DNA of 64,000 nt, from positions 1 through 64,000 of the forward strand of contig JAJYVF010000005.1 of the NCBI GenBank assembly GCA_021792135.1. Direction: 5' to 3'. Position 1 is the first letter of the stretch, and each line of letters opens with the position of its first letter. Source of the stretch: Acidobacteriota bacterium. GTDB taxonomy: Bacteria; Acidobacteriota; Terriglobia; Terriglobales; Acidobacteriaceae. Below, piece by piece: positions 1 through 64,000 of this stretch. The notes under the pieces are model-generated. The model did no database searches. It worked only from the letters and a program-made list of their open reading frames with translations, and was not told where the DNA came from. A program made the position numbers and the translations under genes.

Positions 1-92
1 GGCATGGGCGGACAGGCTGGGTATACCCCGTCTCGGTTGACCTCAACTTCCTGAACCGCCCGCTGCGGACCCGCATGCCGGGTGGTGCGGCA

Positions 93-116
93 GGGGAGAG
101 CGGCTATCCGCTCCCC
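93..116. terminator. Hairpin just downstream of the GH31 gene
   Basis: An inverted repeat (GAGCGG 98-103 pairing with CCGCTC 108-113, with flanking GGGG/CCCC at 93-96 and 113-116) lies about 17 bases beyond the stop of the minus-strand GH31 gene. No T-tract follows on either strand, so a terminator role is only a guess. The rest of bases 1-132 shows no supportable gene. Confidence 0.3.
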
Positions 117-132
117 CTCTGCCGATCGTGGG

Positions 133-2913
133 CTATTGGGGTGCGCCGTCTTTCAGCAGATCGGCGGCGCGCCGGAGATAAAGCCGGATGCGTTCGGCCT
201 TTTGCTGGCCGGCCGCTGAGGCGGTCCCGGCCGGCTCAGCAGCGGTCTGGTCGATGAGAGCCTGAACCGCCGCCTGGCTTTGAGAGTAGAGCTGCGGGAA
301 GCGGGCGATCTCCTGCTGTGCGGTTTCAGGATGGTAGCTGAGGCGGTCGCCGGTCTGCCAGGCATCGATGAGGACATTGGGCGACCAGGTTGTGGGCCAG
401 AGCGCGTTGAGGGAGTCGTAAGCGCCGTGCAGGCGGGCGATGGAACCGGCGAAGCCGTCGAGTTTGGCGCGTGAGGCGAGCGAGCCGGGAGCGCGGCGGA
501 TGTCGATGCGCACCGGCGTGTCGACGGAGTAGCGCGGCGTGGTGACGACGGTGGTCAGCGTATTGCCCAGATAGCGCCACCCGGGGCGGCCCGTCTCCTG
601 GCCGGTGAAGCCGAGATTTGTACCGTTGACGGTTACTGATGCGGGCGGCCAGTCGTCCGGCAGCTGCACCTGATAAGCTCGCTCGGAGATCATGCCGGGG
701 TAGCTGCCCTCGACGGGTGCTGCTTCGATGGTGACGGTATCGCCGTGCTGGGCGGCGGTCAGCCCGGTCCAGGTGCAGATGCCGCGCTTGTAGGCTTCCG
801 ACCGGCTGGCATCGGCGTAGAGGCGGTAGGCGCTGGTCTGGCCGTCCCGGAGCGGATAGATGCGGAGAATCAGCGGGTCGATGGGCTTCTGATCGGTGTA
901 CTCCATGGGCGGCTCGCGGGGGATGATGGCGCCGGCAGGGACGTAGACAGGGATCTGGTCGATGGTGAAGCTGCGGGTGATCTCCCGCGGGCCGTTGAAG
1001 TGGCGGCCCGTTGCGCGCTCGATCCATTCGCCGTTGGGGATCCAGACGGACTCCTGCGCCAGCTGCGTATTGGGATCGACGGGGGTGACGACGGGGGCCA
1101 CGATCATGTTGCGGCCGAAGACGTACTCGTCCTTGTTGTCATAGGCGGCGTTGGCTTCGGGCCAGTCGTAGTAGAGCGGGTGCAGGAAGGCCACGCCGGT
1201 ATCGTAGGTGCGGCGGGCTTCTGTATAGATGTAGGGCTGGAGGGCGTAGCGTTCGCGGAAGACGCCGCGCATGATCGAGGAGTACGGCTCGGGATAGGCC
1301 CAGATGCGGCGTTCGGAGTCGGGATTCTTGGTGGTGTGGGTGCGCAGGATGGGGCTGAAGGCTCCGAACTCGACCCAGCGGGTGAAGAGCTCCGGATCGA
1401 CGGCGCCGGGCATGTGACCGCCGATGTCGTGGCTCCAGTAGGCGTAGCCGACGTTGGCGGCGGTGGCGGTGAACCACGGCTGGAAGGCGAGCGAGGGCCA
1501 GACGGAGATGGTGTCGCCGGAGAAGCCGATTTCGTAGCGGTGGTTGCCAAGCCCGCCCCAGCGGTGGAAGAGGAGCGGGCGCTTGCCTTCGCGCTCCTGG
1601 TCGGTGAAGTGGACGTAGTTGAGCCACCAGGTGGGGTTCACGCCGGGGGTTTGGGTGTTGGGCTCCTGCTGCCAGTCGAGCCACCAGAAGTCGATACCCT
1701 GGCGTTCGAGGGGATGGTGGAGGATGTCCATGTAGTTGGTGGCGAACTGCTTGCTGGTGATGTCGAAGGGCACGTACTTTCTGGTCGCGGGATCGATGCC
1801 CATGGCGCGGGCCATCGCAGGATAAGCGGTCTCCCACGGCTGCACGCCGGAGGCGGGGTGCAGGTTGAGGGTGACCTTCAGGCCCTCTTCGTGGACGTGG
1901 TGGAGGAAGGCGGTGGGGTCGGGGAAGAGCAGCGGATTCCAGGTATAGCCGGACCACCCGAGGGTGTGGCCGGACTGGTCAGTCTCATGCATGGCTTCGA
2001 GTTGCGTGCGGTTGAGATGCCAGTCCATGTCGATGACGAGGACGTCGAGGGGAACGGTGCTGTCGTGGAAGCCCCTGATGAGGTTGTCGAGCTCCTGATC
2101 GCTGTAAGCCCAGTAGCGGGACCACCAGGTGCCGAAGGCGAAGCGCGGCGGCAGCGGAATGCGTCCTGCGACCTGGACGAAATCGTGGAGAGCCTGCTTG
2201 TACTCGTGCCCGTAGCCGAAGAAGTACCAGTCCTGACGGTCTCCGGCGGGGCGTTCCATCACCCAGGGCCAGGGGCTCTGTTCGCCCTGGGAGAAGGTGA
2301 AGTTGTCGGAGTCGAAGAGCGGGCGGGTGGAGTCGTCGACCAGCGCCCAGCCCGAACGGGAGACGAGGCCTTTCCCGATGGGCTCTCTGGTTTTGCTGCC
2401 GAGGGCTCCGTCCAGCGTGCGGGTGGTCCCCTCAAGGTTGCCCGTGTCCGACATGCCGGGATGCCAGACGACCTGCTGGCCGTTGAGCGTGAAGGAGATG
2501 GTGAGGTTTTCGGCGGTGAATTTTCCCTGGTCGGGACCGGTGTCCCTGTAGAGGAGGTGCAGCGCCGTAGTTTCAAGGGTCAGCGTATGGCGCTTCTTTT
2601 TCGAGGTGAACTGCGGCACGGGGAGGCGGCGATTGAGGAAGACCAGGGAGGGATGGTCCTCGAACTGGCCGTCGGCGGCCCACTCCATGCGGATGAGCCG
2701 CGGCGTGAGGACGGTGAACCGGGCGTGACCCAGCCGCACGACGGCAGCAGGATTGGCAACCGGGTCCCAGGAGGCCTCGGGCGGGGCGGTTTCGCCATGC
2801 GGGGTTGCTATGCCATCAGACTGGGCAAAGGCGGGAAGGGCGGAGATGGCGACGGCGCAGGCGAGCAACAGCGCGGATCCGAGCGGGAGGCTTCCAGGCC
2901 TGGAGGGATTCAT
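133..2913 (-). CDS. Secreted glycoside hydrolase family 31 (alpha-glucosidase/alpha-xylosidase type)
   Basis: This 926-residue exported enzyme should hydrolyse alpha-linked glycosides. The start at 2913 begins a clear signal peptide (basic N-terminus, hydrophobic LLLACAVAISAL, cleavage near AFA-Q). The frame stays open upstream to 3276, but that part does not look like protein. GH31 signatures are visible. VIDMDWH comes first, then the nucleophile region WWLDWQQEPN with Asp about residue 413. Next is FSGDT with the likely acid/base Asp about residue 467, then the HDIGGH motif. C-terminal beta-domains follow. Length fits the family. Substrate (maltose-type, isoprimeverose-type or other) cannot be decided. 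It is transcribed alone, divergent from the 3458 gene. Confidence 0.9.
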   Translation of the reverse strand: MNPSRPGSLPLGSALLLACAVAISALPAFAQSDGIATPHGETAPPEASWDPVANPAAVVRLGHARFTVLTPRLIRMEWAADGQFEDHPSLVFLNRRLPVPQFTSKKKRHTLTLETTALHLLYRDTGPDQGKFTAENLTISFTLNGQQVVWHPGMSDTGNLEGTTRTLDGALGSKTREPIGKGLVSRSGWALVDDSTRPLFDSDNFTFSQGEQSPWPWVMERPAGDRQDWYFFGYGHEYKQALHDFVQVAGRIPLPPRFAFGTWWSRYWAYSDQELDNLIRGFHDSTVPLDVLVIDMDWHLNRTQLEAMHETDQSGHTLGWSGYTWNPLLFPDPTAFLHHVHEEGLKVTLNLHPASGVQPWETAYPAMARAMGIDPATRKYVPFDITSKQFATNYMDILHHPLERQGIDFWWLDWQQEPNTQTPGVNPTWWLNYVHFTDQEREGKRPLLFHRWGGLGNHRYEIGFSGDTISVWPSLAFQPWFTATAANVGYAYWSHDIGGHMPGAVDPELFTRWVEFGAFSPILRTHTTKNPDSERRIWAYPEPYSSIMRGVFRERYALQPYIYTEARRTYDTGVAFLHPLYYDWPEANAAYDNKDEYVFGRNMIVAPVVTPVDPNTQLAQESVWIPNGEWIERATGRHFNGPREITRSFTIDQIPVYVPAGAIIPREPPMEYTDQKPIDPLILRIYPLRDGQTSAYRLYADASRSEAYKRGICTWTGLTAAQHGDTVTIEAAPVEGSYPGMISERAYQVQLPDDWPPASVTVNGTNLGFTGQETGRPGWRYLGNTLTTVVTTPRYSVDTPVRIDIRRAPGSLASRAKLDGFAGSIARLHGAYDSLNALWPTTWSPNVLIDAWQTGDRLSYHPETAQQEIARFPQLYSQSQAAVQALIDQTAAEPAGTASAAGQQKAERIRLYLRRAADLLKDGAPQ

Positions 2914-3457
2914 GAGTGGAATATACGACAGGGTGGCGACTACGCCTGGATTTGTGGCAAAGAGGATGATCGGCAGTAACTTAGGGGAGGGCTCCGGGCG
3001 CATGTCCGGTCCAGAGCAAGGCCCGGGTGTTGCGGCGAACCAGCTCGGTATGGCCGGGCAGGGCCGAGGCCGGCAGAATCCCCCGGATCCGGCGCACCAT
3101 TCCGGCTTTTCGCTCGCACGAATCGCCTGGCGTAAAAGTTCACGCAAGATGCAGAAGATTTGCGACAATGATTCACCGGCCGCAGGGTTCTCCGTACGCT
3201 TGTGAACGCGCAGACGATGCGGAGCACGCCGTAAGCCAGGGAGTTCGAATTCCGCAGCGAGTCCCTGGCGCGACACAGGCCGGAAACAAGCAGAAGGATC
3301 GACGCAAGTCGGGAGATAAGTATATGGAAGCAGGCCAGACAGGGCTGGCGCACGCAGCGCTCCCTCCAGCCGCGTCCGGCACGTGTAGTCCCTGAACTCC
3401 CAGGTTCTGAACTACGAGGCTATTCAGGTTCCGAGGATTCGGGAGAGGTACTCGGCC
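2914..3457. other. 544-bp intergenic region between divergent genes; no gene supported
   Basis: Overlapping ORFs occur on both strands, but their translations (rich in Arg, Pro, Ser) look like GC-driven shadows. The region must hold the divergent promoters of the GH31 gene and of the 3458 gene. A TATATT hexamer lies six bases before the GH31 ATG on the minus strand, but I see no matching -35 box. Confidence 0.5.
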
Positions 3458-6400
3458 ATGAAATTTCCTCTTCGTCCGTTCGCGATGTTCACAGCAGGAG
3501 CTCTCTGCATCAGCGTCTGCTGCCCTGCCTTTGCCGGTCATCCCAGTACAACTTTTCCGATCCAGGCGCACGCGGATGTGTCATCGGCGGCATCGCGGGC
3601 TGCGGAGGACACGGTCGTTATCCCCGGGCCGCTGCGGTCCTTCCTGCGCATGGCAGGAATCAGCCAGGAAATCATGCCTGCCGACGTGCTGCCACTGCTG
3701 GCACGCAATGTGGACTTACGGGGATTTGAGAACAGCGGGGAAACCGAGTTTCTGTCGCTGGTGAACCGGTATGTGCAGCTCGCGCGCGAGATCCGGGTGA
3801 TGGCCGGGCCGAGCGGGACGATTCACATTGCCGGTTGCAGCGAAGCCATGGCCCTGGTTCGGGTGCTGGGCTATCAGTTTGAGGGGCAGTGCGGGGAGAA
3901 GGACGCGTTTCTGATTACAGCCAGTCCGGAACGGGCTTTTCTGACCAGCGATTCGGGGTTTCCGCTGACTTCGCTCGAGGACGCGTTGCAGAGGCACAGG
4001 ACCTTTACTTACTCGTTTCCCTCTACGCCGGTGCCGGTGATGTTTCGGGCGCGGGACTGGTTGGCGCTGAGCACATATCGGAAAAAGAACAAAGGCGACC
4101 TGCTGGATGCGATGCTGCACGACCAGAATCTCGATCGGCTGTACTGGGCCATGTCGCGAATCGACGTGGAGACACGGGTTTCCCTGCGGCACTCGCCCGG
4201 CCTCAAGACGCTGCTGCCGCTGGCGTCTGCTCTGGATTTCTATGGGAGCCAGCTCAGCATCCGCTCGGGCCGGGTGCAGGTGCCGGGCGGGCCCGGCGCG
4301 GAACGGGCCTGGCAGGAGCTGGTGGAAGCAAATCCGAAATCGTCGGGGGAATTCGTCGACCACCTGCTGACAAGGGACCACGGCTGGCTGGCGGCCTATT
4401 ACGACGCCATTGCCCGGGTGAACCGGGAACAGCAGGTCCACCTGACCGAGGCCGCGCGGCTGAAATTCGTTTACAGGGTGTACCGGGCGGCGGGCAAGGA
4501 ATCCAGCGCAACCAGAGGAGTGTTCCAGGATAACGCCGAGCTGATGATCCTCTTCAGCCGGCTGCGGTGGCAGGCAAACGGGGAGCCGTATGTGCCGGGG
4601 AACCTTGCGCTGTGGAGGGAAATCCTGGATCGGCAGTCGACCCCCAAACTGATCCGCGGCTGGGTCAGGCACGCGCGGACCTGGGACACAACCGAGGAAC
4701 TGCTGGCCACCCTGGCGGCCTGTTCGGATTTCGAGAGCTCTACAGGACCGCTGCAGACGTACCTGACGCTCAGCGAGATCGACAGCCGGCGGTCTCCGCA
4801 GGATCGGCTGGCGGCAGGAACCGTGCGGCTGATGGCCGATCACTTCGGGGAGTTTCACAGCTGGTATCTGCTGTTCTCCGAGTTTCCGACCCTGAGCGAT
4901 ACGTCGATCGCGAACTTTCTCAATGCGGCCCAGTCGGTGAACGGGATCCCGGGCCAGACGCTCCGCGCCAACGCGCTGGGAGCTTTCCAGGCCAACATCG
5001 GATTGTGGGAGATCCTGGCGCGCCAGCAACAGATTCCTGTCAACGAGCTGAACAGCTCATGGCAGGAGATGATGCGGCATTTCAGCGGGATTTCCTCGTC
5101 GGCGCGGCTCTTTGATGCGGCGCGCGCCTCACTGGAATCGACTGTGGTGGCGGCAGGGGGCAAGGCGAATGACTCACAGGCCCGGATCATCGACCTGCTG
5201 GCGGGACCGGCGCAGACGGATCCGGTGGGGCAGCAGGTTCACGAGGAACTGGCGGAAAGAATGCGTTCTGTTCTCGACGACCAGCGGCTGGTTTCACTCG
5301 ACACGCTGTTCGCGCTGTACGACGGTCTCGATCAGATGGCCCATGGTCAGCAGGATCGGGACCGGCTGATTCAGCTGGCGGGCGCGCTGCGAGATTTCGA
5401 GATGCCGCGGGCGATCTTTACGGCGAGCGAGAAGGTGCAGTGGGCGCCGGAGATCTATACCAGCCGGCACGCGGAATTGCAGGTGCGCACCGATCTGACG
5501 CGGGTGATCCGGGGTCCGGCATCGCCGGGGCAGCTGGAAGCGGCCCGGGGCCAGCTGACGCCGTTCCTGCGCGACACGCTGGTAGGACTGAATTACGCGT
5601 ACTACGAACCACCCGGCGCGCAGGTGCTGCATCACAACCCGCTATTCGTGCGCTCGCACGATTTCTCCGGGGCCTCGATTGTGGGAGCGAGCCAGATATG
5701 GGGACCTCCGAATCTGATCGGCATCGGGATCACGGCGGGCGGAGGAGCGTATCTGATCGGCTCCCTGTCGGATCTGCCCTATGCGCTGGCCACGACGGAA
5801 CAGGACTTCATTGCTCCGGAGAATGTGCAAGCCCTGATCTGGAGAGAAGCGGTGCCGGCGCTGGTGGTGGATGCGGTGGAGCCGCGCTGGTGGAATGTGA
5901 CGCCCACGGAGCTGCACGCCGCCGCGCTGTACCAGCGTTATGGAGAGCAGTTGCTGGTGTCGGCCAGCGGGAACGCCGGTCTGCGCGCGCGAGTCGAGGA
6001 ACTGCTTGCCGACCGGATGACTCCCAGGCGGCTGGAAGTGGCGGAACAGGCGCTCCAGAGTCCGCAGGATGCGGAGGCATTCGTTCCCAGGCTGCTGCCC
6101 TCCGAGAGCTTCTATCTGGCCGCGGCTTTTCGGGAGAAATACCCGGCGGAGGCCGGGGCGTGGGGGCCGGCCGGAAGGGAACTGGACGATCTCGAGAAGA
6201 CTCAGCCTTCCGAGGTGAGCCTGAAGCGCCTGTCGCGTGACTTCGGAGTGCCGCACCCGGCGCTCGAGCAGAACTACGCCTGCGACATCCTGGACGTGAA
6301 GCCGTTTCCGGCTCTGGGGGGCGATCCCAGCCGGCTGTTTGGCGAATCGTGGCAATCGAGCAACCTCTACTGGGCGCGGCTGGCGGACGAGAAGGGCTAT

Positions 6401-6601
6401 CCTCCGGTGATGCTGAACCTGCTGGTACCCGAGCTGACCAGGCACATGATCGCAAAGATTTTTGCGACCGATATCGAGGACTGGCCGGCACTGCAGCGCG
6501 CCATGCAGCAGACGGGAGAGGAGTTCCTGCAGGGACGGATCGGTGTTCCGGGAACGATGACGGTTGCGGAACGCCAGAGGGGAATGGCTTTGGGGAGATG
6601 A
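3458..6601 (+). CDS. Large exported protein of unknown function
   Basis: A 1047-residue protein with a signal peptide (MKFPLRPFAMFTAGALCISVCC..AFAG), so it is periplasmic or outer-membrane associated. I recognise no catalytic motif. The body is mostly alpha-helical in appearance (long runs such as LLDAMLHDQNLDRLYWAMSR), suggesting a repeat or solenoid fold. A Gly-rich patch (IGIGITAGGGAYLIGSL) lies about residue 750. The start has a GAGAGG Shine-Dalgarno (SD) motif upstream. Its stop overlaps the ATG of the VWFA-domain gene (ATGA at 6598), so the two products are probably made together and may act in the same complex. No function is assigned. Confidence 0.85.
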   Translation: MKFPLRPFAMFTAGALCISVCCPAFAGHPSTTFPIQAHADVSSAASRAAEDTVVIPGPLRSFLRMAGISQEIMPADVLPLLARNVDLRGFENSGETEFLSLVNRYVQLAREIRVMAGPSGTIHIAGCSEAMALVRVLGYQFEGQCGEKDAFLITASPERAFLTSDSGFPLTSLEDALQRHRTFTYSFPSTPVPVMFRARDWLALSTYRKKNKGDLLDAMLHDQNLDRLYWAMSRIDVETRVSLRHSPGLKTLLPLASALDFYGSQLSIRSGRVQVPGGPGAERAWQELVEANPKSSGEFVDHLLTRDHGWLAAYYDAIARVNREQQVHLTEAARLKFVYRVYRAAGKESSATRGVFQDNAELMILFSRLRWQANGEPYVPGNLALWREILDRQSTPKLIRGWVRHARTWDTTEELLATLAACSDFESSTGPLQTYLTLSEIDSRRSPQDRLAAGTVRLMADHFGEFHSWYLLFSEFPTLSDTSIANFLNAAQSVNGIPGQTLRANALGAFQANIGLWEILARQQQIPVNELNSSWQEMMRHFSGISSSARLFDAARASLESTVVAAGGKANDSQARIIDLLAGPAQTDPVGQQVHEELAERMRSVLDDQRLVSLDTLFALYDGLDQMAHGQQDRDRLIQLAGALRDFEMPRAIFTASEKVQWAPEIYTSRHAELQVRTDLTRVIRGPASPGQLEAARGQLTPFLRDTLVGLNYAYYEPPGAQVLHHNPLFVRSHDFSGASIVGASQIWGPPNLIGIGITAGGGAYLIGSLSDLPYALATTEQDFIAPENVQALIWREAVPALVVDAVEPRWWNVTPTELHAAALYQRYGEQLLVSASGNAGLRARVEELLADRMTPRRLEVAEQALQSPQDAEAFVPRLLPSESFYLAAAFREKYPAEAGAWGPAGRELDDLEKTQPSEVSLKRLSRDFGVPHPALEQNYACDILDVKPFPALGGDPSRLFGESWQSSNLYWARLADEKGYPPVMLNLLVPELTRHMIAKIFATDIEDWPALQRAMQQTGEEFLQGRIGVPGTMTVAERQRGMALGR

Positions 6602-7680
6602 GGAGCGATATGGCAACGCGGCACTTCTTCTCGATCGGAGTATGTTCGAGTCTTCTGCTGCTCGCCGGGGGCAGCCCGCAGCCGGCGGCCCAGGACTCTT
6701 CGCGGTTCACGGTGAACGTCGTGCTGGTACAGCTGAACGTGGCGGTCACCGACAAGAGGGGAAATTACATTACCGGACTCCGCCCGCAGGATTTCGAGAT
6801 CCGGGAGGACAACATTCCGGAAAGGATCGCCTCCTTTGAGGAGGGCGGCGAACTGGCCGGCGGATTTCCGGATCAGGGAACTTCGGGGCCGGACAATCCA
6901 GCAGAAGCGTCGGGCGGCGCGGAGCCTCCGGCGGGAGGCTCGGGCAGCGTTCTTTCGCGGATTGCCGGCGCCAACGTCTTCATCCTGTTCGACACCAGCG
7001 ATTACATGTACCGGGGCTTTGTCTTTGCTCAGGATGCGATCGCCGGGTTCGTGCACTCGATGCAGGGTGTCAACAAGATCGCGTTCTATTCCTACAGCCG
7101 GGATCTTTCGCGGGCAACGGCGCTGACCTCCAACCGGGGACTGGTTCTGCGGGGCGTGCGCAATACGGTGGCCGGAGACGACGCGGCTCTGTACAACTCG
7201 CTGCTGCTGACCGTGAGAGATGCGGCGCCGCTGCGGGGACGCAAGGCGATCGTGGTGTTCTCGAACGGGCCGGATAACGCCAGCACCGTCCCGCCGGAAG
7301 ATGTGGAGGAGCTGGCGCAGTCGACGGGGACCATCATTTACATCATCAGCACGCGGCAGGCGCAGGAGGAGCCGGTGTCGAGCGCGGTCTTCGAACGCAT
7401 GAGCAAGGCTACCGGCGGAAAGGCGTACTTTGCGAAGAACTGGCGCGACGAGACGAGCGCGTTCGCCTCGATCCGCGACGATCTGTCGCATCTGTACACG
7501 CTGAGCTATTACCCGAAGCCAAATGCGAATACCGGATGGCGCCGGATCACGGTGAGACTGGTGGGAAGGGATCTGCAGAGGTACCACGTGCGCACCCGTG
7601 ACGGATATCGGCTGCTGCACCAGCCTGTGGCTCCGTCTGAAGCCGTGACAGCAGCGGAATCGGGGGCCGGCATCAATTAA
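6598..7680 (+). CDS. Exported VWFA-related protein of the acidobacterial type
   Basis: A 360-residue protein. The N-terminus has a signal peptide (SIGVCSSLLLLAGG) followed by the motif VNVVLVQLNVAVTDKRGNYI and GLRPQDFEIREDN, hallmarks of the VWFA-related acidobacterial family. A von Willebrand A-like domain begins at NVFILFDTSDYMY (metal-site-like Asp-Thr-Ser) and runs to about residue 300. An upstream in-frame ATG at 6598 overlaps the previous stop; a second ATG at 6610 is a possible alternative. Such proteins are thought to mediate protein-protein or metal-dependent adhesion in the envelope; the precise role is unknown. Translational coupling ties it to the unknown 1047-residue protein. Confidence 0.9.
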   Translation: MRSDMATRHFFSIGVCSSLLLLAGGSPQPAAQDSSRFTVNVVLVQLNVAVTDKRGNYITGLRPQDFEIREDNIPERIASFEEGGELAGGFPDQGTSGPDNPAEASGGAEPPAGGSGSVLSRIAGANVFILFDTSDYMYRGFVFAQDAIAGFVHSMQGVNKIAFYSYSRDLSRATALTSNRGLVLRGVRNTVAGDDAALYNSLLLTVRDAAPLRGRKAIVVFSNGPDNASTVPPEDVEELAQSTGTIIYIISTRQAQEEPVSSAVFERMSKATGGKAYFAKNWRDETSAFASIRDDLSHLYTLSYYPKPNANTGWRRITVRLVGRDLQRYHVRTRDGYRLLHQPVAPSEAVTAAESGAGIN

Positions 7681-7824
7681 GAGCCGACGGTCTGTGGCGC
7701 GGAACTGCCGCGATTCCGGACCGGAGGGTGAGGCGCGGTTACCGATGATGCATAATGGAAAACAACCGGCCGGGCTCGTGCCCCGTCTTATCCTGAATCG
7801 AAACAGGGAAGGACCGAGAGAAGG

Positions 7825-8655
7825 TTGAGAGGAACTGGTCCACTCAGAATTGCGCTCGCAAGTTCCTGCCTGCTTACGGTTCCACTTCTGACATTTGCGC
7901 AATCCGCAGGAAATCAGGCGGTCATTTCGCAGAGCGCTTCTCCAGTGCGCCCGGCGATCGCCGCGCTGAGTCTGCCGGATGCTCCGCTCCCCGCCGACGC
8001 CCCGAGGGAAGCAGCGCAGAGCCAGAGTGGAAACCAGGAGCAGAGCCCGTCTCCACAGCAAGGTCAGAAGCAGAAGCCAGCCCAGGGCGCGCCCAGTTCC
8101 GACAGCTCTCTGTCGCTGGGTGACCTCGGGTTCACTCCGGCGCAGACGCAGTCGAACGCGAAACTGCAGGCGAGGCTGAACAAGCGGACGCACATGCTGA
8201 AGGTGCATCAGACGCTGGGTCTGATCACCCTGGCCCCGATGGCAGCCACTGTCTTCGTCGCCAGCGGCGCGAAGCAGAAATACAGCCACATACCGGGTGT
8301 TCCGCTTAAACAGCCGAGCACAGAGGGGGTGGATCTGCATGCGGCGCTGGGATCGCTGACGGCGGTTATGTACGGCGCTACGGCCTATTTCGCTATTGCG
8401 GCACCGAAGATTGCCGGGACGAAACCCAAAGGAGCGATCCGCCTGCACCGCGACCTGGTGTGGATTCACGGGCCAGGGATGATTCTGACTCCGATCCTGG
8501 GCGGGATGGCCCTCAACCAGGAGAACCAGGGGCAGAAGGTGCATGGAATCGCCAAGGCCCACGGCGCGGTGGCAGGCGTGACGCTGGCAGCTTATGCGGC
8601 TGCGATCGTCTCCGTGTCGTGGCCCATTCACTGGAAATTCTGGGAGCATGAATGA
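7825..8655 (+). CDS. Membrane protein with four His-bearing helices, possibly cytochrome b561-like
   Basis: A 276-residue protein beginning at TTG; no ATG or GTG lies before the hydrophobic signal (IALASSCLLTVPLLTFAQ). After the signal comes a Pro/Gln-rich stretch (residues about 30-110). Four membrane helices follow, each starting with one histidine: KVHQTLG, DLHAALG, WIHGPGM, AKAHGAVAG. This pattern would suit bis-histidine haem ligation as in b561-type cytochromes, but I cannot show homology. Its stop overlaps the start of a YceI gene (ATGA at 8652). Enterobacteria also pair a b561-type gene (yceJ) with yceI, which supports the inference. Confidence 0.7.
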   Translation: MRGTGPLRIALASSCLLTVPLLTFAQSAGNQAVISQSASPVRPAIAALSLPDAPLPADAPREAAQSQSGNQEQSPSPQQGQKQKPAQGAPSSDSSLSLGDLGFTPAQTQSNAKLQARLNKRTHMLKVHQTLGLITLAPMAATVFVASGAKQKYSHIPGVPLKQPSTEGVDLHAALGSLTAVMYGATAYFAIAAPKIAGTKPKGAIRLHRDLVWIHGPGMILTPILGGMALNQENQGQKVHGIAKAHGAVAGVTLAAYAAAIVSVSWPIHWKFWEHE

Positions 8656-9185
8656 AGTTTGCGGTTGCGTTGCTGCTGTTGGCTGCGGTTATTCCTGCCA
8701 ATGCTCAGAATCAGTGGGTTCTGACCGATTCAACCCTGACCTGGCACATCAGTCACCCGATGCACGAAGTGGCCGGGACCAGTCACTCGGCCAAGGGCAA
8801 GGGCATTTGCAACGGCGGTCAGTGCAATTTTCTGATCGCAGTGCCGCTGAATACGTTCAGTTCCGGAGACAGCAACCGCGACCTGCATACGCTGCAGGTC
8901 GTGCGGGGGGCGGAGTTTCCGATGGTGGTGGTGCGGGCGCAGATCCCCGAGTCGGGGATCAATGGCTCGACCATCAGTGCCAATCTGGAGGTTCAGTTTG
9001 CAGGCCAGACGGCTCACTACAGCAACGTACCGTTTCACCGGGTTGCGAAGGGAAACGAGGTGGAGATCACGGGGACGATCCCTGCCACCTGCTCGGATTT
9101 CAAGATCGATCGGCCATCGTTCCTGACCATCCCCATTAAAAACGAGATCCCGGTGACGGTGGACACGACCTGGAAGCCGATGTGA
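8652..9185 (+). CDS. YceI family exported protein
   Basis: A 177-residue protein with a signal peptide (MKFAVALLLLAAVIPANA) and a lipocalin-like beta-barrel pattern typical of YceI: LTWHISHPMHEVAGTS near the start and alternating hydrophobic strands throughout. YceI proteins bind lipophilic or isoprenoid ligands in the periplasm. The conserved opening VxWxxxHxxxxV is recognisable, though diverged. The gene overlaps the preceding membrane protein by four bases, so the two are co-translated. Confidence 0.75.
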   Translation: MKFAVALLLLAAVIPANAQNQWVLTDSTLTWHISHPMHEVAGTSHSAKGKGICNGGQCNFLIAVPLNTFSSGDSNRDLHTLQVVRGAEFPMVVVRAQIPESGINGSTISANLEVQFAGQTAHYSNVPFHRVAKGNEVEITGTIPATCSDFKIDRPSFLTIPIKNEIPVTVDTTWKPM

Positions 9186-9546
9186 TGGCGGCGCAGAGAG
9201 CCTGCGATCAGAAGAGGGATGGAGCACCGGGGGGAACTGAACCGGCGGATGCTGGTTTCGCAGGCGAGTGGAGTCCCGTATTATCAAGCACTTAACCCAA
9301 CGCCCGCTGAAGCGGCCGGGAACGAGCTTTTTTGTTGACGTCTGGGTTGCTCTTTCCGCGAGGGATGGGGGCAAGAGCGTCCTTTTGCAGGCACTGGGCT
9401 TTCGCGAGAGCTTCTCCCCACACCCAGGCGGTTTCCTCCCAGAAGCGGGAGGCGGGCGCGAAGATGGCAGAGATGCACCCTTCAGCACCCTCAGAGCCGG
9501 AAATGGTAGCAGCCGGAGGTGCCGGTGGTTGATTTTTCAGAGTTTA
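9186..9546. other. 361-bp gap; no gene supported
   Basis: Open frames here (for example one running from 9268 through the tRNA) translate to low-complexity, GC-driven sequence and cross the tRNA gene, so they are rejected. A run of six T at 9331-9336 follows a CCGCTGAAGCGG mini-hairpin, but the hairpin is not adjacent enough to be a convincing terminator. Confidence 0.4.
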
Positions 9547-9621
9547 TGGTGGGCGCAGCAGGATTCGAACCTACGACTTCCACCGTGTGAAGGTGGCACT
9601 CTACCGCTGAGTTATGCGCCC
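9547..9621 (-). tRNA. tRNA-Val (anticodon CAC)
   Basis: On the minus strand a full cloverleaf can be drawn. The acceptor stem GGGCGCA pairs with TGCGCCC, and the D stem is ACTC/GAGT. The anticodon stem CCACC/GGTGG encloses loop TTCACAC with anticodon CAC. The T arm holds GGTTCGAAT. The discriminator is A and the 3' CCA is encoded (9547-9549). It decodes GUG valine codons. Confidence 0.97.
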
Positions 9622-9752
9622 GGGAATCCGTTGGCGGGACGGTTCCAGAGTATCATCCGCGGGGCGCTCCTGCCACCCGCTGCGGTCGGGGACCGGAACG
9701 AACGCTCTGGTGAGTCCCGCCGCCGCTCCAGAGTAGAATAAGCCAGGCACGT

Positions 9753-10568
9753 ATGGCCCCTCGCAACCCGTCGCCACTTCCCGACGATCTGCCTCGCCGG
9801 TCTCCCGAAGAGGAGGAGGAGGAGGAGAATCCATCTCCGGAAGAATGGGAAGACAAATCGGAAGTTTTGCCGCAACCTGACGACCCGGACGGGGTTAGCA
9901 GGGATATGGCAAGCGTCGCACTGGATCCCGGATGGCTGCAGGGCGCCTCCGCGCCGGTGCCCCGATCGGGCCCGGTGAGCTGGAGCGCCATGAGCGACGC
10001 GGAAATCATGCTCCGCGTGCGTGCGGGCGAGGACGGCGGCTTCAACTTCCTGATCGAGAAGTACCGTAAGCCGATCATCAACTTCATGTACCGCATGGTC
10101 CACAACCAGGCCGTGGCCGAGGAGCTGGCGCAGGAGGTCTTCCTGCGCGTCTACCGCTCGCGCGAAACCTACCGCGCCGAGGCGAAATTCTCGACCTGGC
10201 TGTACCGCATTGCCACCAATCTGGGCGTGAACTACGCGCGCGACACCAGGAACGAGCGGACGGCGCAGAACATTTATCTGGACCAGCCCGATCCGGAGAC
10301 AGGCACCACGCCGGATGTCGCCGACAGCCGCCCCGGCGCCGAAGACGAACTGGTGCGCGAGGAGCGGATGCGGGCCATCCGCAGGCACGTCATGGCCCTG
10401 CCCGAACGCCAGCGGACCGCGGTGCTGATGCATAAATATCAGGGACTGGACTATAAGGAAATCGGTGCAATTTTGCACCTCAGCGAGTCGGCCACCAAAT
10501 CGCTGCTCTTCCGGGCCTATCAGACGCTGCGCGAGCGGCTGAAGGAATTTGTTCAGGAGAAGAATTGA
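9753..10568 (+). CDS. ECF-type RNA polymerase sigma factor
   Basis: A 271-residue protein. Sigma region 2 spans LIEKYRKPIINFMYRMV to FSTWLYRIATN (residues about 95-160). Region 4 spans ALPERQRTAVLMHKYQ and YKEIGAILHLSESATKSLLF near the C-terminus, the DNA-recognition helix-turn-helix. It lacks regions 1 and 3, as in ECF sigma factors. The N-terminal about 80 residues are acidic and Pro-rich (a run of seven Glu), longer than usual; internal ATGs at 9906 and 9990 are alternative starts. Seven bases downstream begins an anti-sigma gene, so the pair likely forms a signal-responsive sigma/anti-sigma switch. Confidence 0.93.
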   Translation: MAPRNPSPLPDDLPRRSPEEEEEEENPSPEEWEDKSEVLPQPDDPDGVSRDMASVALDPGWLQGASAPVPRSGPVSWSAMSDAEIMLRVRAGEDGGFNFLIEKYRKPIINFMYRMVHNQAVAEELAQEVFLRVYRSRETYRAEAKFSTWLYRIATNLGVNYARDTRNERTAQNIYLDQPDPETGTTPDVADSRPGAEDELVREERMRAIRRHVMALPERQRTAVLMHKYQGLDYKEIGAILHLSESATKSLLFRAYQTLRERLKEFVQEKN

Positions 10569-10575
10569 GGTAATC

Positions 10576-11076
10576 ATGATCTGCCGGAATATCCAATCGA
10601 AGCTGCCCGACCTGCTGCTGGAACCGGGGTCGGTGGCAGCCGATGTGCGCGCTCACGTCGAAAACTGCACCGAATGCGGCAGGGAACTGCGTGAACTCAG
10701 AGCCACCATGTCCGCGCTCGATGCATGGGAAGCTCCTGAGATTTCACCGTATTTCGATGGGCGGATGACCGTTCTGCTGCGCGACGAACAACGGGCGCCC
10801 CGCGCCGGCTGGCTGGAGCGGATGCGCGCTCGCCTGCTCTTCGGCGAATCCATGCGCCTGCGCCCGCTGGCGGCGGGAGCTCTGGCACTCGCGATTGCTG
10901 TGGGCGGCGGCCTGTACGCCGGTTTCGTCAGTCAGCCTGCGCAGCCGGTGCAGTCGGCTTCGCCGGTGATCCGCGATCTGCAGTCGCTCGATGAAAACGC
11001 TCAGGTCTTTCAGCAGCTGAATTCAATGGATCAGGACACCGGGGACGCCGGCCCGGCGTCCCCTAACAGCCTGTAA
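10576..11076 (+). CDS. Membrane anti-sigma factor with N-terminal zinc-finger motif (zf-HC2)
   Basis: A 166-residue protein starting at ATG 10576, with GAGG five bases upstream. The cytoplasmic N-terminus carries Cys3 and HVENCTECGREL, giving the C...HxxxCxxC anti-sigma zinc-binding pattern that clamps ECF sigma factors. One transmembrane helix (LAAGALALAIAVGGGLYAGFV, about residues 97-117) is followed by a short Gln-rich periplasmic tail. Its position directly after the sigma gene supports the pairing. Confidence 0.9.
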   Translation: MICRNIQSKLPDLLLEPGSVAADVRAHVENCTECGRELRELRATMSALDAWEAPEISPYFDGRMTVLLRDEQRAPRAGWLERMRARLLFGESMRLRPLAAGALALAIAVGGGLYAGFVSQPAQPVQSASPVIRDLQSLDENAQVFQQLNSMDQDTGDAGPASPNSL

Positions 11077-11176
11077 GCAGGCGAACGAGAGGAACAGGTG
11101 GGTCAGGGCGGCGCGCATTGCAATGAGCCGGCCGGCCCGGGGTTTCTACCGGCAGTCTGCCCTGGGGGAGCGCTAG

Positions 11177-11866
11177 ATGAACTCCGGAATTCGGAACAGG
11201 ACGCACGGGGGCGCGGGGCGCCCCGCCGGCAGGCTTGTGTCTGCTGCTGTGCTGTTTTTGTTCCTCGGCTTCGCGCCCGGAGCGCCCCCGGCCGCAGCCC
11301 AGCAGCAGTCGCACTCCGCTCCGCAGTCCGCACCTTCCGGGACAAAGCCCCGGACTCCCCCCGCGCATCAGCCGCTTCCGGGGGTGACTCCGGAGGTTCA
11401 TCCGATCCCGAACAGCCGTTTCTTTGGCACGGTTCCGCCTCATGGGCAGGAGCACCTGCCGCAGTGGATGGCCCAGCATCAGGGCCTGAGCTTCACCGAG
11501 CAGGAAACCTTGCTCCGCCGCGAACCCGGCTTCAGCCGTCTGACTCCCGATCAGCAGCAGCGGGTGCTCAGCGGGCTGCGCTCGCTCGATTCCCGTCCCC
11601 CGGCAGAGCGCCAGCGTATCCTCGCCTGGAACGAGGCCTTCGAACGGCTGTCTCCCGAGCAAAAGCAGGATGTCCGGGCCGCGGCGCAGGCTCTCAATCA
11701 GATGCCAAAGGATCGCCAGCGCATGCTGCGGCAGGCCTATCACACCCTGCGACAGATTTCTCCCCGGGAGCGCGAGGATATCCTGAATTCCGCTCGGTTC
11801 ACGCACGAATATTCGCCCCAGGAGCGCCATGTGCTTCGGAGCTTTCTGTCGGTCCAGCCCTACTAG
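11177..11866 (+). CDS. Exported DUF3106 protein
   Basis: A 229-residue protein with an N-terminal hydrophobic export segment (SAAVLFLFLGFAPGA), then a Gln/Pro-rich linker. The helical domain carries repeated LSPEQ/RQRxL units (LTPDQQQRVLSGLRSL, LSPEQKQDVRAAAQ, ISPREREDILNSA) characteristic of DUF3106. Function is unknown. It lies 100 bases after the anti-sigma gene on the same strand and may belong to the sigma operon. The GC-rich 5' end gives several possible starts; the ATG chosen precedes the basic and hydrophobic segment. Confidence 0.8.
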   Translation: MNSGIRNRTHGGAGRPAGRLVSAAVLFLFLGFAPGAPPAAAQQQSHSAPQSAPSGTKPRTPPAHQPLPGVTPEVHPIPNSRFFGTVPPHGQEHLPQWMAQHQGLSFTEQETLLRREPGFSRLTPDQQQRVLSGLRSLDSRPPAERQRILAWNEAFERLSPEQKQDVRAAAQALNQMPKDRQRMLRQAYHTLRQISPREREDILNSARFTHEYSPQERHVLRSFLSVQPY

Positions 11867-11914
11867 CCGCGCGGCTATCGGCCAGACATCCGGATTCACA
11901 ATCCGGGCTCTCCC

Positions 11915-12841
11915 TCACCGCCGCAGCAAATTCCGCGCCAGGAACACCACATTCGCAGGGCGCTCCGCCAGCCGGCGCATGAAGTACGGATACCACTGGT
12001 CTCCAAAGGGCACATAGACCCGTACCCCATACCCTTCGCGTACCAGCATCCGCTGCAGATCCCGCCGCACGCCGTACAGCATCTGGAACTCAAAGCTGCT
12101 CCGGTCGACCCCCTCCGCCTGCGCGAATTCCCGCGTGGCCGCGATCATCCCCTCGTCGTGCGTAGCGATCCCGTGAAAAAGGCCGCTCTTCAGCAGCGCC
12201 TTCATCAGCGCCACGAAGTTTCGGTCCACATCCTTCTTATCCGGAAACGCGACCTCCGGCGGCTCCTGGTACGCCCCTTTGCACAGCCGGATGCGGATGC
12301 CGTCGGCCAGCAGCGCCGCCACGTCTTCGGCGCTGCGCCGCAGATACGCCTGGATCACGATTCCCACGTGATCGCGGTTCTCGGGGATGGCGTGCACCCG
12401 CCGCACCAGCTTGATCGTGGTTTGGGTCAGCGCCGACCCTTCCATATCCACACGCACGAAGCTGCCCGCCTCCGCGGCATGGCGCACCAGTCCGGAGACG
12501 ATTTCCCCGGCCAGATCGGGGCTGACTTCCAGCCCCATCTGGGTCAGCTTCAGACTGATATTGGCATTGAGTTTCGACTGCGCCAGCGCGTCCAGCAGCC
12601 AGTGATACACCTGAGCCGCCTGGCGTGCCTGCGCTGGCGAAGTCACGTTCTCGCCCAGGCTGTCCAGCGTGACGGCCAGCCCCTGCGCGCCCAGCGCCGT
12701 CGCTGTGCTCATCGCGTCTTCAATCCGAAACCCGGCCACAAACCGCGACGACAGGCGGCGGCCCATGGAAGACTGCTCAGCAAAGCGGCGCAGGCGACGG
12801 TTTCCCGACAAGGCAATAAAGGCAGAACGCAGAAGAGGCAT
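11915..12841 (-). CDS. Proline dehydrogenase
   Basis: A monofunctional FAD-dependent proline dehydrogenase of 308 residues, which oxidises L-proline to pyrroline-5-carboxylate at the membrane and feeds electrons to quinone. Motifs for a TIM-barrel ProDH are visible: NISLKLTQMGL, VRVDMEGSA, VIQAYLRRS, IRLCKGAYQEP, GIATHDEG, FEFQMLYGVR and VRVYVPFGDQWYPYFMRRLAERP. The start MPLLRSAF at 12841 gives the length seen in Bacillus/Thermus-type enzymes; an ATG at 12868 is possible. No pyrroline-5-carboxylate dehydrogenase is next to it. Confidence 0.95.
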   Translation of the reverse strand: MPLLRSAFIALSGNRRLRRFAEQSSMGRRLSSRFVAGFRIEDAMSTATALGAQGLAVTLDSLGENVTSPAQARQAAQVYHWLLDALAQSKLNANISLKLTQMGLEVSPDLAGEIVSGLVRHAAEAGSFVRVDMEGSALTQTTIKLVRRVHAIPENRDHVGIVIQAYLRRSAEDVAALLADGIRIRLCKGAYQEPPEVAFPDKKDVDRNFVALMKALLKSGLFHGIATHDEGMIAATREFAQAEGVDRSSFEFQMLYGVRRDLQRMLVREGYGVRVYVPFGDQWYPYFMRRLAERPANVVFLARNLLRR

Positions 12842-13187
12842 GTGAGTCCGCTGTAAGCAAACGTTCATTCTTTCACAGCGCTCCCGCTTTCCCGGGCAAT
12901 TTTCACAGGAATTTGGCATGGACCGCCCCAAAACGGGGAGCACAATCGAATCAACCGCCGTCCGTCATGATGAGCGGAAGATTCTCCAGGGTTTCCGCTA
13001 TGGGAAACGAGGCCAGGCCAGGGTGCATCTCAAGGACGAGAACTCGATAACTTGCTGATCGTATTGCGGGAGATTCCAGGGATGCCGTTTCCCGCAGGTT
13101 CCGGAAAGGCAGCAGCGCTGAAAACTCTTCCCGCTTATTCGGCAGCGAGCGGGAGCCTCGGAAGCGCAGATCGTTGGAGATGGTTGG
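12842..13187. other. 346-bp intergenic stretch; no gene supported
   Basis: This lies between divergent genes. A minus-strand ORF (12951-13232) overlaps the start of the small zinc-ribbon-like gene and has no family resemblance. Small inverted repeats such as GTTTCC/GGAAAC are present, but nothing that I can name. Confidence 0.4.
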
Positions 13188-13451
13188 ATGGTGAGTAATT
13201 GCGCAAACCCGAAATGTGCCAAGCCCCTTCACTATTTACGTGAGGGGAAAATCTTCGTCTTTGACGTGATCGTGGACAGCGCCGGCGATGCCAGCAGGCG
13301 CTCCCGCCGCATGGAGCACTACTGGCTCTGCGGAGTCTGTTCCCAAACCATGGTTATGGAGCAGTCCCCCGAAGGGGTTCGCGTGATCCCTCGTTCCACC
13401 CCACGCCTTCGCGGCGAAATCAGTCTGAGAAAGTCCGCGCTCTTCTCCTGA
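13188..13451 (+). CDS. Small zinc-ribbon-like protein of unknown function
   Basis: An 87-residue protein with two Cys pairs, CANPKC (residues about 5-10) and CGVC (about 49-52), separated by a conserved-looking strand (PLHYLREGKIFVFDVIV). This arrangement can hold one zinc ion. No enzyme motif is visible. GGAG lies upstream of the ATG. It ends only five bases before the -35 box of the cys attenuator promoter. Role unknown; nucleic-acid or protein binding is a guess. Confidence 0.7.
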   Translation: MVSNCANPKCAKPLHYLREGKIFVFDVIVDSAGDASRRSRRMEHYWLCGVCSQTMVMEQSPEGVRVIPRSTPRLRGEISLRKSALFS

Positions 13452-13455
13452 ACGG

Positions 13456-13484
13456 TTGACCCGGAGCCCGAGGCGACCTATAGT
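13456..13484 (+). promoter_or_regulatory. Sigma-70-type promoter of the cys operon
   Basis: TTGACC (13456-13461) and TATAGT (13479-13484) are separated by exactly 17 bases, a near-consensus housekeeping promoter. The expected transcription start is about 13490-13492, coinciding with the ATG of the leader peptide at 13491. Confidence 0.75.
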
Positions 13485-13490
13485 AAAGCA

Positions 13491-13568
13491 ATGAGTTTTG
13501 CCCCCACCCCGGCCGTTTGTTGCGCATGTTGTTGCGTGATGCCGGGCTTGTGGGGTACGAAGCTTTAA
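13491..13568 (+). CDS. Cysteine-rich leader peptide of the sulfate assimilation operon
   Basis: A 25-codon ORF reading [20 protein letters not shown] and then WGTKL. Five of six consecutive codons (10, 11, 13, 14, 15; bases 13518-13535) encode Cys, the end product of the downstream pathway. It has no room for a Shine-Dalgarno sequence: the promoter predicts transcription beginning at or next to its ATG, so translation is probably leaderless. It overlaps RNA strands that pair in the attenuator, so the peptide is likely a cysteine sensor and not a functional protein. Leaderless poly-cysteine ORFs that control sulfur genes are known in mycobacteria; this would be an independent acidobacterial case. 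It is too short for ordinary gene callers. Confidence 0.85.
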
Positions 13569-13599
13569 AGATAAGTTTCGAAAGCATACCCAAAAGCCC
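13502..13599 (+). promoter_or_regulatory. Attenuator pairing regions: protector (1:2) and antiterminator (2:3) stems
   Basis: Strand 1 (CCCCAC 13502-13507, CCCGGC 13508-13513) pairs with strand 2 (GCCGGG 13541-13546, GTGGGG 13550-13555), a 12-bp stem with a 3-base bulge whose loop contains all the Cys codons. Strand 2 can instead pair with strand 3: GGGCTT 13544-13549 with AAGCCC 13594-13599, GGGTA 13553-13557 with TACCC 13587-13591, and GCTTT 13562-13566 with AAAGC 13581-13585. That second structure takes up the left arm of the terminator. Stalling at Cys codons would block strand 1 and favour 2:3 (read-through). A ribosome reaching the stop at 13566 would block strand 2 and favour termination. 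Confidence 0.8.
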
Positions 13600-13635
13600 G
13601 CGTTTCAGCTCTTCGCTGACGCGGGCTTTTTGTTT
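13592..13635 (+). terminator. Intrinsic terminator (attenuator 3:4 stem) upstream of cysD
   Basis: GCCCGCG (13596-13602) pairs with CGCGGGC (13620-13626), then, after a TT bulge, TCAGC (13605-13609) pairs with GCTGA (13615-13619), leaving a 5-base loop. A T-tract TTTTTGTTT follows at 13627-13635 and A residues precede the stem. This is a textbook Rho-independent terminator placed 28 bases before the cysD start, so it must be conditional for the operon to be expressed. Confidence 0.9.
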
Positions 13636-13662
13636 CTGTCGGAAGTTCACCAGGGAGCCAGC

Positions 13663-14643
13663 ATGACACAGACGCCAGTCCTCGACGCTGCCGGACAGCA
13701 CCCAATTCAGTCCAATGGCCTCGATCCGCGCAGGGTTTCCGCCTCCAGCCGCCTGACCCACATGCAGCTGCTCGAGGCCGAGAGCATCCACATCATCCGC
13801 GAGGTTGCCGCCGAGTTCCAGAAGCCGGTCATGCTCTACTCCATCGGCAAGGACTCCTCCGTGATGCTGCGCCTCGCCCAGAAGGCCTTTCATCCCGGAC
13901 CGGTCCCGTTTCCGCTGCTCCACGTCGACACCGGCTACAAGTTCCGCGAGATGCTCGTATTCCGCGACCGCTATACCGCCGAGCTGGGGCTGAAGCTCAT
14001 CGTCTGGCGCAACGAGGACGCCATCGCCGCCGGAGCCAATCCCATCGCCCTCGGCACCCAGCGCTGCTGCGGCCTGCTCAAAACCCAGGCGCTGCTCGAC
14101 GGCCTCCGCGCCCACGGCTTCGATGCCGCCTTCGGCGGAGCCCGCCGCGACGAGGAGAAGTCCCGCGCCAAGGAGCGCATCTTCTCCTTCCGCGATACCG
14201 CCGGCCAGTGGGACCCCAAAAGTCAGCGCCCCGAGCTATGGAACCTCTTCAACGGCCGCATCGGTCCCGGCGAGAGCATCCGCGTCTTTCCGCTCTCCAA
14301 CTGGACGGAGCTCGACATCTGGCACTATATCCACCTCGAAAACATCCCCATCGTCCCGCTCTACTTCGCCAAAGAGCGCCGCATGCTGGTGCGCGGCGAA
14401 AGCCTCATCCCCGTCGAGCAGCCCTTCGTGAAGGGCCTGCCCGGAGAAGAGCAGTGGGTGCGCTGCCGTCTGCGCTCCCTCGGCTGCAGCCCCTGCACCG
14501 GAGCGATCCGCTCCGATGCCGACACCGTCCCGAAGATCATTGCCGAGCTGATGGCCATGCGCAATTCCGAACGCGCCAACCGCGTCATCGACCACGACCA
14601 GGACGGCTCCATGGAAATCAAGAAGCGCGAGGGCTATTTCTGA
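13663..14643 (+). CDS. cysD: Sulfate adenylyltransferase subunit 2
   Basis: A 326-residue ATP sulfurylase catalytic subunit that makes APS from ATP and sulfate. It has the PP-loop nucleotide motif ([11 protein letters not shown], about residues 62-72), [22 protein letters not shown] and [11 protein letters not shown], all diagnostic of CysD. The start at 13663 follows AGGGAG and opens with the usual variable N-terminus; the frame is open further upstream into the terminator but that part is not coding. Its TGA overlaps the cysN ATG (TGATG), so the two subunits are co-translated. Expression is probably set by the upstream cysteine attenuator. Confidence 0.98.
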
Positions 14644-16283
14644 TGCCGATCCTCGAAGAAAATCCCCTCCTCGTGACCGATGCGTCCCCAGTCTCGCCCA
14701 GCATCGAAGAGCTGCTCGAAGCCGAGCGCGGTAAGGACCTGCTGCGCTTCAGCACCGCGGGCAGCGTCGACGACGGCAAGTCCACCCTCATCGGCCGCCT
14801 GCTTTACGACTCGCGCAGCGTCTACGACGACCACGTCCGCTCCGTTACCCGCGACTCGGCCATCGACTTCGCCCAGCTCACCGACGGCCTCCGCGCCGAG
14901 CGCGAGCAGGGAATCACCATCGACGTCGCTTACCGCTACTTCTCCACCGCCAGGCGGAAGTTCATCATCGCCGACACCCCCGGCCACGAGCAGTACACGC
15001 GCAACATGGCCACCGGCGCCTCGACCGCCGACGTCGCCATCGTGCTGGTCGACGCCCGCAAGGGCATCCTCGACCAGACCCGCCGCCATACCTGCATCGC
15101 GTCGCTGCTCGGGATTCCGCTGGTCATCGCCGCCGTGAACAAGATGGATCTCGTCGGTTTCTCCAAAGAGGCCTTCGATCGCCACAGCCAGGATCTTCAG
15201 GCGCTCGCGCGCCGCCTCGAAATTCCGCAGCTCATTGCCATCCCGGTCAGCGCGCTCGATGGCGACAATGTCGTGCATCGCAGCCAGCGCACGCCATGGT
15301 ACGGCGGTCCGAGCCTCCTTGAGCTGCTGGAAACCGTGCCCCTCGCCATCGAAAGCTCCCGCGCCGGCTTCCGCCTTCCCGTCCAGCGCGTCATCCGCCC
15401 TCATCAGGATTTCCGCGGCTTTGCCGGTCAGATCGCCGCCGGAACCATCCGTCCCGGCGACGAGGTCATCGCCCTCCCCTCAGGAGTTCGCACGCGCGTC
15501 CGCGCCATCTCCACCTGGGAAGGCGATCTCGATGTCGCTCGCGCTCCGCAGTCCGTCACCCTCACCCTTGAAGACGAAGCCGACATCAGCCGAGGCGACA
15601 TGATCGCTGCCGCCGATGCGTATCCCCAGCGCGCCACCCGTCTCGAAGCCACCCTGGTCTGGATGCAGTCGAAGCCGCTCCGCCCAGGCGCAACGTATCT
15701 GCTCAAACACACCACGCAGACGGTGCGCGCCACGGTCGCGGAGATACGCTCCCGCATCGACGTCGAGCACCTCGAACACCGCTCCGCCGCTCATCTTGAT
15801 CTCAACGCCATCGGCCAGGTGCTGCTCGAAACCAGCCGCCCCCTGCTGGTGGACCTTTACCGCGAGAACCGCGCCACCGGCAGCTTCATTCTCATCGATC
15901 CCGGCGACAATGCCACGGCCGGCGCCGGCATGATCCGCGCCTTTCCCGATTCTTCAGGTCACACGCATCGAAGCGGCGCCCTCGTCGTCCTGGGTCACCG
16001 CTCCGAACTTGCTGCCGAACTCGAAGGCCGCCTCCTGGCAACCGGCGCTCTGGTGCTCCGTACCCGCGTGCCTGAACGCGCCGCGCTTCTGCCGCTGGTC
16101 CACGCCGGAGCCGTGATTCTTGCCGAAAACACCGTACCCCAGGCTCCGTATATCACGCTGTACGGCCACAGCACTCCGCACACCTTCGAGCTCCCACCGG
16201 CCGAAACCGCCGAATCCATCCTGGACGAACTCGGGCGCGCCGGCGTCATCCCTGAAGAAGGGGCCTGGAGATGCCCCGGTTGA
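14643..16283 (+). CDS. cysN: Sulfate adenylyltransferase subunit 1 with a degenerate C-terminal APS-kinase-like region
   Basis: A 546-residue regulatory GTPase that drives APS synthesis with CysD. GTP motifs are G1 GSVDDGKST (about residues 39-47), G2 region REQGITIDVAYR, G3 DTPGHEQY and G4 NKMD. EF-Tu-like beta domains follow to about residue 430. The last about 105 residues (from SGALVVLGHRSELAAELEG) match the start and end pattern of an APS kinase but lack the GxxGxGKST loop: GHRSELAAE stands in its place and the middle is shortened. I infer a decayed CysC domain, so this is not a working CysNC bifunctional enzyme. The following reductase is of the APS type, which needs no APS kinase. Confidence 0.93.
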   Translation: MPILEENPLLVTDASPVSPSIEELLEAERGKDLLRFSTAGSVDDGKSTLIGRLLYDSRSVYDDHVRSVTRDSAIDFAQLTDGLRAEREQGITIDVAYRYFSTARRKFIIADTPGHEQYTRNMATGASTADVAIVLVDARKGILDQTRRHTCIASLLGIPLVIAAVNKMDLVGFSKEAFDRHSQDLQALARRLEIPQLIAIPVSALDGDNVVHRSQRTPWYGGPSLLELLETVPLAIESSRAGFRLPVQRVIRPHQDFRGFAGQIAAGTIRPGDEVIALPSGVRTRVRAISTWEGDLDVARAPQSVTLTLEDEADISRGDMIAAADAYPQRATRLEATLVWMQSKPLRPGATYLLKHTTQTVRATVAEIRSRIDVEHLEHRSAAHLDLNAIGQVLLETSRPLLVDLYRENRATGSFILIDPGDNATAGAGMIRAFPDSSGHTHRSGALVVLGHRSELAAELEGRLLATGALVLRTRVPERAALLPLVHAGAVILAENTVPQAPYITLYGHSTPHTFELPPAETAESILDELGRAGVIPEEGAWRCPG

Positions 16284-16285
16284 GC

Positions 16286-16368
16286 AGCCGCTCGTGGAAG
16301 AGCGGCTTTGAAGGGGCGCGGCGTTGGCCGTGCCATAAACCCTGAAATATAAATGGGGCTTCAGCCCC
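16286..16368. repeat. Three consecutive palindromes between cysN and cysH (REP-like)
   Basis: Hairpin A is AGCCGCTC 16286-16293 with GAGCGGCT 16300-16307. Hairpin B is GGCGCGGC 16315-16322 with GCCGTGCC 16327-16334. Hairpin C is GGGGCT 16355-16360 with AGCCCC 16363-16368. The compact palindromes separated by a short AT-rich spacer look like dispersed intergenic REP-type units. Hairpin A could also attenuate transcription into cysH or protect the cysDN mRNA. Confidence 0.55.
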
Positions 16369-16385
16369 CGAGGGAAGTTTTTCCG

Positions 16386-17060
16386 ATGAACCTTGCCGAG
16401 CAACCCGAAACCAAAGCCGCCCAGGCGCTGAATTTCCTGCGCGAGTACATGACGGCCGACGCCTGCGTCACCAGCAGCTTTCAGGCCGAAGACGTCGTCG
16501 TCCTTCATCTCGTCCGCGCGATTCTGCCCCAGGTGCCGGTGCTCTTTCTCGAAACCGGCTACCACTTCCCGGAGACCCTCGCTTATCGCGACCGCATGGC
16601 CGCCGAGTGGAATCTGAACCTGATCAACGTGCTTCCCAGGAGCACCGTCGCCGAGCAGGAAGCCCAATTCGGCATCCTCAACCAGACCGCCCCCGATCGC
16701 TGCTGCGCCATGCGCAAGGTTGAGCCGCTCTTCCGTGCCCTCGCCGATTTCCGTGTCTGGGTCACCGGTCTGCGCCGCCAGCAATCGAAATCCCGCGCCA
16801 ACCTTCAGCTGGATGAGATCTTCACCCTGCCCACCGGGCAATCGCTCCGCAAGCTCAGCCCGCTCACCGACTGGACCACCCGCGACGTGTGGCAATATGC
16901 CGAAGCGCACCGGATTCCTCTGCTGCCGCTCTATGATCTGGGCTACACCAGCATCGGCTGCGCCCCGTGCACCAGCCTGCCCCTCGATCCCAACGATCCC
17001 CGCTCCGGCCGCTGGGGCGGCAACAAGCTGGAATGCGGCATCCACATCCAGCCGGCCTGA
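16386..17060 (+). CDS. cysH: Phosphoadenylyl/adenylyl-sulfate reductase, probably APS type
   Basis: A 224-residue reductase converting (P)APS to sulfite with thioredoxin or glutaredoxin electrons. SSFQAEDVVVLH, LETGYHFPETL and GLRRQQSKSRA mark the PAPS-reductase fold. The CC motif (DRCCAMRK, about residue 105) plus CAPC (about 200) are the four ligands of the [4Fe-4S] cluster that distinguishes APS reductases from cluster-free PAPS reductases. The C-terminal ECGIH holds the catalytic Cys. It is third in the cys operon, 102 bases after cysN, across the palindrome cluster. Sulfite reductase is not in the window. Confidence 0.95.
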   Translation: MNLAEQPETKAAQALNFLREYMTADACVTSSFQAEDVVVLHLVRAILPQVPVLFLETGYHFPETLAYRDRMAAEWNLNLINVLPRSTVAEQEAQFGILNQTAPDRCCAMRKVEPLFRALADFRVWVTGLRRQQSKSRANLQLDEIFTLPTGQSLRKLSPLTDWTTRDVWQYAEAHRIPLLPLYDLGYTSIGCAPCTSLPLDPNDPRSGRWGGNKLECGIHIQPA

Positions 17061-17133
17061 CTAACCTCGGCCGGCATTGCGGATGATTTCGCAAAACTAA
17101 AGTTTCCCGAAGCGGCTGTTCGAAACCCTGTGA

Positions 17134-17155
17134 TTGCGAACGATCGTTAGCGATT
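17134..17155. promoter_or_regulatory. Palindromic candidate operator upstream of the GH27 gene
   Basis: A 22-base imperfect palindrome centred at 17144/17145 has the perfect 10-base core AACGATCGTT and outer half-sites ATTGC/GCGAT broken by two mismatched pairs. It ends 28 bases before the GH27 start. The form suits a dimeric sugar-responsive repressor (LacI or similar), but no regulator gene is adjacent. Confidence 0.45.
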
Positions 17156-17183
17156 TCCTCTCGGCCTGTGATAGAGAAGAGGA

Positions 17184-18548
17184 ATGAATTTTACGAGGCA
17201 ATGGACACACGCCCTGACGGCTGCGCTAACGATTCTGTTGTTGGCAGGCGGAGCCCCGCAGAAGGCCGGCGCAGAGGATAATGGCCTTGAGCGCACCCCC
17301 CTTCTCGGCTGGAGCAGCTGGAGCTTCCTCCGCAAGAGCCCCACCGCCGCAGCGATGAGAGCGCAGGCCCTCGCCCTGCACAATTCCGGTTTGCAGGAAC
17401 TCGGCTACGAGTACGTTAACCTCGACGATTTCTGGTATCAGTGCCCGGGCCCCCAGGGTCCCAACGTCGATGCTTATGGCCGCTGGGTCACCGACGCGGC
17501 GACGTTCCCCCCCCAGGGCGATAACGATGGCATGAAGGTCCTCGCCGACTACGTCCACAGCCTCGGGCTGAAGTTTGGCATCTACGTGACGCCGGGTATT
17601 TCCAAACAGGCAGTCAGCCGGAACACGCCCATCAAAGGTACGCACTACACTGCTGCCCAGATTGCGGAGCCCTCCGTGGAGGAGGACAACTACAACTGCA
17701 AAGGCATGGTCCGCATTAACTACGGCAAGCCCGGAGCGCAGCAGTTCATCAATTCATGGGCCGATATGCTCGCCGCCTGGGACGTCGATTTCGTCAAGAT
17801 CGACGGCATGAAAAACAGCAATGCCCCGGACGTGAAGGCATGGTCGAATGCGATCCGGCAAAGCGGGCGCCCCATGGTCCTCGATGTCACACAGGGAAAT
17901 TTCACCAGTGCGATCGCTTCGACTTTGATCCAGTACGCGAATCAATGGGTCTTCGCGCCGGACGTTGAATGCTACCGCTGCGAAAAGAACGGCAGCAGTT
18001 ACCCGCTGACCAGCTGGACCGATATAGCGAAACGCTTTCGGTATGTGGCGGAGTCGCAGCCTTTTGCTGGTCCGGGCCATTTCACCGACTATGACTCCAT
18101 CGAGGTAGGCAATGGCAGCAACAACGGGCTGACTCCGGTTGAGCGTCAGACGCAGATCAGCCTGTGGGCCATGGGAGCCGCGCCCCTCATCCTCGGTGTC
18201 GATCTGACGCACCTGGACAAGACGGATCTGGATAAATACCTCAAAAACACCGCAGTCCTCGCCGTGGACCAGGATTCCATCGCCGCCAAAAGGGTGATCG
18301 ATTCGGGCAACCAGCAGGTCTTCGCGAAGAAGGAAGCGAACGGAGAGGTCATCGTCGGCCTGTTCAACACCGGCGGTACCGCGCAGGAAGTCTCGGTGCC
18401 GGCATCCGCCGCGGGCCTCTCCGCGAACGCAGGCGGCTACTCCTTACACGACCTGTGGACCGGGGAGAGGAAGAAAGCAGACAGCACCACCATCCACGCG
18501 GTCGTCCCGGCGCATGGGGTGGTCCTGTACCGCGTCCGGGCAATGTGA
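17184..18548 (+). CDS. Secreted glycoside hydrolase family 27 (alpha-galactosidase type)
   Basis: A 454-residue exported enzyme: signal peptide (LTAALTILLLAGGAPQKAGA), then TPLLGWSSWSFL and ELGYEYVNLDDFWY, the GH27 opening. DFVKIDGMK about residues 205-213 carries the nucleophile Asp, and an Asp in APDVECYR about residue 260 is the probable acid/base. A C-terminal beta-sandwich (from about residue 370) ends near VVLYRVRAM. It should release alpha-galactose (or alpha-N-acetylgalactosamine) from polysaccharides. A palindrome at 17134-17155 may be its operator. Confidence 0.92.
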   Translation: MNFTRQWTHALTAALTILLLAGGAPQKAGAEDNGLERTPLLGWSSWSFLRKSPTAAAMRAQALALHNSGLQELGYEYVNLDDFWYQCPGPQGPNVDAYGRWVTDAATFPPQGDNDGMKVLADYVHSLGLKFGIYVTPGISKQAVSRNTPIKGTHYTAAQIAEPSVEEDNYNCKGMVRINYGKPGAQQFINSWADMLAAWDVDFVKIDGMKNSNAPDVKAWSNAIRQSGRPMVLDVTQGNFTSAIASTLIQYANQWVFAPDVECYRCEKNGSSYPLTSWTDIAKRFRYVAESQPFAGPGHFTDYDSIEVGNGSNNGLTPVERQTQISLWAMGAAPLILGVDLTHLDKTDLDKYLKNTAVLAVDQDSIAAKRVIDSGNQQVFAKKEANGEVIVGLFNTGGTAQEVSVPASAAGLSANAGGYSLHDLWTGERKKADSTTIHAVVPAHGVVLYRVRAM

Positions 18549-18598
18549 TCTCCGCCGGCCTGGAATGACACAAAATCATGCGTGCCGCTCCAGCCATT

Positions 18599-18630
18599 GC
18601 TGCCGGGGACTCCCTCGGAATCCCGGCAGC
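18599..18630. terminator. Hairpin between convergent GH27 and bioY genes
   Basis: GCTGCCGGG (18599-18607) pairs perfectly with CCCGGCAGC (18622-18630) around a 14-base loop. No T-run follows on either strand. Its location between converging genes suggests a bidirectional termination or mRNA-end structure. Confidence 0.4.
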
Positions 18631-18698
18631 GATCACAAGATGCTGCCGCCGCTCATTCGGGGAAATCCTGCCCGTCCTGTACCCGGGCCGGCCCGAAG

Positions 18699-19307
18699 CT
18701 ACCGCCGTACCGCCTGCGAGTTTCCGGAGCGCTTCAGCGCCGACAGTCCAACTGCCGCCCCGGCTGCCGCCATCACCTTCACCACTTCACCCGGCACAAA
18801 CGGCACCACCGTCAGGCTCATCACCGTGGACAGCGCGAAATGGGTCTGCATCTCAAACCAGGCAGCCCCGCTCAGCAGGATCAGCGCAATGCCCGCGCAG
18901 CCCGCGGTCATCGCAGCGCCGAACCGGCTCAGAGGGATGCGCCGCCGCAGGATGCCCATCAGCGCCCCCGCCGCCGGGTAGGCCATCAGATAGCCTCCCG
19001 TCAGCCCCGTAATGTGCAGAAATCCGCCTGTGCCGTAGACACTGAACACCGGCAGACCGGCCATGCCCTCCACCAGATAGAGGGCCAGAGCTGCCGCTGC
19101 GGTGCCCGGCGCCAGCACCAGCCCCAGAAATACCACCGCAAAGGTCTGCAGGGTGAAGGGTACCGGCGTAAACCACAGAGGAATCGAGACATGCGCACAC
19201 GCCGCCACCAGCAGCGAACCCAGGATCACAGCGGCGGCAAGACGGCCCATCGTGAACGGGCGGCCCCAGGAAAGAGCCACTGGGGCGGGGGAGGTAGTGA
19301 TTTGCAT
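18699..19307 (-). CDS. bioY: Biotin transporter BioY (ECF S component)
   Basis: A 202-residue integral membrane protein with six predicted helices. The signature regions WFTPVPFTLQTFAVVFLG, YLVEGMAGLPVFS and GGFLHITGLTGGYLMAYPAAG are typical BioY substrate-binding motifs. It takes up biotin, alone or with an ECF energizing module not seen here. A 48-residue membrane ORF ends 13 bases upstream on the same strand. Confidence 0.95.
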   Translation of the reverse strand: MQITTSPAPVALSWGRPFTMGRLAAAVILGSLLVAACAHVSIPLWFTPVPFTLQTFAVVFLGLVLAPGTAAAALALYLVEGMAGLPVFSVYGTGGFLHITGLTGGYLMAYPAAGALMGILRRRIPLSRFGAAMTAGCAGIALILLSGAAWFEMQTHFALSTVMSLTVVPFVPGEVVKVMAAAGAAVGLSALKRSGNSQAVRR

Positions 19308-19320
19308 AGCGCCTCCGGAT

Positions 19321-19467
19321 TCAGATTGTTTCGTCGTGCTGTCCCGACTGCGACCGCGCCGCGCGTCGATGCCGAACGATATGCCGGGCTACTCCGACTG
19401 CCGCCAGGATCAGCACCACGACGCACAGAACGAGAACGCCGAAGAGTACTCGCACACGGCCCAGCAT
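19321..19467 (-). CDS. Small single-helix membrane protein upstream of bioY
   Basis: A 48-residue ORF, MLGRVRVLFGVLVLCVVVLIL then a basic, His-rich tail. It has one strong transmembrane helix and ends 13 bases before the bioY start, so it would be co-transcribed. The frame is open to an ATG at 19524 (67 residues). No known family; the evidence is hydrophobicity and position only. Confidence 0.45.
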   Translation of the reverse strand: MLGRVRVLFGVLVLCVVVLILAAVGVARHIVRHRRAARSQSGQHDETI

Positions 19468-19630
19468 AACAAACCCGGCCCTGCCCATCGCCAAAATCGT
19501 TCCAATCTGCAACCAACGAGGCATTCAGGATTTTCCCGGAAAGCTCTACCATCCAGCCTGGAACGAGTCGGCCTACCCCTGTACCTGAAGCTGGTTGCCC
19601 ACCGGCTGACGAACCCGGCGGAGAGCGAAA

Positions 19631-21277
19631 ATGTCGATTGCCGCAACCGAGCGCCCGGCCCAGTCGAACAGCAGCTCTCTGGCGCGCAATCGCGCCAGCC
19701 GCCTCCGCAGCCTCTGGGCCAGGTTCGAACAAACCGGAGACTGGCTGGACAACCGTCCCAGGCTGCTGCTCCTCATCCTGGGCCTCGTGTATCTCGCCTT
19801 CGTGCTGCCGAACTCGTATGCCCGGCTCATGTGGCACGACGAACTGTTCACCTATAACCTGGCCCTCTCGCCCTCGCTCTCCCGGATGTTCCACAACATT
19901 CGCCTCATCGACCTGAACCCCCCGCTGCTCTACCTGTTCGACTACGTCATCCTCCGCCTGCCCGGCGTCCACGCGAACGATCACCTTGCCTCCATGGCGG
20001 CACGGCTTCCGTCGATCTCCGCCGGCCTGATCGGATCCCTCGGACTCTTCGCCTGGCTGTGGCCGCGCCTGGGCCCGCTGTGGTCGCTGCTTGGGGTCAG
20101 CGTTCTCTGGAATACCGAGTTCCTCGTCTATGCCGGCGAGGACCGCCCCTACGAGCTGATGGTCGCCTTCGCCATCCTGCTCATCCTCGCCCGCGAGCGC
20201 GCCGTCGAACCGCAGCGCGACCCCGCCTGGGTCGGTGCCACGCTGCTGCTGGGCGCGGCGATGGTGGGCAGCCACTTCATGGGAGCTTTTGTGCTGCTGG
20301 CCTTTCTCGCGGCCGAAGCCGTCCGCGCCTGGGGGCGCCGCTGCCTCGACCTGCCCCTGACCCTCAGCTACCTGCTTCCTTTCGGGATCATCGCCGCCTA
20401 CCGGGGCACGGTCTCCGGCTACGGAACCATCCTCTTTCCCAGTGTCTTTCGCCCGCATCTGATCACGGCTCCGATGGCCTACATCGCCGTGGCGCGGTAC
20501 GTCAGTCTTCTTCTGCTGGCTGGCCTTCTGCTGCTCCTCATTCCGGGAGGAAGCACCTCCCCCACGCCCCTGCGGCGCATGCGCTCCCTGGCCGCCCTGA
20601 CCGCTCCGGATTACGCGCTGCTCATCGGCCTCTTCCTCGAACCGCTGATCGCGGTGAGCATGGTGGCCAGAAGCCACGGCGCCTACTTCCCGCGCTATGG
20701 ACTGCCGGCCTCCATTCCCATCGCGATTCTCACGGCTCTGCTCTTCTGCGCGCTCTTCCATCGTTCCCGCGGAGTCGCCATCCTCGCCATCCTGTTGCTG
20801 TGGGGGTATCCTGCCCGGCTCTGCGCCAGGGCGCTGGGCTTTCCCGGCGCCGTCCAGGCGGAGGCCGCGGAAAAGAGCTCCCTCGACCTCCATACCATCG
20901 ACCCGAGTCTGCCGCTGGTGGCGGCCAGCGGCCTCACCTTTGTCGAGATGAACCACCGCGAATCCCCCGCGTTCCTCCAGCGCACCTGGTTTCTCACCGA
21001 CCGCGAGGCCGCTATCCGGTACGCCCACGCCACCTTATTTGAAGGCGAGGCCGAGGTCGCCCGCGTCTTCCGTTTCCAGGCCCACGTTGAGCCGCTCCCC
21101 TCCTTTGAAGCGGAGCATCCGAAGTTCCTCGTCCTCGGCACCTGGAACTACCAGGAGGAATGGCTGTTGCGCAAGCTGCACGCCGACGGAAACCTCGTCC
21201 GCTACCTCGGTCGCTGCAGTGCCGGTTACGGCGACCACCAACTCTACGAAATCACCATAAAGAAGAAGGCCCAATGA
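19631..21277 (+). CDS. GT-C type membrane glycosyltransferase (GT39/ArnT-like)
   Basis: A 548-residue polytopic membrane protein with about ten helices. After a basic cytoplasmic N-terminus, the first periplasmic loop carries MWHDELFTYNLA, the Asp-Glu motif of polyprenyl-phosphate-sugar-dependent GT-C enzymes, then LNPPLLYLFDY. It likely transfers a sugar from an undecaprenyl-phosphate donor to an envelope glycan. Its stop overlaps the next ATG (ATGA at 21274), and that gene overlaps a GtrA gene, giving a three-gene module in which GtrB loads the lipid, GtrA helps flip it, and this protein transfers the sugar. GGAG lies before the ATG. Confidence 0.88.
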   Translation: MSIAATERPAQSNSSSLARNRASRLRSLWARFEQTGDWLDNRPRLLLLILGLVYLAFVLPNSYARLMWHDELFTYNLALSPSLSRMFHNIRLIDLNPPLLYLFDYVILRLPGVHANDHLASMAARLPSISAGLIGSLGLFAWLWPRLGPLWSLLGVSVLWNTEFLVYAGEDRPYELMVAFAILLILARERAVEPQRDPAWVGATLLLGAAMVGSHFMGAFVLLAFLAAEAVRAWGRRCLDLPLTLSYLLPFGIIAAYRGTVSGYGTILFPSVFRPHLITAPMAYIAVARYVSLLLLAGLLLLLIPGGSTSPTPLRRMRSLAALTAPDYALLIGLFLEPLIAVSMVARSHGAYFPRYGLPASIPIAILTALLFCALFHRSRGVAILAILLLWGYPARLCARALGFPGAVQAEAAEKSSLDLHTIDPSLPLVAASGLTFVEMNHRESPAFLQRTWFLTDREAAIRYAHATLFEGEAEVARVFRFQAHVEPLPSFEAEHPKFLVLGTWNYQEEWLLRKLHADGNLVRYLGRCSAGYGDHQLYEITIKKKAQ

Positions 21278-22344
21278 GCACGGAAACCGAAAAAGCGCTG
21301 CGTTCCGCAGACACTGGCCGGGCCCGCGAAAAGTCGCCGCGGCTTTCCCCGCTCGCGGCCCGCCGGGAGTCCCGTCACCCCAGCCGCGACCGCCAGCCAA
21401 GCCGCAGGTTGATCACCATCGTCACCCCCTGCTACAACGAGGTCCTCAACGTCCGCGAGGTCCATCGCCGCATGCTGGAGATGGCCGCCGGCCTGTCCGA
21501 ATACCGCTTCGAGCATCTCTTCATCGACAACGCCTCCACCGACGGGACCGTTCAGCTCCTCCGGGAGATGGCCGCCGAAGATCCCACCGTCAAGGTCATC
21601 CTCAACGCCCGCAACTTCGGCCACATCCGCTCGCCCTTCCATGCGCTGCTCCAGGCGGAAGGCGACGCCGTCGGCTGCCTCTTCGCCGATCTGCAGGACC
21701 CGCCGGAGCTGTTTGTGGAGATGATCCGCCAGTGGGAGCAGGGAACTCCCATCGTCGCCGCCATCAAGAACACCAGCGAAGAGAGCGGCCTGATGTATGC
21801 TCTGCGCACCGCCTACTATCGTCTTGTCGGGCGCCTGACCAACGTCGAAGTCCTCGAGCACTTCACCGGTTTCGGCCTCTACGATCGCACCGTCATGGAT
21901 CTGATCCGCACCAACTTCCGCGATCCCTATCCTTATTTCCGGGGAATGATCGCCGAGCTGGGCCTGCCGCACGCTAAAGTCTTCTACAACCAGAAGCGCC
22001 GCGAGCGCGGCAAGACCAAAAACAATTTCTATACTCTCTATGACATGGCCATGCTGGGCATTACCAATCTGTCCAAAGTCCCGCTGCGCCTCGTCACCTT
22101 TTCCGGATTCGTCTCCGCCATCCTCAGCTTTCTTGCCGGCCTCTTCTACTTCGCCTACAAGCTGGCCTTTTGGAGCCACTTCACCGTCGGCATCGCGCCC
22201 CTGGTCATCGGACTCTTCTTTATGGGATCGGTGCAGCTCATCGGTCTGGGCATCATCGGCGAGTACGTCGGTTCCATCCACACCTTCGCCCAGAACCGCC
22301 CCCTCGTCACCGAACGGGAGCGGATCAACTTCGGACCGCGGTGA
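21274..22344 (+). CDS. GtrB-like polyprenyl-phosphate glycosyltransferase (GT2)
   Basis: A 356-residue enzyme: a basic, Ser/Arg-rich N-terminal extension of about 45 residues, then a GT2 catalytic domain (LITIVTPCYNEVLNVREV, FIDNASTDGT, ADLQDPPELF with the DxD-like acidic site). Two C-terminal membrane helices follow (about residues 265-290 and 305-330), with the closing IGEYVGSIHTFAQNRP typical of GtrB/DPM1-like enzymes. It is expected to attach a sugar to undecaprenyl phosphate on the inner leaflet. Overlaps with both neighbours indicate coupled translation. Confidence 0.93.
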   Translation: MSTETEKALRSADTGRAREKSPRLSPLAARRESRHPSRDRQPSRRLITIVTPCYNEVLNVREVHRRMLEMAAGLSEYRFEHLFIDNASTDGTVQLLREMAAEDPTVKVILNARNFGHIRSPFHALLQAEGDAVGCLFADLQDPPELFVEMIRQWEQGTPIVAAIKNTSEESGLMYALRTAYYRLVGRLTNVEVLEHFTGFGLYDRTVMDLIRTNFRDPYPYFRGMIAELGLPHAKVFYNQKRRERGKTKNNFYTLYDMAMLGITNLSKVPLRLVTFSGFVSAILSFLAGLFYFAYKLAFWSHFTVGIAPLVIGLFFMGSVQLIGLGIIGEYVGSIHTFAQNRPLVTERERINFGPR

Positions 22345-22805
22345 AAGAGACATCGCAGTCGCCGGTCTGGCAGTTTGCCCGCTACATCGCCGTCGGCGGC
22401 TTCAATACCGTCTTCGGTTACGGCCTCTTCGCCCTGCTTAACTGGTCCCTGGAGGGAGCCATCCCCTATGCCTACCTGCTGGCGGCCTTTCTCTCGAACC
22501 TGATCGCCATTACCGTCGCCTTCCTCGGTTACAAGTGGTTCGTCTTCCGCACCCGCGGCCACTACCTCCGCGAATGGTTGCGCTGCACCGGCGTCTACGG
22601 CAGCACCATGCTCTTCAGCCTGGGCGGAATGGCGGTGACGGTGCCGCTGCTGCGCCGCTGGCTCACCCACCCCGAGCGCGCCTCCTACATCGCCGCTGCG
22701 ATCCTCACTCTCTGCACCGTCTGCATCAGCTTCGTGGGCCACAAAACCATCTCCTTCCGGCAAAACCTGATCGCGCCTGCGGAAGGGAAGACGCTTCACC
22801 TGTGA
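22341..22805 (+). CDS. GtrA-like membrane protein
   Basis: A 154-residue protein starting at GTG 22341, overlapping the TGA of the previous gene (GTGA). It has four membrane helices and the GtrA markers FARYIAVGGFNTVFGYGLF near the start and FLGYKWFVFR in the middle, closing with VGHKTISFRQ. GtrA proteins are thought to flip undecaprenyl-phosphate-linked sugars. A frame reading further upstream exists but lies inside the preceding gene. Confidence 0.92.
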   Translation: MKETSQSPVWQFARYIAVGGFNTVFGYGLFALLNWSLEGAIPYAYLLAAFLSNLIAITVAFLGYKWFVFRTRGHYLREWLRCTGVYGSTMLFSLGGMAVTVPLLRRWLTHPERASYIAAAILTLCTVCISFVGHKTISFRQNLIAPAEGKTLHL

Positions 22806-22837
22806 GAGAGCGGGTGCGGTTTCCACGCCCGGACCGA

Positions 22838-22867
22838 TTGCCTCCACCCACCCCTTCCCGGTACACT
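22838..22867 (+). promoter_or_regulatory. Promoter of rpmB
   Basis: TTGCCT (22838-22843) and TACACT (22862-22867) are 18 bases apart, a good sigma-70 match. It predicts a 5' leader of about 75 bases for rpmB, containing a CGCGC/GCGCG hairpin near 22878-22890. Confidence 0.6.
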
Positions 22868-22947
22868 AAAGCTTCGCGCTATGCGCGCCTATTCCCGCCG
22901 ATGATGGGCCAAAGGGTCCAAATCGCGCGCTTTTCGGAGATCCACTC

Positions 22948-23136
22948 ATGGCTCAGGTTTGTGATATCTGCGGCAAGGGCCCGCAGTTCGGCAACAACAT
23001 CTCGCACGCCCACAACGTCACCAAGCGGCGCTGGAACGTCAATCTGCACCCAGTTCGAGCCAAAGTGAACGGCGGCAACAAGCGGCTGCGCGTCTGCAGT
23101 AGCTGCCTGAAGGCGGGCAAGGTCGCCAAGGCGTAA
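22948..23136 (+). CDS. rpmB: 50S ribosomal protein L28
   Basis: A 62-residue ribosomal protein. CDICGKGPQFGNNISHAHN and TKRRWNVNLHPVRA are the L28 signature. The cysteines CDIC near the start and CSSC near the end make this the zinc-binding (C+) form. It has its own promoter upstream. Confidence 0.98.
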   Translation: MAQVCDICGKGPQFGNNISHAHNVTKRRWNVNLHPVRAKVNGGNKRLRVCSSCLKAGKVAKA

Positions 23137-23242
23137 GCCCCGCGCCGCGCGCGAAAAACCGTCAGGACCCAGGTCCCCCAACCAAAGTAGGGGCCGCTGA
23201 TCCCGATCGCGAGTCAGGATTCGGGAGGTTGTCGGCTGGGAG

Positions 23243-23827
23243 TTGAGCGAGTCAGCCCAAAATCGGCGCACCGTGCTGATCTCCGGACCGCCAGCCTCCG
23301 GCAAGACCAGCATCGCGCGTCCCCTTGCCGAGGCGCTCGGCTTCGCACTCCTGACCAAGGACGACATCAAGGAGGCGATCTTCACCGCGATGAGCGGGCC
23401 CGAGGGGGACCTGGAGTTCTCGCGGCGAATCGGAGCCGCCGCCATGGAGGTTCTCTGGGCGATGGCTCCGCACTGTCCCCGGGTCGTACTCGAGGCAAAC
23501 TTCCGCACCAGAAGCCCTTATGAGCGAGCCAAAGTCGCCGCGCTCGGCGGCTCGGTGATGGAAATCCATTGCCGGCTGCCCCTCGACGAAGCTTCGCGGC
23601 GGTTCGCGCAACGGGCGCGGGAGGAGCGGCATCACCCCGCGCACGCTCTTCAGGAGATTTCTGTGGAGCGGCTGGCTGAGTACGCCGAGCCCTTCGGCCT
23701 GAGCCCGGTTATCGAGGTGAATACCCGCTCCTCCGTGGACCTGCGCGAACTGGCTGAAAGGATTGAGGCAGGGTGGACGGGAATCGCAGAGGATCCCAGC
23801 GCTGCGCGCCTGTTTCCGGCGATTTAG
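23243..23827 (+). CDS. P-loop kinase / AAA_33-type ATPase of unknown substrate
   Basis: A 194-residue protein with a Walker A motif ([20 protein letters not shown]) directly after the start, then [12 protein letters not shown], and [10 protein letters not shown] at the Walker B position, as in small nucleoside/shikimate-like or zeta-type kinases. The substrate is unclear, and no toxin-antitoxin partner is adjacent. The start is TTG at 23243; GTG at 23273 would remove the first ten residues. It lies between rpmB and proS. Confidence 0.8.
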
Positions 23828-23903
23828 AATAAATCTTTGTACTTCACTCTCCTCCGCGCCCTCTCCTGACGGCAGACGGCCGCGCAAAGGCATACCGACA
23901 AGC

Positions 23904-25700
23904 ATGCACTTCTGGTCGAAGCTCTTTATTCCCACACTGCGAGAAGCGCCGGCAGATGCCGAGGTGGCCAGCCACAAACTGCTGGTTCGGGCCGGATATA
24001 TCCGGCAACTCGGAGCCGGCATTTATTCCTATCTCTTCCTCGGCCAGCGCTCGATCAATCGCATTATCGCGATCGTGCGCGAGGAGATGGACCGCATCGG
24101 CCAGGAATTTCTTCTGCCCGCGCTCCATCCGGCGGATTTGTGGCGGGAAAGCGGCCGCTGGACGACGATGGGCGACAACATGTTTCGTCTCGAGGACCGC
24201 AAGGGCGCGGAACTCGGGCTGGGTATGACCCACGAAGAGGTAATGACCGATATTGCGCGGAGGGAGCTGCGCAGCTACAAGCAGCTGCCGCAGATCTGGT
24301 ACCAGATCCAGACGAAGTTCCGCGATGAGCCGCGGCCCCGATCGGGCCTGTTGCGGGTACGGCAGTTCATCATGAAGGACAGCTACAGCTTCGATCTGGA
24401 TCAGGCGGGTCTCGACCGCAGCTACGACCTGCACGACCAGGCGTACCGCAATATTTTCACCCGGTGCGGCTTGAGATTTATAGCGGTTGAGGCGCATTCG
24501 GGCGCCATGGGAGGTTCGCAGTCGCAGGAATTCATGGTCTATACCGGCGCGGGCGAAGACCTGATCGTGAGCTGCCCAAAATGCGGTTACGCGGCCAACA
24601 TGGAAAAGGCGGCCTCGCGGCTGGCTCCGGTCCAGGAAATGGAGCCAACCGGCGATGGCATGCCCGAACTGGTCTCCACACCGGGCAAAGCGGCCATTGC
24701 GGATGTGACGGAGTTCTTCCGGATCAGGGCAAGTTCCGACATCAAATGCGTGGCCTACATGGCCGATGTACCGGGACCGGAGGGTAAGCCTTCGTGGCAA
24801 CCGGCAGCCGCATTCCTGCGCGGCGATCATTCTGTCAATGAAACCAAGCTGATGAGCGTGCTGGGCGCAACCGATCTGCGGCCCATGCAGGCAGAAGAAC
24901 TGGAGAAGTGGCTGCACGGCCCGGCTGGCTATCTGGGGCCGGTCGGCCTCGACCGCGCCGAGAAGATCAACGACGGCAAAGTGAATGTGATTCTCGATAA
25001 GGGCCTCAACGATCGCCGGAACCTCGTCTGCGGCGCCAACAAGCTCGATTACCACTACCGCAATGTGGCGCCGGGGCGGGATTTCGGCTGGACGGTGGTG
25101 GCCGATATCCGGGATGTGGCGGAGGGCGAAGGGTGTCCGCAGTGCGGCCAGCCGCTCAAGGTCGCCAGGGCCGTCGAAGTGGGCCATATCTTCAAACTCG
25201 GCTACCGATATACGGAGAGCATGGGCGCGCGGGTGCTCGATGCCAGCGGCAGGGAAGTGAAGCCCATCATGGGCTGTTATGGTGTCGGAATTGAGCGTAT
25301 CCTGACGGCAGCCATCGAACAGGGTAATGACGCCAACGGCTTCTGGCTGCCCCGATCCATCGCCCCCTTCGACGTGGTGGTGACCGTTACAAACATGGCC
25401 GATGAGGCGCTGAGGTCCGCGGGAAGGCAGGTTGCGGCGGATCTGGAAGCAGCCGGGTTCGACGTGCTGCTGGACGACAGGGACGAGCGGGCAGGCGTAA
25501 AGTTCAAGGACGCAGATCTGATCGGGATTCCTTACCGGGTGACCGTGGGCCGGAAAGCCGCTGAGGGCAGCGTGGAACTGGTGGAGCGTGCGACGGGCTC
25601 GATGCGGGTCGCGGCGATCGTCCAGGTGGCTGCCGACCTCCAGGCATTCTCCGCTGCACAGCAACTGGCCGGTATCGAAAGTGCGTCAGGAACCGTCTGA
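23904..25700 (+). CDS. proS: Prolyl-tRNA synthetase (bacterial type)
   Basis: A 598-residue class II synthetase that charges tRNA-Pro. Motif 2 and 3 regions are clear: [61 protein letters not shown] and [16 protein letters not shown] long insertion domain (about residues 225-405) marks the bacterial ProS with the editing domain. The anticodon-binding domain follows at the C-terminus. The start at 23904 gives the standard MHFWSK N-terminus; the open frame runs upstream into the kinase gene. No T-box-like leader was seen. Confidence 0.98.
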
Positions 25701-25724
25701 ACCTCAGGAAGGTGGAAAGGGACT

Positions 25725-28373
25725 TTGGCGGTAAAGGTTAAAGTTCCCCGAGTTGGGGTAACGGCAGCGGGCCGCAAGGCGCTGCTGGTCCTCGCCGTGG
25801 TGTGTGGTGTGGGACTGCTGGTGGGGGGTATCGTTTTTGCCTCCTTCTGGTTCAAATACGGTCAGATCGTCGATAACCGGCTGAGGCGTCCGCTCTTCGC
25901 CGAAACCTCGAAGATTTATGCGGCGCCCCCTGAGGTTCGTCCGGGCCAGAAGCTTTCTCCTGAAGATATCGAAGAGGAGTTGCAGGAGACAGGTTACACA
26001 GCCGAAGGGCAGCGGCCTGTCTCCCTGATGGGAACGTATGCAGCGGGCCCGAACTCGGTGAGTGTGCATCCGGGGCCGCAGTCGTACCATTCCCAGGATG
26101 GCGCAACCATCAGTTTCTCCCAGGGCGCGGTCACGGAGGTTACCGGTGACAATGGGCAGCCGCTCGCTGCTTATGAGCTTGAACCACTGTTGGTAACCGG
26201 TCTTTCCGACGAGACCCGCACTAAGCGGCGTCTGGTTACATATGACGAACTGCCGAAATACCTTGTTCCGGCTGTCACCGCCATCGAGGATCGCCGCTTT
26301 TTTGAGCACGGCGGCCTCGACTACTGGGGGCTGCTGCGTTCGGCTTTGAACGACCTTCATCCCAATCACCGCTATTTCGAAGGCGGTTCGACGCTCGACA
26401 TGCAGTTGGCGAAGATGTTCTTCCTGACGCCCGAACGCACGTTCAGGAGAAAATTCCTGCAGGTTATCATCACGCTCCAGATCGAGCATCATTTCAATAA
26501 GAAGCAGATTTTCCAGCTCTATGCCAACGAGGTCCCGCTGGGGCAGCGGGGCAGTTACTCCATCGACGGCTTCGGCGAGGCGGCGCAGGCTTACTTTGGC
26601 AAGGATGTGCGACAGCTGAATCTGCCCGAATGCGCGCTGCTCGCCGGGCTGATTCAGAGCCCCAGCCGTCTCAATCCGTACCGGCACCCGGAGCGAGCGC
26701 TGGACCGGCGTAACCTCGTGCTGGGCGCGATGGTGGAAACCGGAGCCATCACCCGGGATCAGGCCGAACAGGCGAAGGCGGCTCCTCTGAACATCGAGCC
26801 CGGAGCCTTCGACGCAGGGGAAGCTCCCTATTTCGTCGATCTGGTGCGCGAAGAGGTCATGCAGCGTCTCGGCGATCCCGATTTCAACCAGCAGGGGCTG
26901 CGGATCTACACATCCCTCGATCCGCAGTTGCAGCAGGTTGCGCAGGATGCCGTTGCCCAGGGCATGCAGCACGTCGACGATATCGTGCGTGCGCGCTACG
27001 CGCGTCTGGCGCGCATTGCAGCCAGAAGGGGCCAAGCTCCGCCGAAGCCCGTTTACCCGCAGGTCGCCCTGGTGGCCATCAACCCGCATACCGGCCAGGT
27101 CCTGGCACTGGTGGGAGGCCGCAATTACGGAATAAGCCAGTATGATCACGCGGTGGCTCACCGGCCCACAGGATCGATTTTCAAACCCTTCGTCTACGCA
27201 GCGGCTTTCAATACGGCGCTGGCTGGTACCCCATTGACGAACAGCGACGGGACCAGCGCAGTGTTTACGCCGGTCATGATGCTGCACGACGAGCAGACCA
27301 CGTTTACGTTTGCCAATAATCAGACTTATTCACCGCATAACTTCGAAAATGAGTACTACGGTGATATTCCGGCCAGCGAAGCGCTGTACCGCTCCCTGAA
27401 TAACCCCACCATCGCGCTCGCGCAGATGGTCGGGTTCGACAATGTCGCAGCTCTGGCGCGTGATGCGGGAATCACATCGGTAAAGCCCACGCCGGCCATG
27501 GCCATTGGAGCGTACGATGCGACACCGCTGGAGATGGCGGGCGCGTACACGGTGTTCGCCGACGGCGGCGTGAAAATCGATCCCTGGCTGCTGGCCTCCG
27601 TCCGCTCTCCCAACGGCGACGTCATGGCAGACTATCCACCGAATTCAAAGCCTGTGCTGGATCCGCGGGCAGCCTTTCTCACGCTGAGCATGATGGAGCA
27701 GGTTCTGAACAACCCTCACGGAACCGGGGCCGGCGTACGCAATATGGGCTTCACCGCACCAGCAGCAGGAAAGACCGGTACCTCCCATGACGCGTGGTTC
27801 GCGGGTTTCACCAGTAATCTGCTCTGCGTCGTCTGGGTGGGCAATGACGACTACAGCCAGCTGAGTTCGTCCATGGGTGCTGCTGCCGAAGGATCTCGCG
27901 CCGCCGGCCCCATATGGGCTGACTTCATGAAAAACGCCGTGAAGTTGCCGCAATACTCGGATACAAACGACTTTGTTCCTCCTCCCGGCATCGTCCAGGT
28001 CGAGCTGGATCAGAAAACCAATCTGCTCGCTGACCCCTCCTGTCCGGACGACTACACAGCCGCATTCCTGGACGGTACGCAGCCGACGGATACCTGCGAC
28101 CACTCGATGGGGGACCAGCGAAATATCTTCCAGAAGATCTTCGGATTTGGACAGCGGCCGATCAACCCGCCGCCTCCGCCGCAGCGTGCCGCGCAGCCGG
28201 CATCACGATCCACGGCGCCTGCGCAAACTGCCTCGAACCAGCCCGCGACCCCGGAGCAGCAGGCCGGCACCGAAGACCAGCAGCCGAAGAAGAAGAAACG
28301 GGGATTCTGGGCAAGGCTGTTTGGCAGGAAGGATGACAACAGACAGCAGCAGAACCAGAACACGCCGCAGTGA
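25725..28373 (+). CDS. Class A penicillin-binding protein (glycosyltransferase 51 plus transpeptidase)
   Basis: An 882-residue peptidoglycan synthase starting at TTG, with GGAAAGG just upstream. Order: cytoplasmic tail, one membrane helix (about residues 19-44), and a UB2H-like linker. The GT51 domain has AIEDRRFFEHGG with catalytic Glu about residue 188 and EGGSTLDMQLAKMFF, a variant of GGSTITQQ. The transpeptidase has SxxK in PTGSIFKPF about residue 484, SLNNP, and KTGTS. The tail is a Pro/Gln-rich low-complexity region ending in a basic cluster (KKKKRGFWARLFGRK), which is unusual. It follows proS by 24 bases, so the two may be co-transcribed. Confidence 0.96.
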   Translation: MAVKVKVPRVGVTAAGRKALLVLAVVCGVGLLVGGIVFASFWFKYGQIVDNRLRRPLFAETSKIYAAPPEVRPGQKLSPEDIEEELQETGYTAEGQRPVSLMGTYAAGPNSVSVHPGPQSYHSQDGATISFSQGAVTEVTGDNGQPLAAYELEPLLVTGLSDETRTKRRLVTYDELPKYLVPAVTAIEDRRFFEHGGLDYWGLLRSALNDLHPNHRYFEGGSTLDMQLAKMFFLTPERTFRRKFLQVIITLQIEHHFNKKQIFQLYANEVPLGQRGSYSIDGFGEAAQAYFGKDVRQLNLPECALLAGLIQSPSRLNPYRHPERALDRRNLVLGAMVETGAITRDQAEQAKAAPLNIEPGAFDAGEAPYFVDLVREEVMQRLGDPDFNQQGLRIYTSLDPQLQQVAQDAVAQGMQHVDDIVRARYARLARIAARRGQAPPKPVYPQVALVAINPHTGQVLALVGGRNYGISQYDHAVAHRPTGSIFKPFVYAAAFNTALAGTPLTNSDGTSAVFTPVMMLHDEQTTFTFANNQTYSPHNFENEYYGDIPASEALYRSLNNPTIALAQMVGFDNVAALARDAGITSVKPTPAMAIGAYDATPLEMAGAYTVFADGGVKIDPWLLASVRSPNGDVMADYPPNSKPVLDPRAAFLTLSMMEQVLNNPHGTGAGVRNMGFTAPAAGKTGTSHDAWFAGFTSNLLCVVWVGNDDYSQLSSSMGAAAEGSRAAGPIWADFMKNAVKLPQYSDTNDFVPPPGIVQVELDQKTNLLADPSCPDDYTAAFLDGTQPTDTCDHSMGDQRNIFQKIFGFGQRPINPPPPPQRAAQPASRSTAPAQTASNQPATPEQQAGTEDQQPKKKKRGFWARLFGRKDDNRQQQNQNTPQ

Positions 28374-28430
28374 TGTTCAGGCGTATGAGGGCAACCCTGG
28401 CCGGTCTGGGGAACGAAGGAGTTCGGTATC

Positions 28431-28820
28431 GTGCGCAGGTTTAAGGTTGCAACGCAGCGCAAACGCGAGATCCTGGACATTACGGAGCAGGTAGAAGAAC
28501 TGCTGCCGGAGGGCTCCGGCCTTTGCTGTCTCAATGTGCTGCATACCACCGCGGCTTTGACCACAGCCGATCTCGATCCCGGTACCGACCTCGACATGCT
28601 GGACGCCTTTGAGGCCATGATGCCGAAACTGCCCTACCGCCACCCGCATAACCCCGGGCATGTGCCGGATCACGTCCTCTCCTCGCTCATTGGTACAGCG
28701 CTGACATTGCCAGTCCAGTCGGGATCGCTCATACTGGGAACCTGGCAACGGGTGATCCTGGTCGAGCTGGATGGTCCGCGTGAAAGGGAAGTCGTCCTGC
28801 AATTGCTCAGAAGCAGTTGA
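28431..28820 (+). CDS. YjbQ (UPF0047) family protein
   Basis: A 129-residue protein starting at GTG 28431. The family core is visible: EILDITEQVEELL, LNVLHTTAALTTADLDPGTDLDML, then HPHNPGHVPDHVLSSLIG and WQRVILVELDGPREREV. The family forms compact trimers with a conserved His/Asp cluster and shows secondary thiamine-phosphate synthase activity in vitro; its main role is uncertain. Confidence 0.93.
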   Translation: MRRFKVATQRKREILDITEQVEELLPEGSGLCCLNVLHTTAALTTADLDPGTDLDMLDAFEAMMPKLPYRHPHNPGHVPDHVLSSLIGTALTLPVQSGSLILGTWQRVILVELDGPREREVVLQLLRSS

Positions 28821-28900
28821 TCGCTCTGTCTGCCTCTCACATCGCGCCGTGACCGGTCAGCCGGCGCTGCGGATCAATGCGGCGCTCTCAGAAGGAAACC

Positions 28901-30700
28901 ATGCGCAAACAGACCCCTCTCCTGCTCGTTTTGAGCTTCCTGCTCCCGGCCGGCCTCAGAGCACAGTCGGTCGCTCTCCCTCAGACCTCCGTAGCCGGCA
29001 AGCCGGCTTATCAGCTGGATCGACCGGTTATCACCCCCAAAGTGGTCGCTCCCACCGACGTGTTCCCGCACCCTCCGCTGGACATCGCGGCTTTCGGGGC
29101 GAAGTGCAACGGCGTAACGGATGACACGAAGGCAATCCAGGATGCCATCGACACGGCCTGCCACAGTCCCGCCCATCCGCCCGTCTACATTCCCACCAGT
29201 GCCAATGGCTGCCTTTTTACCAGGAGCATGAATATTACCTCTGGAAATGGATGTGTCGATATCGTTCTGGAGGGAGATATCGGTGCTCGTGGCCGCTCCG
29301 GACTCGTCGCCAAATTCCCATCGACACAACGGTATCCCGCTCTTGATTTCCTCGGATGCAAAAGGTGTGGTCTGGACTCGGTCAATCTGCTTATCGCCGA
29401 CGGTTCTTATGCAACTCTGGGCGTGCTGGACGGCCTTTATGGCAACACCGGGGACGGGTCGGGTTTCAGGTGCCGGGATTCAACCATCAGCACGGCTTAT
29501 CCCGGCCCCTCCGATGTGCCGGCGATCCTGATTTACATGACAGACGAGGACTCATTTGAGGATTGTCATTTCAACGGATCCGGCGCGGGCGCAGTCATCG
29601 GCAACGGGATGGGAAGAGCGAACTCGATCGTCTCCGAATACGGTCCTATCGGCAGATCCATCAACTCGATGACGCAGTTTTCCTGTCGGGACTGCATGTT
29701 CAACGGTATGCAGGGCGGCCCCGCGCTCCAGCTTACCGGACTTAGCGACACCTATACCTTCTCTGGCAAGACGTACTCAGTCATCACAGACACCAGTTCT
29801 AATTCCGGCGGGGTCGTCGAACTGACTACCGGGACCGGCCAGAACACGATGGCGGTTCAGAACTTCCGCATAGAGAATCAGAGCAGGGCCAGGAACGTAT
29901 GCGCGATTGATTTCGACTCACCCAGGGGGGATCTGCAGAAATGGATGGGTACCCTCCAGCTTGATACGGATTACGGCTTCTGTACGTCGCGCGGTACGAC
30001 CCAGGGGCTCAGCAATTCGGTGATCAACGTTGCCGGCGGCAAGGAGGCATTCAACTGGTCAGGAGCCCTCGGGAACGACATCATCAACTGGGTCAATCTT
30101 AAGTCCCTCGGGACGATTGGCTCCGTACACGCTTCGATCTTCAAGTTGGGGACTTCGGTGCCGGTTCCGACGCTCCTTGGCAGAACGAGATCCGTTGGAT
30201 CCTCCGAGATCTGTAACAACTCCGGATGCCAGTTCACCGACATGACTGTGGATGGAGAGCTCAGGCTCGATCCGCAGTCCTACCCGATCGTCCTCAACAG
30301 CGGCATGTCAGGCCAGAATATCGTCACCGCGGCGGCCCCTTCATCCGGAAACGTCACTTTTTCCATCCCGGCCGCGAATTCCAATCCGGTGATCCCGCAG
30401 AAATTCGCGCCGGCCGGAGAGTGTGTCTCCTACATTGACAGCGGCAGCAGACAGCACTTTGCGAAGTGCGGATCCCGCGCCAGCGGTGCGGTCACACTCG
30501 CTGCTGGAAAAGCGGCGGTCGCAACCACGGCTGCCTGCAATGTCTCAGGCAACTGCCTGTATTACCTGACCAACTGCGGCGGCCGCGGGACGGTGGGCAT
30601 GCTTTCGGTCGGAGCGATCGCTCCGGGATCCGGCTTTGTGATCAATTCCAGTTCCGGGGCCGACACGAGCAGGGTCTGCTGGGCCATCAAAGGGAACTGA
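28901..30700 (+). CDS. Exported beta-helix protein with Pectate_lyase_3 motif
   Basis: A 599-residue protein with a signal peptide (LLLVLSFLLPAGLRAQ) and GAAGGAA upstream of the ATG. The motif LDIAAFGAKCNGVTDDTKAIQDAID (residues about 62-86) starts the right-handed beta-helix of pectate-lyase-3/tailspike-like proteins. Unusual richness in Cys (pairs such as CKRC and CRDC) suggests disulfides. The C-terminal about 130 residues resemble a beta-sandwich with SGNVTFSIP. It probably binds or cleaves a surface polysaccharide; it opens the exopolysaccharide island. Confidence 0.82.
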   Translation: MRKQTPLLLVLSFLLPAGLRAQSVALPQTSVAGKPAYQLDRPVITPKVVAPTDVFPHPPLDIAAFGAKCNGVTDDTKAIQDAIDTACHSPAHPPVYIPTSANGCLFTRSMNITSGNGCVDIVLEGDIGARGRSGLVAKFPSTQRYPALDFLGCKRCGLDSVNLLIADGSYATLGVLDGLYGNTGDGSGFRCRDSTISTAYPGPSDVPAILIYMTDEDSFEDCHFNGSGAGAVIGNGMGRANSIVSEYGPIGRSINSMTQFSCRDCMFNGMQGGPALQLTGLSDTYTFSGKTYSVITDTSSNSGGVVELTTGTGQNTMAVQNFRIENQSRARNVCAIDFDSPRGDLQKWMGTLQLDTDYGFCTSRGTTQGLSNSVINVAGGKEAFNWSGALGNDIINWVNLKSLGTIGSVHASIFKLGTSVPVPTLLGRTRSVGSSEICNNSGCQFTDMTVDGELRLDPQSYPIVLNSGMSGQNIVTAAAPSSGNVTFSIPAANSNPVIPQKFAPAGECVSYIDSGSRQHFAKCGSRASGAVTLAAGKAAVATTAACNVSGNCLYYLTNCGGRGTVGMLSVGAIAPGSGFVINSSSGADTSRVCWAIKGN

Positions 30701-31276
30701 GGCCGTTCGCTGGCGAAGGGAGAGAATCGCCGCAAGGGGACCGAGATCGGCGGCGTTCTGCAGCCAGCTGTGATTAACAGAATATCCGTTATCGGACGTG
30801 ATATTACCTCACGGGTCGGGTACTGATGGCATCTTCGGCGGCGGTTTTACGGCGTGGAAAGTCAGTGCAGCCCCCTTCCACGATGGGCGAAATTCTTCTC
30901 TGCGTTCATTCTGTCGCTGCCTGCCTCGAATATGGGGTGGGAATGGCGAGGCAGCGGCACTACGACGCGCGGCGGCAGTCCTCGCTCTGCCTCGAATGTC
31001 TCCGCGATCTGAAGAAGTTTGGCGAGGTGATCGGGAAAGCGATCAGCAATCTCATTGTGCAGGCAGCGGCGCCCGGCCGGACGCTGAGAAGGTGTTCACC
31101 TGAACTCATGGAGATCCCGCGGCGCGTGCTGCCGCTGCGGTGCCTCCGGGAATGATCGCGCACAGTGAGGCCATGAAATCGGGTGGCGGAATCTTCGCCG
31201 CTCCGCGGGCTTGATAACGCGGCCATGATACGGAAAAGTGGGCCGGCCCAGAACCGGCCAATGCGAAGGTGACCCA
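30701..31276. other. 576-bp stretch without a convincing gene
   Basis: Short ORFs on the plus strand (30798-31103, 30826-31155) and a minus-strand frame exist, but none has a recognisable domain, signal peptide or good ribosome site. The region probably contains the promoter of the 31277 gene (AAGGTG precedes its ATG). Confidence 0.4.
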
Positions 31277-33634
31277 ATGAAAACCAGACTCGCTTCCCTG
31301 CTGCTTCCGGTTCTGATCCTCCCTGCTCTGCTGGCGCAGGAAACGCAGCAGCTTTACGTCCGCAATTTTCCCGGCGCGACTGTGCTGCAAAAGCTGACGA
31401 ATGCCCAGGCGTCCTGCGATGCAAACCTCCCCTGCGTGCTGATCCTTGATCCGGTTCTCTCCGCGTCCCTCCGGAGCACGCCTCCAGCTCCCGCTCGAAA
31501 TCAGGCGGCTTCGGAAGGCCTGCCGCAGGGGGCGGACGTGAAGGTGTTTCAGAGCGCGGGTATGCAGGTGGTTGGGCAGGGTAACAATACAACGATTCAG
31601 GCGGCGATCAACGCGGCAGGCGCCACCGGTGCCGTGATGATCCCGGCCTCCTACGGCGGGAACGATACGTTTACCAATCCCAACCGTATTGCTGTCTATG
31701 ATTACCGGCTTGGCGCTATGCAACGCGGTGTGATCGACGTTACGGACTTCGGAGCGGTTGCGGACGCGCAGTATAACGCGACGGGGACAATCTCCCCCGG
31801 CGCGGCGACTCTCACGATTTCCGGCTCCCCCTCGTTTTCACCCTCGGATGTGGGTAAAACGATTGCTCTGCGCATGGGCACCCGCGGCAATGCGCTTGTG
31901 ACCACGATCTCCGGGTACACGTCCGCCTCTCAGGTGACGCTGGCGACCGCGGCGGTTTCGGGCGGGTCCGGGCTGCAGGTATGGTGGGGCACGGATAACA
32001 CGGCGGCCTTCAACGCGGCAACGATGGCGGCGGGCGCGAATCCGACCGGAACCTTTACCCGGCCCGGAGGAATCACTGTCTATGTCCCGGCGGGCGCTTA
32101 TCTGTTCTCCGGAACATCGCCCGTCTATCTGCGCGGCGGCGAAGTTCTGCGGGGTGCGATTCAGACTGCGAGCCAGTTGATTTCCGTCTCTCCCGGCGGT
32201 GTGAACCTTTTAAAGGTTGGCACCAACTCAGCTGGTAAGGCAGACGCTTCGGGGCTGGAGACGGGAGTTTATAGCCTCATGTTTGCCATGCCCTTTAGCC
32301 CTAACGCATGCTCGGTTGCGATGATGAACACTTCCGGGTGGGACGTGGAAGATAACAATTTCGCATCCGGGGGCATCGGCCTCTGTATCCCGTCCGGCAC
32401 CACCGTCGGACTGGTGACCGGGAACACGTTTGACTCCAACCTGTTTAATGACATTCAGGCTATCGGTAATGGGGTGGACCCGAACGGGAGCAATCATTCG
32501 GTCGTGATCGCGCACAACATGTTTTTCGCTCCCAGGTATGGCGGTGTGGAACTCGAAGGGGTGACCGACTATGTGATTTCCGGGAACACCTTCCAGTACG
32601 CGCATTACTATGGGGTCTGGGGCGCACAGCAGCTTACTGACCGGAGGATTTCGATCATTGGCAATAACTTTCTAACTTCGACAAACTCGGGCTATTATAC
32701 GCCCGGCCAGTGGCACATCTCCTTCGCAACCTCCGGCGCCGGCGGTCTGGCTGGCAGCGTGATTGCGGATAACGTCTTCAACCTCTCGCGCGCCGGGGAT
32801 ATTGAACTCGACGGCGCAAACACCGGCTATGACCGCATCGCCGACAACTATTTCGTCTCGTCTTCGCAGGGCTCGACTACGGGGAGGCCGGGCAACGCGA
32901 TCTACATTCCCCTCGCAGGGGGCATCACGCGGATTATCGGCAACGTGTTTAATCAGATTGGCGGCTACGCGGTCAACTCTTCGGCTCCGATCGACGCGGA
33001 GGAGAATCAGATTTCCGGGGCCTTCACTCTGTCGGGCGTCCCTTCGCAAGCTTACAGCGCGGGCGCCATTACGACTGTCGGGAGCATTTCCATTCCCTCG
33101 GTCGAACGTGATAACTTCACTTTCGACACAACCTACCCGGTCGCCGCTAATAACGGAGGCACGCAAACCATTTTCAGCGGCGGCAACGTGTCGCAGTGGA
33201 CCTGGGACGTGGTGAACGACTCCGCTGCGATCACATCCGGCAATGAGCGGGTGGACATGTACGGCGGAACCGCGAATCCTGCATCTTTCGCGGGCGGTAT
33301 TACCGGGACGCAGCCTGTCACGTTCACTCTCGGTCCTGCCGCGGGAGCCGACGCAACCGTATCCTGCATGAGCGGCTACAGATGCACTCAGTTAAGCGGG
33401 GCTCTGACCATTACCACCGGAACTTCTCCGGCAGCCGGTACGCTACTTACGATCTCATGGAACGCGCCTCTCGCTGCAAAGCCCGTCTGTGAAATTGGGC
33501 AACAGACCGGGGGCAGTGGCGTGACGCCTCAGGGTATCTCGCAGGATACGACAACCACGACGTCGGTAACGTTCTATTCGTCACCTCTGACAGCGAGCGG
33601 GACGACGAACCTTGATTATCAGTGTCTGAACTGA
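31277..33634 (+). CDS. Exported right-handed beta-helix protein (pectate-lyase-like)
   Basis: A 785-residue protein with a signal peptide (LASLLLPVLILPALLAQ). A short N-terminal module (NFPGATVLQKLTNAQ) is followed by VIDVTDFGAVADAQYNATG (about residues 154-172), the Pectate_lyase_3 opening. Then come many beta-helix coils (VTGNTFDSNLFNDIQ, VISGNTFQYAHYYGVW, SVIADNVFNLSRAGDIEL), and a C-terminal beta-domain with three late Cys residues. It resembles phage tailspikes and mannuronan-epimerase-like folds. It likely acts on the polysaccharide made by this island. No catalytic residues can be assigned. Confidence 0.82.
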   Translation: MKTRLASLLLPVLILPALLAQETQQLYVRNFPGATVLQKLTNAQASCDANLPCVLILDPVLSASLRSTPPAPARNQAASEGLPQGADVKVFQSAGMQVVGQGNNTTIQAAINAAGATGAVMIPASYGGNDTFTNPNRIAVYDYRLGAMQRGVIDVTDFGAVADAQYNATGTISPGAATLTISGSPSFSPSDVGKTIALRMGTRGNALVTTISGYTSASQVTLATAAVSGGSGLQVWWGTDNTAAFNAATMAAGANPTGTFTRPGGITVYVPAGAYLFSGTSPVYLRGGEVLRGAIQTASQLISVSPGGVNLLKVGTNSAGKADASGLETGVYSLMFAMPFSPNACSVAMMNTSGWDVEDNNFASGGIGLCIPSGTTVGLVTGNTFDSNLFNDIQAIGNGVDPNGSNHSVVIAHNMFFAPRYGGVELEGVTDYVISGNTFQYAHYYGVWGAQQLTDRRISIIGNNFLTSTNSGYYTPGQWHISFATSGAGGLAGSVIADNVFNLSRAGDIELDGANTGYDRIADNYFVSSSQGSTTGRPGNAIYIPLAGGITRIIGNVFNQIGGYAVNSSAPIDAEENQISGAFTLSGVPSQAYSAGAITTVGSISIPSVERDNFTFDTTYPVAANNGGTQTIFSGGNVSQWTWDVVNDSAAITSGNERVDMYGGTANPASFAGGITGTQPVTFTLGPAAGADATVSCMSGYRCTQLSGALTITTGTSPAAGTLLTISWNAPLAAKPVCEIGQQTGGSGVTPQGISQDTTTTTSVTFYSSPLTASGTTNLDYQCLN

Positions 33635-33665
33635 AAAGGCACAACAGCTATGCTCGACGCGGACC

Positions 33666-34391
33666 TTAACCCTCCCGAGTCGAAGGCACAGGCCGGGGAA
33701 GTCCTTCGCCGACCGCATCCCCTGCCTCCCGCGGCAGATCCAGCGACAACGCGTCCAGGATCCGACGCTCAACTTGCTGCACAGTACCGGAAGGTATCAC
33801 CGTAATTCCCCCCACGATCGTGCCCAGAGTCAGGTAGGAACGGCGGCAGATCGCCAGGAAGTCCAGAGGATACTCAGGCTTTCGTGCGCGGGCCTGGGCA
33901 GGATCCGCATCCAGCAGATAGCTTACGTCCGGCTGCGGAACCAGTCGGATGATAAATCGCGCGTATGCGCGCATCACTGGATTCGCCAGGTTGAGGTTCG
34001 CCAGCTCATCGTAAGCATACCGATCGCAGATGATGAAGACCGCCGACGGCCGCAGCGCCCGCTTCACCACCATGCGCAGCGACCAGGCATCCAGCGTGTA
34101 AAGGACAAGCCGGATCAGCGTCATCGGCCACGAGCGCACATTCTTGTCTCGACGGCTGACCGGTGCCGCCGGAGTTCCGACCCCGCGGTCCCCCCTGAAT
34201 AATCTGTGCCCGGCGACTTCGCGGAAGCCGGTCAGGGTGGCCACGTCGTCCCAGAATGTTATCACCCGAACATCAAGGCCGATCCGTTCCATGCTTTGCC
34301 GCAGAAGTTCGATCTGAGTGCTTTTGCCGGCACCGTCGATCCCGGAAAAGCTGACAAACCGGCCTCGGCGAAATTCAGAATCGGCTCTCAC
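33666..34391 (-). CDS. Thymidylate-kinase-like P-loop protein in the polysaccharide island
   Basis: A 241-residue protein starting at GTG. Walker A is SFSGIDGAGKSTQIELL (about residues 14-30), and ICDRYAYDELAN carries the DR-Y motif of dTMP kinase. The FWDDVATLTGF region and 40-residue insert differ from true Tmk, and length exceeds the usual about 210. Its place among envelope glycan genes suggests phosphorylation of another substrate, as in other kinase-like genes found in capsule clusters. It is last in a minus-strand series after the 34431 gene (39-base gap). Confidence 0.8.
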   Translation of the reverse strand: MRADSEFRRGRFVSFSGIDGAGKSTQIELLRQSMERIGLDVRVITFWDDVATLTGFREVAGHRLFRGDRGVGTPAAPVSRRDKNVRSWPMTLIRLVLYTLDAWSLRMVVKRALRPSAVFIICDRYAYDELANLNLANPVMRAYARFIIRLVPQPDVSYLLDADPAQARARKPEYPLDFLAICRRSYLTLGTIVGGITVIPSGTVQQVERRILDALSLDLPREAGDAVGEGLPRPVPSTREG

Positions 34392-34430
34392 AAACCTGGC
34401 TCCGCAATCGTGAATTCGTTGAGTCCGTTG

Positions 34431-34922
34431 TCAGTGCGGCTGGCTGGGGCTGGCATGGGAGAGAGCCACGACGGTACCAACAGCAACAGCGGCGCCGACG
34501 AGGATCCCAGCCCGAATGAAAATCGAGCGCGCTCGCTTCTGCTTCGCCGGGGCAATCGCTGCTCCGGCCGGCCGCGAAGCCGCAATGCCCACAGTACTCT
34601 CCACCGGAGCGGCCGCGGTACCCATGGGTGGCGGCGCATTGCTTTGCTGCGGCTGGGGTTGCTGCTGGCCGCTCCCCGATTGCGCCGCGGGTGCGTCCGG
34701 AACCGTCGCGCTCGATGAATCCGATGAGCCCTCCGACTCACCAGCCCCGGGCGCGCTGGCGCCGGGCACGCTTTTCGGTCCAGGCTGCGGCGGTACTGCT
34801 GCCGCTCCAGCCGCGGGGACAACGAGCATGCCGGCGAGGCAGATTGCCGTCAGTTTCCGAAGCCAGCCGTCTGCAACCTGCATGAGTCTTTCGCGTCCTG
34901 TCCAGGTTAGAGTATCTTTCAT
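34431..34922 (-). CDS. Exported low-complexity membrane protein of unknown function
   Basis: A 163-residue protein with a signal-like helix (LTAICLAGMLVVPAAGAAAV). A Ser/Pro/Gln-rich linker follows (residues about 45-120), then a second helix near the C-terminus (FIRAGILVGAAVAVGTVVALSHA) preceded by a basic cluster. This Gly/Pro/Gln linker plus terminal helix resembles small exopolysaccharide-cluster proteins, but no named family fits. ATG 34922 was chosen because it places the basic N-terminus before the signal helix. Confidence 0.6.
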   Translation of the reverse strand: MKDTLTWTGRERLMQVADGWLRKLTAICLAGMLVVPAAGAAAVPPQPGPKSVPGASAPGAGESEGSSDSSSATVPDAPAAQSGSGQQQPQPQQSNAPPPMGTAAAPVESTVGIAASRPAGAAIAPAKQKRARSIFIRAGILVGAAVAVGTVVALSHASPSQPH

Positions 34923-34941
34923 ACGAACCTTCTCTGCACGG

Positions 34942-35457
34942 CTACGCCGCGTGCTCCGAAGCGGCATCTGCGGACTCGGCAACCAGAGTTGGTGCCTCTG
35001 CACCTGCCGAAAGCTGATAGAAGCTATTCACCGCATCATCCGCATTGTCAAAGATTTCAAAAAGGCGGCCGACTCCAGTCCGCTCGAGAAATGCTGCGCC
35101 GGCCGGGGGCAGCGAGGCCAGCCGCACATCTCCGTTTCGCTTCATCACTTCTTCAAGACTATGCAGCAGGATCTCGATCACAGCTCCGTCGACTTCCGGA
35201 ACCCGGGAGCAATCGAGTACGATTCGTGGGCGATTTCCATTATCAATGGCGGCGATGCCGCGAAGAAAACCGCGCATCGATCTGTCATCCAGTCTTTCCG
35301 GCAATTGCTTCACTGACACGGGGTGTGGTTGAGCGATCATAAGTTCGAAGCCCTGCTTGTGTATTTCCCTTTCCTCTCTGTTCGTTAGATTCATTGGCGT
35401 TGCCGCACTGCTCGCAGCAGGGTATGACCTGTAAGAGTCGGGTAATCGGTTCTTCAC
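34942..35457 (-). CDS. STAS-domain protein
   Basis: A 171-residue protein whose residues 45-145 form a STAS fold: VSVKQLPERLD, RPRIVLDCSRVPEVDGAVIEILLHSLEEV, GDVRLASLPPAGAAFLERTGVGRLFEIFD. STAS domains act as anti-anti-sigma factors or other phospho-regulated switches; the usual phospho-accepting Ser after the central strand appears as Asp-Gly-Ala here, so that switch may be absent. GTG 35457 has AGGGG eight bases upstream and starts four bases after the flippase stop. ATG 35394 is the alternative. It may tune polysaccharide synthesis. Confidence 0.8.
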   Translation of the reverse strand: MKNRLPDSYRSYPAASSAATPMNLTNREEREIHKQGFELMIAQPHPVSVKQLPERLDDRSMRGFLRGIAAIDNGNRPRIVLDCSRVPEVDGAVIEILLHSLEEVMKRNGDVRLASLPPAGAAFLERTGVGRLFEIFDNADDAVNSFYQLSAGAEAPTLVAESADAASEHAA

Positions 35458-35461
35458 TGGT

Positions 35462-37432
35462 TTACCCCTGCATCTGCAAAAGGCGCATAAGTTCTGCCTC
35501 AGGATCGCGGGCTATGTGCCTGACGACATTCTTGCCATATCGAAACAGCGTTGTGAGATTAGTGTTGTACCAGCAGCATTCCTCCATGCGGGGAGACAAC
35601 CCACAAAGAAACCGGAGCCTCGTCAAACCCCCGGGGCCGGTGAGCATCGCTGCCACCAGGCGATGATTCCCGTCCAGGGCAGTCACCGGTTCGCCTGCGT
35701 TGACACCGATCAGGATGACGGCGCCCAGGCTGGCGTCTTCAGTCTGAATCCGCCGCTGGATTGACTCGATCTTGGCGGTGAATGCATCCTCGACGGTCGC
35801 CAGGTCTTTGCGGACCTGTTCCGCAATCTTCAGAATCGCGAAGCTTCCATCTCCAAGCTTTCGCCAGTGGGCTCGCGGAAAGACACGGACCTGAACAAGA
35901 TCCGATGGCCGCATCTCCAGCTCGTACCACGCGGTGTCGTTCGGGAGTTCCTTCCAGAGTGAGCGATGACGCAGGAACAGAAGCGCCCGCCGCTTCGCAT
36001 TCTCGGTATCGTCGGTAGTGTCGGGGCTGGCCACCAGGCCATGCAGAGTCTCCTGATAATCCCTGAACGCAGGATTATGAAAATCGCTCTTCAGAAATTC
36101 CGCGATCACCTCATCTTCCGAAACACGGCGAAGGATTCTCAGTGCCCCCGGTTCTGCCTCCAGTCCGAGGCTGTCTGTGCTGGTCAGAGGATTGATGAGA
36201 AACGGCAGTGCTACCACGACGAACAGGGTGATCATCAGGACCAGCTGAACCCAGATCACTTCGCGCAGAGACGAATGAAAGCGACAGATCCCGGCAATGA
36301 CTATGCCGCTGAAAGCTAACTGTACCCAGCTTGTGTTGGCGATCTTATAGGACATCTCATAGGTAATCAGAACCACGCTCAGGGAATAGAGCACGGTGGT
36401 AACGGCGAAGAGCGACATCAGATAGGGCAGACCATAGGGACCAGGTATCGCGAACTCTGCCCCGAAGAACGCGGTCCAGATGCCGGCCGGGGCAAGACGC
36501 AAAGCGAGAGCCAGGACTCCGCCGATACCGAGAACCAGCAGCAGCGAAGTCGTGATGACCTCGAGGTTCTTCCGCTCTTCTTCTGAGGTGCCCGCTACAA
36601 GCGGGAACATCGAATTGGGAACGGCCTGCGCGAAGGTGAAGATCACGCGGCCCACCATGGCAACGGCTGCATAGAGTCCCGCTTCCCGGAGGAGAAAGAA
36701 ATGCTTGACGAGCACGATGCCGCAGTTGTTGATGAGGACCTGCCCCGCGAAGAAGACCATCGCCTGCAGCGATTCCCGCAGCATGTAGCCGGAACGCAGC
36801 GGGCTCGGGATGCGATTGGCGACAATGGGCGCGGCCGCAAACCAGGTGCCCGCAACAGCGGCGGCATTCGCCGCGATCACACCGCGAACTCCCAGACCGA
36901 GAAGGACCAGCAGGAGCGAGCCGCAGAGCCGAATCACACCTTCAAGGACCAGATTCTTCGCCAGGCGCTGGAATCCGCACGCGCCCTGGATATAGCCGCG
37001 CCGGGTGCCGAGAGGCACATAGAAGGCGGCCCCCATCGCCAGCAACTCCACAAGAACCGGACCGGGCAGATTCAGGTATTGCGAGATGCCTGCGCGAAAC
37101 GCGATCAGCAGCGAGCCGACCAGAATGCCGCAAACCCACGAAGCACGATGAAAGTCGCGGTAGACTGCATACTTCCCTTCCAGCGTGCTCTGTTGCGCGA
37201 CAATCTTGGCCGAGACGATCTGAAAGGAGAGCGTGACCGCCGAGATGATGATGAGGAGCGTGTAGACAGCGGTGGCATTCCCGAAGGCGCCAGGTCCGAG
37301 CAGGCGCGCAACCGCCACGTTGTAAGCAAAACTGATGGCCGTTGCCAGCCCGGATCCCGACAGCAGAACGACGCTACCCGAGATGATACGGGCCTTCAGA
37401 TTCTTCGATTCCTGAATCGGGGCATTCTCCAC
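35462..37432 (-). CDS. Polysaccharide flippase fused to a ParB/sulfiredoxin-like domain
   Basis: A 656-residue protein. Residues about 15-430 form a MOP-superfamily (Wzx-like) lipid-linked oligosaccharide flippase with 12 or more membrane helices (ARIISGSVVLLSGSGLATAIS, SFAYNVAVARLLGPGAFGNA). The last about 220 residues are soluble. They contain SDLVQVRVFPRAHWRKL and, about residues 587-597, ALDGNHRLVAA, the ParB/Srx-type DGNHR nucleotide-binding motif. Such a fusion is unusual; the soluble part may use CTP or ATP to gate transport or may modify a partner. It is first of the four-gene minus-strand group 37432-33666. Confidence 0.85.
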   Translation of the reverse strand: MENAPIQESKNLKARIISGSVVLLSGSGLATAISFAYNVAVARLLGPGAFGNATAVYTLLIIISAVTLSFQIVSAKIVAQQSTLEGKYAVYRDFHRASWVCGILVGSLLIAFRAGISQYLNLPGPVLVELLAMGAAFYVPLGTRRGYIQGACGFQRLAKNLVLEGVIRLCGSLLLVLLGLGVRGVIAANAAAVAGTWFAAAPIVANRIPSPLRSGYMLRESLQAMVFFAGQVLINNCGIVLVKHFFLLREAGLYAAVAMVGRVIFTFAQAVPNSMFPLVAGTSEEERKNLEVITTSLLLVLGIGGVLALALRLAPAGIWTAFFGAEFAIPGPYGLPYLMSLFAVTTVLYSLSVVLITYEMSYKIANTSWVQLAFSGIVIAGICRFHSSLREVIWVQLVLMITLFVVVALPFLINPLTSTDSLGLEAEPGALRILRRVSEDEVIAEFLKSDFHNPAFRDYQETLHGLVASPDTTDDTENAKRRALLFLRHRSLWKELPNDTAWYELEMRPSDLVQVRVFPRAHWRKLGDGSFAILKIAEQVRKDLATVEDAFTAKIESIQRRIQTEDASLGAVILIGVNAGEPVTALDGNHRLVAAMLTGPGGLTRLRFLCGLSPRMEECCWYNTNLTTLFRYGKNVVRHIARDPEAELMRLLQMQG

Positions 37433-37661
37433 AATATAGGGGCTCCAGAGCTCTGGGGGGAGGGAACAGTGCGAGATGGGTCTAAGCAGTATTCAACGTG
37501 AGGCACCGGGAGAGACGCTGCATAGAACGCCCCCTTTTCGACTACTCCTGTGATGCAGCAACCGGCATCCAGGCTGCTCCGGAAATCGGAGTCCATGCGC
37601 AATGTCTGGCTCTGCAGGACAACCTTTTGCAGGGCGGGAAGCGTCCAAATCAGCTCCTGTG

Positions 37662-38636
37662 ATGGAACGTCTGACGGCTGTATTGCTCTTTTCCCTTTTT
37701 CTGACTCATGGGTGTACTCAATCGGAGTCGCGCCAGGCGGTCAACCTCAAATACCGGGCCGTGGGGCCTTCTCCTGAGGTCCTGGCGGTTTACGAGCCGT
37801 GGTTCGGCCATCCGGGCCACGTCTCCGTTGGCTATTCCTCCCACGATCCCGCGGAATTGCGCAGGCAGATGCGTGCCGCGCTCCGCATGGGCATATCGGG
37901 TTTTGTTGTGGACTGGTACGGTGATCGCGATCCCTTCAACGGCAAGACCTACGAACTCATGCAGCCGATCGCGGCCAAAGAGCATTTCAAGGTCGCCATG
38001 ATGTACGACGAAACGGACCAGGAAGACGGAGCGACTGACGAGGCTATCGCGGACTTCACGATGTTCCACGACACCTACCTCTCGCCCGGCGCGCCCGGTC
38101 ACGACGCTTACCTTACCTATCAGGGCCGTCCGATGATCTTCGTTTTCCCAAAGGGAGGACACACCAACTGGGATCAGGTGCGATCGGCCATCAGTGGGTG
38201 GAATCCGCAGCCCCTTCTCATTGACGAAAATCTGCCCGGTCCCTATGCGGATGCGTTCGACGGATTCTACGCGTGGGTGCAACCCGGCCCGAAGGGCTGG
38301 GCGGCTGACGGAAGCAACTGGGGTGAGGATTATCTTACCAGTTTCTATACGACCATGATTAATAAATTCCCCGACAAGATTGCGATTGGCGGAGCATGGG
38401 CCGGTTTCAATGACAGCAAGGCATCATGGAGTCTGAATCGGCATATATCCGCGCGCTGCGGCCAGACATTCACTGACACCTTCGCCTTCTGGAGGAAATT
38501 CTATCCGCAGAATCAGCCGATTCCTTTCATCCTCATCGCTACCTGGAACGATTATGAGGAGGGAACGGCGATCGAAAGGGGCATCCCTTCCTGTAAGTCA
38601 GGGAGTGTCCAACCGCATCTGCAGTCCCTGCGATAG
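37662..38636 (+). CDS. GH99-like exported lipoprotein (endo-mannosidase fold)
   Basis: A 324-residue protein. The N-terminus MERLTAVLLFSLFLTHGC has an imperfect lipobox, so it may be lipid-anchored. VLAVYEPWFGHPGHVS, MGISGFVVDWYG, VAMMYDETDQ, YLTYQGRPMIFVF and ILIATWNDYEEGTAIERG are the recurring blocks of GH99/GH71-like (beta/alpha)8 enzymes. It would trim alpha-mannan-like or other glycan in the periplasm. Upstream in-frame ATG 37602 would put 20 polar residues before the signal and is less likely. Divergent from the flippase gene. Confidence 0.82.
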   Translation: MERLTAVLLFSLFLTHGCTQSESRQAVNLKYRAVGPSPEVLAVYEPWFGHPGHVSVGYSSHDPAELRRQMRAALRMGISGFVVDWYGDRDPFNGKTYELMQPIAAKEHFKVAMMYDETDQEDGATDEAIADFTMFHDTYLSPGAPGHDAYLTYQGRPMIFVFPKGGHTNWDQVRSAISGWNPQPLLIDENLPGPYADAFDGFYAWVQPGPKGWAADGSNWGEDYLTSFYTTMINKFPDKIAIGGAWAGFNDSKASWSLNRHISARCGQTFTDTFAFWRKFYPQNQPIPFILIATWNDYEEGTAIERGIPSCKSGSVQPHLQSLR

Positions 38637-38738
38637 GAGATCGGGTCAGCCGGCTTTAACGCGCAGGCGGGCCAGCCTCAGAGCTCCTGAATGCAGCCGT
38701 GCAGGATTCAGAACGCTGGCCAATGATGCTGCGCCGGT

Positions 38739-39722
38739 TCAGGCCGCGCGAAATTCCGATTCCGCCTGCTCCTCCTCGAACTGAGTGCCAGGCTGGGCCG
38801 ATACCGCCTCGGCGGGGTAATAGACCTGATTGATCAGCGACAGCGGGCGCCGCCGCACTTCGTCGTAGATGCGCCCGATATATTCGCCCAGAACTCCCAG
38901 GCAGAGGAGCACCAGGGCTCCCACGGTGAACACCGCCGCAGCGATGCCGAATCCGGCGGAAGCCGTGGGTGCGGCGGACACAATCGCCAGAATGCCCAGC
39001 GCGGCAGCGGCCGCCAGCGAACATGAGGTGAGGACGAATGACAGCCGCAGTGGTTTGTAACTGAAGCTGGTGATCGCATCCATGGCATACTTAATGCGGC
39101 TCAGGAATGTCAGCTTGGCGTCGCCGGCCGCACGGTCCTGGCGGTCGTAATAGACAATCGAAGTACGGTAGCCAACCCACGCCCGCAACCCCGGAAGGTA
39201 GCGGTTGCCTTCACGCAGAGCGTTGATGGAGTCGAGCGCCCGGCGATCCATCAGGCTGAAGATGCCGGCGTCGAGGGGAATCGGGTAATCGGAAAGCGCG
39301 GCCAGCACGCGGTAAAAAAGGGGAAACAGTTTTGCCAGGACTTTGCGCCGCTCCTGGCGGCTCCGTCTGACCGCCACTACAACCTGAGCTCCCTCGCGCC
39401 ATGCCTTTACCAGTTCCGGAAGCACCGCGGGCGGGTCCTGGAAGTCGCCGTCCATCAATGCGATTGCCTGCCCGCGCGCTGTCTTCAGGCCGGCAGAGAT
39501 CGCTCCCATGTGGCCCCAGTTGCGCGACAGATCCACGACCACCACGTGCCCATCCGTGCTTTGCAGCCCCCGCAGCAGTTCCAGGGAGGAATCCCGCGAG
39601 CCATCGTTGACATACACAACTTCCCAGTCCTCACCGATGTCCTTCAATGCATCGGCGACTGCCGTATGAAACACCAATAGGAGTTCTTCTTCGTTATAAA
39701 TGGGGACTACAACCGAGATCAC
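38739..39722 (-). CDS. GT2 polyprenyl-phosphate glycosyltransferase (DPM1/GtrB-like)
   Basis: A 327-residue enzyme starting at GTG 39722, seven bases after a strong AGGAGG; the longer frame overlaps the next gene and is not used. Catalytic blocks: VISVVVPIYNEEELL, VVYVNDGSRDSS, LMDGDFQDPPAVLPE (acidic metal site). Two C-terminal membrane helices and LCLGVLGEYIGRIYDEVRRRP complete a GtrB-like lipid-sugar synthase. It is last in the minus-strand operon starting at 44058, separated from the preceding gene by 91 bases. Confidence 0.93.
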   Translation of the reverse strand: MISVVVPIYNEEELLLVFHTAVADALKDIGEDWEVVYVNDGSRDSSLELLRGLQSTDGHVVVVDLSRNWGHMGAISAGLKTARGQAIALMDGDFQDPPAVLPELVKAWREGAQVVVAVRRSRQERRKVLAKLFPLFYRVLAALSDYPIPLDAGIFSLMDRRALDSINALREGNRYLPGLRAWVGYRTSIVYYDRQDRAAGDAKLTFLSRIKYAMDAITSFSYKPLRLSFVLTSCSLAAAAALGILAIVSAAPTASAGFGIAAAVFTVGALVLLCLGVLGEYIGRIYDEVRRRPLSLINQVYYPAEAVSAQPGTQFEEEQAESEFRAA

Positions 39723-39813
39723 CTGATACCTCCTTGCACTTCGAACGCAATCAGCGAAACAGGTGGGGGGTACCTGAATCAGCTCCAGCCTGCCAGGCTG
39801 GAGTTCTGCAGAG

Positions 39814-40314
39814 CTACTGCGGATCTCCCTGAAAGATACGTACCTGCCAGCGAACCTCAGAGGGAGTGAGCACAACCACATAGCGCGCATGGGCTCGCTG
39901 TGTGGTCAGAACCTTATCATGGTCAATCAGTTGTACGTTGTATTCAACATTGTCCAGCATCTGGATGGAAAGGCCTTCGGGGGAATAGAACACGAGATGC
40001 ACATCGTGGGAAAGATCCTGATAAGCGGTTCGAATACCGAGCCGCTGCTGATCCCGGACCGTAGCGGAAAGCTTATCGAGCGCGATGCCAACAAAATCCT
40101 GGTCCAGCAGATCCACGCGATTCTGATTCATGGCAGCGCTCAGGCTCTTCCATGCCTGCAGATAGTCGCGAACCGCGGCCCTCTCGGTCTGCTTTGCCAG
40201 CACGCGCGGCCCCTCCAGTTTGCTGGCGTCTACCTGCACGGAGGTCTGGGCATTTGCCAACCGAATGCCGGCAGCGAGGCAGAGGCAAAGCACCGGGATT
40301 ACCCTGATCCTCAC
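39814..40314 (-). CDS. Exported protein of unknown function, possibly NTF2-like
   Basis: A 166-residue protein with a signal peptide (VIPVLCLCLAAGIRLANAQ). The mature part begins with a helix pair (VRDYLQAWKSLSAAMNQNRVDLL) and ends with long strands (VHLVFYSPEGLSIQML, ARYVVVLTPSEVRWQVRIF), a cone-like NTF2/SnoaL order, but no ligand residues can be named. It overlaps the preceding gene by four bases (ATGA at 40311-40314). Confidence 0.7.
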   Translation of the reverse strand: MRIRVIPVLCLCLAAGIRLANAQTSVQVDASKLEGPRVLAKQTERAAVRDYLQAWKSLSAAMNQNRVDLLDQDFVGIALDKLSATVRDQQRLGIRTAYQDLSHDVHLVFYSPEGLSIQMLDNVEYNVQLIDHDKVLTTQRAHARYVVVLTPSEVRWQVRIFQGDPQ

Positions 40315-41186
40315 CGCTCCCCCCAGCGAATCTCGTTGCCCATCACAACGCCTGTTGCTACGGAGATTGTCGCCCCAGGATAGGCGGGAACCTCCGCCTG
40401 GGCGATTCCCCGCTTGAGCGGTACATCGACCGTCGTCTGGGTGCCCCTGTAGCTCTCCGTGAACGTGACGATCGTGCCGTCGGGAACCGGATTGCCGCTG
40501 CAGTCGCGCAGCGGATCTGTCGCCAGCTCGATTTCATTGCCGGCTTTCTGAGCTGTCATATGCAGGCTGCAGGGGTCACCCGGAACCTGCTGGATGATCC
40601 GCTTACTGGAGATGCCACCGGCTGTGGCAACAAAGTCGGCAATTCCCTCCTTCGACGATGAACTCATCTGCGTCCAGGCTGCGCCATTGCGCGTCTGCAC
40701 CGTGCGGGATTGTGCTGTGCCCGATGCGCCGGAAAGGTCGAACGAAACGGTGGCTGGCGCCGTGATCAGATTATGGTAGACGTCATAGACATAGACCGCG
40801 CCGCTGATGCCGTCGTGCAGATTGATGGGCAGGCGAGATGGCCTCGCCAGGAAACTGAGGACAGCTGGGTGATCGGCGGGCAGCACATCAAGCTCTTCGG
40901 TCTCCGGCGACGATCCTCCGACCAGCACCGCCAGATAGTGGCCGGCGTTGTCCAGGACTCCGGCCGCGATCTGCAGGGGTTCTCCGAACTGTACGTCTCG
41001 CCGGAGCGCCTGTCCCGGCCCCACGATGTAGAGTGCCCCCCTGCCGCTGCCCGCCGTCTGAACTGAAAAAGCCGAGCCGGCGACCACAGTCCTGGGCAGG
41101 CTCATTTCCCCGCTGTCTGCGAATGCGGACTGCAGCACAGCCAGGAACAAAACGCCGGACAGGAATATCTTCGCGGTCTTCACCAT
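40311..41186 (-). CDS. Exported Ig-like-domain protein
   Basis: A 291-residue protein with a signal peptide (IFLSGVLFLAVLQSAFA). Beta-rich segments such as LPRTVVAGSAFSVQTAG, AVYVYDVYHNLITAPATVSFDL and NPVPDGTIVTFTESY look like invasin/Big-type immunoglobulin-like strands. No catalytic motif. It overlaps genes on both sides, so its product probably works with its operon neighbours at the cell surface. Confidence 0.7.
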   Translation of the reverse strand: MVKTAKIFLSGVLFLAVLQSAFADSGEMSLPRTVVAGSAFSVQTAGSGRGALYIVGPGQALRRDVQFGEPLQIAAGVLDNAGHYLAVLVGGSSPETEELDVLPADHPAVLSFLARPSRLPINLHDGISGAVYVYDVYHNLITAPATVSFDLSGASGTAQSRTVQTRNGAAWTQMSSSSKEGIADFVATAGGISSKRIIQQVPGDPCSLHMTAQKAGNEIELATDPLRDCSGNPVPDGTIVTFTESYRGTQTTVDVPLKRGIAQAEVPAYPGATISVATGVVMGNEIRWGER

Positions 41187-42307
41187 CTATCGTCCTGACT
41201 GTAGGTGGCAACAATGGCACGCTCGCTGCTGATCTTCCTGGCAAGATCCTCGGGAATCGGTACGGTAAATGCGACCGGCGTCTGCGGCAGCAGGGCGCGA
41301 TCCATGTAGCGATCTGCCACCCACACCAGCTGGCCCGACTTGTCATAGAAGGTCGCAAGCACGTGCGCGATATTCACGACCTCGCCGCTCTGATCCACCA
41401 GCTGACCCGTGAATGAGGCATCCGGCGCAGGGTTCAGCTTCTGATTCTGGATCTCAATCACAGGATCCGCCGACGCCGAAATCAGCTGCGACACCGGATC
41501 CATGCGGATGCTCGCTACTCGGGAGAGACTCGTGCCGGGAAATTCAATCAGAAAGGGTGTGACCTGCTTGGGCAGCAGCAGGTGTGAGATCTTGTCGAAA
41601 CTGCCTTCGGACGCGATCGGCGAGCCATCCTTTGCCTGTAATGTCGCACGCACCGTGACGTACGCCGGAACGACATCTTCATTGAGAAGCTCGCCGAGCA
41701 CCACCACGCCCGCCGCGCGCTGGATGGGATGCATGTCGACGATACGCACGTGAGGCGTTTCCACATCCTGCGCTCCCCAGTCGTCTCCCGGCCCCCGATA
41801 GATCACATCCCAGCGCAGATAATTGACGGTGATCACCTGCGGAGGCACTCGGGGCTCTTTCACCAGAGGCCACACCGGCTGCCACCGGCCGCCGCTTCTC
41901 AGCACCTGCAGATTCCGCCTATCCTCAAAGTCGCCCACTACCGTGGACCAACGCAGACGAAGCTCAACCTGTGCCTGATCGGCGGTAGCGTGCTGCGGAA
42001 GCACCTGAAATCCGTCGAGCGCGGCATACGTGCGGAGGCTCGGATAGCTCCCGGTCAGATCCCGCTCAAATTCCTGTTCGGAAAATTCCCCCTTGTTTTC
42101 GAGGCTCAAATAGGCCTCCTCCCACGCGCGGCGGCCAATCTCGTTGGCCAGGTTGCGCACCGCCGCTTCAGGTGTCGAGGAGGTCTGCATCAGGCTGACG
42201 CCACCGGCGAGCGCAACCGCCGATGGCCCCGGCCAGATCGTTCCAATCGCGATCAGCGCCACCGTCGCGATGGCAAGAATCAGTGCGAGCAGGCGTCCCT
42301 TCTTCAC
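41180..42307 (-). CDS. Membrane-anchored exported protein of unknown function
   Basis: A 375-residue protein with an N-terminal membrane helix (LLALILAIATVALIAIGTIW), an alpha/beta region with SSTPEAAVRNLANEIGRRAWEEAY, and then two beta-rich domains (VVLGELLNEDVVPAYVTVRATL; VNIAHVLATFYDKSGQLVWV) resembling FxLYD-type modules. Its start overlaps the end of the 42304 gene by four bases and its end overlaps the next start by seven, showing tight coupling. Confidence 0.7.
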   Translation of the reverse strand: MKKGRLLALILAIATVALIAIGTIWPGPSAVALAGGVSLMQTSSTPEAAVRNLANEIGRRAWEEAYLSLENKGEFSEQEFERDLTGSYPSLRTYAALDGFQVLPQHATADQAQVELRLRWSTVVGDFEDRRNLQVLRSGGRWQPVWPLVKEPRVPPQVITVNYLRWDVIYRGPGDDWGAQDVETPHVRIVDMHPIQRAAGVVVLGELLNEDVVPAYVTVRATLQAKDGSPIASEGSFDKISHLLLPKQVTPFLIEFPGTSLSRVASIRMDPVSQLISASADPVIEIQNQKLNPAPDASFTGQLVDQSGEVVNIAHVLATFYDKSGQLVWVADRYMDRALLPQTPVAFTVPIPEDLARKISSERAIVATYSQDDRW

Positions 42308-44058
42308 GAAACCCGCCTCCCTGGCACGAACTCCTGATTCGATCCCGTTGCGGCTTCGACCACTTCAGCGGTCCGGTGGCGCTTGTCCGGAATCAAAACC
42401 AGCAGCAGGGCGACGAGACTGCTGCCGAACGGAAGAGTGCCCCACAGGATGCCCTGCCAGTGGGGCGGCATCTGCGGTGCATTCACAGCCGTGGCGGGCG
42501 GCACTCCATCCTTGCTCCAGATCACGATGGTGTTGTCTTCGAGCTGGTCGACGCGTCGCCACCCGGCGAAGGACAGCAGCGGGTCATAATAAGGATCTCT
42601 GACCAGCACCCATTTGAGGCCGTAGCGATTGGCATGGCGCAGAATCGCCCGCAGCGCATCAAGGCCGGCGGCTCCGAAATACTTTGAGCTGGTCAGGGCA
42701 CCGGCGCCATACTTCATCAGCTCGGGCAGCATGCGTCCGGAGTTCCACTCCCCGTCGACGCTGCTGGCGTCAGTAAAAACTGCGAGCCGCGCAATCTTGT
42801 TCCCGAACCCGAGCGTGACGTACCTGTAATTGTCATGGCCATCCCGGTTCAGCCATGCTGCCACCGAATCCACCTTGAAATCCTCCGCGTCGGCAGGCCG
42901 ATAGCTTGACCAGGCCACCGCAAGGCCACAACTGAGCGCAGCCAGGATCGAAAGGCCAACGACAGCCCGCGTCCTGTATTGGCTGACGAGTTCGCTGGCC
43001 AGGAGCCCCACGAAAGGCAGCGCGAGGAGCGTTGCCCAGTAGCTGAAGCGCTCCATCGTAAGCACTTCGAAGGCGCGGCCGAGAACCAGGTGAGCCACCG
43101 GAGTGGTTCCGCCGAGCCCCACCATGAAGGCCAGCCAGAAACCGAAGAGCAGCGGACGGAGCCGAACGACCGCGGAACCTCTCAGGAAGATGAACGGCAG
43201 GGCCAGGACCAGCGCGCCGTAGGGCACGAGGAAGTAGTTCAGGCCCCATTGCGGGCTCAGGATGTAATTCGCCCGGCTGGGGTGCGGAATCGGCGTCTGC
43301 GTGACCGGATAATGGAAGAGCGCGATCCAGAACGGAAGCAGCACGACGGCGATCGCCATACCCACCACCACCGTCATCACAGCGGTTCGCAGAACAAAGG
43401 CCAGGGTTGTGAGCGGTTTGCCCTCGTGCCGGTCCAGCAGAGTCAGAGCCAGCACAGGTATGGCGAAGAACATGGACCCGAAGAGCAGGGTTGCGTGGTG
43501 TGCAGCTGCCGCCGCAGTAAATAACGCGGCGCCCTTAAAGAAGGAACGCCCCCTCCCATAACGGACCCATTCGAAGAGGTAAGGAAGCGCGTTGAGATAG
43601 AGCGGGGCGGCGCAGGTTGTGGATAACTGCCCTGCGGAATAAACAAGAAAGCTCTCCGAACCAAGAAAGACACTGGCCAGCGCGGCAAATGAGGCGGCGC
43701 GCTCGTTCACCCACAGCGCGGCGAATCGATATACGCCGAGTGCCAGCAGCAGGATTCCGGCAAATTGCACGGCCATATAGGCCATGTCCAGACCTGTCAG
43801 GCGCGACACAACCGCGACCCACTGCTGAGGCAGCGGCGGATACGTGGCCTGCGAGAATCCTGCGTACCACTTTGCGTTCCATGGGTTGAACCAGTGATGA
43901 ACGTAATGCGAGGCAAAGAAGATATGAAAATTGGTGTCGTACGATTTCAGGGGCAGCTTCATGAGCAGCAGCGGCGCATGAATTGCAAACGCGGCCATCA
44001 ATATGAATGTCAATGGGATAGGCCGCTGGGAAGCTGAGACAGGTTCAACTCTTTGCAA
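42304..44058 (-). CDS. Polytopic membrane protein (GT-C / PTPS-related type)
   Basis: A 584-residue protein with about eleven membrane helices. KSYDTNFHIFFASHYVHHWFNPWNAKWYAGFSQATYPPLPQQW is split over the first periplasmic loop (around residues 37-80) and carries Asp/His residues at the place where GT-C enzymes bind lipid-linked sugars; the layout recalls the membrane domain called 6-pyruvoyl-tetrahydropterin-synthase-related. A soluble C-terminal region follows (about residues 385-530). It is first of a five-gene operon (44058 to 38739) with overlapping junctions. Confidence 0.75.
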   Translation of the reverse strand: MQRVEPVSASQRPIPLTFILMAAFAIHAPLLLMKLPLKSYDTNFHIFFASHYVHHWFNPWNAKWYAGFSQATYPPLPQQWVAVVSRLTGLDMAYMAVQFAGILLLALGVYRFAALWVNERAASFAALASVFLGSESFLVYSAGQLSTTCAAPLYLNALPYLFEWVRYGRGRSFFKGAALFTAAAAAHHATLLFGSMFFAIPVLALTLLDRHEGKPLTTLAFVLRTAVMTVVVGMAIAVVLLPFWIALFHYPVTQTPIPHPSRANYILSPQWGLNYFLVPYGALVLALPFIFLRGSAVVRLRPLLFGFWLAFMVGLGGTTPVAHLVLGRAFEVLTMERFSYWATLLALPFVGLLASELVSQYRTRAVVGLSILAALSCGLAVAWSSYRPADAEDFKVDSVAAWLNRDGHDNYRYVTLGFGNKIARLAVFTDASSVDGEWNSGRMLPELMKYGAGALTSSKYFGAAGLDALRAILRHANRYGLKWVLVRDPYYDPLLSFAGWRRVDQLEDNTIVIWSKDGVPPATAVNAPQMPPHWQGILWGTLPFGSSLVALLLVLIPDKRHRTAEVVEAATGSNQEFVPGRRVS

Positions 44059-44201
44059 AGGATCCCCTCACGAAAATCCTTTGGATTCCGGAGGCCTCCT
44101 GCGGGTTGCCTCGCGGAGATCGCCGAAAATCCACCAACAGCGCCTCGGCAGCCAACACTGATGCACCTCAGGGCATCCAACGCCAATGAATCTCGAAAGG
44201 G
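44059..44201. promoter_or_regulatory. Divergent promoter region between polysaccharide operons
   Basis: This 143-bp gap separates the minus-strand five-gene operon from the plus-strand TPR gene, so it should carry both promoters. I could not pick convincing -35/-10 pairs by eye. Confidence 0.35.
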
Positions 44202-47200
44202 TTGTCCGGTGACATCTTGATTGCTCGACTTGGATGCCTCAGGATCTTTTTAGCAGTCGTGGTTGGCTGTGCGGGTTCGATCGGAAGAGCTCAGACGTAC
44301 CAAATAGAGCCTCAGTCCCAAACCGGTCAGAAATCGCCTCCGTCCCAGACACTGGGCTGGGGATCGAACATCCAAAATGTGCGCCTTGCGCATGCAGCCG
44401 AGATGGCTTTGCAGCAGGGCGACCACGCCCAGGCGCTGAACTTCGCCCGGCGTGCCGCCGAATCGGCTCCGAACCAGCCCCAGCTGTGGTTTTTGCTGGG
44501 GTATGCAGCTCGGCTCGATGAGAGATTTCAGCTCGCAGTCGATGCCTATAGTCACGGACTTCGACTGAGCCCCGGGTCTCTGGATGGAATGTCTGGTCTG
44601 GCGCAGACCTACAGCATTATTGGGCGGACGGATGACGCTGAAAAGCTCCTGCGGCAAGTGACCACAGCCGATCCGAGGCGTATCGACGACGAGGTGTTGC
44701 TGGGCGACTTGATCATGCGATCGGGGGATTACAAATCCGCGCTCCAGCCGCTCAGCGAGGCGGAGCGCTTTCAGCCGGACGCACGTGCCGAGCTGTTGAT
44801 GGCGATCTGTTACCAGCACCTGAACCAGCTCGATCGTGCCCATCGCTACCTGGAAATGGCGAAGGGCCGTGCTCCGGATGACCCCGATGTCCAGCGTTCT
44901 CTCGCAGGCTATTATCGTGAAATCGGGGATTATGGGGATGCGATTACAGCGCTGAAATCAATTCGTGATCCGAAGCCGGATGTCGATGCCGAACTCGGCT
45001 ACACCTATCAGCTTGACGGCCGGCCGGAAGATAGCGCCAGGCTGTATACGCTTGCCGCCAATGCCCTGCCGAAAGATAACGGCCTGCAGCTTTCCGCTGC
45101 GCAGGCCGATGTGGATCTTGGAGAGTTCAGGCGCGCCGATGCTTTTTTGGCGCGCGCGGCCGGTATTGATCCGGGCTTCTACCGGCTGCATGCGATCCGC
45201 GGTCAGATTGCCCGGCTGCAGAACCACGAGGACGACGCGGTCCGCGAATACAGCGCCGCCCTCGCCCTTCTTCCTGAAGTGCCCGCAGAAGGCCCGCTGT
45301 ACGGCATCCAGCTGCATATGGACCTGATGCAGCTCTACCAGGACACAGGGCAGCAGGACGCAGCGCGGGAGCAGCTCGCAACGGCTCAGAAGCAGATCGC
45401 GGGGCTGAACGAGAAAGGCCCCGGCAGAACCGGATTTCTCCGTCTGAGAGCGCTGATCGAAATGAGCGGAGGCGATCTGCCGGATGCAGACCGGGACCTG
45501 AACGATGCGCTCGCCCTGAATGCAAAGGATCCTGCGAGCCTGCAACTCGACGGCGATCTGCTGATGAAGATGGGCCGCGCTCAGGACGCCGTTATTGCTT
45601 ACAGGAAGATTCTGGAGAGCAACCCGACCGACCGCTTTGCCCTCACATCTCTCGGATATGCGTCGCGGGCAGCTGGGCAGGATCAGGAAGCGGAGAAGAT
45701 ATTTAAGCAGCTGGCGCGGGACTATCCCACGCTGTATATTCCCTGGCTGGCCCTGGGCGATCTGTACACGGCGCGACGGGAGTACGCCAGAGCTCAGCTT
45801 GCCTACAGCAAGGGATATGGGCTGGCTCCGATGAATCCGCTCATCGTGGCGGGTGGAATGAATGCTGGCATCGAGGCTCACAAGCTGGATCTTGCGGGGG
45901 TCTGGCTGAAGCGTGTGACTCCGGCCATGAAGGACGATCCTCAGGTCCTCCGCGAGGAAGAGCGATACCTGAGCTTCCGCGGGGAGTATGCACAATCCGC
46001 CGCGGTGGGCGAAAAAGTCATCCGGATGCTGCCCGAAGACCGGGATGTTGTGGTCTATCTCGGTTACGACCTGCTGGACCTCCAAAAGTACAACCAGCTG
46101 CTGAGCCTGACGAAAAGATATAACAGGATTCTTCCCCATGAGCCCGACATTCCTCTGCTGGCTGGATATGTGCATGAGCATGACGGCCAGCTCCAGCTGG
46201 CGCGAGAGGATTTCAGCGAGGCGCTGGATCGCAATCCCGACATTGCTACCGCATACGTGAATCGCGGTTACGTGCTGCACGACCTGCATCGTCCCAGGGA
46301 GGCCGCGGCGGATTTCGAATCGGCCCTGAAGCTCGAGCCCAAAGACGCCGAAGCTCATCTTGGCCTGGCTTATGCGAGCCTCGACCTTCGTAAGCCGCTG
46401 ATGGCGCTGCGGGAAGCAGCTCTGGCCCGGCAGACAATGGGGAACTCAGAGCCTGTCCATCTGATTCGTGCCACAGCCTTCGGGCTTCAGGGCTACCTGA
46501 GCAAGGCTGCTGCCGAATATCGGGCAGCCCTGAAGTTCAGCCCCGACGATGGCGGCCTGCATCTGGCCCTTGCAACCACGCTTTATACTGAGCGGCACTA
46601 TCAGCAGGCCATCGACGAACTGCTGATTGCCCACAGGCTTTCTCCCGAAAACGATCTCATCTGCGCATGGCTGGCCCGCGGCTATGCCCACCTTCAGGAA
46701 CGGGATCCAACCCTGGAATATGTCCGCCTTGCGGAGCAGGGTGCGCGGATGGAACAGGTGTCCCGGAACGATCCACCCGCCAATGCCAGCCAGGTGTATG
46801 TCTTCACCGGCGAAGCTCTGGGGCTGCTGGGTGAGCAGGACGCCGCGATGGACCGCTTCAGCCGCGCGCTGACCATGCCCGACAGCAATCGCGTGAGCGT
46901 ACGCCTTGCCATTGCAAGCCTGATGGCACGCGAAAATCGCACTGACGATGCAACCCGTCAGATAGCCCTGGCTCTGATGGAAGCCGAAACGGGAGAAACC
47001 CTTCCGCCTACCGGCGCTCAGTATATCCAGGCATCGGACATTTTCCGCCAGGTACACGATTACCGGTTGTCCGAGACCTACCTGCGACGTGCGGAGGCGG
47101 CGGGCGCATCCGACACCACTGTGAGGATCGGTCTGGCCAACACATTCCTGGCGCTGGGTGAAACGGCCAGGGCCCAGGCCGAGCTGGCCGCAATCAACAC

Positions 47201-48422
47201 CGCAGCCGATGAGGAGCCTGACTATCAGTACCTGCTCGCAGAAGCCAATGTATACCGCCAGGAGCACGAGGGTACACAGGCGCTGACCGCGTTTGCTCAG
47301 GCGTCGGACGCGGCGGGCGACGATCAAACCGCGGAACAGGGGCTTATCGATGCCGGGGCCGACGAGGGACTCCGCATCACGCCGACGCTGAGCATGCTTT
47401 CCGATGTTTCCGTTGAGCCGATCTTCGAAGACACTACCGTATACGTGCTCGATTCGAAGCTGGATGCCAATTTTCCCGTTCCGATTGCAGACACTTCCCT
47501 TCTTCCGCCGCCTCGCTCGTCACTCGAGACGCAGTGGACCGCTGCCTATCATCTCCATCTGAATAACCTGCCGACCGCCAGTGGCTTCTTCCAGTTGCGC
47601 AACGCCCGCGGCCTCATCTCGGTACCGGCTACCAACTCGATTGTCAACCGCAATACCACCGACTATTCATTCAGCCTCGGTTTGAATCCAGTAGCGCATA
47701 TCGGACGCAATGTACTGACCTTCAATAACGGGATTCAGGGGACAGTACGGCGCGATTCCCTGTCGCCCGCCCAGATGAACCAGAACCTGTTCCGCGTTTT
47801 CACTTACATGTCCACCAGTTCCTTCTTTAATGCCGTATCCATGGACGCTTATATCATTCACGAAGTAGGCCCATTTACCGAGATCAATCTTCACTCCCGT
47901 GCCACTTCCGGCGCTGTGGACTTCCGTGTCGGTTCCCCATGGGGAAAGACCGCGCTGGTGACAGGATGGGGCGCGAATGACCAGCAGTTCACCCCCGCCG
48001 GCATCGAAGACTACTACACATCCTCCTACATAGGCGTCGATCGTCGGGTTTCCGATCGGCTCGAGATTCGGGCGCTCGCGGAAGATCTGCGCGCGTGGCG
48101 AATCGTGAGTCCGCACTCGGGAATTTCCCAGGCCCTCCGTCCGGCGGCCGACGTTCAGTTCTTCCCCACACGCAACTGGAGCGTGCAGGGCTCGGTGGCC
48201 TACAGCAGGACGCAGGGCTTTCACGTCTATGACGCCATCGAAAGCGGCTTTTCTGTTTCCTACGGAATGCCGGTTCATCGCCGGTTCAGAGACGACAGCA
48301 GCGATGTCGTCCTGCAGTATCCGATCCGCTTTGCCGCGGGTTTGCAGGAGGAAACCTTCCCCAACTTCAGCGCTGCCAATAATCAGCAATTCAGACCTTA
48401 TGTAAGTATCAGTCTGTTCTGA
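44202..48422 (+). CDS. TPR-rich outer-membrane protein (polysaccharide export/BcsC- or PelB-like architecture)
   Basis: A 1406-residue protein. After a signal-like N-terminus (LRIFLAVVVGCAGSIGRAQ) come twenty or more TPR-type helical repeats (residues about 60-1060), with the usual ALNFARRAAESAPNQPQLW and YVNRGYVLHDLHRPREAAADFESALKLEP patterns. The last about 340 residues are beta-rich and close with YVSISLF, the aromatic C-terminal signal of an outer-membrane barrel. This TPR scaffold plus barrel layout is that of BcsC, PgaA and PelB exporters. Start is uncertain: TTG 44202 is the farthest in-frame start, with other TTG codons just downstream. Likely the outer-membrane port for the island's polysaccharide. 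Confidence 0.85.
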   Translation: MSGDILIARLGCLRIFLAVVVGCAGSIGRAQTYQIEPQSQTGQKSPPSQTLGWGSNIQNVRLAHAAEMALQQGDHAQALNFARRAAESAPNQPQLWFLLGYAARLDERFQLAVDAYSHGLRLSPGSLDGMSGLAQTYSIIGRTDDAEKLLRQVTTADPRRIDDEVLLGDLIMRSGDYKSALQPLSEAERFQPDARAELLMAICYQHLNQLDRAHRYLEMAKGRAPDDPDVQRSLAGYYREIGDYGDAITALKSIRDPKPDVDAELGYTYQLDGRPEDSARLYTLAANALPKDNGLQLSAAQADVDLGEFRRADAFLARAAGIDPGFYRLHAIRGQIARLQNHEDDAVREYSAALALLPEVPAEGPLYGIQLHMDLMQLYQDTGQQDAAREQLATAQKQIAGLNEKGPGRTGFLRLRALIEMSGGDLPDADRDLNDALALNAKDPASLQLDGDLLMKMGRAQDAVIAYRKILESNPTDRFALTSLGYASRAAGQDQEAEKIFKQLARDYPTLYIPWLALGDLYTARREYARAQLAYSKGYGLAPMNPLIVAGGMNAGIEAHKLDLAGVWLKRVTPAMKDDPQVLREEERYLSFRGEYAQSAAVGEKVIRMLPEDRDVVVYLGYDLLDLQKYNQLLSLTKRYNRILPHEPDIPLLAGYVHEHDGQLQLAREDFSEALDRNPDIATAYVNRGYVLHDLHRPREAAADFESALKLEPKDAEAHLGLAYASLDLRKPLMALREAALARQTMGNSEPVHLIRATAFGLQGYLSKAAAEYRAALKFSPDDGGLHLALATTLYTERHYQQAIDELLIAHRLSPENDLICAWLARGYAHLQERDPTLEYVRLAEQGARMEQVSRNDPPANASQVYVFTGEALGLLGEQDAAMDRFSRALTMPDSNRVSVRLAIASLMARENRTDDATRQIALALMEAETGETLPPTGAQYIQASDIFRQVHDYRLSETYLRRAEAAGASDTTVRIGLANTFLALGETARAQAELAAINTAADEEPDYQYLLAEANVYRQEHEGTQALTAFAQASDAAGDDQTAEQGLIDAGADEGLRITPTLSMLSDVSVEPIFEDTTVYVLDSKLDANFPVPIADTSLLPPPRSSLETQWTAAYHLHLNNLPTASGFFQLRNARGLISVPATNSIVNRNTTDYSFSLGLNPVAHIGRNVLTFNNGIQGTVRRDSLSPAQMNQNLFRVFTYMSTSSFFNAVSMDAYIIHEVGPFTEINLHSRATSGAVDFRVGSPWGKTALVTGWGANDQQFTPAGIEDYYTSSYIGVDRRVSDRLEIRALAEDLRAWRIVSPHSGISQALRPAADVQFFPTRNWSVQGSVAYSRTQGFHVYDAIESGFSVSYGMPVHRRFRDDSSDVVLQYPIRFAAGLQEETFPNFSAANNQQFRPYVSISLF

Positions 48423-48434
48423 GAGCGACCCTTG

Positions 48435-49910
48435 ATGAAGATCTGCTTAGTTGCAACCTTTCCTCCCAGCGGACGCCAGCTGAATGAGTACGCGTTTCAT
48501 ATTGCCAGAGAGTTACAACGCAGATCCGATATTGATCTGACAATCCTCGGCGATCAATTGACGGATTATGAATTCGCGACGGACGAAGACGGAAAACCGA
48601 TTCCTGCCCAGCGGCAGCCGGAGTTACCCGGCTTCGACGTCATCCGCTGCTGGAACTTCAATAGCCTTGCGACCCCGGTGCGCCTCCTGAGCACGATTCG
48701 GCGCATTTCGCCGGATGTCGTATGGTTCAATCTCGTCTTCTCGAGCTTCGCCACCCCGGATAACCCCCTTGCCGCGCTGGCCGGTCTCACCGCGCCCGCC
48801 CTCACGCGAGCGGCCGGCTACTATACCCACATCACGCTGCATCATGTTCTCGAGCATGTGGATTTTGCCGCGGCCGGTGTGAAGAGGGATATGGTCTTCC
48901 GGCTTGGAACCGATGTTGCCACGAGGGCCCTGCTCAAAGCACATTCGGTATCGGTGCTGCTCCCCGGATACCGGCGCACGCTGATCACCAAATATTCCGC
49001 GAACAACGTCTTGCTCGGAACACATGGAACGTTCGCTTCCACTCCGAGTCCGCCTGACCTCTCCCGTCGCGGCGATCCGGAACATCGCATTCTCGCGATC
49101 GGACACTGGGGTACCTATAAGCGCCTCGAAACCCTGATGCAGGCCCTTCCGGCAATCCTGAAAAAGATACCGAATGCCAGGCTTATTGTGGCCGGCGCCA
49201 ACCACCACACGAAGGCCGGATACTGGGAGTCCATTCGCGCCACTCATGCAAAGGGATTGCCGATCGACTTCAGGGGATACGTCCCTGAAGATGCAATTCC
49301 TGAACTCTTTCGCACCACCTCCGTCCTGGTCATGCCCTACGACTCGGCAACTGGTTCAAGCGGTCCTGCTCATCAGGCGTGCGAATTCGGAGTACCCATC
49401 GTTTGCGCTGACATCTCCGACTTCCGCGACATGGCCTCGGATGAAGAGATGGCTGTTCGCTTCTATCGAAAGGGCGATGCAGCCGATATGGCGGACCAGG
49501 TGATCGCGATCCTCGAGTCCCCGGAACTGCAGCGGCGTATGGCGGAACGCAACTACGCGGCGGGCGTCCAGATGACGATGAGCGCGGTCGTCCGCAACTA
49601 TCTTCGCTGGTTTGAACTGCACCGGTGCAAAAAGGCCATGCGCAGCGCAGGGATCCTGCCCGGGCGTCGCCGGGTGCGGCTGCGTTCCCTGTTGTCCCGG
49701 GGCCCCAGCGACCCATCTGCATGGATCTCGAAGCCTGAATCAGAGAAAGATTACGTGAACGATGAACGCGCTATTTTGGAGACCGAAACGAACGACAGCA
49801 CTGGTTTTGCATCTCGCGACCAGCATCCCCGGAGCAGGACAGCGGCTCCGCAGGAGCACCCGCTCGGAGAAGGCTACCAGTCCTCCCCAACCCTCGAAAC
49901 TGATTTCTGA
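48435..49910 (+). CDS. GT4-type glycosyltransferase
   Basis: A 491-residue GT-B enzyme. The N-terminal half starts MKICLVATFPPSGRQLNEYA, and the donor half contains ILAIGHWGTYKRLETLMQAL, ARLIVAGANHHTKAGYW, then FRGYVPEDAIPELFRTTSVLVMPYD and SGPAHQACEFGVPIVC, the GT4 E-x7-E-like donor site. The C-terminal 80 residues are a charged, poorly ordered tail. It begins 12 bases after the TPR exporter and likely adds a sugar to the same glycan. Confidence 0.9.
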   Translation: MKICLVATFPPSGRQLNEYAFHIARELQRRSDIDLTILGDQLTDYEFATDEDGKPIPAQRQPELPGFDVIRCWNFNSLATPVRLLSTIRRISPDVVWFNLVFSSFATPDNPLAALAGLTAPALTRAAGYYTHITLHHVLEHVDFAAAGVKRDMVFRLGTDVATRALLKAHSVSVLLPGYRRTLITKYSANNVLLGTHGTFASTPSPPDLSRRGDPEHRILAIGHWGTYKRLETLMQALPAILKKIPNARLIVAGANHHTKAGYWESIRATHAKGLPIDFRGYVPEDAIPELFRTTSVLVMPYDSATGSSGPAHQACEFGVPIVCADISDFRDMASDEEMAVRFYRKGDAADMADQVIAILESPELQRRMAERNYAAGVQMTMSAVVRNYLRWFELHRCKKAMRSAGILPGRRRVRLRSLLSRGPSDPSAWISKPESEKDYVNDERAILETETNDSTGFASRDQHPRSRTAAPQEHPLGEGYQSSPTLETDF

Positions 49911-49991
49911 GGCTGGCTTCGGGATTCTGCTATCGAGTGAATTCCGGATCCCCGGACCGCCCTGCCTTACTGCCCTCAGAAGGAGAACGTC

Positions 49992-52682
49992 GTGACAAGG
50001 GTTCGTTTCTACCGGCTGTTGGCCGCCCTGCTTCCGTCGATGTGCCTGGTTATTCTGCTTGATGGATGCGGCGTGAAGCTTGCGACCCAGAATGGAACGG
50101 GAGGCTCTGCCCCGGCGCCGACTGTGAATATCACGGCGAAACCTGCCTCGGTTGCGGCTGGAGGTTCGGCCATTCTGACCGTGATCGCAGCGAATGCCTC
50201 AGGGGTAAGAATAGCCGGATCAGACGGGAGTAGCTATACCCTCGGGCCGAGCGGCGGAACGCAGGCGGTCTCCCCCACAAAGACCACCACCTATACCGCT
50301 ACCGCCTCAGGAACCGGAGGAACCGCTTCGGCCACAGTCACAGTTACGGTTGGCGCAAGCGGGGCCGGACCTACCATAAGCATTATTGCCAACCCGACAG
50401 CCATTACCGCAGGCGCATCCTCTACTCTTACCGTTACTGCCACGAATGCAAACCAGATAACAGTAACCGGCACCGACGGGAGCAGCTACACTCTCAAACC
50501 CGCCGGTGGAACCCAGATCGTCACTCCGGCCGTCACGACAACCTATACCGCCGTGGCCACCGGAACTGCCGGCAAGGCCGTGACCACGGCGACCGTCATG
50601 GTCACAAGCGCTGCTCCGCCTGCTGTCACCATCACCGCCAGTCCAGCATCGGTTATCTCCGGCGGCTCCTCCACCCTGACGGTGACAGCCACCAACGCAA
50701 CCCAGTTGATCGTAACGGGCACAGATGGAAGCAGCTATACCCTGACGCCCGCGGGCGGCACACAGGTCGTGACTCCGGCCTCGACCACAACCTATACGGC
50801 AACCGCCACGGGACTCGGGGGAAAGGCCACTGCCTCCGCGACTGTTACGGTCACTGCGCCGCCCGTACCTTCGGTCACCATCACCGCCGATCCATCCTCC
50901 ATTGCCAGGGGCAGTTCATCCACATTGACTGTTATCGCGGTCAATGCCACCCAGGTTACGGTCACAGGCACAGACGGAAGCACCTATACGCTGTCGCCCA
51001 CCGGTGGCACGCAGTCGGTTACGCCATCGGCCGATACAACCTACACCGCAACAGCGACCGGAGCTGGAGGAACCGCGAATGGTTCCGCGACGGTAACCGT
51101 TGTTGCCCCGGGCAGCGTTCTGGCGATTAACCATGTCATCTTCATGATGCAGGAGAACCATACCTTCGATAATTACTTCGGCATGCTGAATCCCTATCGT
51201 CAAGCCCATGCCTGGACGGTCAGCAACGACCACAAGGCTTATACCGTGGATGGGATCGATGACAAGCTGAATACGATCAGCAACGTCAATGACGAAGGAC
51301 AGTCGTTCTCCCTGTTCAGGTTCACGAGCACCTGCATCGATGACGACAGTTCAGACTGGCTGGCGAGCTATGGCGACGTCAACCGGTATGACTTCCTCAC
51401 CACACGGCCTATCCTGACCGATGGCTTTGTCCACACCGCGGAAGGATATGCCAGGAGTTGCCTGGCTGGCGGGGGATGCTCGGGTCAGTTCACCGACACC
51501 GCCGGGCAGCGCGCGATGGGTTACTACGACCAGGGTTTTCTGAACTACTACTACTACATGGCCTCGCAGTTTGCCATCTCGGACCGCTGGTTCTCTCCGG
51601 TCTCCAGCAAGACGGTAGATAATCGCATCGCAACCCTTACAGGAGGGACGACACAGGGCCTGGTCAACGACCCGGGGAGCGATGACCACCTTCCACAGCT
51701 GGATATAACGACAATTTTTCAGGAGCTGGATAGCGCGCACGTATCGTGGAAGATCTACTATAGCGTTACTCAGGGTTATTGCCTGCAGGAAGAAGACTGC
51801 GCAGTGGGAGGAAACGCGAGGTACCCGGCAACGCAGTTCTCTCACCTGAGTTATTCGTATCAGTACCTCTACGAAAATCCGTCAGGCGCTCCGTGTACAG
51901 GCTCTACGCAGCCATCGAGCGTGGTGGGCGATTCGACGAACTCGTTCTGCATCGATATCAATCATATTGCGCCCCTCTCAACCTTCTTTACCGATCTGAC
52001 GAATGGCTCATTGCCGAGTTTCTCTTTCATCGAACCGGGCTACGGGAATAACGACGAGCATCTTGGTTCAGGGCAGTCCATTCTCCTGGGCCAGGCTCAG
52101 GTCGCGAATATCATTAATGCCTTTATGGGCAGCCCCGAGTGGTCGGATTCAGTCTTCTTCCTTGCCTATGACGAAGGTGGAGGCCCGTACGATCATGTAC
52201 CACCCGTCCCCGGTCACTCAAACGACAATACCGATCCCTCAATGGGAACAATTCCGGACATCTCCAGCATCGCGGTCAATCCCGATAACTATTTTCCGTG
52301 CGTGCCGCCCGGCGGGACGCCGACAACTCACTGCGACCTGTCCGCGATCGATCCCGGTGCGAATCCCGCTGACGCTCCGGCTGTCGAGGGCTTTGCAGCT
52401 CAGTTGGGCTTCCGCACTCCCAACATGGTGATCTCGCCGTTTACTCGTCCCCATTATGTTTCTCATATCCCGATGGATCACACGGCGATTATCAAATTCG
52501 TCGAGAGCCGGTTCATCAGCGGTTCAGCACACCTCACCGCGCGCGATGCCGCTCAGTCCAACCTGCTCGACTTCTTTGATTTCACCGCTGTCCCGTGGGC
52601 GACCCCGCCGTCGCCCCCCAATCCGGTAACGGCGCAGACCCTTGGATACGACCCATGCACGCCCACCAGGATGGGGCCGTGA
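49992..52682 (+). CDS. Phosphoesterase (phospholipase C-like) lipoprotein with four Ig-like repeats
   Basis: An 896-residue protein. A signal ends in LLDGC, a lipobox, so the mature protein is probably lipid-anchored. Residues about 43-375 are four tandem repeats of about 83 residues, each with SSTLTVTATNA, VTGTDGSSYTL and TTTYTATATG. The catalytic domain follows: HVIFMMQENHTFDNYFGML, then SFSFIEPGYGNNDEH, FFLAYDEGGGPYDHVPP and HYVSHIPMDHTAIIKF, the metal-binding Glu, Asn, Asp and His sites of the bacterial phosphoesterase/acid phosphatase-phospholipase C family. Substrate unknown. It closes the polysaccharide island. Confidence 0.9.
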   Translation: MTRVRFYRLLAALLPSMCLVILLDGCGVKLATQNGTGGSAPAPTVNITAKPASVAAGGSAILTVIAANASGVRIAGSDGSSYTLGPSGGTQAVSPTKTTTYTATASGTGGTASATVTVTVGASGAGPTISIIANPTAITAGASSTLTVTATNANQITVTGTDGSSYTLKPAGGTQIVTPAVTTTYTAVATGTAGKAVTTATVMVTSAAPPAVTITASPASVISGGSSTLTVTATNATQLIVTGTDGSSYTLTPAGGTQVVTPASTTTYTATATGLGGKATASATVTVTAPPVPSVTITADPSSIARGSSSTLTVIAVNATQVTVTGTDGSTYTLSPTGGTQSVTPSADTTYTATATGAGGTANGSATVTVVAPGSVLAINHVIFMMQENHTFDNYFGMLNPYRQAHAWTVSNDHKAYTVDGIDDKLNTISNVNDEGQSFSLFRFTSTCIDDDSSDWLASYGDVNRYDFLTTRPILTDGFVHTAEGYARSCLAGGGCSGQFTDTAGQRAMGYYDQGFLNYYYYMASQFAISDRWFSPVSSKTVDNRIATLTGGTTQGLVNDPGSDDHLPQLDITTIFQELDSAHVSWKIYYSVTQGYCLQEEDCAVGGNARYPATQFSHLSYSYQYLYENPSGAPCTGSTQPSSVVGDSTNSFCIDINHIAPLSTFFTDLTNGSLPSFSFIEPGYGNNDEHLGSGQSILLGQAQVANIINAFMGSPEWSDSVFFLAYDEGGGPYDHVPPVPGHSNDNTDPSMGTIPDISSIAVNPDNYFPCVPPGGTPTTHCDLSAIDPGANPADAPAVEGFAAQLGFRTPNMVISPFTRPHYVSHIPMDHTAIIKFVESRFISGSAHLTARDAAQSNLLDFFDFTAVPWATPPSPPNPVTAQTLGYDPCTPTRMGP
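50118..51116 (+). repeat. Four tandem about 249-bp units encoding Ig-like domains
   Basis: The same reading (P-x-V-x-I-x-A-x-P, then STLTVTATNA, then TDGSSYTL, then TTTYTATATG) recurs four times inside the phosphoesterase gene. Identity is highest between the second, third and fourth units, which fits unequal recombination. Confidence 0.85.
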
Positions 52683-52871
52683 GGCGGACTGCCCTGCCCG
52701 GCTCTTCTCCTGAAGAGGAGCCGCGCCCCGGGGCTTGATCCTGATTGCAGCCTGGGAACTGCAGGGAAAGATCGGAACCCGAAAACCACGTCGCCGGTCC
52801 GCACGCCTGATCGGGGACGTCCTCAATCAGGCGCTACCCCAGCTGGATCATAAGTCACATCCGCGACAGCA

Positions 52872-53066
52872 CTACCGCTTTCGCGGGGTGACGGCCTGGC
52901 CTCGATCATGGGCAATCGGTTCCAGATCCGATCCGTAATAGAGCTTTTCAACCACAGGGAATCCCGGCATCTGCACCAGGTAAAGCTCTTCTGCGGGTAA
53001 TTTGAGAAATACTCTTCCCGACGAACCGGTCGTCTTCACCCGCACCTTCTGTCCTGCCCTGAACAT
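52872..53066 (-). CDS. Small basic/beta-rich hypothetical protein
   Basis: A 64-residue ORF, MFRAGQKVRVKTTGSSGRVF then LKLPAEELYLVQMPGFPVVE, with a short KOW-like opening and no membrane segment. AGGA lies eleven bases before the ATG; the frame also runs upstream to 53255 without a recognisable domain. No family is known to me. Between the phosphoesterase and the pilin gene. Confidence 0.5.
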   Translation of the reverse strand: MFRAGQKVRVKTTGSSGRVFLKLPAEELYLVQMPGFPVVEKLYYGSDLEPIAHDRGQAVTPRKR

Positions 53067-53291
53067 CACGCCCGGAATCCTAAGCTGCCGCGGAAGTCCC
53101 GTGGAATCCCTCGGCGGTATCAGCGGGATCACCCGGAATCGCCAGATTCCCGTGCCGGCCGGGCAACGATTATGATAGGTGCATTCTCCATGGGCCCCGC
53201 CCCCGGGGCATTCCATCGGCCGGTGCCACTGGGGTGAAGGGCGGACACCCTGCACATGGCGGCGGTCCTCAGGATGACCTGCAATCGGACA

Positions 53292-53450
53292 ATGAGGTTA
53301 CTCACCAGGTTTCTGAAGGACGAGTCCGGCCAGGACATGGCCCGATATGCCATCATCGCGCTGCTGATAGCCCTGGCAGTCATTCTGGCGGTGCCGCGCC
53401 TTCGCGAGGAAATCGATAACCTGCTGTACAGCATCGGCGACCGCCTCTGA
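53292..53450 (+). CDS. Flp-type (class IVb) pilin-like small protein, atypical
   Basis: A 52-residue protein: RLLTRFLKDESGQDMARYAI and then a 16-residue hydrophobic helix (IALLIALAVILAVPRL). The prepilin leader FLKDESG and the position of Tyr six residues after the Gly match Flp pilins, but the usual Glu at +5 is Arg here. No tad assembly genes are in the window. Frame is open upstream to 53256; the ATG at 53292 gives the usual leader length. Confidence 0.7.
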   Translation: MRLLTRFLKDESGQDMARYAIIALLIALAVILAVPRLREEIDNLLYSIGDRL

Positions 53451-53468
53451 AACCCCGGCCCCCACTCA

Positions 53469-55073
53469 TCAGCCAGATGCCGCACTGCGGATCGTTTCCT
53501 CCAGCGTGTACTGGCGTACCAGTTTCCGAAATGCATTCACCTGATCCTCTGCCCAGGCGGGGGATTTGCCCAGTTCTCCCGCCAGCAGCTCCGCGGTATG
53601 CGGTGCTGCCTCCAGTGCCGCGCGCGCATTGAGCAGAAGTGCCCGCGTGCGGCGCGACAGAACATCCTCGACGGTTCGCGCCATCTCTTCCCTCGCTGCC
53701 CACACTACTTCAGCCGCGATATACGGCAGCTCGGCGTGCAGCCGCGCCGCCAGGGCCGGAGTCTCTTCCGCCAGCTTCTGTACCTGCGCCGCATCCGTCC
53801 CATAAACCGCCAGGCTTCCCAGCTCTTCTGCCTGTTCATAGAATCCGTGAATCGGAACGGTCTCCGTGACGCACCGTGCTTCGCGCAGCCTGCCCAGCGT
53901 AATGGCATAGTCCACACAGTCTTCGGCCATATGGCGATAGGTTGTCCACTTCCCGCCCACGATTGTCAGCAAACCCGAACTGTCGATCTGGATCGTGTGG
54001 TCCCGGGACAGGGCCGAGGTCTTCCTGCGGTCCGAACCGGCAGCTTTGACCAGCGGACGAATCCCCACATAGACGCTCAGAACATCCTCGCGGTCAGGCT
54101 TTCTGCTCAGATACCGGCCGGCGGTATCGAGGACGAAATCAATCTCCTCCTCGAACGGAAGCGGCTCGTAGGACGGTTCTTCGATCGGCGTGTCCGTCGT
54201 GCCAACCAGGGTGTGCCCATGCCAGGGGATGGCAAACAGAACCCGCCCGTCGCTGGTATGGGGCACCATGATCGCCGTGTCGCTGCGCAGGAACGACCCG
54301 TCGAACACCAGGTGTATTCCCTGGCTGGGCGCGATCATCTTTTCCGCCGATCCGTCGGCCATCTGCCGCACCTCATCGACGAAGATCCCCGCCGCATTCA
54401 CCACGACCTGGGCTGCAATCCTGAGCTCTTCCCCGCTCTCCCCGTCCACGGCGATCACACCATCCACAAAGCCGTCGTCCCCGCGTGTCAGGCCCGTCAC
54501 TCCCGCGTAGTTCAACACCGTTCCACCGTGATCCGCCGCGGTGGCCAGCAGGTGGGTCAGAAGCCGGGTGTCGTCGAACTGCCCATCGTGGTAGATCACG
54601 CCTCCCCGCAGGCCTTCCTGCTGGATATTGGGCAGCCGTTCCAGCGTCTCCTCGCGCGAGAGGATGCGCGAGGTGCCGAAACCGTAGCGGCCCGCCAGCA
54701 CGTCATACACGCGCAGGCCGATCCCGTAAAACGGCGTCTCCCACCATGAGTAATTCGGCACCACGAACGGCAGATTGTGCACCAGATGAGGCGCGTTCCT
54801 GCGCAGGATGCCGCGCTCCCGCAGAGCCTCCATGACAAGTGAGATGTTGCCCTGTTCCAGGTACCGCACCCCGCCGTGGGCCAGCTTCGTGCTGCGGCTT
54901 GATGTGCCCTTGCCGAAATCCTCGCGCTCCAGCAGCAGCGCCTCGTACCCGCGGGTCGCCGCATCCACGGCAATGCCGGCTCCGGTTGCACCCCCTCCGA
55001 TGATGACCAGATCCCAGGGCCTTTTGCGCTCCCGAATGCTTGCCAGCATCCTCTCCCGTCTCACGTTCGTCAC
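53469..55073 (-). CDS. glpD: FAD-dependent glycerol-3-phosphate dehydrogenase
   Basis: A 534-residue membrane-associated flavoenzyme oxidising glycerol-3-phosphate to dihydroxyacetone phosphate with electrons to quinone. FAD-binding WDLVIIGGGATGAGIAVDAA (Rossmann fold), LLEREDFGKGTSSRSTKLAHGG, YHDGQFDDTRL, IPWHGHTLVGTTDTP and IVGGKWTTYRHMAED are diagnostic. The start may be GTG 55073 (GGAAG upstream) or ATG 55049. A perfect 8+1+8 inverted repeat lies 22 bases before the longer start. No glpK or glpF nearby. Confidence 0.96.
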   Translation of the reverse strand: MTNVRRERMLASIRERKRPWDLVIIGGGATGAGIAVDAATRGYEALLLEREDFGKGTSSRSTKLAHGGVRYLEQGNISLVMEALRERGILRRNAPHLVHNLPFVVPNYSWWETPFYGIGLRVYDVLAGRYGFGTSRILSREETLERLPNIQQEGLRGGVIYHDGQFDDTRLLTHLLATAADHGGTVLNYAGVTGLTRGDDGFVDGVIAVDGESGEELRIAAQVVVNAAGIFVDEVRQMADGSAEKMIAPSQGIHLVFDGSFLRSDTAIMVPHTSDGRVLFAIPWHGHTLVGTTDTPIEEPSYEPLPFEEEIDFVLDTAGRYLSRKPDREDVLSVYVGIRPLVKAAGSDRRKTSALSRDHTIQIDSSGLLTIVGGKWTTYRHMAEDCVDYAITLGRLREARCVTETVPIHGFYEQAEELGSLAVYGTDAAQVQKLAEETPALAARLHAELPYIAAEVVWAAREEMARTVEDVLSRRTRALLLNARAALEAAPHTAELLAGELGKSPAWAEDQVNAFRKLVRQYTLEETIRSAASG

Positions 55074-55398
55074 CCCCTGAAGCTTCCGCCCGCGACGGCG
55101 CGTCGCGCCGTTTCTCTCGCCCAGCCCGCTTCTTACGAAGCGTCCGGCGGGCGGGCCATTGTCCTCTATGGTAGAGCCTTCATGGGATTGCGATGCCGCA
55201 GACAGCGCCTCCCCGGCGGGCAGAGCCTGACTCCAGGCGCCGGACTGAACGTGATCACCCGATCAGCTCGGTGCTGCTCTGCTCCCTGTCGGACCGTCAC
55301 ATTCCCCCATCGCCGGCTATGGGGCAGGCAGATTCCGAAGGACGCCCGTAAGAGTGCGTGATCCGGGTCACGCGCCCTGGCGGTTCCGTTGCGGTACG
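55074..55398. other. 325-bp divergent region between glpD and the glutaredoxin gene
   Basis: No gene is supported; several small inverted repeats are present and listed separately where clear. A CGCTTC/GAAGCG hairpin (55127-55142, loop TTAC) is one. The region must hold both promoters, which I could not place. Confidence 0.45.
55095..55111. promoter_or_regulatory. Perfect 17-base inverted repeat upstream of glpD
   Basis: ACGGCGCG (55095-55102), a single central T, then CGCGCCGT (55104-55111) make an exact palindrome. It starts 22 bases before the GTG start of glpD, a good site for an operator or a leader hairpin, though its extreme GC content also allows chance. Confidence 0.45.
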
Positions 55399-55677
55399 AT
55401 GACAGCTGTGCAGGTCCTTGTCTACTCCGCCTTCTGGTGCCGCGACTGCCGTGAAGCCAAGCGGTTTCTCGATGTCCACAAAATCCCTTACACCGAGATC
55501 GACATCGAGGAAAGTCCCGGCGCCGCCGACGAGGTGATCGCCCGCGTCGGGAAACGTGCCATTCCTCAGTTTGTCATCGATGGCGAGTGGATCCAGCCCT
55601 ACCGCCCCGGCCGGGGCTTCCTTTATGCCGAGATGACCGCCCGTTTCGGCCTCGGCAACGGTCTGCGGAAGCCCTGA
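55399..55677 (+). CDS. Glutaredoxin-like protein
   Basis: A 92-residue thioredoxin-fold protein. VLVYSAFWCRDCREAKRFL gives a CRDC redox pair near residues 13-16, with IPYTEIDIEESPGAADEVI and RAIPQFVIDGEWIQPYR carrying the cis-Pro loop. The final GLGNGLRKP lacks the usual GG motif. Start ATG 55399; the frame is open 15 codons further up. Confidence 0.85.
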   Translation: MTAVQVLVYSAFWCRDCREAKRFLDVHKIPYTEIDIEESPGAADEVIARVGKRAIPQFVIDGEWIQPYRPGRGFLYAEMTARFGLGNGLRKP

Positions 55678-55756
55678 CTCCTGCTGCATCAGACGCGGGA
55701 ACCAAATTGCCTCCCCCTGCGTATTTCTGAGCGCAGTTCATCGGAGAGGGCCCGCA

Positions 55757-56965
55757 GTGAATCAGACTCGCAAAAAGCGGAAGAAGGGCTGGTGGGTCTG
55801 GACCGCCGTTGCCGTCGTGCTGGTGATCATCGGAGTCGCAGCGGCGGCAGCACGCGGCGGCAGTACCAGGATTCCAGCCGCGCGCCTTGCTAAGGTCACG
55901 CGCGGCGATATTGCCAGGTCCGTCGTGGCAACCGGCCCCATCGAGCCCATTACCAAGGTCGAGCTCAAGTCCAAAGCCAGCGGTATTGTCGAAAGGCTCT
56001 ACGTCGACATCAACCAGATGGTCCACAAAGGACAGGTGCTGGCCCAGCTGGACCAGCAGGAGATCCTGGCCCAGGTGGCCGCGGCCCGCGCCCAGCTGGC
56101 GGCGGCTGAGGCCAATGTCACCACCTGCACGGCCAACATCACCCAGGACAACGTGAACGCCGCTGCTCCCGATCTTCCCATGTATGCGGAGACCTGGCGG
56201 CGCAATGTGCGGATGGCCCAGGAGGGCATCGTTTCCCAGCAGGCGCTCGATAATGCCGAACGTGACTACCTGGCCGAGAAGAACAAGCATGACAGCGCCG
56301 TCGCCCAGATTGGCGTCGACGAGGCGAAGCTGCAGCAGGCCAAAGCCCAGGTACAGCAGGCGCAGGCCAGCCTCGATCAGCTCAATGAGCAGCTCAGCTA
56401 CACCACGCTCGTGGCTCCCATCGACGGCATGGTGCTCTCCCGCGATGTCGAGGTCGGCGATGCCGTCAGCTCCATCCTCGTCCTGGGTTCCACTGCCACG
56501 CTCGTCATGACCATTGGCGATATCCACCAGGTCTATGTCGATGGAAAGGTCGACGAGGCTGATATCGGCAACGTCTACCTCGGCCAGCCTGCCCGTATTC
56601 ATGTCGAGTCATTTCCCAGCAGGGTCTTCTACGGCAAGGTCACCAAGATCGCCCCCCTGGGCGTGACCAAAGACAACGTCACCACGTTTGAGGTCCGCGT
56701 CTCCATCGACAACCCCAACAACGAACTCAAGGCCAACATGACGGCCAACGCGGAAATCGTGGTCACCCAGCACCACAACGCGCTCAGCGTCCCTGAACAG
56801 GCCATGACCTGGGACAACAACAAGAACGCGTTTGTCTTCGTGCCCGATCCGAAGGCCAAAGACGGCCAGAAGAAGATACCGGTAGTCGCCGGGATTTCCA
56901 ACGGCAGCCGTACGGAAATTCTTTCCGGCCTGAATGAAGGAGATACGGTCGTGCTCCAGCAATGA
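55757..56965 (+). CDS. Periplasmic adaptor (HlyD/MacA-like membrane fusion protein)
   Basis: A 402-residue protein starting at GTG with GGAGAGG upstream. Basic N-terminus, one membrane helix (about residues 14-33), then biotinyl-lipoyl halves (VELKSKASGIVERLYVDINQMVHKGQVLAQLD; YTTLVAPIDGMVLSRDVEVGDAV), a coiled-coil hairpin (residues about 95-215), and beta-barrel and membrane-proximal domains. No ABC or RND transporter or outer-membrane channel follows, which is unusual. Confidence 0.9.
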   Translation: MNQTRKKRKKGWWVWTAVAVVLVIIGVAAAAARGGSTRIPAARLAKVTRGDIARSVVATGPIEPITKVELKSKASGIVERLYVDINQMVHKGQVLAQLDQQEILAQVAAARAQLAAAEANVTTCTANITQDNVNAAAPDLPMYAETWRRNVRMAQEGIVSQQALDNAERDYLAEKNKHDSAVAQIGVDEAKLQQAKAQVQQAQASLDQLNEQLSYTTLVAPIDGMVLSRDVEVGDAVSSILVLGSTATLVMTIGDIHQVYVDGKVDEADIGNVYLGQPARIHVESFPSRVFYGKVTKIAPLGVTKDNVTTFEVRVSIDNPNNELKANMTANAEIVVTQHHNALSVPEQAMTWDNNKNAFVFVPDPKAKDGQKKIPVVAGISNGSRTEILSGLNEGDTVVLQQ

Positions 56966-57007
56966 AGGGCGCGGCCGGCGCATTTTTTCCCCCAGGAGGA
57001 ATCCACG

Positions 57008-57865
57008 ATGCTTCGCCGCACAACTTCGATCCTCATCGCCGCCGCTTTATTCGCCGTCCTTGCGCCCGCAGCGGCCCGCGCCGCCGACGGCACCTTCGAC
57101 AAGACCCTCCACGTCAGCGGTCAGGTCATTCTCAGCGTGAACACGGGCGCTGGGTACATTCATGTCTCCCCGGGAGCCGGCAGCGACGTGCACATCATCG
57201 GTCACGTGCACGCCAGCGGCTGGGGCTTCGGCAGCTCCGCCGACGACCGGGTGCACCAGCTCGTCTCCAGTCCCCCCATCGAGCAGAGCGGGAACATCAT
57301 CACCGTTGGCAGGCACCTGAACTGGCTTCACAACGTCTCCATCGATTACGACATCACCGCGCCTCGGGGAACCGATCTTGATGCGAGCTCGGGCTCCGGC
57401 GATCTGCGCATTCAGGACCTCGGCGGCTCGCTCAAGGCCAACACCGGCTCCGGCAGCATCAATGCCAACGGCGTTACCGGCCGTGTCGTTCTGGAAACCG
57501 GCTCGGGAGAAATCCGGGCCGATCTTCATTCCGCCAGCGATGTTCGGGCGGAAACCGGCAGCGGGGGTATTCATCTGCAGGGAGTCGACGGAGCGCTCTT
57601 CGCTGAGACGGGCTCGGGCGATATTGAAATCGGAGGTCAGCCCGGCTCCAACTGGAAGATCGAGACCGGTTCGGGCTCTGTGACTCTGAATACCGGCAAT
57701 GCCCATTTCACGCTCGATGCCAGTACCGGCTCGGGCGATGTGCGCAGCGATCCGCCCATCAGCACGCACGGCAGCCTCGAGCGCCATCACATCCAGGGCG
57801 ACATCAATGGAGGAGGCCCCACCGTTCGCGTCCAGACCGGTTCGGGCGACATTCGCATCCACTGA
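57008..57865 (+). CDS. Exported DUF4097-type beta-repeat protein
   Basis: A 285-residue protein with a signal peptide (ILIAAALFAVLAPAAARA). The mature part is made of repeated GSGDI / TGSGSI units (DASSGSGDLRIQDLGG, VVLETGSGEIRADL, LFAETGSGDIEIGG), a beta-solenoid typical of DUF4097 and adhesin-like proteins. It lies 42 bases after the adaptor gene and may be co-transcribed. Role unknown. Confidence 0.85.
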   Translation: MLRRTTSILIAAALFAVLAPAAARAADGTFDKTLHVSGQVILSVNTGAGYIHVSPGAGSDVHIIGHVHASGWGFGSSADDRVHQLVSSPPIEQSGNIITVGRHLNWLHNVSIDYDITAPRGTDLDASSGSGDLRIQDLGGSLKANTGSGSINANGVTGRVVLETGSGEIRADLHSASDVRAETGSGGIHLQGVDGALFAETGSGDIEIGGQPGSNWKIETGSGSVTLNTGNAHFTLDASTGSGDVRSDPPISTHGSLERHHIQGDINGGGPTVRVQTGSGDIRIH

Positions 57866-57879
57866 TTCGCCGAGGGAAG

Positions 57880-59004
57880 TCACGCTGCGCCGGTTGCCTG
57901 CCTGCGTCCCGGCAGCAGCAGAATTCCTGCCTTCGCGCCGTGGCGCAGCACAAACCGCGACAGCGGCTCGTGGCCCACGTGGACGGCGAGCAACCCGCGA
58001 AACAGTTCCGGTCGGGCTGCCATGGCCTCCAGGGCCCGGCGTCGCAGCCACGGCGCGCCATCCATGCGCAGCAGCAGCGCGGCCATGCGTCGCGGCAGGG
58101 CCAGGATTCCGGAGTGGCCTGCCTCGTAGGGCTCCAGACCGCCCGCTTCCAGCGACTCCGCCAGCAGCAGCGCCTGCCGAAACCCCAGCGCCAGTCCCTC
58201 TCCGGTGATGGCGTCGATCGAGCCCGAGGCGTCCCCGACGAGGGCCACATTGCCGAGCGTCACTCGAGCAAGTTGCCGCGTCACGGTCAGCGAGCCTCGT
58301 TCCCGCGTCGTTTGTGCCGCTCCCGCCAGCTTGCCGCACAGGAATGGGATGGCCCCCACCACATCGCCCAGTCGCACGCCGGGGATCCGGCTCATGGCGG
58401 AAACGCTGATCTCCTGGGATCCCACGGGAGTGATGCACGCCTGGCCCAGCCTTCCCCAGTGCACCTCGACATGAGGGCCCCACGGCGCCACGCGAAAATG
58501 CGCCCGGAATCCATAGCGGCGGCTGCGTATTGTGCCGGTTTCCAGGCCTGCCCACGCCCGAAGCCGCGACCCCAGCCCATCGGCTCCCACGAGCCATCGG
58601 TAATGGCAGCAATTTCCGGCAATCAGCAGTCTCCCGTTCTTCGCCAGGAGGGGCGTGTTCCACAGCATCCGCACGCCAAGCTCAGAGGCGCGGTCCACCA
58701 GCAGACGCTGCAGAGCGGTCCGGCGCATCCCAATTCCCGGGCCCTGCGGAAAATCCGCGCTCACGCGAGCCCCTTCATCGGCAAAGACCATCCCCCGGAA
58801 CTCCGCTCCGCCGCCGGCACGCAGGTCGACACCCAGTCGCGCCAGGTCACGGTGAGAATCGGGCATCAGTCCCTCGCCGCAGGCCTTATCGATGGGCGGC
58901 CGCAGCGCATCGGCCAGCAGCACATCGGCCCCGCGCTGGCGCAGCGCAATGGCCGCCGCCAGACCCGCTGGTCCCCCACCGGCAATCAGCACATCGCAGT
59001 GCAT
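57880..59004 (-). CDS. FAD-dependent oxidoreductase (monooxygenase/geranylgeranyl-reductase-like)
   Basis: A 374-residue flavoprotein: MHCDVLIAGGGPAGLAAAIA is the FAD GxGxxG motif, CGEGLMPDSHRDLARLG and GIGMRRTALQRLLVDRA follow, and VALVGDASGSIDAITGEGLALG is the GD motif of UbiH/aromatic-hydroxylase-like enzymes. It starts five bases after the type III PKS stop, so the pair is likely one operon; it probably oxidises or reduces the polyketide product. Confidence 0.88.
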   Translation of the reverse strand: MHCDVLIAGGGPAGLAAAIALRQRGADVLLADALRPPIDKACGEGLMPDSHRDLARLGVDLRAGGGAEFRGMVFADEGARVSADFPQGPGIGMRRTALQRLLVDRASELGVRMLWNTPLLAKNGRLLIAGNCCHYRWLVGADGLGSRLRAWAGLETGTIRSRRYGFRAHFRVAPWGPHVEVHWGRLGQACITPVGSQEISVSAMSRIPGVRLGDVVGAIPFLCGKLAGAAQTTRERGSLTVTRQLARVTLGNVALVGDASGSIDAITGEGLALGFRQALLLAESLEAGGLEPYEAGHSGILALPRRMAALLLRMDGAPWLRRRALEAMAARPELFRGLLAVHVGHEPLSRFVLRHGAKAGILLLPGRRQATGAA

Positions 59005-59008
59005 GCGC

Positions 59009-60058
59009 CTACCACTCCAGCAGCAGCATCTCCGCGCAGAAACCCGGGCCCATGGCAGCCAGAACGCTGCGCGTTGCCGGCGCGGGCCGCCGGGAGCTCA
59101 TGACTTCGTCCAGCACCAGCAGGACCGACGCCGACGACAGGTTTCCAACCCGGCGCAGGACCTCCCACGAGACTTCCAGCGCTTCTCTGTCCAGGCTGAG
59201 CGCCTCCGCCGTCGCCTCCAGCACCTTCGGCCCGCCCGTATGCATGATCCACGAACCGATATCTCCCCGCGTCAGCTCCTGCTTCTCCAGAAAGCCATCC
59301 ACATCCCGCCCCAGGTTCTCCCGCACAACTCGCGAAACATCCGGCGACAGCACGATCCGGAATCCCTGTTCCGAGATATCCCAGCCCATCACGTTTTCCG
59401 TATCCGGATAAAAGACGCTGTGGCTGGCCAGAATGCGCGGTCCCCGCCGCGGAATCGCATCTCCGGCTACCAGGACCACGGCCGCTCCGTCGCCAAAAAG
59501 TCCCGAGGAGATGAGGTTGGCCATCGAGGTATCGTCGCGCTGCCACGTCAGCGAGCACAGCTCCACCGAGAGCAGCGCCGCCACCTGATCGGGGTACGCC
59601 CGCACATAATCCGCGGCGCGGCTGAGCCCCGCGGCTCCGGCTACACAGCCCAGTCCGAAAATCGGATTGCGCCGGATATTCGGCGACAGCCCCATCCGGT
59701 TCACCAGCCGCGCATCAATCGACGGGCTGGCTACCCCTGTTACCGTAACGAAGAAGATCGCGCCGATCCTCTCGCGCCCCAGGCCCGCTCGCCGCAGGGC
59801 ACAGTCAATTGCCCGCTCCCCCAGTTCCTCGGCAGTTTCGATCCAGACGTTGTTGACCTTGCCCCAGGTGTCGAGCGCCCCGTATTCCTCGAGGCGCCGC
59901 GAAAAATAGCGCCCCTCCACCCCGGTGCGCATGTGCAGCCGCTCCAGCACCGCCGCAATCTGGGAATCTCTGCTCCAGTACGCCAGGAGTGCGTCCACCA
60001 CCTCCCGCTGCCTGTAGTAGTGCGGGGGAAATGTGGCCGAGGTAGACAGAATATGCAT
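59009..60058 (-). CDS. Type III polyketide synthase (chalcone/stilbene synthase family)
   Basis: A 349-residue ketosynthase homodimer type. The catalytic triad is visible: Cys about 138 in GLGCVAGAAG, His about 273 in MHTGGPK, and Asn about 306 in GNLSSAS. The surrounding FGDGAAVVLV and MGPGFCAEMLLLEW are family signatures. It likely condenses malonyl-CoA onto an acyl-CoA to make an alkylresorcinol or alkylpyrone; an FAD oxidoreductase follows. The companion methyltransferase seen in some bacterial clusters is absent here. Confidence 0.93.
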   Translation of the reverse strand: MHILSTSATFPPHYYRQREVVDALLAYWSRDSQIAAVLERLHMRTGVEGRYFSRRLEEYGALDTWGKVNNVWIETAEELGERAIDCALRRAGLGRERIGAIFFVTVTGVASPSIDARLVNRMGLSPNIRRNPIFGLGCVAGAAGLSRAADYVRAYPDQVAALLSVELCSLTWQRDDTSMANLISSGLFGDGAAVVLVAGDAIPRRGPRILASHSVFYPDTENVMGWDISEQGFRIVLSPDVSRVVRENLGRDVDGFLEKQELTRGDIGSWIMHTGGPKVLEATAEALSLDREALEVSWEVLRRVGNLSSASVLLVLDEVMSSRRPAPATRSVLAAMGPGFCAEMLLLEW

Positions 60059-60115
60059 TCGATTGCGTGTACGCCGCCCAATGTTTCCGTTCGTGCCCGG
60101 CAGAATGTCCGCCCC

Positions 60116-61003
60116 TCACAGCCGCGCTGCTGCGTCCATCCCGTGCTTCCCGGCGACCGCTTCAGCCGCTTTTTCGGCGGCTTCCACGGTGTGCGCGATC
60201 AGTGTAGCAATGGTCATCGGGCCCACGCCTCCCGGCACCGGCGTGTAGGCCGAGCAGCGGTCCATCGCACCCGCCAGTTCGATGTCGCCCACCCCGCCGG
60301 GATGGTACCCTGCATCGACCACCACGGCCCCATCCCGAATCCATTCGCCGCGGATGAACTGCGCCTTGCCCACAGCGCCAACCACGATCTCCGCGCGCCG
60401 CACCACCTCCGGCAGATGCCGGGTACGCGAGTGGCAGATCGTCACCGTCGCGTTGGCCGCCAGCAGCATCATGGCCATCGGCCGTCCCAGGATCGGACTG
60501 CGCCCCACAACCACCGCCTCGCGCCCTTCAAGGGGAATCTCATAGCGCCGCAGCAGGCGCATGATCCCCGCCGGGGTCGCGGATCCATAAGCAGGCTCAT
60601 CCATCGCCATGCGTCCAAACCCGTGGCTGGTCACTCCATCCACGTCCTTCTCCAGCGCAATGCGGTCGAAGCAGGCGCGCTCGTCGATCTGCTTCGGCAC
60701 CGGATGCTGCAGCAGAATCCCCCGCACCCGGGGATTTGCATTCAGCTCCTCGATCGCGCCCAGCAGTTGCTCCGTGGACGTGTGCCCCGGCAGCGCAATA
60801 CTCAGCGACTCCATGCCCACTCGACGGCAGGCGTTGCCTTTCATGCGGACGTAGGTCGCCGAAGCCGGGTCGTCGCCCACGAGAATCGTGGCAAGAATGG
60901 GAGGTTCTTTGAGAACGCTCTGCAGGAGCCGCTGCACCCGCACCGTCAGTTCGGCTTCCAGTTCCTTTGCATACGCTTTTCCGTCGAGGACAATGCCCGC
61001 CAT
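60116..61003 (-). CDS. folD: Methylene-tetrahydrofolate dehydrogenase/cyclohydrolase
   Basis: A 295-residue bifunctional one-carbon enzyme interconverting methylene-, methenyl- and formyl-THF. It has [31 protein letters not shown] over residues about 34-64 (with catalytic Tyr and Lys in YVRMK), [41 protein letters not shown] and [17 protein letters not shown] 61003 gives a standard N-terminus; the upstream open frame to 61228 is not coding. Fifty bases separate it from the small membrane gene upstream. Confidence 0.97.
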
Positions 61004-61053
61004 GAATCCAGTGTACGGGCTGCATGCGCTCGCCGGATTCCAGCAACCGCCGC

Positions 61054-61248
61054 TCAGATCGTCCGAATGATCCGCACCGGCAGAAATATAAGGGCCCCCA
61101 CCAGTTCCAGCGCGCCTCCCACGGCAATTCCCAGGACTCGAAAGGGCAGCAGAATGAGCCAGACGATGGGATACAGTACCAGCGCCAGCAGGGCCAGCGG
61201 CCAGCACAGAACGAAAAGGATGCACCACAGAAGAAACTTGATCATCAT
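61054..61248 (-). CDS. Small hydrophobic membrane protein
   Basis: A 64-residue protein made almost entirely of hydrophobic helices ([51 protein letters not shown]), suggesting two or three membrane segments. Its ATG follows a GAGGG-like run. It sits upstream of folD on the same strand. Function unknown. Confidence 0.75.
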
Positions 61249-61343
61249 GCCCTCCCCGGGGCGGTTCCCGTCAGGCGGAACATCCTCTCAGGGCTTGAGA
61301 GCGATTACGCAGTCCGCGCCGTCCCGGTTCCCTTATCCGCCCG

Positions 61344-62477
61344 CTACCGCGGCTCGTGGAGGCCCAGCGCAGCCAGCACCTCGGCATCCGGCCTGGTGAG
61401 GCCCCCCGCCTTGGTGACCACCCCGAAATTAGCCTGATAATCCCACATCGCCCACCCGATATGATTCCTCTCCAGCGCTACCCGCATGTCGTGGATCCAC
61501 TGCGCCCGCATCGCCGGCGGAGCATAGTCGCGCAGCACCCCAAACTCACCGCAGTACACCGGAGCATGATGCAGGCTCGACCATCTCGCGGCAAACTCCA
61601 TCGAATTCTCCACCCGGGCCGCGTCCCAGCGGTTCTCCCCATACTGATCGAGGAAATACGCCCCGGACAACGTCGGTTCCTCATTCAGTTTGGGTGCCAC
61701 GTCCAGCGGCGTCGACGGATACGGAATCGCCCGTTCCGGCCGCACCTCGGGACTGGTCCAGGTCGCACCCTGATGCGTGAAGGCAAACGGCTCGTAATCG
61801 TGAAACGTATAGATGATATTTCGATCTGCAAGAGGCTCCAGAATAAGCAGATCCTGCAGCCCTGACCAGTGCGCCCCGGCAGCGATGATCGTGTTCCGCG
61901 GAGCGGCCTCCCGGATCGCCTCCGCTACCGTCGCTTCAATCCCCTGCCACCGGTACGGATCGTTCTGTTCCGGCTCATTCATGATCTCGAAAAAGATGTG
62001 CTCGGGATCCACCGGACCAAAGTGCCGTGCCAGGTCGCGCCACAGCGCAGCGAAATCCTCCACTCCCGACGACCCCTGAAAAAGCTGAGCCTTGTAGTCG
62101 CTGCTCGGATGAATATCGATGACTACGGACAGGTGGTTATCCAGCATGGTCCGCACCGCGCGGTCCAGTTCCGTCATGAAGGGCGTTTCCCTGCCCGTGC
62201 GCTGCCAGGCGACCAGCGGACCCGCATCGATGCTCAGTCGGCAGTGGTCGAACCCCATGCGGGCGATCAGGGCAATGTCCTTTGGCGTCGTATACGTCTC
62301 CAGCCGCTGCGGAGAGTAGTCTCCCGCCTGCGCAAACCACATGCTGGTATTGATTCCGTGCCGGAGATGCAGCGCCCGCTCGAAAGCAATCGAGTTCTCA
62401 TCCTGGGCGGCGGCGGATGCGGCGATGCAAAGGAGAAGAACAGCAACGATGGAGGAGCAGCCCCTGGAGCTTCGCAT
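61344..62477 (-). CDS. Secreted glycoside hydrolase family 5 (endoglucanase-like)
   Basis: A 377-residue exported TIM-barrel hydrolase with a signal peptide (VAVLLLCIAASAAAQ). LRHGINTSMWF, GFDHCRLSIDAGPL, VVIDIHPSSD, FFEIMNEPEQND (acid/base Glu) and YCGEFGVLRDYAPPAM (nucleophile Glu) are the GH5 order of motifs, closed by WAMWDYQANFGV. It should cut beta-1,4-linked glucan or related polymers. Confidence 0.92.
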   Translation of the reverse strand: MRSSRGCSSIVAVLLLCIAASAAAQDENSIAFERALHLRHGINTSMWFAQAGDYSPQRLETYTTPKDIALIARMGFDHCRLSIDAGPLVAWQRTGRETPFMTELDRAVRTMLDNHLSVVIDIHPSSDYKAQLFQGSSGVEDFAALWRDLARHFGPVDPEHIFFEIMNEPEQNDPYRWQGIEATVAEAIREAAPRNTIIAAGAHWSGLQDLLILEPLADRNIIYTFHDYEPFAFTHQGATWTSPEVRPERAIPYPSTPLDVAPKLNEEPTLSGAYFLDQYGENRWDAARVENSMEFAARWSSLHHAPVYCGEFGVLRDYAPPAMRAQWIHDMRVALERNHIGWAMWDYQANFGVVTKAGGLTRPDAEVLAALGLHEPR

Positions 62478-62510
62478 ACGCGTCGGTTATAGCACGCGAT
62501 ATGCTGAGTT

Positions 62511-63275
62511 TTGCGAAACCTCACTCATACCCCGGGTTCGCGCCCCGAAGGCGCAACCGGCGAGGGCGACTCCGCCCGCGCCGTCCGCGAGATGTTCGAT
62601 CGGGTTGCCCCCCGTTACGACCTGCTGAACCACCTCCTTTCCTGCAACATCGACCGCCTCTGGTGGCGAAGTGCCGCCCGCCGCTTTCGCCATATCCTCG
62701 CCCGTCCCGACGCGCAGGTGCTCGACATCTGCTGCGGCACCGGAGACCTCACCCTCGCGCTCCTCCGCCACCGCCCTTCCGGCGCTCGGCCCGTCATCGC
62801 CGCCGACTTCTCCCGCCCTATGCTCGAGCGGGCCGCCAAAAAACTGCCGGCCGGGCGCGCCTCCGTGCTCGAAGCCGATGCTCTTCATCTGCCGTTTTCA
62901 GACCGCTCACTCGATCTGATCACCAGCGCCTTCGGATTCCGCAACCTCGCGAACTATCAGGCGGCCCTGGAGGAATTCTTTCGTGCGCTCGCGCCCGGCG
63001 GCGAACTGGGCATCCTGGACTTCAGCCAGCCAGGCGGCCTCATCGGCTCTCTGTACGCCTTCTACTTTCGCCGCGTCCTGCCCGCCATCGGCACCCGCAT
63101 CTCCGGAGTTCGCGGCGCCTATGCCTATCTGCCTTCCTCCGTCGAGAACTTCCCCGCCCCTCCCATCCTGCTCGACATGATGCTCCGGGCAGGGTTCGCC
63201 CGCGTCTCCTGGACTCCCTACAGTTTCGGCATTGCCGGCCTTTGGCGCGGGGTCAGGCCAGCCTGCCGCAAATAG
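62511..63275 (+). CDS. Demethylmenaquinone methyltransferase (UbiE/MenG)
   Basis: A 254-residue SAM-dependent C-methyltransferase for the last step of menaquinone synthesis. MFDRVAPRYDLLNHLLSCNIDRLWWR, VLDICCGTGDLTLALL (SAM motif I), FGFRNLANYQAALEEFFRALAPGGELGILDFSQP and FYFRRVLPAIGTRISG are UbiE signatures. TTG start at 62511; the first 22 residues are variable. Divergent from the GH5 gene. Confidence 0.93.
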   Translation: MRNLTHTPGSRPEGATGEGDSARAVREMFDRVAPRYDLLNHLLSCNIDRLWWRSAARRFRHILARPDAQVLDICCGTGDLTLALLRHRPSGARPVIAADFSRPMLERAAKKLPAGRASVLEADALHLPFSDRSLDLITSAFGFRNLANYQAALEEFFRALAPGGELGILDFSQPGGLIGSLYAFYFRRVLPAIGTRISGVRGAYAYLPSSVENFPAPPILLDMMLRAGFARVSWTPYSFGIAGLWRGVRPACRK

Positions 63276-63317
63276 CCCTTGATCCACCGCCCCTTGATCC
63301 CTGTACGCTGAAAGTGG

Positions 63318-64000
63318 ATGACATCCAGCGCGGCCATTCCCGGGGCATCGCGCGCCAGCGCGGAAAAGCGCTGGGCGGCCCTGATTTCCGTCGCCGTCGC
63401 CTGTATCATGACGGCGCTTAAGCTGCTTGTCGGCCTGCTCACCGGCAGCCTCGGAGTCCTCTCCGATGCCGTGCACTCCGGCCTCGACCTCGCCGGTTCC
63501 GCCCTCACCTTTCTGTCCGTCCGCGTCTCCGATCGCCCTGCCGACCTGAACCACCCCTACGGCCACGCCAAAGTCGAAAATATCTCCGCCTTCCTCGAAA
63601 CCGGCCTGATGGCCGTCTCCGCCATCGGCATTACCGCCGAAGCTGTCAACCGCATCTTCTTTCGTCCCGTCGCCCTGCGCTACTCCATCTGGCCTCTGCT
63701 GGTGATGGGCCTTTCGATCACGGTGGACCTCTGGCGCTCCCGCCGGCTCCGCCGGGTGGCCCTTCGCTACGGCAGCGAAGCCCTGGCCGCCGATGCTCTC
63801 CACTTTGCCTCGGACATCTGGGCCAGCATCGCCGTCCTGTGCGGCCTCGGCGCTTCCTGGCTCGGCACCGTCGAGCACCTGCCCTGGCTGCGCTTTGCCG
63901 ATCCCTTCGCTGCCCTGCTGGTCTCGGCCATGATTCTGGTCTTCGGCTGGCGCCTCGCCTGGCGGGCCGTCGCCGCTCTCACCGATGCCATCCCGGCCGA
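63318..64000 (+). CDS. Cation diffusion facilitator family transporter (partial, cut by the window edge)
   Basis: The open frame from ATG 63318 to the right edge gives about 227 residues of a CDF metal/H+ antiporter. After a short N-terminus come membrane helices with SLGVLSDAVHSGLDLAGS and HPYGHAKVENISAFLETGL, then SEALAADALHFASDIWAS, whose paired Asp and His residues form the metal site. The C-terminal cytoplasmic domain lies outside the window. Likely exports zinc, cobalt, iron or cadmium. Confidence 0.93.
   Translation, partial: MTSSAAIPGASRASAEKRWAALISVAVACIMTALKLLVGLLTGSLGVLSDAVHSGLDLAGSALTFLSVRVSDRPADLNHPYGHAKVENISAFLETGLMAVSAIGITAEAVNRIFFRPVALRYSIWPLLVMGLSITVDLWRSRRLRRVALRYGSEALAADALHFASDIWASIAVLCGLGASWLGTVEHLPWLRFADPFAALLVSAMILVFGWRLAWRAVAALTDAIPA

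Follow-up and report, generated by a model that had tools for sequence, protein, structure and literature searches.

The stretch of DNA analysed here, which we call the window, is 64 kb long and comes from a 5.1-Mb genome whose nearest named cysD relatives are acidobacterial. On its forward strand it carries cysD, the small subunit of sulfate adenylyltransferase (13663-14643; NF009214 and TIGR02039), cysN, the large subunit (14643-16283; NF003478 and TIGR02034), and cysH of the phosphoadenylyl-sulfate reductase family (16353-17060; NF002537 and TIGR00434), all with model matches above cut-off; the start of cysN is approximate and lies inside an ORF at 14208-16283. The neighbouring genes encode a sigma-70-family factor (9753-10568), a proline dehydrogenase (11915-12943) and an alpha-galactosidase-like protein (Melibiase, 17184-18548), there is a tRNA nearby at 9550-9621 on the reverse strand, and no link to sulfur is visible in any of them. 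Before cysD-cysN-cysH, at 13456-13634 on the forward strand, lies a cysteine attenuator-like element, and it is real.

The element begins with a sigma-70-type promoter, TTGACC at 13456-13461 and TATAGT at 13479-13484 with a spacer of 17 nt, which matches the consensus in 10 of 12 positions; shuffles of the 1.1 kb that were scanned give a mean of 0.2 such promoters. Its predicted transcription start is at about 13491, and there an ORF of 25 codons begins (13491-13568) that has homologues in relatives, is not preceded by a Shine-Dalgarno (SD) sequence and encodes Cys at codons 10, 11, 13, 14 and 15. These presumed regulatory codons, TGT TGC GCA TGT TGT TGC at 13518-13535, show third-base covariation in relatives. 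They form the sole cluster of at least five Cys in six codons on both strands of the window, and 60 Markov-simulated single strands contained a mean of 0.0 such clusters. Further downstream is an intrinsic terminator (13592-13634), with a stem at 13592-13630, a core at 13595-13627 and a T tract to 13634. Promoter, peptide and Rho-independent terminator, with its left arm overlapping strand 3, are as the original prediction had described them. The SD sequence of cysD, AGGGAG, is found at 13652-13657.

Folding places the leader 5.7 standard deviations below its dinucleotide shuffles (z = -5.7) and yields three competing pairings, 1:2, 2:3 and 3:4, that are mutually exclusive. Strand 1 (13502-13513), which is also conserved, pairs over 12 bp with 13541-13555; this stem had been predicted exactly, but the Cys codons, which it was thought simply to loop out, sit within an inner 8-bp hairpin (13519-13526 with 13533-13540). 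Strand 2 (13541-13557) pairs with strand 1, or with strand 3 (13587-13603) once strand 1 is masked. An alternative stem had been proposed for 13544-13566 with 13581-13599, and there is one, but the folded pairing of this antiterminator is 13541-13557 with 13587-13603, and in the window copy a local hairpin, CGAAGCUU/AAGUUUCG (13558-13580; stem 13558-13565 with 13573-13580), forms its apex. Strand 3 contains the 5' arm of the terminator. A generic terminator scan is at chance level here, finding one sub-stem at 13612-13625 against 1.1 expected, so the terminator call rests on folding and conservation.

Similar leaders are widespread among relatives. We screened about 350 nt upstream of 80 oriented cysD loci, whose records carry acidobacterial names apart from L044, titled Rhodanobacteraceae, and L068, titled Verrucomicrobia. 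An ORF of 10-45 codons with at least four Cys in six codons is present at 42 of the 80 (L044 among them), against 2/80 on the reverse strand and 1/80 in shuffled sequence, and at a relaxed threshold of at least three Cys the numbers are 50, 12 and 1. The loci with a Cys ORF before cysD include Occallatibacter, Acidipila, Granulicella and Edaphobacter. In a separate screen no Cys leader came up at L048-L050, which are Bryobacterales loci (L048 and L050 were also read directly). More distant acidobacteria (L064, L070, L075, L076, L077 and L083) have a different leader type before cysD, with a terminator, a CACCC motif and a partly conserved C-terminal part; one of them is a MAG labelled gp6 (L076), where a Cys leader and then a terminator precede cysD. 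In Granulicella, Edaphobacter, Acidipila and others there is also what we call the second leader type, and its 2:3 pairing is often no better than in shuffles; over the leader types unlike that of the window, such tests of 2:3 have a mixed outcome.

A covariance model of the window leader (R1) matches 95 places in 73 of the 398 genomes of the family, a lower bound because the model is lineage-specific and strictly filtered, and the 12 genomes of the window's genus all have at least one match. All 95 places were inspected, six loci repeating a place having been removed; in 85 of them a Cys leader ORF begins where the model does, and the 10 without one are left out of all counts on 85 leaders. 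At L230, where the match is to the terminator side of the model and no Cys ORF begins at the model start, the gene that follows is siroheme-synthase-like (TP_methylase, Sirohm_synth_M). Across the 85 leaders the Cys codons are mainly TGT (318, with 148 TGC), unlike those of cysDNH in the window, where 13 of 13 are TGC.

The position of the promoter tells how the leader is likely to be translated. The -10 box puts the predicted +1 on the A of the leader ATG, six bases past the -10. An mRNA with such a start would be leaderless, and the window leader is probably translated in this way. An exact TTGAC is found in 77 of the 85 leaders, and in 67 its first base lies 35-37 nt ahead of the start codon, a placement that arises by chance in 0.2% of shuffles; in a smaller set of 49 distinct leaders (out of 69 rows) the corresponding counts are 44 and 43. 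Before the starts of these 49 leaders the mean anti-SD energy is -2.43, weaker than the -3.27 of shuffled sequence, and only five reach -6 or below, whereas the downstream genes have a clear SD in 37/45 cases and a mean of -6.56. In the second leader type (n = 19), 17 have an exact TTGAC at 35-39 nt and no leader start has an SD at -6 or below, but there the downstream genes have one in only 1/19. A strict pattern of promoter plus ATG matches the window leader alone in the 5.1-Mb genome; it misses the second copy of the leader in this genome, whose -10 is TAGTAT. The probable leaderless start, the conservation and the occurrence before several operons go beyond what was originally predicted.

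The pairings are conserved together with the ORF. The 18 closest leaders can be aligned from the ATG to the U tract, the ATG and the terminator core are invariant among them, and all 18 keep a GC stem and T tract, with a 5' arm complementary to strand 2. For each of 1:2, 2:3 and 3:4, cognate arms bind better than arms swapped between leaders: 0, 1 and 0 of 5,000 permutations do as well with n = 18, and 0 of 10,000 in each case with n = 38, but these permutations ignore relatedness, and with n = 38 a minor helix at the 5' end also reaches 0/10,000. The 38 are what is left of 46 non-redundant leaders (from 69 rows) after eight that failed the segment pattern. For 27 base pairs selected from the 1:2 and terminator stems, 94% of the pairing is standard, against 31-51% in slid versions of the structure, and doubly changed pair cells number 20 against 8.1 in shuffles. 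When one counts the pairs in which both sides have changed, a slide by -2 does as well as the structure (6). Two measures are equalled by some shuffles (21/500 and 26/500). Compensatory changes, which were to be looked for in all three stems, are found in 1:2 and in the inner hairpin but not in the terminator helix, which has no covarying pair and in which five of the eight pairs never vary.

Between strand 2 and strand 3 many relatives also have a conserved AGACUCAG, to which their 5'-terminal AUGAGU(CU) is complementary (columns 2-7 with 89-94 of alignment A2; window positions of about 13495-13499 with those directly past 13580). This pairing shows little covariation, and it may lock the start codon when the ribosome is absent.

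The most rational explanation of the element is a cysteine-sensing transcription attenuator of the ribosome-mediated, trp type, acting through a probably leaderless poly-Cys leader, and from sequence and folding we put the probability of this at about 0.88. RNA polymerase would start at the A of the leader AUG, and a ribosome would load on the 5'-terminal AUG without an SD sequence and translate close behind the polymerase. With ample Cys-tRNA(Cys), it would reach the stop codon and mask strand 2; the 3:4 terminator could then form, and transcription would end near 13631. When Cys-tRNA(Cys) is scarce, the ribosome would stall at the first Cys codons and mask strand 1, the 2:3 pairing would hold the 5' arm of the terminator, and the polymerase would enter cysDNH. 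Without any translation, 1:2 together with 3:4 would keep the operon off.

The folds are consistent with this scheme. When strand 1 is masked in the nascent window RNA, the lowest energy belongs to the fold with the 2:3 antiterminator, which holds the terminator 5' arm, and with the ribosome at the stop codon the terminator alone forms. A ribosome placed at the first Cys cluster leaves the terminator 5' arm sequestered by half or more in 80 of the 85 leaders, and one placed at the stop does so in 12; mean sequestration is 0.74, against 0.46 when the upstream RNA is shuffled. At equilibrium, however, the window terminator prevails in all the ribosome positions that were folded (pair probabilities of at least 0.976), and antitermination must thus be kinetic. 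According to the folding, a ribosome stalled at Cys15 would cover part of strand 2, and the outer antiterminator would be lost. A Cys-rich leader ORF, exclusive 1:2, 2:3 and 3:4 stems and a terminator before the first structural gene are structural features of the trp-type class, and all were found computationally. The cysteine logic of the original prediction is supported as well by their recurrence in relatives, where Cys codons, exclusive stems and terminator come back with compensatory changes.

The same architecture could also work at the level of translation. Leaderless poly-Cys ORFs are the arrangement of mycobacteria, where attenuation is reported to be translational, and a stalled ribosome might free a hidden ribosome-binding site of cysD, with the hairpin only as a side feature. 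The SD of cysD in the window is in fact partly paired in each state folded. By the criterion used, no terminator is detected in 4/24 leaders of the second type and 2/9 others, nor at the Cys-rich ORFs before cysD in Terriglobus roseus (L053) and Granulicella sp. S190 (L051), which are possibly a translational version of the leader. In the folds made, which are of the window only, stalling does not expose the SD, which argues against the mycobacterial mode, and an SD-sequestration switch in the window is rejected by folding; the GC stem, T tract and complementary 5' arm of the 18 closest leaders speak against it too. We consider the translational reading improbable.

Even less probable is that the leader peptide is itself a functional small protein, for instance a metal- or thiol-binding peptide, that is co-expressed with cysDNH while the terminator merely tunes the ratio of the two. 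CC-A-CCC or close variants of it recur in the peptide at many loci, but the C-terminal half is not conserved as a peptide between the window and its relatives, the ORFs are between 17 and 27 codons long, and the third positions of codons are under constraint from base pairing. Several of the changes are in the third bases of Cys and Ala codons, and covariation lies inside the helix formed by the Cys codons. In strand 2 of the window, the loss of one base alters the C-terminus of the peptide by a change of frame while the RNA arm is kept, and it thus seems that selection acts on the RNA rather than on the leader peptide. That a constitutive terminator or an unrelated 5' RNA element such as a riboswitch or T-box has come to stand beside a chance Cys-rich ORF is the least credible reading, since it agrees with the chance-level result of the generic terminator scan by itself but is contradicted by the covariation within the Cys codons, by the 42 cysD loci and 85 model matches before mostly sulfur-related genes, and by the lack of any Rfam family at gathering score at the site. 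The simulation and the same two counts reject a chance origin of the Cys cluster. A known Rfam RNA at the site is rejected as well: the best sub-threshold match is Leu_leader, with 21.7 against 50 bits, and in the Rfam scan of the window the tRNA at 9550-9621 alone passes the gathering threshold.

The proposed transcription attenuator is not confined to cysD. The source genome has a second poly-Cys leader with terminator outside the window (C58:111781-111916; L171:482-617), 66% identical to the first and placed before a reductase of NIR_SIR type. The matches of this reductase to models for ferredoxin nitrite reductase and for NirA are below cut-off, and we read it by context as a sulfite reductase. 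A search of the source genome with a Cys-cluster pattern was too unspecific to be of use, with 60 matches against 41 for the reversed pattern. Relatives have up to three copies; in Occallatibacter savannae, one precedes cysD, another a reductase and the third a receptor-like gene. By tblastn, the first recognised target of the 85 leaders is a NIR_SIR-type (sulfite/nitrite-type) reductase in 38 cases, cysD in 19, a receptor-like outer-membrane protein in 15, a YeiH-type protein in 7, cysH in 4 and a peroxiredoxin in 2. Thirteen of these targets were set by hand, those of YeiH and peroxiredoxin type then being checked by tblastn, and the label of the window target was corrected from cysN to cysD. 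Domain scans covered representatives, namely the reductase of L171 (NIR_SIR), the receptor-like proteins of L180 and L184 (OMP_b-brl_4 and CarboxypepD_reg), the YeiH-type proteins of L234 and L242 (Cons_hypoth698, with TIGR00698 below cut-off), the peroxiredoxins of L221 and L228 (AhpC-TSA), an Rrf2 gene and L230; the other targets are assigned by tblastn similarity.

The outer-membrane targets with OMP_b-brl_4, which we take to be TonB-dependent-receptor-like, show no plug domain in the proteins scanned (Pfam: OMP_b-brl_4, CarboxypepD_reg). They follow the leaders L168, L180 (a protein of 1055 aa with OMP_b-brl_4), L181, L182, L184, L186, L203, L205, L209, L210, L213, L215, L219 and L227, and also L183, where an Rrf2-family gene that matches the CymR model below cut-off precedes the receptor-like gene. 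A Cys leader before such proteins suggests a sulfur-regulated uptake. The YeiH-type targets, putative sulfate exporters, are those of L224, L234, L235, L237, L239, L242 and L243, and in six of these seven a receptor-like gene is next. At L221 and L228 the leader stands before an AhpC/1-Cys-peroxiredoxin gene, which perhaps links thiol defence to cysteine supply.

In 76 of the 85 cases, against 24 expected by chance, a leader and its nearest relative are followed by genes of one kind, and the copies have thus probably diverged long ago and been inherited with their target genes. We hypothesize that in Acidobacteriaceae they make up a cysteine regulon without a regulator, in which paralogous, leaderless poly-Cys transcription attenuators, duplicated within genomes, would let each target operon sense Cys-tRNA(Cys) directly. 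Among others they would control the activation of sulfate and the reduction of sulfite, a YeiH-type transporter and a dedicated receptor-like protein of the outer membrane for organosulfur uptake; we put the odds of this at even, somewhat lowered by the lack of a plug domain in the receptor-like proteins scanned. In the work on mycobacterial poly-Cys leaders, the term ribulon is reportedly used.

Leaderless polycysteine short ORFs of mycobacteria are said to be the subject of Canestrari et al. 2020, Mol Microbiol 114:93. Leaders of related design are already in print: leaderless poly-Cys ORFs in mycobacteria, Cys codons with a terminator in Rhodobacterales, and leaderless starts with a terminator, for other amino acids, in Streptomyces. 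The novelty that was originally suggested holds in part: searches of the openly licensed literature gave, among the matches listed, no Cys leader from an acidobacterium, but similar leaders have been published from other bacteria. According to a review and two papers, the mycobacterial ORFs attenuate translation of the downstream genes (PMC9031893, PMC9094748, PMC13236596). They share with our leader the leaderless start (here predicted), consecutive Cys codons, a place before cysteine or sulfur genes and several loci per genome, and differ in that the acidobacterial terminator and 2:3 antiterminator point to transcription attenuation. The acidobacterial leader apparently resembles them in start and signal, judged from sequence and folds, but not in output, and the two belong to different phyla, the likeness being one of architecture. 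Seliverstov et al. 2005 (PMC1262725) describe Cys-run short ORFs upstream of cys operons or cbs in Mycobacterium, Propionibacterium acnes and Bifidobacterium longum. They report no conserved terminator hairpins for the Mycobacterium leaders, in contrast to the conserved terminator of the acidobacterial leader.

The uORFC-8-2 of Rhodobacterales, upstream of cysS, has tandem Cys codons, two stems and a terminal U run, and it is proposed to be a ribosome-mediated attenuator (PMC8632094). As given there, it has two Cys codons at about 14-15, whereas the leader described here has five, is probably leaderless and occurs at several loci; it precedes cysDNH, in a genome with acidobacterial cysD relatives, and is not a cysS leader of Rhodobacterales. 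The leaders of trp, leu and thr type (Rfam Trp_leader, Leu_leader, Thr_leader) are alike in the peptide with regulatory codons and in the exclusive 1:2, 2:3 and 3:4 stems, but differ from the acidobacterial one in its probably leaderless start and its Cys signal, and the Rfam matches are sub-threshold and on the terminator side only. There is no Trp-rich leader ORF in the 600 nt upstream of trpE in the source genome. In Streptomyces lividans, LeuL2, TrpL1 and IlvL are leaderless leader peptides followed by terminators of Rho-independent type (PMC8079986). These actinobacterial attenuators reportedly respond to Leu, Trp or branched-chain signals, and the acidobacterial one would respond to Cys. 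For Acidobacteria, the excerpted text of one survey has almost no predicted attenuators with associated functions (PMC2965389), and that of another reports a peak in leader-gene distance before structural genes, with cysteine not mentioned in it (PMC4833913).

The device would unite two known designs, leaderless poly-Cys sensing and attenuation by an intrinsic terminator, and it would be copied across a regulon. For the bacteria that have it, the leader is a testable handle on sulfur nutrition, and it marks outer-membrane proteins of unassigned substrate as probable sulfur-uptake genes. If the regulon reading is true, the receptor-like protein would be a route of organosulfur uptake that is marked only by its Cys leader.
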